DNA of 17,102 nt from Chloroflexota bacterium. Lineage in GTDB: Bacteria > Chloroflexota > Anaerolineae > B4-G1. A program made the position numbers and the translations under genes. Numbering within the stretch: the stretch's first letter is position 1; each line of letters opens with the position of its first letter. This document shows positions 1 through 17,102 of this stretch, one piece after another. The stretch lies in NCBI GenBank assembly GCA_024232355.1, contig JAAEPW010000059.1:1-17102 (forward strand). The letters are read 5' to 3'. The notes under the pieces were generated by a model that did not search any database, was not told the DNA's origin, and worked only from the letters and a program-made list of their open reading frames with translations.

Positions 1-1
1 G

Positions 2-409
2 TTTGTCCTTTTGCTGGTGGGATTCATTTTTGCGCTGGTTGGTATCCCGCTGGTCTTTGTGTTTTTTCCCAGTATCCTGTTTGTGCTGCTGGGACTGGCG
101 TTCCTGGGGGGCGGCGTCCCTATCATCATCTGGCGCTATCGAAAAGCCCAACAGACGTTGAATGTGCTGCGCATGGGTCAAGCGGCGCTGGGCCATATCG
201 TGGACGTGACGCAGAACTATAATGTGACGGTCAACAACCGTCACCCCTGGATCATTCGCTATGGTTTTCGGGTTGGCGGACACGAGTATGGTGGAGAAAT
301 GAGCACTCTGCGCCCCGTCGGGTTTACGCACCAGGAGGGTCAGCGTGTGTACGTGCTTTACCTAGAGAGCGACCCGGCACAGAACACGATCTATCCACCA
401 ATGATGTGA
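2..409 (+). CDS. small membrane protein, DUF3592-like (5' end cut by window)
   Basis: The reading frame is open to the left edge, so the true start may lie outside the window; a TTG at position 11 is the first possible start inside it. About the first 45 residues are strongly hydrophobic and read as two membrane segments separated by a short turn, followed by a basic WRYRK stretch. The remaining 85 residues form a soluble beta-rich domain with a pattern like DUF3592: an aromatic/hydrophobic strand (WIIRYGFRVGG), a glycine turn, then GQRVYVLYLESDPAQNTIYPP, which resembles the GD.V.VLYDP.DP end of that family. No enzymatic residues are apparent and the function is unknown. It ends 21 bases before the glycyl-tRNA synthetase gene on the same strand, so the two may be cotranscribed. 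The family assignment comes from pattern memory only. Confidence 0.6.
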   Translation, partial: FVLLLVGFIFALVGIPLVFVFFPSILFVLLGLAFLGGGVPIIIWRYRKAQQTLNVLRMGQAALGHIVDVTQNYNVTVNNRHPWIIRYGFRVGGHEYGGEMSTLRPVGFTHQEGQRVYVLYLESDPAQNTIYPPMM

Positions 410-430
410 TTCGTTAACAAGGAGAAATCT

Positions 431-3400
431 ATGCCAAAACCACTATCATTCCAACAAGTTATCCTTCGCCTACAACAATTCTGGGCGGACCACGGCTGCC
501 TGATCTGGCAGCCGTACAGCGAAAAAGTCGGCGCGGGGACGTACAATCCCGCTACCGTTCTGCGCGTCTTGGGGCCAGAACCCTGGAACGTGGGCTATGT
601 CGAACCATCCTACCGGCCTGACGACGGTCGTTATGGTGAAAACCCAAACCGGATGCAGCTCTTTTACCAATATCAAGTCATCCTCAAACCCGACCCTGGC
701 AATCCACAAGAATTGTACTTGGAGAGCCTATATGCGCTGGGCATCCGCCGCGAGGAGCACGACATCCGCTTTGTCGAGGACAACTGGGAAAGTCCGGCGC
801 TAGGAGCCTGGGGGTTGGGCTGGGAGGTTTGGCTGGATGGGCTAGAGATCACTCAATTCACCTATTTCCAGCAGGCGGGCGGGTTTATGCTCAACCCGGT
901 CTCGGTAGAGATCACCTACGGGTTGGAGCGGATCGTAATGTTCCTACAAAACGTCCGCTCGGTCTGGGAGATCGACTGGGACGGCACGCGCACGTATGGC
1001 GACGTCCTTCTCCAGCCCGAGATCGAGAATTGCCGCTATGGTTTCGAGTTGGCGGATGTGGACCGGTTGGCTCAGATGTACAATCTCTACGAGGCCGAGG
1101 CGCATAGCTGCCTGGATGCGGGGCTGGTTACTCCGGCCCATGACTATATCCTGCGCTGCTCCCACACCTTTAACCTGCTCGACACGCGCGGCGCTATCGG
1201 CGTGACGGAGCGGGCGACCTATTTTCGTCGGATGCGTAACCTCTCCCGGCAAGTGGCAGAGGCTTTTTCTGAACAGCGAGAGCGGATGGAATATCCGGGA
1301 TTGGTAGAGGAGACAAGGAGACAAGGAGACAAGGAGCAGAGAGACAAGGGAGCGCATCCCGATACCTCTGTACCTTTGCTTTTGGAGATCGGGACGGAAG
1401 AACTGCCAGCGGGCGATCTAGACGATGCACTGGCCCAACTGCGCGAGTTGTTCCCGGACCGTCTGGCGGCGGCGCGGCTCGACTATGACGACGTGCGCGT
1501 GTTGGGCACTCCCCGGCGGCAGGCCGTGCTGATCGAGGGACTGGCTCCGCGTCAACGACCGGTTGAAGAGTTGGTCAAAGGACCGCCAGTGCGCGTGGCC
1601 TTTGACGCTGATGGGCAGCCGACGAGGGCCGCTCAAGGATTTGCCCGCAAACAGGGCGTCGGTGTGGACGAGTTGCAGGTGCAAGAGATGGACGGCGGCG
1701 AATACATCGTCGCGACCCGGCGTGAGGAGGGACAGTCTGCGGTTGAGGTGTTGGCCACTTTATTGCCCGAACTGATCGCCAGCTTGCGTTTTAAAAAGAG
1801 CATGCGCTGGAACCAGAGTGACGTCGCTTTCTCCCGGCCTATTCGCTGGCTGGTGGGTTTGCTGGGCGACGCGGTGGTTCCTTTTGAGTATGCGGGTGTT
1901 GCCAGTGGTCGTGTCAGTCGTGGTTCACGGCCAGAGGGTTCTCTCGAGTTTGAAATTGGGCAATCAAAAGATTACTTGGCCCTGTTGACCCAACATCATG
2001 TCGTAGCCGACGTCGAGGAGCGGCGTGCAATTGTTGCTGAGCAGGCCGAGGCGTTGGCCCAGAGCGTGGGCGGGCGCATCCCTGATGACCCGGCGCTGTT
2101 GGACGAAGTCACCAACCTGGTCGAGCAACCCACAGCCTTTCTGGGGCAGTTTGAGAAAGAATACCTAAAGTTGCCCGCCGACGTGCTTACCGCGGTGATG
2201 AAAAAGCACCAACGATATTTCCCCGTGGTGGATGAAGCGGGCGACTTGCTGCCCTACTTTGTCGTCGTGCGCAACGGTGGTGACGAGCATCTGGATATTG
2301 TGTGCCATGACAACGAACAAGTCATTCACGCCCGCTTTGCCGACGCTGACTTTTTCTACCGCGAGGACGTCAAGAAATCGCTGGAAGAATTTTTGCCCCG
2401 GCTGAATACTCTTACCTTCCAGGAACAACTCGGTTCGATGCTCGACAAGACTTACCGCATCGAAAAATTGGTGTCCCAATTGGGTCCAGTGATCGGCTTG
2501 AGCGATGATGAGACTGAGACCGCTCAGCGTGCGGCCCATCTCTGCAAAGCCGACCTGGCGACGCAGATGGTGGTCGAGATGACCAGCTTGCAAGGGATCA
2601 TTGGGAAAGAGTACGCGCTAAAATCGGGGGAAAGCCCCGCTGTGGCGAAAGCGATCTCGGGGCATTACTTGCCGCGCTCTGCCGACGATGCGCTGCCCAA
2701 GACCCGCATCAGTTTGATCGTTGGAATGGCTAACCGGCTGGACAGTCTGGCGGGCCTCTTTGCAGTTGGACTGGCCCCGACCGGCTCGTCCGATCCATAT
2801 CAACTGCGACGGGATGCAATGGGCCTTGTACAGACCTTGATCGCTCACCAACTTGCCTTTTCGGTACAAGAGGGGCTAGCGGCGGCCGCGTATCTGCTGC
2901 CGGTGGATGTCTCTAAGGATGTGCTATCGGCCGCCCTCAACTTTGTAGTCGAGCGGCTGCGGGGAACCTTGCGCGATCAAGGGTTCCGCTATGATGTGGT
3001 GGACGCTGTGCTATCCGCGCGCGGGGATGACCCATTCCGTGCCCGTCAGGCCGTCGAAGAGCTGTCCCGCTGGGTAATCCACGACGACTGGGAACGTATT
3101 CTCGACAACTATGCCCGTTGCGTGCGTATCACTCGCAAGCTGACGGAGCAGTTTTCGCTAGATCCCGCTCATTTTGTGCAGCCGGCAGAGAAAGAGCTGT
3201 ACACAGCGTACCAAGAGGTTCAAGGACAAATCACACCGCAGAGTACGGTGGACGAGTTTGTCACTGCCTTTCTACCCTTGGTGGATATTATTGACGGATA
3301 CTTTGCCAAAGAATCGGGCGTGATGGTGATGGCCGAGGATCAAGCCTTACGAGACAATCGGCTGGCACAACTCCAGCATATCGCCGCGTTGGCTGATGGC

Positions 3401-3433
3401 ATTGCAGACCTGAGTCGGTTGAAGGGATTTTAA
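431..3433 (+). CDS. glyQS: glycyl-tRNA synthetase, fused alpha-beta chain
   Basis: Charges tRNA-Gly with glycine in the cytoplasm. Residues 1 to about 290 are the complete alpha part (class II catalytic core): [12 protein letters not shown], the [19 protein letters not shown] segment, [19 protein letters not shown], and the motif 3-like [10 protein letters not shown]. After a charged low-complexity linker (about 291-313), the beta part begins at [14 protein letters not shown] and continues with [14 protein letters not shown] to a C-terminal DALR-like anticodon-binding region ending at residue 1000. In many bacteria these are two proteins (about 300 and 690 residues); here one uninterrupted frame encodes both, as known in Chlamydia and some other lineages. 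The ATG at 431 is preceded by AAGGAG at 419-424 with 6-nt spacing, which fixes the start. The linker is encoded by a short tandem DNA repeat. No frame disruption is seen. Confidence 0.96.
1311..1349 (+). repeat. AGACAAGG octamer tandem repeat inside the glyQS linker
   Basis: Three perfect head-to-tail copies of AGACAAGG occupy 1311-1334, and a fourth copy lies at 1342-1349 after a 7-nt AGCAGAG spacer. The unit is not a multiple of three, so successive copies are read in different frames and give the charged linker [13 protein letters not shown] between the alpha and beta halves of the synthetase. The position is precisely the interdomain hinge, where an insertion is tolerated. I recall similar arrays in intergenic DNA of Chloroflexota, but could not check this here. 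Confidence 0.85.
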
Positions 3434-3512
3434 ACTCGATACGCTCAGTGGGGGACTTTGAGTCTAGTTGTTCTTGATCAATTTGACAACGACACATTTC
3501 ATTGAAGGGAGT

Positions 3513-3557
3513 GGAGCATTCCCGAATGCGGTGCATTCAGAAATGCAAAATGGCTCC
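3513..3557. repeat. degenerate palindromic sequence
   Basis: GGAGC at 3513-3517 pairs with GCTCC at 3553-3557. Between them the hexamer GCATTC/GAATGC alternates three times (3516-3521, 3524-3529, 3533-3538), followed by a related AGAAATGC, so several mutually exclusive hairpins are possible. It looks like a decayed dispersed palindromic repeat. It has no U-run that would make it a terminator. Confidence 0.45.
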
Positions 3558-3678
3558 TACAAAACCCGCTCGTATGAGGCGTGCTTTCTTCTCTGTGATG
3601 AATGATGCCAATTTTGTTGTTATGATCCTAAATTTGCCATTGTCAAGCTAGTCAGCCTTTTCACCTGAAAACAAACAA

Positions 3679-3717
3679 AAAAGTCTCCTGTTGGCCAAAA
3701 AACAGCGGGAGGCTTTT
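3679..3717 (-). terminator. probable intrinsic terminator of LIV operon 1 (possibly bidirectional)
   Basis: Read on the minus strand, 40 bases past the LivG stop, AAAAG.CTCC...TGTT pairs with AACA.GGAG.CTTTT, with one mismatch and a 3-nt bulge, around a TTTTGGCC loop. The downstream arm runs into TTTTTTGTTTG. On the plus strand the same hairpin ends in GGCTTTT, so it may also stop transcripts leaving glyQS, whose stop lies about 245 bases upstream. Confidence 0.65.
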
Positions 3718-3756
3718 ACTCTATCTTTAAGTAGACTTTTGCATTTGGCTCAAGTG

Positions 3757-4536
3757 TTATTGCAAACCTGTAGCCGCGCCTCGTCCGAGGTAGGCTTCGA
3801 TCACGCGTGGATTGCGTTGAATTTCCTCAGGAGTGCCGTTAGCGATTTTTGTTCCAAAGTCAATCACCGTTATCCACTCTGAGATACTCATCACCACCCG
3901 CATATCGTGTTCGATGAGCAACACAGTGATATCCAGTTCGTCGCGCAACCGGCGGATGAGTCGGATCATATCCACCGTTTCAACTGGGTTCATACCCGCG
4001 GTCGGTTCATCGAGCAGCAGCAAGGCAGGCTCGCTGGACAGCGCACGAGCGATCTCTAGCCGTCGCTGGTCGCCGTAGGGCAGATTCTTGGCAAACAAGT
4101 CACCTTTTCCTTCGAGTCCCACATAATCCAACAGGCCCAGGGCTTTGTCCAATGCATCTTGCTCCTCGCGCTTGCTGCTGGGGAATCGGAAAATTGCTCC
4201 CAGTACTCCCGAATGCAGACGGCTGTGTTTGCCCACCAGGATATTCTCAATGGCCGTCATCTCGTTGAACAGACGGATATTCTGATACGTGCGGGCGATA
4301 CCCAGCGTGGTGATTTGATCTGGACGCAAATCTGTGAGTGAAACGTTATTAAAGGTCAAAGAGCCTTCATCGGGGCGGTAAAAGCCTGTGATACAGTTGA
4401 AGAACGTGGTCTTGCCAGCGCCATTGGGACCGATGATGCTGACAATGCCGCCTTTGGGAACCGTGAAATCAAATTCGTTGACGGCGGTCAGTCCACCAAA
4501 TCGCTTGGTTACCTGGGTTGATTCTAGAATATTCAT
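3757..4536 (-). CDS. livG: LIV-type ABC transporter ATP-binding protein LivG (operon 1)
   Basis: One of the two cytoplasmic ATPases that drive a branched-chain (hydrophobic/amphipathic) amino acid importer. Length 259 residues, normal for LivG. Walker A GPNGAGKT is at 36-43, the Q-loop TYQN at 83-86, and a LivG-type signature LPYGDQRRLEIARAL from 152 that replaces the canonical LSGGQ. Walker B LLLLDE is at 172-177, the switch histidine H210 lies in IEHDM, and the C-terminal NP.VIEAYLG motif typical of LivG closes the protein. It begins 3 bases after the LivM stop (TAG ACG ATG), implying translational coupling. It is the last gene of this operon: no LivF follows, whereas the neighbouring operon has one. 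The C-terminal third is nearly identical in DNA to the other livG, with mostly synonymous differences. Confidence 0.95.
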   Translation of the reverse strand: MNILESTQVTKRFGGLTAVNEFDFTVPKGGIVSIIGPNGAGKTTFFNCITGFYRPDEGSLTFNNVSLTDLRPDQITTLGIARTYQNIRLFNEMTAIENILVGKHSRLHSGVLGAIFRFPSSKREEQDALDKALGLLDYVGLEGKGDLFAKNLPYGDQRRLEIARALSSEPALLLLDEPTAGMNPVETVDMIRLIRRLRDELDITVLLIEHDMRVVMSISEWITVIDFGTKIANGTPEEIQRNPRVIEAYLGRGAATGLQ

Positions 4537-4539
4537 CGT

Positions 4540-6078
4540 CTATCCCTCGATTCCCTGCAATTGTTCACCATCACTTTTGTTGGCCTGGCCTCGATCCATT
4601 CTCTTGCGTGTAGACGGCCAGAGGCCTTCTGGGCGCACGATCATCATGATGACGAGCAGAGCGCCAAAAACCAACATGCGATAGTCGTCCAACTCGCGCA
4701 GGATCTCTGGCAAGCCCTTTAACACCAGTGCACCCATCACCACACCCGGAATGCTGCCCATACCGCCAATGATGACCAGACAGATCACATTGATAGAGAC
4801 GAGCAGCGTAAAATCCTCGGGGCCGGTGAATTTATTGCGCGAGGCGGAGATCACTCCACTGAACCCTGCAAAGGCAGCGCCGACGGCAAAGGCCAACAAC
4901 TTGTACTTGAGGGTATAGATACCCATTGCCTCTGCCACGTCCTCATCCTCGCGCATCGCTATCCAAGCCCGGCCCACACGCGAATGCTGCAAGCGAGATG
5001 TAGCAAAGGCTACCAGGATGATGCCCAGGATGATAAAGTACATAAAGTACAGGTTGTTGTTTAGGTCAATGCCAAATAGGCTTGGCCCACTGATACCACG
5101 GATGCCGCGAGGTCCGCCAGTGAAATCGGCGAGTACGTCGCTTTTTGATAGGATGCGAATGATCTCGCCAAACCCCAGGGTGACGATAGCCAGGTAGTCG
5201 CCCCGCATACGGAGCACCGGGAGTCCCAACAACACGCCTGCAATAGCGGCTAACATAATACCGATGGGTATCGTTGGCCAAAAGTTCATCAGTATGTTGT
5301 GCGGCTCTGGTGCCGTCAGCATGGCCACGGTGTACGACCCGATGGCAAAGAAAGCCACATAGCCCAGGTCCAAAAGACCGGCCATACCGACCACAATGTT
5401 CAACCCCAACCCCAGGATTACATAGAGGCCCACTGTGCCCAGCGTATAGTTCCAATACCGACCCAATACGAGAGGCGAAATGAATAATAGCAACAAGCCG
5501 ATGCCGTACAGAACGTACCGCGAACGCTCGTACTGCACAGCCTTTTGTACCATCGAGTGACCCAGGAATTTGGTACGTATCCCGCCCCACCAATTCCCCA
5601 AAGATTCTCGCCATCCATAGCGTGCCGAGGCAAAGGGCAACGCAACCCCTCCCAACTCGGCCACTGTCAGAGCGACGAACATCACCACAGCAGCTACCAG
5701 TGGGGAGCGCCCAAGGGTGAGTAGATGAACAGCCTCGGCAGGAAGCTGCGCCAGCCATCGAAACATCTCTACGCCAGCATCATTCAAAGAACCTAACAGC
5801 CAGGTGAACACTGCCATCATCAGGCCATGTGCTCCACCTGCCAGCAGACCAATAACGATGACGTCTCTCCATGACTTGCTTTCGGTACGTCTGGCGATCA
5901 CTATCCCACCCAATAGAGCCACACCCAGGAGCGTCACCCACGCTCCCGGCTCTGGGGAAGATAGATCGAGCCGTTCGATCATAATTCCACCCACCAGGCC
6001 GGTCAGACCGAGCAGCACGACAAAGATATTGATAATGCCTGTGAGTATTCCTTCTCGAAGGATTGAACGGACGTTCAT
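4540..6078 (-). CDS. livM: LIV-type ABC transporter permease LivM with N-terminal membrane extension (operon 1)
   Basis: Membrane-spanning half of an amino acid importer, partner of LivH. The LivM core starts near residue 188 and includes GLYVILGLGLNIVVGMAGLL, DLGYVAFFAIGSY, MRGDYLAIVTLGFGEIIRIL and the ATPase-coupling loop GRAWIAMREDEDVAEAMGI, ending with VRPEGLWPS. In front is an extra part of about 185 residues with about four hydrophobic segments (about 12-35, 47-62, 73-95, 126-148) that ordinary LivM proteins of 300-350 residues lack; the neighbouring LivM has a related extension. The start is supported by AGGAG with 6-nt spacing to the ATG at 6078. The gene lies 44 bases after livH and directly before livG. 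The extension's role is unknown. Confidence 0.93.
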   Translation of the reverse strand: MNVRSILREGILTGIINIFVVLLGLTGLVGGIMIERLDLSSPEPGAWVTLLGVALLGGIVIARRTESKSWRDVIVIGLLAGGAHGLMMAVFTWLLGSLNDAGVEMFRWLAQLPAEAVHLLTLGRSPLVAAVVMFVALTVAELGGVALPFASARYGWRESLGNWWGGIRTKFLGHSMVQKAVQYERSRYVLYGIGLLLLFISPLVLGRYWNYTLGTVGLYVILGLGLNIVVGMAGLLDLGYVAFFAIGSYTVAMLTAPEPHNILMNFWPTIPIGIMLAAIAGVLLGLPVLRMRGDYLAIVTLGFGEIIRILSKSDVLADFTGGPRGIRGISGPSLFGIDLNNNLYFMYFIILGIILVAFATSRLQHSRVGRAWIAMREDEDVAEAMGIYTLKYKLLAFAVGAAFAGFSGVISASRNKFTGPEDFTLLVSINVICLVIIGGMGSIPGVVMGALVLKGLPEILRELDDYRMLVFGALLVIMMIVRPEGLWPSTRKRMDRGQANKSDGEQLQGIEG

Positions 6079-6122
6079 AAATCTCTCCTATACACAACAA
6101 TGATAAAAGACGTGCGCATCCA

Positions 6123-7202
6123 TCACATCTTTTTCTCGGACAGTATCTCTCCCAACAAGCCCGTGGGGCGAAAGATAAGGGCTAGCACCAAAATAGCAAA
6201 AGCCAGTACATCTTTGAGTTGAAAGGGCATTCCCAGCGCGGCCGGGGCGACAGCTTCCAAAATCCCCAGAACCAGACCTCCCACCATCGCGCCCGCAATG
6301 TTGCCGACACCGCCCAACACGGCAGCCGTAAAAGCCTTGATGCCAGGGATAAAACCCACGTAAAAGTAAATATTGCCCATATGCAGGCCCCACATCACGC
6401 CTGCCGCACCGGCGAGCACGCCGCTGATGGCAAAGGTGCTAGAGATGACGCGATCTACGTCTATGCCCATCAAGGCGGCGATTTCTTTGTCCTCGGCCAC
6501 GGCCCGCATCGCCCTGCCCAACCGAGTGCGTTGCACCAGCATGCGCAGTCCGACCATCAGAAGAAGCGAAAAACAAAAGGTGAAAACGCCCGTATAGGGA
6601 ATCAATACACCCTCCCCTCCTACCATCAAAGTCCAACCGATGCCGCGCTCGATCATCTCGGGGTTGGCATAAGCAAAACGGCGAGAGCCAAACAGGATTT
6701 GGGCCGCATTCCACAGAAAATAAGAGGCCCCAATGGCACTGATCAGCGGTACCAGACGAGGCGCCGTGCGCAGCGGACGGTACGCGATGCGTTCTGTCGC
6801 GACGGCAACAACGACCGACACAATTACCCCGGCGACGAATGCGGCAAGGATTGAAATGGTGGCCCAGCCAAAGCTCTGGTTCAGTAACCCTGCACTGTTG
6901 AATGCCTCCAGTGTAAAATAACCAGCAAAGGCACCCAGCATCATGAAATCACCGTGCGCAAAGTTGATCATGAATAAAATGCCATAGATCAACGTATAGC
7001 CCAGGGCAATCACGGCGTAAACGCCGCCCAGGATAAGGCCAGAGATAGCAAAGCGTACCCACGTTTCTGGGCCATAGATTCGTTGGACAAAAAGGACGAT
7101 CCACAACCGCCACGCCAAAAAGGCGAGGAAAAGCACGCCTATTGCCGGACGGATCCATCGTCCAAGGTTGAAAGAGCGCTTGGGACTAGCAATTTGATCC
7201 AT
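6123..7202 (-). CDS. livH: LIV-type ABC transporter permease LivH (operon 1)
   Basis: Inner-membrane permease of an amino acid importer, paired with LivM. The hallmark block GLILGGVYAVIALGYTLIYG followed by MINFAHGDFMMLGAF (NFAHG at 80-84) is typical of LivH, as is the coupling-loop sequence RAMRAVAEDKEIAALMGID. About eight membrane segments are present, and the C-terminus LIFRPTGLLGE is family-like. I chose the ATG at 7202 (359 residues) because AGAGG lies 7 nt before it. A GTG at 7229 would add nine residues but has no good ribosome-binding site; the two starts share the local sequence TGGATCAA. An extra hydrophobic N-terminal segment (about 18-40) precedes the core. The gene is separated from the upstream binding-protein gene by a stable hairpin. 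Confidence 0.93.
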   Translation of the reverse strand: MDQIASPKRSFNLGRWIRPAIGVLFLAFLAWRLWIVLFVQRIYGPETWVRFAISGLILGGVYAVIALGYTLIYGILFMINFAHGDFMMLGAFAGYFTLEAFNSAGLLNQSFGWATISILAAFVAGVIVSVVVAVATERIAYRPLRTAPRLVPLISAIGASYFLWNAAQILFGSRRFAYANPEMIERGIGWTLMVGGEGVLIPYTGVFTFCFSLLLMVGLRMLVQRTRLGRAMRAVAEDKEIAALMGIDVDRVISSTFAISGVLAGAAGVMWGLHMGNIYFYVGFIPGIKAFTAAVLGGVGNIAGAMVGGLVLGILEAVAPAALGMPFQLKDVLAFAILVLALIFRPTGLLGEILSEKKM

Positions 7203-7271
7203 AATAAAACCTCTTAAAAATTGATCCACACATACTTTTTAGATTTTCCGCAAACTACTATCATAAAGAAA

Positions 7272-7307
7272 AGCGATGAGGCAAGCCTTGTGGCCTACCT
7301 CATCGCT
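7272..7307 (-). terminator. hairpin between binding-protein gene and livH (partial terminator or mRNA stabiliser)
   Basis: A perfect 10-bp inverted repeat, AGCGATGAGG at 7272-7281 and CCTCATCGCT at 7298-7307, encloses a 16-nt loop. On the minus strand it is followed by TTTCTTTATG. It sits 31 bases after the binding-protein stop codon and before livH. The position suggests partial termination or protection of the upstream mRNA, giving more binding protein than permease. Operon 2 has a hairpin at the same place. Confidence 0.75.
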
Positions 7308-7338
7308 CATTCATGTGTTCATACGCTAGATCTAAACA

Positions 7339-8535
7339 CTACTGTCCCGGGCCTGTGACCCACTCGCCGTTTTCTGCGATCACAAACACGATAGATGCTG
7401 CTGCGCATTCACCCACGTCGCTGCAGGTAATTGTGCCCGTCAGACCCTGATGCCCTTCGGTGCCACGTACCGCATCGGCCAGAGCCTTGCGCGGGACGAT
7501 CAGGTTGTCGCCATGCTCTATGGTGACCTGCTCCAAGCCCTGAATGATGAGAGACGTCGCATCGTAGGAGTGGGGGGTAAATGTACTCAGGATGCCCTGT
7601 TCCTCATTGTAAGCATCGAAATAGTCCTGACGGAACGTGTCAAAGGCACCCGACTCGGGGATCGGCACAAAGGTTGCAAAGGTGCCCTCAGCGGCCTCGC
7701 CAGCTAACTCAAGGTAGGTCAGGCCGTGGGTGCCGTCGCAACCAAAGAACTTGGCGCCTTCCAAACCGGCCTGGGGCATCTGCGTGACCAGCACGGATGC
7801 ATCAGCGTCGTAGCCGCCGTAATAGATCAACTCGGGTCCATTGGCAGCGACAGCCGCCAACGGAGCGCTATAGTCGGTCTCACCGGGTGTAATGGCCTCC
7901 TCGGCCACCACCTCACCGCCCAGGTCTTTAAAATATTGGCCCGTCATCTCGGCCAAACCCTGCCCGTAGGTGCCGCCGTCGTGCATAACGGCGATCTTTT
8001 TGATGCCGAGGGTGTTAAAGATGTACTCGGCAGCGTACTTGCCCTGCATCCTGTCGGTAAAGGCCACACGGTTAAAGACGGCCGAGCCCATTTCTGTCAG
8101 CGTGGGATTGGTCGCCGATGCCGATGCCATCACGATGCCAACTTCATCATAGATCGGGATCGCTACCTCGGTCGAGCCGGAGAAAGAGTGACCGCTAACG
8201 GCCACAACCTGCGAATCGGCAGCCAGCTTGTTCGCTACAGCCGCGCCCTGTTCCGGTGAACCCTGTGTGTCCTCGATGAGGAATTCGATCTCGAAACCTT
8301 TTATTGTGGAATGGTCGTTGACCGCCAATTCGGCGCCACGGGACATGTCAATACCAAAGTTGGCATAGTCACCCGTATATGGGCCGACATAGGCAATCTT
8401 GATTTTTTGCCCTGGCTCAAAGACAGCACATCCCAATTCATCGGTGCACTCATATGGCTGTGCCCCAAGGCCACAAGCAGAAAGTATAACCATAGCTACC
8501 AATACAACGGAAATCAGCAACGATCGCGTACGCAT
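7339..8535 (-). CDS. livK: LIV-type amino acid ABC transporter substrate-binding lipoprotein (operon 1)
   Basis: Extracytoplasmic receptor that captures the amino acid and delivers it to LivHM. 398 residues. The signal peptide ends in a lipobox LSAC with Cys21 as the predicted lipid anchor, fitting an organism that tethers binding proteins to the membrane. The type I periplasmic-binding fold is recognisable from IKIAYVGPYTGDYANFGIDM, the GAELAVND segment, IEDTQGSPEQGAAVANKL and VVAVSGHSFSGSTEVAIPIY. Two CxxxxxC pairs, Cys30/36 near the N-terminus and Cys371/377 near the C-terminus, are also present in the operon 2 paralogue. A strong ribosome-binding site (AGGAGGAGG, 7-nt spacing) precedes the ATG. 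It is the first gene of its operon behind an unusually long leader. Specificity within amino acids cannot be read from the sequence. Confidence 0.94.
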   Translation of the reverse strand: MRTRSLLISVVLVAMVILSACGLGAQPYECTDELGCAVFEPGQKIKIAYVGPYTGDYANFGIDMSRGAELAVNDHSTIKGFEIEFLIEDTQGSPEQGAAVANKLAADSQVVAVSGHSFSGSTEVAIPIYDEVGIVMASASATNPTLTEMGSAVFNRVAFTDRMQGKYAAEYIFNTLGIKKIAVMHDGGTYGQGLAEMTGQYFKDLGGEVVAEEAITPGETDYSAPLAAVAANGPELIYYGGYDADASVLVTQMPQAGLEGAKFFGCDGTHGLTYLELAGEAAEGTFATFVPIPESGAFDTFRQDYFDAYNEEQGILSTFTPHSYDATSLIIQGLEQVTIEHGDNLIVPRKALADAVRGTEGHQGLTGTITCSDVGECAAASIVFVIAENGEWVTGPGQ

Positions 8536-8616
8536 TTCTTTTCCTCCTCCTTTATGATTGGTTCTGAAAAAACTTGATCAAATTGTTACATTCTCATCCA
8601 GTGATTTTCTTATCGG

Positions 8617-8627
8617 CACCTCCTTTC
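8617..8627 (-). promoter_or_regulatory. isolated strong SD-like motif in operon 1 leader
   Basis: On the minus strand the leader carries GAAAGGAGGTG, a full complement of the 16S rRNA 3' end, about 81 nt before the livK start and separate from livK's own ribosome-binding site. The same 11 bases occur in the operon 2 leader. An 11-codon frame (ATG at 8629, stop at 8594) overlaps it but has no ribosome-binding site of its own. It could be a standby ribosome site or part of a leader switch. Confidence 0.4.
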
Positions 8628-8634
8628 ATAAACA

Positions 8635-8716
8635 GAGCTTTCTCGAAAAAGTGCTCAAAACTCTATTCCCTTGAGAGGTGGAGTTGGGAACGGTTGAAGG
8701 CTTTTCGAGAAAGCTC
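8635..8716 (-). repeat. 15-bp perfect inverted repeat in operon 1 leader
   Basis: GAGCTTTCTCGAAAA (8635-8649) is repeated inverted as TTTTCGAGAAAGCTC (8702-8716) across a 52-nt interior. The interior offers mutually exclusive smaller stems: CTCAA/TTGAG (8654-8658 with 8671-8675), AACTC/GAGTT (8659-8663 with 8681-8685) and TTCCC/GGGAA (8666-8670 with 8686-8690). In the livK mRNA it would be a stable long-range hairpin just upstream of the SD-like motif. No flanking direct repeat was seen, so it need not be a mobile element. Confidence 0.65.
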
Positions 8717-8763
8717 AGATATTCCATAAGAATTTCCTCAATATCACTTGGATCTATGTAATG

Positions 8764-8912
8764 GGCACTGGTTCAGTTGAATGGGATTACGATGTAGCCG
8801 CGCTTTCCATAGCGCGTAAGGCCCTGCGAGGTATGGAAACCTCGGCTACAATCCCCTTTTTGAGCCACAATTGGCTGACTATCCAGAAATCCCACCCAAC
8901 TGAACCAGTACC
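8764..8912. mobile_element. 149-bp MITE-like element with IS6-type ends and 8-bp target duplication
   Basis: The ends at 8764-8788 and 8888-8912 form 25-bp terminal inverted repeats matching at 22 positions, starting GGCACTGGTTCAGTTG on the left and GGTACTGGTTCAGTTG on the right. A perfect 8-bp direct repeat, ATGTAATG, abuts both ends (8756-8763 and 8913-8920), as expected for a target-site duplication. IS6-family elements make 8-bp duplications and have ends beginning GGCACTG or GGTTCTG, so a non-autonomous derivative of an IS6-like element is the best guess. There is no transposase; the interior is a set of nested hairpins. It lies between the promoter and first gene of LIV operon 1. Confidence 0.82.
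8794..8849. repeat. paired hairpins with complementary loops inside the MITE
   Basis: A basal stem GTAGCC/GGCTAC (8794-8799 with 8844-8849) encloses two 6-bp hairpins whose outer bases compete with it. The first is CGCGCT/AGCGCG around TTCCAT (8799-8816) and the second is CGAGGT/ACCTCG around ATGGAA (8827-8844). The loops are exact reverse complements. The two halves are inverted copies of each other in which the stem bases differ in a compensated way. A third hairpin, AGCCA/TGGCT, follows at 8863-8876. Confidence 0.7.
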
Positions 8913-8917
8913 ATGTA

Positions 8918-8946
8918 ATGATATACTCGAATATTCTATTTGTCAA
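8918..8946 (-). promoter_or_regulatory. sigma-70-type promoter of LIV operon 1
   Basis: On the minus strand, a perfect -35 box TTGACA (8946-8941) and a -10 box TATCAT (8923-8918, one mismatch to TATAAT) are separated by exactly 17 bp. Transcription would start near 8911, inside the first bases of the MITE. The -10 box straddles the junction between native DNA and the 8-bp duplication, so the promoter predates the insertion. Confidence 0.75.
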
Positions 8947-8999
8947 AAAAGGTTGTCACTCTTGTTTCAATTGACGCCTGTGCGACACTCGTCAAAGAA

Positions 9000-9032
9000 C
9001 CAGAGCCGCAGAAATTTCTACTGCGGCTCTGG
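9000..9032 (-). terminator. hairpin terminator after LIV operon 2
   Basis: A perfect 12-bp stem, CCAGAGCCGCAG (9000-9011) with CTGCGGCTCTGG (9021-9032), closes a 9-nt loop. On the minus strand it lies about 48 bases after the livF stop and is followed by TTCTTTG, a weak U-rich tail. It separates operon 2 from the operon 1 promoter. Confidence 0.75.
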
Positions 9033-9080
9033 CGGGATATACAAGTCTAGCGTAAGAGGTGCTTCAGAATAGGGAAATAG

Positions 9081-9794
9081 TTATTCCATCCCCAAGTAGG
9101 CTTTCTGCACCGTCGGGTCTTTGCGAAGTCCCTCGGCAGAGTCGCTCAAGACGATCTCGCCTGTCTGGAGAACATAGCCTCGACTGGCGATCTGGAGAGC
9201 CATATGAGCGTTCTGTTCGACGAGCAGAATGGTCGTTCCTTCACGGTTGATCTCTATGATCTTGTCAAAGACATCCTCCACCAAGACAGGCGCTAGCCCC
9301 ATCGAAGGTTCGTCCATCAACAGCAGTCGTGGCCGTGCCATCAAGGCACGGGCAGTGGCCAGCATTTGTTGCTCGCCGCCACTCAAGGTTCCAGATACCT
9401 GCGTTCGGCGCTCTTTGAGTCGAGGAAAGAGCGTAAAAACGCGCTCCAGGTCATCAGCGATACCATCTCGGTCATCGCGGGAGTACGCCCCCATATCGAG
9501 GTTTTCGGCGACGGTGAGTTTTGAAAAGACACCTCGCCCCTCTGGCACCATAGCCACGCCCTTGTAGACGATTTCGTGGGCTTTGTACTTGGCCGTATCT
9601 TGACCTTCGAGCGTGATCTGACCCTGACGAGGCTTGATCAGGCCGCAGATTGCGCGCAAGGTTGTCGTCTTGCCAGCACCGTTGGCCCCGATTAGTGTCA
9701 CGATTTCACCTTCTTCGACGGTGAGTGAGACCCCCTTCAAGGCATGGATGTTACCATAGTAGGTGTGTATGTTATCAACATTTAGCATTGCCAT
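9081..9794 (-). CDS. livF: LIV-type ABC transporter ATP-binding protein LivF (operon 2)
   Basis: The second ATPase of the amino acid importer, normally a heterodimer partner of LivG. 237 residues, the usual size. Walker A GANGAGKT is at 36-43, VPEGRGVF around 83-90 takes the Q-loop position, the signature LSGGEQQMLATARAL starts at 137, and Walker B LLLMDEP ends at 163. LivF proteins typically have VEQN where other ATPases have the switch histidine, and that is seen here at 192-195. The C-terminus KAYLG is family-like. The start at 9794 is supported by GGAG 10 nt upstream; another ATG two codons on is less well placed. It starts 18 bases after livG and is the last gene of operon 2. It is the only LivF in the window and so may serve both transporters. 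Confidence 0.95.
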   Translation of the reverse strand: MAMLNVDNIHTYYGNIHALKGVSLTVEEGEIVTLIGANGAGKTTTLRAICGLIKPRQGQITLEGQDTAKYKAHEIVYKGVAMVPEGRGVFSKLTVAENLDMGAYSRDDRDGIADDLERVFTLFPRLKERRTQVSGTLSGGEQQMLATARALMARPRLLLMDEPSMGLAPVLVEDVFDKIIEINREGTTILLVEQNAHMALQIASRGYVLQTGEIVLSDSAEGLRKDPTVQKAYLGME

Positions 9795-9812
9795 AATTAG
9801 GTTACTCCTTGC

Positions 9813-10595
9813 TTACTGCATTTCCGCAGCAGCGCCCCGTCCAAGATAGGCTTCGATCACTTGTGGGTTGCGTTGAATATCTTCGGGAGTGCCTTCAGCG
9901 ATCTTTGTTCCAAAGTCAATCACCGTTATCCACTCGGAGATGCTCATCACCACCCGCATGTCGTGCTCGATCAGTAGAACGGTAAGTCCGAGCTCGTCCC
10001 GCAGACTACGGATGAAATCTATCATCACGTTGGACTCTTGTGGGTTCATACCGGCTGTTGGTTCGTCGAGGAGAAGCAGCGCTGGTTTGCCTGCCAGCGC
10101 ACGCGCAATTTCCAAACGCCGCTGCATGCCGTAGGGTAGGTTTTTTGCCAAGAGATCTCCCTTGCCCCCCAGGCCAACAAACTGGAGCAGTTTGAGAGCC
10201 TCCTCTAGTGCGTTTTTTTCCTCTTGTCGTGTGGCTGGCGCGCCAATGACGGCTCCGAACCACCCGCGCTTTAGTTGCGGTTCCATGCCGACCAGGATGT
10301 TCTCAATGGCCGACATGTTGGAAAAGAGGCGAATGTTCTGGTAGGTGCGCGTGATACCCATATGGGCGACCTGGTCTGGTGATTTTCCGTTCAGCAAGTG
10401 GCCATTGAACATGATCGTACCTTCTTCATGACTGTAAAATCCAGTGACACAGTTGAAAAAGGTGGTTTTTCCTGCACCATTCGGCCCGATGATACTGACG
10501 ATGGAATGCTCAGGGACCTCAAAGTCAAACGTGTTGACCGCCGTCAGGCCGCCAAAGCGTTTGGTGACTTTTTCAGAAGTAAGAATTGTACTCAT
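9813..10595 (-). CDS. livG: LIV-type ABC transporter ATP-binding protein LivG (operon 2)
   Basis: Cytoplasmic ATPase of the second amino acid importer. 260 residues: Walker A GPNGAGKT at 37-44, Q-loop glutamine at 86 in TYQN, LivG-type signature LPYGMQRRLEIARAL from 153, Walker B LLLLDE ending at 178, switch His211, and C-terminal NPQVIEAYLGRG. It is a clear paralogue of the operon 1 LivG, with the strongest match in the last 60 residues. The genes flanking it are livM (32 bases upstream) and livF (18 bases downstream). AGAGG lies 9 nt before the ATG. Confidence 0.95.
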   Translation of the reverse strand: MSTILTSEKVTKRFGGLTAVNTFDFEVPEHSIVSIIGPNGAGKTTFFNCVTGFYSHEEGTIMFNGHLLNGKSPDQVAHMGITRTYQNIRLFSNMSAIENILVGMEPQLKRGWFGAVIGAPATRQEEKNALEEALKLLQFVGLGGKGDLLAKNLPYGMQRRLEIARALAGKPALLLLDEPTAGMNPQESNVMIDFIRSLRDELGLTVLLIEHDMRVVMSISEWITVIDFGTKIAEGTPEDIQRNPQVIEAYLGRGAAAEMQ

Positions 10596-10627
10596 AAACT
10601 TTATCCTCTCAAGATTAACCGGCCTGA

Positions 10628-12316
10628 TCAGGCGTCGTCTACTGCCAGAGAAGGCTCGTCGGCGTCGGTACGCAACTCGCGCTTTCTGACTTCAGATGGC
10701 CAAAGGCCTTCCGGTCGAACGAGCATCATGACGATCAACAACGCACCATAGATCAGCAGGCGGTATTGAGCAAACTCACGCAGCAGTTCTGGCAGTCCAA
10801 CCAGGGCCATAGCACCCACGACGACACCGGGCAGGCTTGCCAGGCCACCCACCAGGATCAAGCTCAATACGTTGATTGAGACCAGCATCGCGAAACTGTT
10901 GGGAAAGATCGAGCCGATCCGGCTGGCAAAGATTGCCCCTGACAGCCCAGCAAAAGCGGCGCCGATGCCAAAAGCGAGCAGTTTGGTTTTGACCAGGGGA
11001 ATGCCCACAGCCTCCGCCACGTCCTCGTCCTCGCGCATAGCCATCCATTGCCGGCCAAGTCGCGCTTCCCGCAGACGCCACGACACAAAGATGGCCAGAA
11101 AACAGCCAAGTACAATCAGATAGTAGAAATGTCCCGGTTCGACAAGAATGAACCCTCCGATCTGTGGCTTGGGAATCCGGATAATGCCCTGCGCGCCGCC
11201 GATGGCGGGTTTTAAAAAGTCTGATTGGGCCAAGATGCGGATGATCTCGCCAAAGCCCATAGTGACAATTGCCAAATAGTCACCCCGCATACCCAGCACC
11301 GGTATGCCGAGCAGTACCCCGGCCGTCACCGAAGTAAGGACACATATAGGCACTGCCATCCAGAATGACATATTGCCAATTCCCAGGGGGCTATCGGACG
11401 TCAGCACGCCCATCATGTAAGCGCCGATGGCAAAAAAGGCCACATAGCCCAGGTCCAGCAGACCGGCATATCCGACGACAATGTTCAACCCCAGACCCAA
11501 GAGGATGTAGAGCCCGACCTGGTCCACCACCTCGGCCAGATAGGAATCGAGGAGCAGTGGCAGTCCCAAAATGAGCAAGATGCCGAGCACGATGCTCACG
11601 TTACGCCTCTGCCGCTGTTTCTCTGGCGTGATGTTGTTGGTTAGTCGTTTCCGGACACGTTGCCCCTGTGCGCTCCACCAGACGGTGAACCCCACGATGG
11701 CAAGGAACAACACTATCGCCGGCACCAATAGAAGGCTCTTGGAGCTAAAAAACAGCTTTTCAAACCCTCCACCTACCACTTTTCGAAGCACACGAATCAC
11801 GATCTCGGAGAACAATCCTACGCTCAACGTCCCGACCAAACCGTTCATCACCGGGCGCTGGATGCGGTCTGGCGTAAAGTGTATCACCGCTCCGACCAGC
11901 CCGAGGATGCCGGTCAGCACCATCAGAATCAGACTACCGACCACCGATCCACGGCCAAAGGTCAACATGCCGATCAACACCGGCGAGATGTTGACCAGAC
12001 CTAGCTCACGCAAATCAGTCATACCGGATAGGAACACTAGTGCAATGAGCGGTAGTGCAGAGAACAGGCCCGCGATGAGGGCACTCACCAATCCCACACT
12101 TTTTTGGGATTGAGAACTTTTTTGGGCGAGGAAATAGCCCGCCATAACCGGAGCCACAAAGAGCATCAAGTGCCCCAAAGTGATCACACCTTCGATCAAA
12201 TCCCTTGCTGTCGAGGCTTCGACAAGCCCGATGACGCCCAGGCACAAAGCGATGACGCCAGCCAAGAGGCCAAGGCGAACAATAGAACGCCAGTCAAAAC
12301 GAATAGATTCAGCCAT
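10628..12316 (-). CDS. livM: LIV-type ABC transporter permease LivM with long N-terminal membrane extension (operon 2)
   Basis: Inner-membrane permease, partner of the LivH encoded just upstream. The 562-residue chain has its LivM core from about residue 240: VGLYILLGLGLNIVVGYAGL, DLGYVAFFAIGAY, MRGDYLAIVTMGFGEIIRIL, coupling loop GRQWMAMREDEDVAEAVGI, and end VRPEGLWPSE. The first 240 residues add about six hydrophobic segments (around 14-33, 46-64, 76-97, 109-120, 124-146 and 194-214) and a basic stretch near 216-238 that standard LivM proteins do not have. It is longer than the extension of the operon 1 paralogue, and the two share a GR-containing hydrophobic block (LTLGRSPLV versus LTFGRGSVV). 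It starts 12 bases after livH with an AGGGG ribosome-binding site. Confidence 0.93.
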   Translation of the reverse strand: MAESIRFDWRSIVRLGLLAGVIALCLGVIGLVEASTARDLIEGVITLGHLMLFVAPVMAGYFLAQKSSQSQKSVGLVSALIAGLFSALPLIALVFLSGMTDLRELGLVNISPVLIGMLTFGRGSVVGSLILMVLTGILGLVGAVIHFTPDRIQRPVMNGLVGTLSVGLFSEIVIRVLRKVVGGGFEKLFFSSKSLLLVPAIVLFLAIVGFTVWWSAQGQRVRKRLTNNITPEKQRQRRNVSIVLGILLILGLPLLLDSYLAEVVDQVGLYILLGLGLNIVVGYAGLLDLGYVAFFAIGAYMMGVLTSDSPLGIGNMSFWMAVPICVLTSVTAGVLLGIPVLGMRGDYLAIVTMGFGEIIRILAQSDFLKPAIGGAQGIIRIPKPQIGGFILVEPGHFYYLIVLGCFLAIFVSWRLREARLGRQWMAMREDEDVAEAVGIPLVKTKLLAFGIGAAFAGLSGAIFASRIGSIFPNSFAMLVSINVLSLILVGGLASLPGVVVGAMALVGLPELLREFAQYRLLIYGALLIVMMLVRPEGLWPSEVRKRELRTDADEPSLAVDDA

Positions 12317-12328
12317 AATTCCCCTACC

Positions 12329-13396
12329 TCACGCTTTCTTCTCGGCGAGTGCCTCGCCCAGGATGCCTTGGGGCCGGAAGATGAGCACCAGCACCAGCAT
12401 ACTGAAAGCGACCACGTCACGGAGTTGATAGTTGGCCGGGATGTGTAATCCGTGCAAGACCAACCGGGGGCCAATAGATTCAAAGATGCCCAGGAGGAGA
12501 CCACCAATGGCTGCTCCTGGCACGCTGCCGATGCCACCCATCACTGCGGCCGTAAAGGCCTTGATGCCGGGGATAACGCCCATAGTAAAGATGGTCTGAC
12601 GAAAGAGTAATGCGAAAAGCACGCCAGCCGCACCGGCCATGCCCGCGCCGACTGCAAAGGTGACAGTGATTACCTGATCCACGTCTATGCCCATCAACGC
12701 AGCTACGTCCTTGTCCTCAGAGACCGCTCGCATTGCCTTGCCCATCTTGGTGCGCATGACAAAAATGTAGAGACCGATCAGCATCAAGACAGAGGCCACG
12801 ATGACGATTGCCTGTCTCTTGAGGATATCGAACCCAAACATGGACCACTTCCCCATCAAGGGTTCGATCTCTGGGAAAGCAACCACTTGCCCGCCATACA
12901 AACCAAAAAAGAAGTACTGCCAGAAAAACGAGGCGCCAATGGCTGTGATCAAAGGGATCAGTCGAGGGGCTTTTCTCAACGGTCGGTAGGCGACCCGTTC
13001 GGTGAGTAGAGCGATACCGACAGATACCGTCATTGCCACCAGAGCAATGATCAGCAATCCCACCACTGGATTCTGATCAAGGAACCCCGAGGCGCTCAAC
13101 GGCGCTGCTACAAACACGGTAGCCGTCATAGTACCTGACATGAAAAACTCGCCGTGGGCAAAGTTGATCATTAGTAGTACACCGTACACTAACGTGTACC
13201 CCAAGGCGATGAGCGCGTACAGACTTCCCTGAGACACACCGACGATGAGATAATCTACAAGGTCGTGGAAACTGAATGGCGTTTCTTTGTCCAAAAGGCT
13301 AACCGTTGTGCCCCAGATGACTACGATGATAATGCCTATCCTGATAACCCACAGGACGAGTTTCAAATAGTCCATATCTTTTAAACGTTGTAACAT
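12329..13396 (-). CDS. livH: LIV-type ABC transporter permease LivH (operon 2)
   Basis: Inner-membrane permease forming the translocation path with LivM. 355 residues. The LivH hallmark GSLYALIALGYTLVYGVLL followed by MINFAHGEFFMSG has NFAHG at 78-82. The coupling loop KAMRAVSEDKDVAALMGIDV and the C-terminal LIFRPQGILGE follow. An additional N-terminal hydrophobic segment (about 12-32) precedes the conserved core. The ATG at 13396 has GGAG 7 nt upstream; the ATG at codon 8 lacks one. It follows the binding-protein gene after a 115-base gap that holds a long hairpin. Confidence 0.95.
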   Translation of the reverse strand: MLQRLKDMDYLKLVLWVIRIGIIIVVIWGTTVSLLDKETPFSFHDLVDYLIVGVSQGSLYALIALGYTLVYGVLLMINFAHGEFFMSGTMTATVFVAAPLSASGFLDQNPVVGLLIIALVAMTVSVGIALLTERVAYRPLRKAPRLIPLITAIGASFFWQYFFFGLYGGQVVAFPEIEPLMGKWSMFGFDILKRQAIVIVASVLMLIGLYIFVMRTKMGKAMRAVSEDKDVAALMGIDVDQVITVTFAVGAGMAGAAGVLFALLFRQTIFTMGVIPGIKAFTAAVMGGIGSVPGAAIGGLLLGIFESIGPRLVLHGLHIPANYQLRDVVAFSMLVLVLIFRPQGILGEALAEKKA

Positions 13397-13420
13397 TGGT
13401 ATTCTCCAGTAATGATTCCT

Positions 13421-13458
13421 GAGGATGGGCCGGGGACCAAGTCCCTAGGCCCATCCTC
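13421..13458 (-). ncRNA. long intergenic hairpin between binding-protein gene and livH (operon 2)
   Basis: A perfect 11-bp stem, GAGGATGGGCC (13421-13431) with GGCCCATCCTC (13448-13458), is extended by an inner 5-bp stem GGGAC/GTCCC (13433-13437 with 13441-13445) and a CAA loop. On the minus strand it is followed by AGGAATCATT with no U-run, so it looks like an mRNA-stabilising or processing structure rather than a terminator. A second small hairpin, GCGGC/GCCGC (13491-13505), lies just beyond the livK stop. Confidence 0.7.
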
Positions 13459-13511
13459 GTTACTTGCCTAACAATGTGTCAGACTAGATGGCGGCGTTTT
13501 GCCGCACTTGA

Positions 13512-14717
13512 CTAGTCGCTCCAGATGGGCACAAACTCGCCGTTTGTAACCTGGGAGACCGCGATGTTGGGATCGGCGCAGTCACCGTATTCATTGCAGG
13601 TCAGGTTGCCTGTGATGCCCTGATAGTCCTTGGTGGCATACAGGGAGTCGCGCAACGCCTGACGGCCGATGTGAATGGTGCCGTCTTCATCCTGAACGGC
13701 GACCTCTACGATAGAGTTCAAAATCATGTAGGTCGCGTCGAGGGCGTGGGCGTGGAAGGGCGCGGTGGGTGGTGTCCCATAGTTGTTCTCATAGGTTGTC
13801 AGGAACGTCTGGTAAAGCTCTCCTGCAAATCCCAGATCGGGGCCAGAGACGTACATACCCTCAGCCGCGTCACCAGCAGCCTCGATGAACGCTGGCGATT
13901 GGATGCCGTCGGCGCCGGACAGGATGGCGTTCTCCAGGCCAGCAACTTCGGGAGCCTGGGTGGTGATGGCTGCACCCTCAGCGATAAAGATGGGGTAGTA
14001 GAGGAACTCGGGCGGACCAGCTTCAGACACTGCCATCAGAGCCGGGTGCATATCGGTATCACCCTTACCAATGGCCTCAAAGGCGACGAGGTCGCCACCC
14101 ATTTCCGCAAAGGAATCGGCGAATACGCGGGCCAAGCCCTCGGTGTAGGGGTCGCCGTCGTGGATCGCGGCGGCCGATGTCACACCTAGTTCTTCGAGGG
14201 CGTATACGGCCATGGCGCGGCCCTGCACCTTGTCGTTGTGCGCGGTACGCAGATAGCCGGGGTTCCAGGCCTGGTCTGGATCAGTGAGTGAGGGGGCTGT
14301 GTTGGATGGGGAAATCATGACGTAGCCTGCGTCAGAGACGATCTTGGAAGCCGGAACACCTGCGCCGGAGCAGCTGGTGCCGATCGCAGCGACGATGCTG
14401 GGGTCGGAGACGATCTTTTGTGCCGAGGTCTGTCCACCCTCTGCGTTGCACATGTCATCCTCGAACTGGAGTTCAACTGTGTGACCCAGTACTTCACCAT
14501 AGAGCTCGACAGCAACCTCGACACCGTGCTGAGAGTCCAGTCCCAACTCGGTGTTGGGGCCACTGATTACCAGCGATGTGGCGATACGGATCGGTTCATC
14601 TGGTGCATAGGTCACGCAACCGAGGGCGTCGGTGCACTCGAACGGCGCTGCTTGAGGACCACAAGCTGTGGCCACGATGCTGAGCAACAATAAACTAACA
14701 AACGCTAGCCTCTTCAT
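13512..14717 (-). CDS. livK: LIV-type amino acid ABC transporter substrate-binding lipoprotein (operon 2)
   Basis: Extracytoplasmic amino acid receptor of the complete transporter. 401 residues. The signal peptide is followed by Cys19 in a variant lipobox ATAC, the predicted lipid anchor. Type I binding-protein features include IRIATSLVISGPNTELGLDS, VEVAVELYG, SAQKIVSDPSIVAAIGTSCS and YVMISPSNTAPSLT. Paired cysteines Cys28/34 and Cys374/380 match those of the operon 1 paralogue; Cys90 and Cys116 are additional. The rest of the sequence has diverged clearly from the paralogue, so the two receptors may prefer different amino acids. A ribosome-binding site AGGAGGAG precedes the ATG. The gene follows a strong promoter with a leader of about 180 nt. 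Confidence 0.94.
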   Translation of the reverse strand: MKRLAFVSLLLLSIVATACGPQAAPFECTDALGCVTYAPDEPIRIATSLVISGPNTELGLDSQHGVEVAVELYGEVLGHTVELQFEDDMCNAEGGQTSAQKIVSDPSIVAAIGTSCSGAGVPASKIVSDAGYVMISPSNTAPSLTDPDQAWNPGYLRTAHNDKVQGRAMAVYALEELGVTSAAAIHDGDPYTEGLARVFADSFAEMGGDLVAFEAIGKGDTDMHPALMAVSEAGPPEFLYYPIFIAEGAAITTQAPEVAGLENAILSGADGIQSPAFIEAAGDAAEGMYVSGPDLGFAGELYQTFLTTYENNYGTPPTAPFHAHALDATYMILNSIVEVAVQDEDGTIHIGRQALRDSLYATKDYQGITGNLTCNEYGDCADPNIAVSQVTNGEFVPIWSD

Positions 14718-14857
14718 TATTCTTTACTCCTCCTAATTTTTGATGCTATTTTGGGTTTATCAGAAAAAACAGGTGCGAATAGACTCTCCACTGTAGGGAC
14801 GCCATCCCTTGGAAACAGCCTATCTTTATCCAATACGAGGAATACACGGGCGAGCAC

Positions 14858-14868
14858 CACCTCCTTTC
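14858..14868 (-). promoter_or_regulatory. isolated strong SD-like motif in operon 2 leader
   Basis: The minus strand carries GAAAGGAGGTG about 140 nt before the livK start, identical over 11 bases to the motif in the operon 1 leader. Candidate leader frames just downstream are poorly spaced and have no recognisable product. Its recurrence in two otherwise different leaders argues for a function, such as ribosome standby or leader translation. Confidence 0.4.
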
Positions 14869-14905
14869 TTTGTGAGGTAGAACTTGGTAGAAAACAACAG
14901 GCCGT

Positions 14906-14934
14906 ATTGTACCAAGTGCATTGCAATTTGTCAA
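14906..14934 (-). promoter_or_regulatory. sigma-70-type promoter of LIV operon 2
   Basis: On the minus strand, TTGACA (14934-14929) and TACAAT (14911-14906) are separated by 17 bp; only one base departs from consensus. It starts about 40 bases past the stop of the EamA gene, giving a predicted start near 14899 and a leader of about 180 nt. No hairpin terminator was seen between the EamA stop and this promoter. Confidence 0.75.
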
Positions 14935-14973
14935 CCATCTCTTTTCTCGATTTTTATACATCGGCGCCAACCG

Positions 14974-15912
14974 TTACAGTGAATGCTCTTGTTTTTGGTA
15001 ACTCGATGTTTCGTCTCGGTTGGGATGGTTGGCTGTTGTCTCTTTTTGCAAGATTGCGACTGCGATCAGGATCAAACCTGCGCCTAGCAATTGAAGTGTC
15101 TCCATTTGTTCTTTTAGGAACGCCCACCCCAGTAGAGCGGCGATGACTGGCTCGAATGTGGCAATGATGCTGGCGTCACTGGCGGGTATCCGTCGTAGGG
15201 CGGCGTTAAAAGCTATACCTCCGACTAATGTGGGGATCAACCCTAACATTGATAACCAAAAGAGAACTTTTGTCGAGGTTAATGCTTGAATGATATCGTT
15301 CCGCGATTGGAGCGGGAGCATAAAGAGCCCCCCTAGTCCTAGCGCGTAGGCCAATGTGCCCCAAGATGTATAATGGCGTTGAGCGACTTTGCTGAATATG
15401 GTGTATAATCCATAGGTCAAGCCAGCTCCCAGACCCGCCAGGATACCCCATAGATTCAGGCGTACGTTGTCCAAATCGTAGACCCGACCAACCAGGGCGC
15501 AACCGGCACAAGCCAACAAGAGTACGCTGACTTTGAGCCCGTCAAGTTGCTCCTGGAAGAAAATCGCACTGATGAGTGTCACCCAAGCTGGAGCGGTATA
15601 CATCAATACGGCTGCCACTCCCATCCCCGTCAGGTCGATGGCATAGATGTAGACGACAAAGAATGCCGCCACGCCGAATAGCCCCAACGCTGTGAATAAA
15701 GGCCAGTCGCGCCGCTTTATTCTTAGCCAACTGGGCTGTCGCCACTTTAAAAGGGGGAACAAAATCAAGGCGGTGACGGTGGCACGGAAAAAGGCGATCG
15801 TGAGGCGCGGCAGACCATAGCTTTGCAATTTGTGATAAAAGAGACCCAGTGTTGCCCACAAGCCAGCGGCGACCAAGGCTAGACCGTATCCGCGCAGACG
15901 CTCGGATTGCAC
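14974..15912 (-). CDS. EamA/DMT-family permease (drug/metabolite exporter)
   Basis: Integral membrane transporter of the drug/metabolite superfamily, many members of which export amino acids or other metabolites. 312 residues with about ten membrane segments in two EamA repeats. Each repeat ends with the family's proline- and glutamate-containing helix: YTAPAWVTLISAIFFQEQL near 105-123 and TFEPVIAALLGWAFLKEQM near 252-270. The N-terminus GLALVAAGLWATLGLFYHKL is typical. The tail after residue 290 is hydrophilic. It starts with GTG, whose last-transcribed partner is the stop of the upstream gene: TAGTG shares one base, so translation is likely coupled. The substrate is unknown; pairing with an amino/imino-acid enzyme makes an amino acid-related compound plausible. 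Confidence 0.88.
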   Translation of the reverse strand: MQSERLRGYGLALVAAGLWATLGLFYHKLQSYGLPRLTIAFFRATVTALILFPLLKWRQPSWLRIKRRDWPLFTALGLFGVAAFFVVYIYAIDLTGMGVAAVLMYTAPAWVTLISAIFFQEQLDGLKVSVLLLACAGCALVGRVYDLDNVRLNLWGILAGLGAGLTYGLYTIFSKVAQRHYTSWGTLAYALGLGGLFMLPLQSRNDIIQALTSTKVLFWLSMLGLIPTLVGGIAFNAALRRIPASDASIIATFEPVIAALLGWAFLKEQMETLQLLGAGLILIAVAILQKETTANHPNRDETSSYQKQEHSL

Positions 15913-16892
15913 TACAGCGCCACCTCGGTTCCCAACCCTATCCTTTGAGCGGCTTCCAGTGCTGCACTGGCGGCCGCTACGTCTTGCACCGCCACGCCCA
16001 CCGATTTGAAGAATGTGATTTCCTCGGCCGATGTTCGCCCCGGTTTGATTCCGGCAGCGATTTCTCCGATTTCTGCGTAGATATGATCTTGGCTCATCTG
16101 CCCATGGCGCATTGGAATCAACAGATCACCGGCCTCGGCCAGACTTGATTCATAGTGGTCAATCACAACCTTGGCTCGCAGGACCGTCTTGACCGGAATC
16201 TCTTGCATTTGCGGGGTATAAGCGCCTACGGCGTTGATGTGTGTCCCTGGTTGAACGTCGGCGTCATCAAAGACCGGGCTGGTGGCGGTCGTGGCGGTGC
16301 AGATAACGTCGGCCTGGCGCACTGCTTCGGATGGTGTGTCGGCGACTTGTACCTGCAGGGATAGGTGGTGGCTCATCTCGGTGGCAAAAGCAGTGGCCCG
16401 CTCTCGTGTTACGTCATAGACTTGCGCTTTTTGGATGGACCGTACGGCACAGATTGCTTCTAGTTGTGTGCGTCCTTGAACACCAGCACCAAATACGGCG
16501 GCGGTATGGGCGTCCGGGCGGGCCAACAAGTCTGTGGCTGCGCCAGAAGCTGCGCCTGTACGCAGCGCGGTTAGATAGGTTCCATCCATCACGGCGATGG
16601 GCTTTCCCGTCGTTGCATCTACCACAACGACCAGTGCATGGATGAGGGGGAGTCCCTGATCTGGGTTGTCATTGAAAACAGAGACGATCTTGACGGCCAT
16701 CCGGTCGGCGGCGGGCAGATGAGCGGGCATAAAGAGGGTGACCCCGTTGTGGAGGGGCGCTTCGAGTGCTACCCGCAGTGGTACATCGGTTTGACCGGTG
16801 GAGAGTTGGGCAAAAGCGGCTTTTGTTGCTTTGATTGCCTGGGGCATTGGTAGTGCTTGACGTACGTCCTCGCGCGAGAGGATACGGATCAT
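15912..16892 (-). CDS. ornithine cyclodeaminase / mu-crystallin family NAD(P)-dependent enzyme
   Basis: Cytoplasmic dehydrogenase-fold enzyme; family members act as ornithine cyclodeaminases, alanine dehydrogenases or cyclic ketimine reductases. 326 residues from the ATG at 16892, chosen because AGAGG lies 5 nt upstream and [10 protein letters not shown] is a normal family N-terminus; upstream extension gives no family sequence. Visible are Lys68 in MAVKIVSVF and Arg111-Thr112 in ALRTGAASG (substrate carboxylate binding). The Rossmann motif GAGVQG is at 135-140, followed by [14 protein letters not shown] (244-256) and the C-terminal [14 protein letters not shown]. At the position where true ornithine cyclodeaminases have an essential Asp (GD.PG), this protein has GAYTP with Tyr225, which argues against genuine cyclodeaminase activity. 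It overlaps the EamA gene by one base. Confidence 0.88.
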
Positions 16893-16932
16893 ATATGCCT
16901 CTACATTTTGTATAATCTGATAACATCTTGCT

Positions 16933-16961
16933 TTGAGTATGCAAACATGACATGTTATAAT
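16933..16961 (+). promoter_or_regulatory. rightward promoter toward a gene beyond the window
   Basis: On the plus strand, TTGAGT (16933-16938), a 17-bp spacer and a perfect TATAAT (16956-16961) preceded by TGT make an extended -10 promoter. It points to the right edge and diverges from the cyclodeaminase-family gene. The transcript would start near 16968; no start codon with a convincing gene follows before the window ends. Confidence 0.55.
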
Positions 16962-16964
16962 CAA
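16936..16964 (-). promoter_or_regulatory. weak candidate promoter for the cyclodeaminase-family gene
   Basis: On the minus strand, TTGATT (16964-16959) and CATACT (16941-16936) are 17 bp apart, each matching consensus at four of six positions. It overlaps the rightward promoter almost completely and would give a leader of about 40 nt. Confidence 0.35.
16944..16956. promoter_or_regulatory. palindromic operator candidate in the divergent promoter region
   Basis: AACATG-A-CATGTT is a perfect 6+1+6 palindrome. It fills the spacer of both the leftward and the rightward candidate promoters and touches the rightward -10 box, the place expected for a repressor or autoregulator site. Confidence 0.45.
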
Positions 16965-16993
16965 TACTTCGGACACTTTTTCGAGAGCCTAAA

Positions 16994-17042
16994 CCGAAAT
17001 CTATTCGGAGTTTACTTGGTTTTGTCGAATAAAATCCGACAA
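16994..17042 (+). other. small hairpins in the leader of the rightward transcript
   Basis: CCGAA/TTCGG (16994-16998 with 17004-17008) and TTGTCG/CGACAA (17022-17027 with 17037-17042) form two short hairpins. An upstream TTCGG near 16967 and a downstream TCCGA at 17035-17039 offer alternative pairings. They could be a leader switch or operator half-sites. The rest of the final 60 bases shows nothing recognisable. Confidence 0.3.
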
Positions 17043-17102
17043 TTGCCTTAAAAGAGTGGGTAATATTTTTTGCCGGTTCATTCGAAATTTTCCATTAAGG
17101 AA

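Follow-up and report, generated by a model that had tools for sequence, protein, structure and literature searches.

REPs, REPINs and RAYTs are covered by several reports (PMC3733652, PMC3116915, PMC2817692, PMC6006769), and the parts drawn on here describe, for the GTAG superfamily, a GTAG head, an imperfect hairpin, inverted doublets and REPs that flank RAYT genes (PMC3733652, PMC3116915). Insertion sequences and REPs can share one site, as with the REP-targeting elements ISRm22 and IS1397, where, in the part of PMC1525189 used here, the insertion sequence lies inside the REP. Short elements of IS families are likewise known: IS1 and MITEs in Sulfolobus are covered by PMC3718332, and for the IS6 family the available part of PMC7986276 gives inverted repeats of 15–20 bp as well as MITEs of 227 and 336 bp. 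Among the titles and abstract openings found in a literature search, which does not establish absence, none describes a REPIN inside an IS1-type MITE. The locus analysed here very probably holds such an element: the best explanation of the whole is a MITE of the IS1 type that carries a REPIN and was inserted at the predicted transcription start of the livK2 promoter. While its parts are individually of known kinds, the combination of an IS1-type MITE and a nested REPIN is new.

The window, i.e. the whole analysed stretch of 17,102 nucleotides from a Chloroflexota bacterium, carries two tandem liv-type ABC transporter cassettes (positions 3757–14717), DNA stretches of which are 71–81% alike at a distance of about 6.1 kb. 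The MITE sits between the livF-type ATPase gene that ends the first cassette (9081..9794, minus strand; named from its translation, without a library scan) and the livK-type gene of the second cassette, which encodes a periplasmic binding protein (7339..8535, minus strand; Peripla_BP_6) and lies downstream of the promoter and the MITE. This livK and one ATPase of the second cassette were assigned by Pfam, the other liv names are taken from translations.

The element spans 149 bp (8764..8912, no strand assigned) and is defined by its arms, its target duplication and the family search. Its IS1-type ends (GGYACTGGTTCAGTTG) form terminal inverted repeats of 25 bp, a left arm at 8764..8788 (plus strand) and a right arm at 8888..8912 (minus strand), which were confirmed at the coordinates given in the preliminary description; 22 of 25 positions are complementary (88%) and the arms are 99 nt apart. 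Immediately abutting the element on either side is the octamer ATGTAATG (left copy 8756..8763, right copy 8913..8920, no strand assigned), which matches at 8/8 positions, so that the earlier reading as a 149-bp non-autonomous element with an intact 8-bp duplication stands. The element has the properties of a MITE, being short, bounded by terminal inverted repeats and lacking a transposase gene; it is overlapped by one listed open reading frame of 90 aa or more, which gave no Pfam match at E 0.001, and a tRNA search of the window returned none. Folding is pronounced both for the 149-nt strand as DNA (z −8.1) and for the minus strand as RNA (−76.9 kcal/mol, z −9.0), with none of 200 shuffles as good in either case. 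The window element is a genuine mobile-type element.

In the intergenic region, a sigma-70-type promoter directed toward livK is predicted at 8918..8946 on the minus strand (TTGACA-17-TATCAT, 11/12). The proximity of this promoter to the right end of the element had gone unnoticed in the preliminary description. Its −10 hexamer overlaps the right target duplication and stops at 8918, with 5 nt separating it from the element. When the intergenic region 8536–9080 was shuffled, 11 of 1000 versions contained a promoter scoring 11/12. The window itself has just two such sites, one upstream of either livK gene; with a less strict threshold, the intergenic region has 2 sites versus 1.0 expected. Among 13 copies of the MITE, an 11/12 promoter close to the end is confined to the window copy; L045 follows with a 10/12 site 21 nt away. 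Since no other of the 13 copies shows such a promoter, promoter proximity is not a general target preference. Because the element begins 5 nt past the predicted −10, the predicted livK2 mRNA would start with the whole MITE, which would thus be its 5′-terminal hairpin. In bacteria a 5′-terminal hairpin can stabilise an mRNA, as in ompA, and by analogy the MITE hairpin may affect the livK2 mRNA.

The remainder of the predicted leader can be compared with that of the first cassette. The window contains just two occurrences of AAAGGAGGTG (minus strand, 8626 and 14867), one per livK leader and well upstream of the start codons; the sequence may indicate a short reading frame in the leader. It follows the −10 by 38 nt in livK1 and, the element being subtracted, by 134 nt in livK2, where a second hairpin of 82 nt (8635..8716, no strand assigned) also intervenes. 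This hairpin, likewise overlooked before, is imperfect (GAGCTTTCTCGAAAA...TTTTCGAGAAAGCTC); no counterpart to it was seen in the livK1 leader, and matches to it in four of seven related genomes (E 0.09–0.58) were all insignificant. It is possibly another insertion or an attenuator.

The ends recur well beyond the window, as the preliminary description had led one to look for. In public contigs representing one genome per species, the pattern GGNACTGGTTCAGTTGNNTGGG was found in 73 stretches from Desulfobacterales, Chloroflexota, beta-proteobacteria, Magnetococcales and other lineages. With a MITE-size pair defined as both ends at no more than 4 mismatches and a length of 100–500 bp, the window, the 73 loci and a further locus (L235) together comprise 31 pairs. 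Five of them have an 8/8 duplication (window, L027, L051, L052, L055) and three a 7/8 duplication (L024, L042, L064), versus 1 of 5975 reaching at least 7/8 in a control in which the right flank was slid along. The other 23 pairs, including all six of MAG S20.Bin143, have neither; in two of these (L016 and L028) a 7-base match is present, shifted by one position. Since the ends recur elsewhere as short paired elements, 8 of 31 with a duplication, the window MITE is more than a chance arrangement, having both a target duplication and additional copies in other genomes. Judged by eye for 16 elements, the interiors differ between most host lineages; a common interior is found in the elements of Desulfobacterales GMC2 and Desulfonema magnum. 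The version in the Chloroflexi MAG G576 (L018, L041, L042, L049, L051) measures 170–177 bp and contains CTTCGTC/GACGAAG heptamers repeated in inverted order, another palindromic cargo. Viral contigs had a shorter pattern in 55 stretches, and no MITE-size pair was found there.

Judged by glycyl-tRNA synthetase, the host of the window is probably a relative of the Thermoflexia MAG G79 (G002), since this protein is 78% identical between the two, as opposed to 53–64% for the best match in nine other matching genomes (11 genomes searched). Within the family of G79, the element is matched in 3 of 11 genomes, in G501 and G504 only in the REPIN part. G79 itself has no close livK (34%); the best match within its family is 63%, and the best LivK match among 199 genomes searched 66% (G370), in whose family the element was found in 0 of 10 genomes by a search that had no positive control. 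To find an empty site, the livK loci of nine relatives were searched with the intergenic region, which gave no match better than E 0.18. Since livK aligned in all nine (48–65%) while livF was matched in none of the stretches compared, these loci provide no usable orthologous junction.

The kind of transposase that acts on such ends can be approached through longer copies. A full-length element of the sort anticipated in the preliminary description, a complete 1163-bp IS with similar ends (GGCACTGGTTCAGTTT), is present on plasmid pTs417 of Candidatus Thiodictyon syntrophicum (NZ_CP020371.1; ends at 1084 and 2246 of L187). It is flanked on both sides by the duplication ACCGCAGC (8/8) and encodes WP_100917404.1, annotated as an IS1 family transposase. 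The plasmid search with the transposase matched 12 records, four of them annotated as IS1 family transposase; ends were examined for the best match, NZ_CP020371.1. In a beta-proteobacterial MAG (L059), a 1285-bp stretch has both ends but lacks a target duplication (2/8); the transposase in it is broken and matches IS1 weakly. This transposase fragment was matched in 6 of 19 genomes carrying the end motif; the four Chloroflexota among the 19 (G002, G003, G013, G014) gave no match. A protein search with a longer relative returned 2325 proteins at E ≤ 0.001; among the best 120 of these, many have 334–342 aa, and for two a source gives the name IS1 family.

Three transposases of the 320–338 aa class, the kind found next to these ends, match NCBIfam NF033558 (transpos_IS1) with E values of 7e-10, 5.9e-13 and 2.8e-16, all below its cut-off of 100 bits. 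No IS6 model appeared among their NCBIfam hits up to E 0.1, in a library which we take to contain one. For one of the three, weak IS481, IS3 and IS630 hits around the helix-turn-helix were also obtained, and one transposase has a weak match to the InsA zinc ribbon (E 0.0014, below cut-off); none of the three reaches a Pfam cut-off, and when PDB sequences were searched with one transposase, nothing beyond weak matches to zinc fingers (E 0.5 or higher) was obtained. Alignment of seven relatives reveals the invariant acidic residues D118, E119, D183 and E262 (P0001 numbering), which probably include a DDE triad. Of 400 Chloroflexota genomes, 8 have a match to the transposase alignment at E 1e-10, which is weak in seven. 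The strongest match (G030, 2129–2704, E 1.3e-80) is a gene in two pieces, and adjacent to it, on the same contig and strand, lies an end (GGCACTGGTTCCGTTGAATGGGATT, 2770–2794) that differs from the left end of the window element by one mismatch (24/25, 96%). A transposase of this type was found neither in G79 itself nor, at E 1e-20 and in a search run without positive control, in any of the 48 genomes of its order; the mobiliser is therefore unseen in the G79 lineage. The system resembles the IS1 family, particularly the diverged single-ORF members represented by NF033558, in its terminal inverted repeats, short duplications and homologous transposase, the latter with scores below the curated cut-off. 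Differences from that family are a partner transposase encoded by a single uninterrupted ORF of about 336 aa, as opposed to the two frames of IS1 itself, the 8-bp length of the duplications and the lack of a transposase gene in the window element.

Two other origins have to be weighed against the IS1-type MITE. The preliminary description had taken the ends to be IS6-like, in which case an IS6 transposase would act on the GGCACTG ends of an IS6/IS26-family MITE and make the 8-bp duplication. Duplication length and the opening GGCACTG, with which the IS26 end also begins, agree with such an origin; these features do not discriminate between IS1 and IS6 and do not imply the latter. The transposases of the kind adjoining the ends, on the other hand, are IS1-like with no IS6 model among their hits, and the complete Thiodictyon copy is annotated as IS1 family. 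According to the part of PMC7986276 drawn on here, IS6 elements share the 8-bp duplication and GG-initial ends and include MITEs, but the transposase beside the present ends is unrelated to theirs and the 25-bp inverted repeats exceed their 15–20 bp. The IS6 origin was accordingly rejected as extremely improbable. It is also hardly conceivable that the region is a native cis-regulatory livK leader, i.e. an attenuator or riboswitch, with no mobile element involved. The location in the predicted leader, the strong folding and the second hairpin that follows would suit this role, but a native leader accounts neither for the perfect 8-bp duplication nor for matching elements in other genomes and contexts. 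In addition, the window has no Rfam family at gathering score, and in the leader of the paralogous livK1 the promoter and AAAGGAGGTG are present without an element of this kind.

Nested in the IS1-type MITE is an inner inverted repeat (8793..8850, no strand assigned), which was not recorded in the preliminary description. It represents a REPIN core, TGTAGCC...GGCTACA, consisting of two inverted REP units with the tetranucleotide GTAG at the hairpin foot. Unit 1 (8794..8816, plus strand) combines GTAGC with the hairpin CGCGCT-TTCCAT-AGCGCG and unit 2 (8827..8849, minus strand) GTAGC with CGAGGT-TTCCAT-ACCTCG. Searching G79 with positions 8785–8870 gave 45 alignments at E ≤ 1, some of which represent a single palindrome read twice; as far as MITE ends were sought, 33 of these alignments lie away from the six places where this MITE or its fragments were seen. 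A set of 54 REP units was compiled from the window and from loci of G79, G501 and G504, at least 4 of 6 stem pairs being required. Stem pair 3 is C-G in 42 units, A-T in 11 and other in 1, and stem pair 5 is C-G in 15, G-C in 21, A-T in 15 and other in 3. In these units the stems are kept through changes on both sides and are covarying.

The same REP class is found beside RAYT genes in relatives of the host. A gene piece next to such REPs in G79 scores 97.4 bits with NF047646 (REP-associated tyrosine transposase; cut-off 80), and 8 of 11 genomes of the G79 family match this model, 4 of 11 above cut-off. Among 12 RAYT loci scanned, two (C33 of G79 and C189 of G504) have the REP class of the window on both sides of the RAYT, and nine show no such motif; its count in control loci was 0 in 448,589 bp. 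Both RAYTs flanked in this way are broken, by a frame change in G79 and by one TGA in G504. Both loci with this flanking arrangement belong to relatives of the host. The third locus, C111 of G504, has a different REP class. Such a different class (GTAGGGCGGGATTCCCATCCCGC) surrounds a RAYT of this genome other than that of C189 (L246, 1381–2202), which suggests two RAYT/REP pairs in one genome.

With its GTAG head, imperfect hairpin and inverted doublet, and with RAYT genes flanked by the same REP class in relatives, the interior is similar to the REP/REPIN and RAYT systems as far as these are described in the cited parts of PMC3733652 and PMC3116915. It differs from them in being cargo inside a MITE that has its own ends and duplication, and in occurring in both orientations. 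With ISRm22 and IS1397 it shares the coincidence of an IS-type element and a REP at one site, but the order is reversed with respect to the part of PMC1525189 used here, since the REPIN lies inside the MITE and is common to related copies. The term cargo is based on an element in G79 (L235) that has the same ends but no REPIN. A second, unrelated MITE family of G79, 121 bp long with CAGCAATTCCCGTT ends, also contains the REPIN (L064 4195–4315, L180–L186) and shows 9/9 duplications in six of eight copies examined. One of these six interrupts the REPIN carried by a first-element copy (L064) and has the duplication GCGAGGTAT.

Relative to the window, the REPIN core is inverted at four of five distinct G79 places scored (C107, C157, C13, C46) and has the same orientation at one (C79, L016); L024 and L142 represent the same place, and the rearranged fragment C102 (L236) lies outside this score. 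Two readings of the interior compete with that of a REPIN which entered the MITE and was later inverted. The palindrome might belong to the MITE proper, for instance as a folding spacer formed inside it, and its recurrence at the same internal position in the window, L024, L144, L159, L016 and L064 is what one would expect of such a part. However, the same core is present at other G79 places, within the second MITE family and beside RAYT genes, and it is absent from L235, which leaves this reading very unlikely. A doubtful but more serious competitor is that the two orientations reflect independent insertions at the same internal site, with no inversion. REPINs do occur at many G79 places, and a preferred target could yield identical junctions. 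Against this, the copies have both the flanking MITE sequence and its junctions in common, and once inverted the core shows 97% identity, compared with 85–86% for the long straight matches. Entry followed by inversion is thus the preferred reading.

Taken together, the following course is the most probable. The MITE would have been mobilised in trans by an IS1-like single-ORF transposase of about 336 aa, presumably of the DDE type, that acts specifically on the GGYACTGGTTCAGTTG ends, each insertion creating an 8-bp duplication. For the REPIN, a single entry into an ancestral MITE is most likely; it would then have been copied along with this MITE, its orientation being flipped later, probably via its own short inverted repeats. 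In the window, the MITE would have come to lie directly beyond the −10 of the livK2 promoter, with −35 and −10 left intact; if this predicted promoter is used, the livK2 transcript should begin with the entire element as a 5′-terminal hairpin. A bolder version, which we consider improbable, is a composite with two engines, in which the IS1-like transposase moves the outer ends, a RAYT independently recognises and flips or exchanges the REPIN, and the mRNA hairpin alters expression of the livK2 operon; in this version, REPIN-in-MITE may be a recurrent arrangement in these Chloroflexota, since the second MITE family of G79 carries a REPIN too.

The element joins in one piece of DNA transposase-driven MITEs and RAYT-associated REPINs, which are usually treated apart, and both REPIN orientations are preserved in related genomes. 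This raises the question of whether REPINs spread by riding on a MITE and whether RAYTs act on them in place. Moreover, an insertion that spares −35 and −10 at a predicted transcription start would show cleanly how a mobile element can become an mRNA leader.
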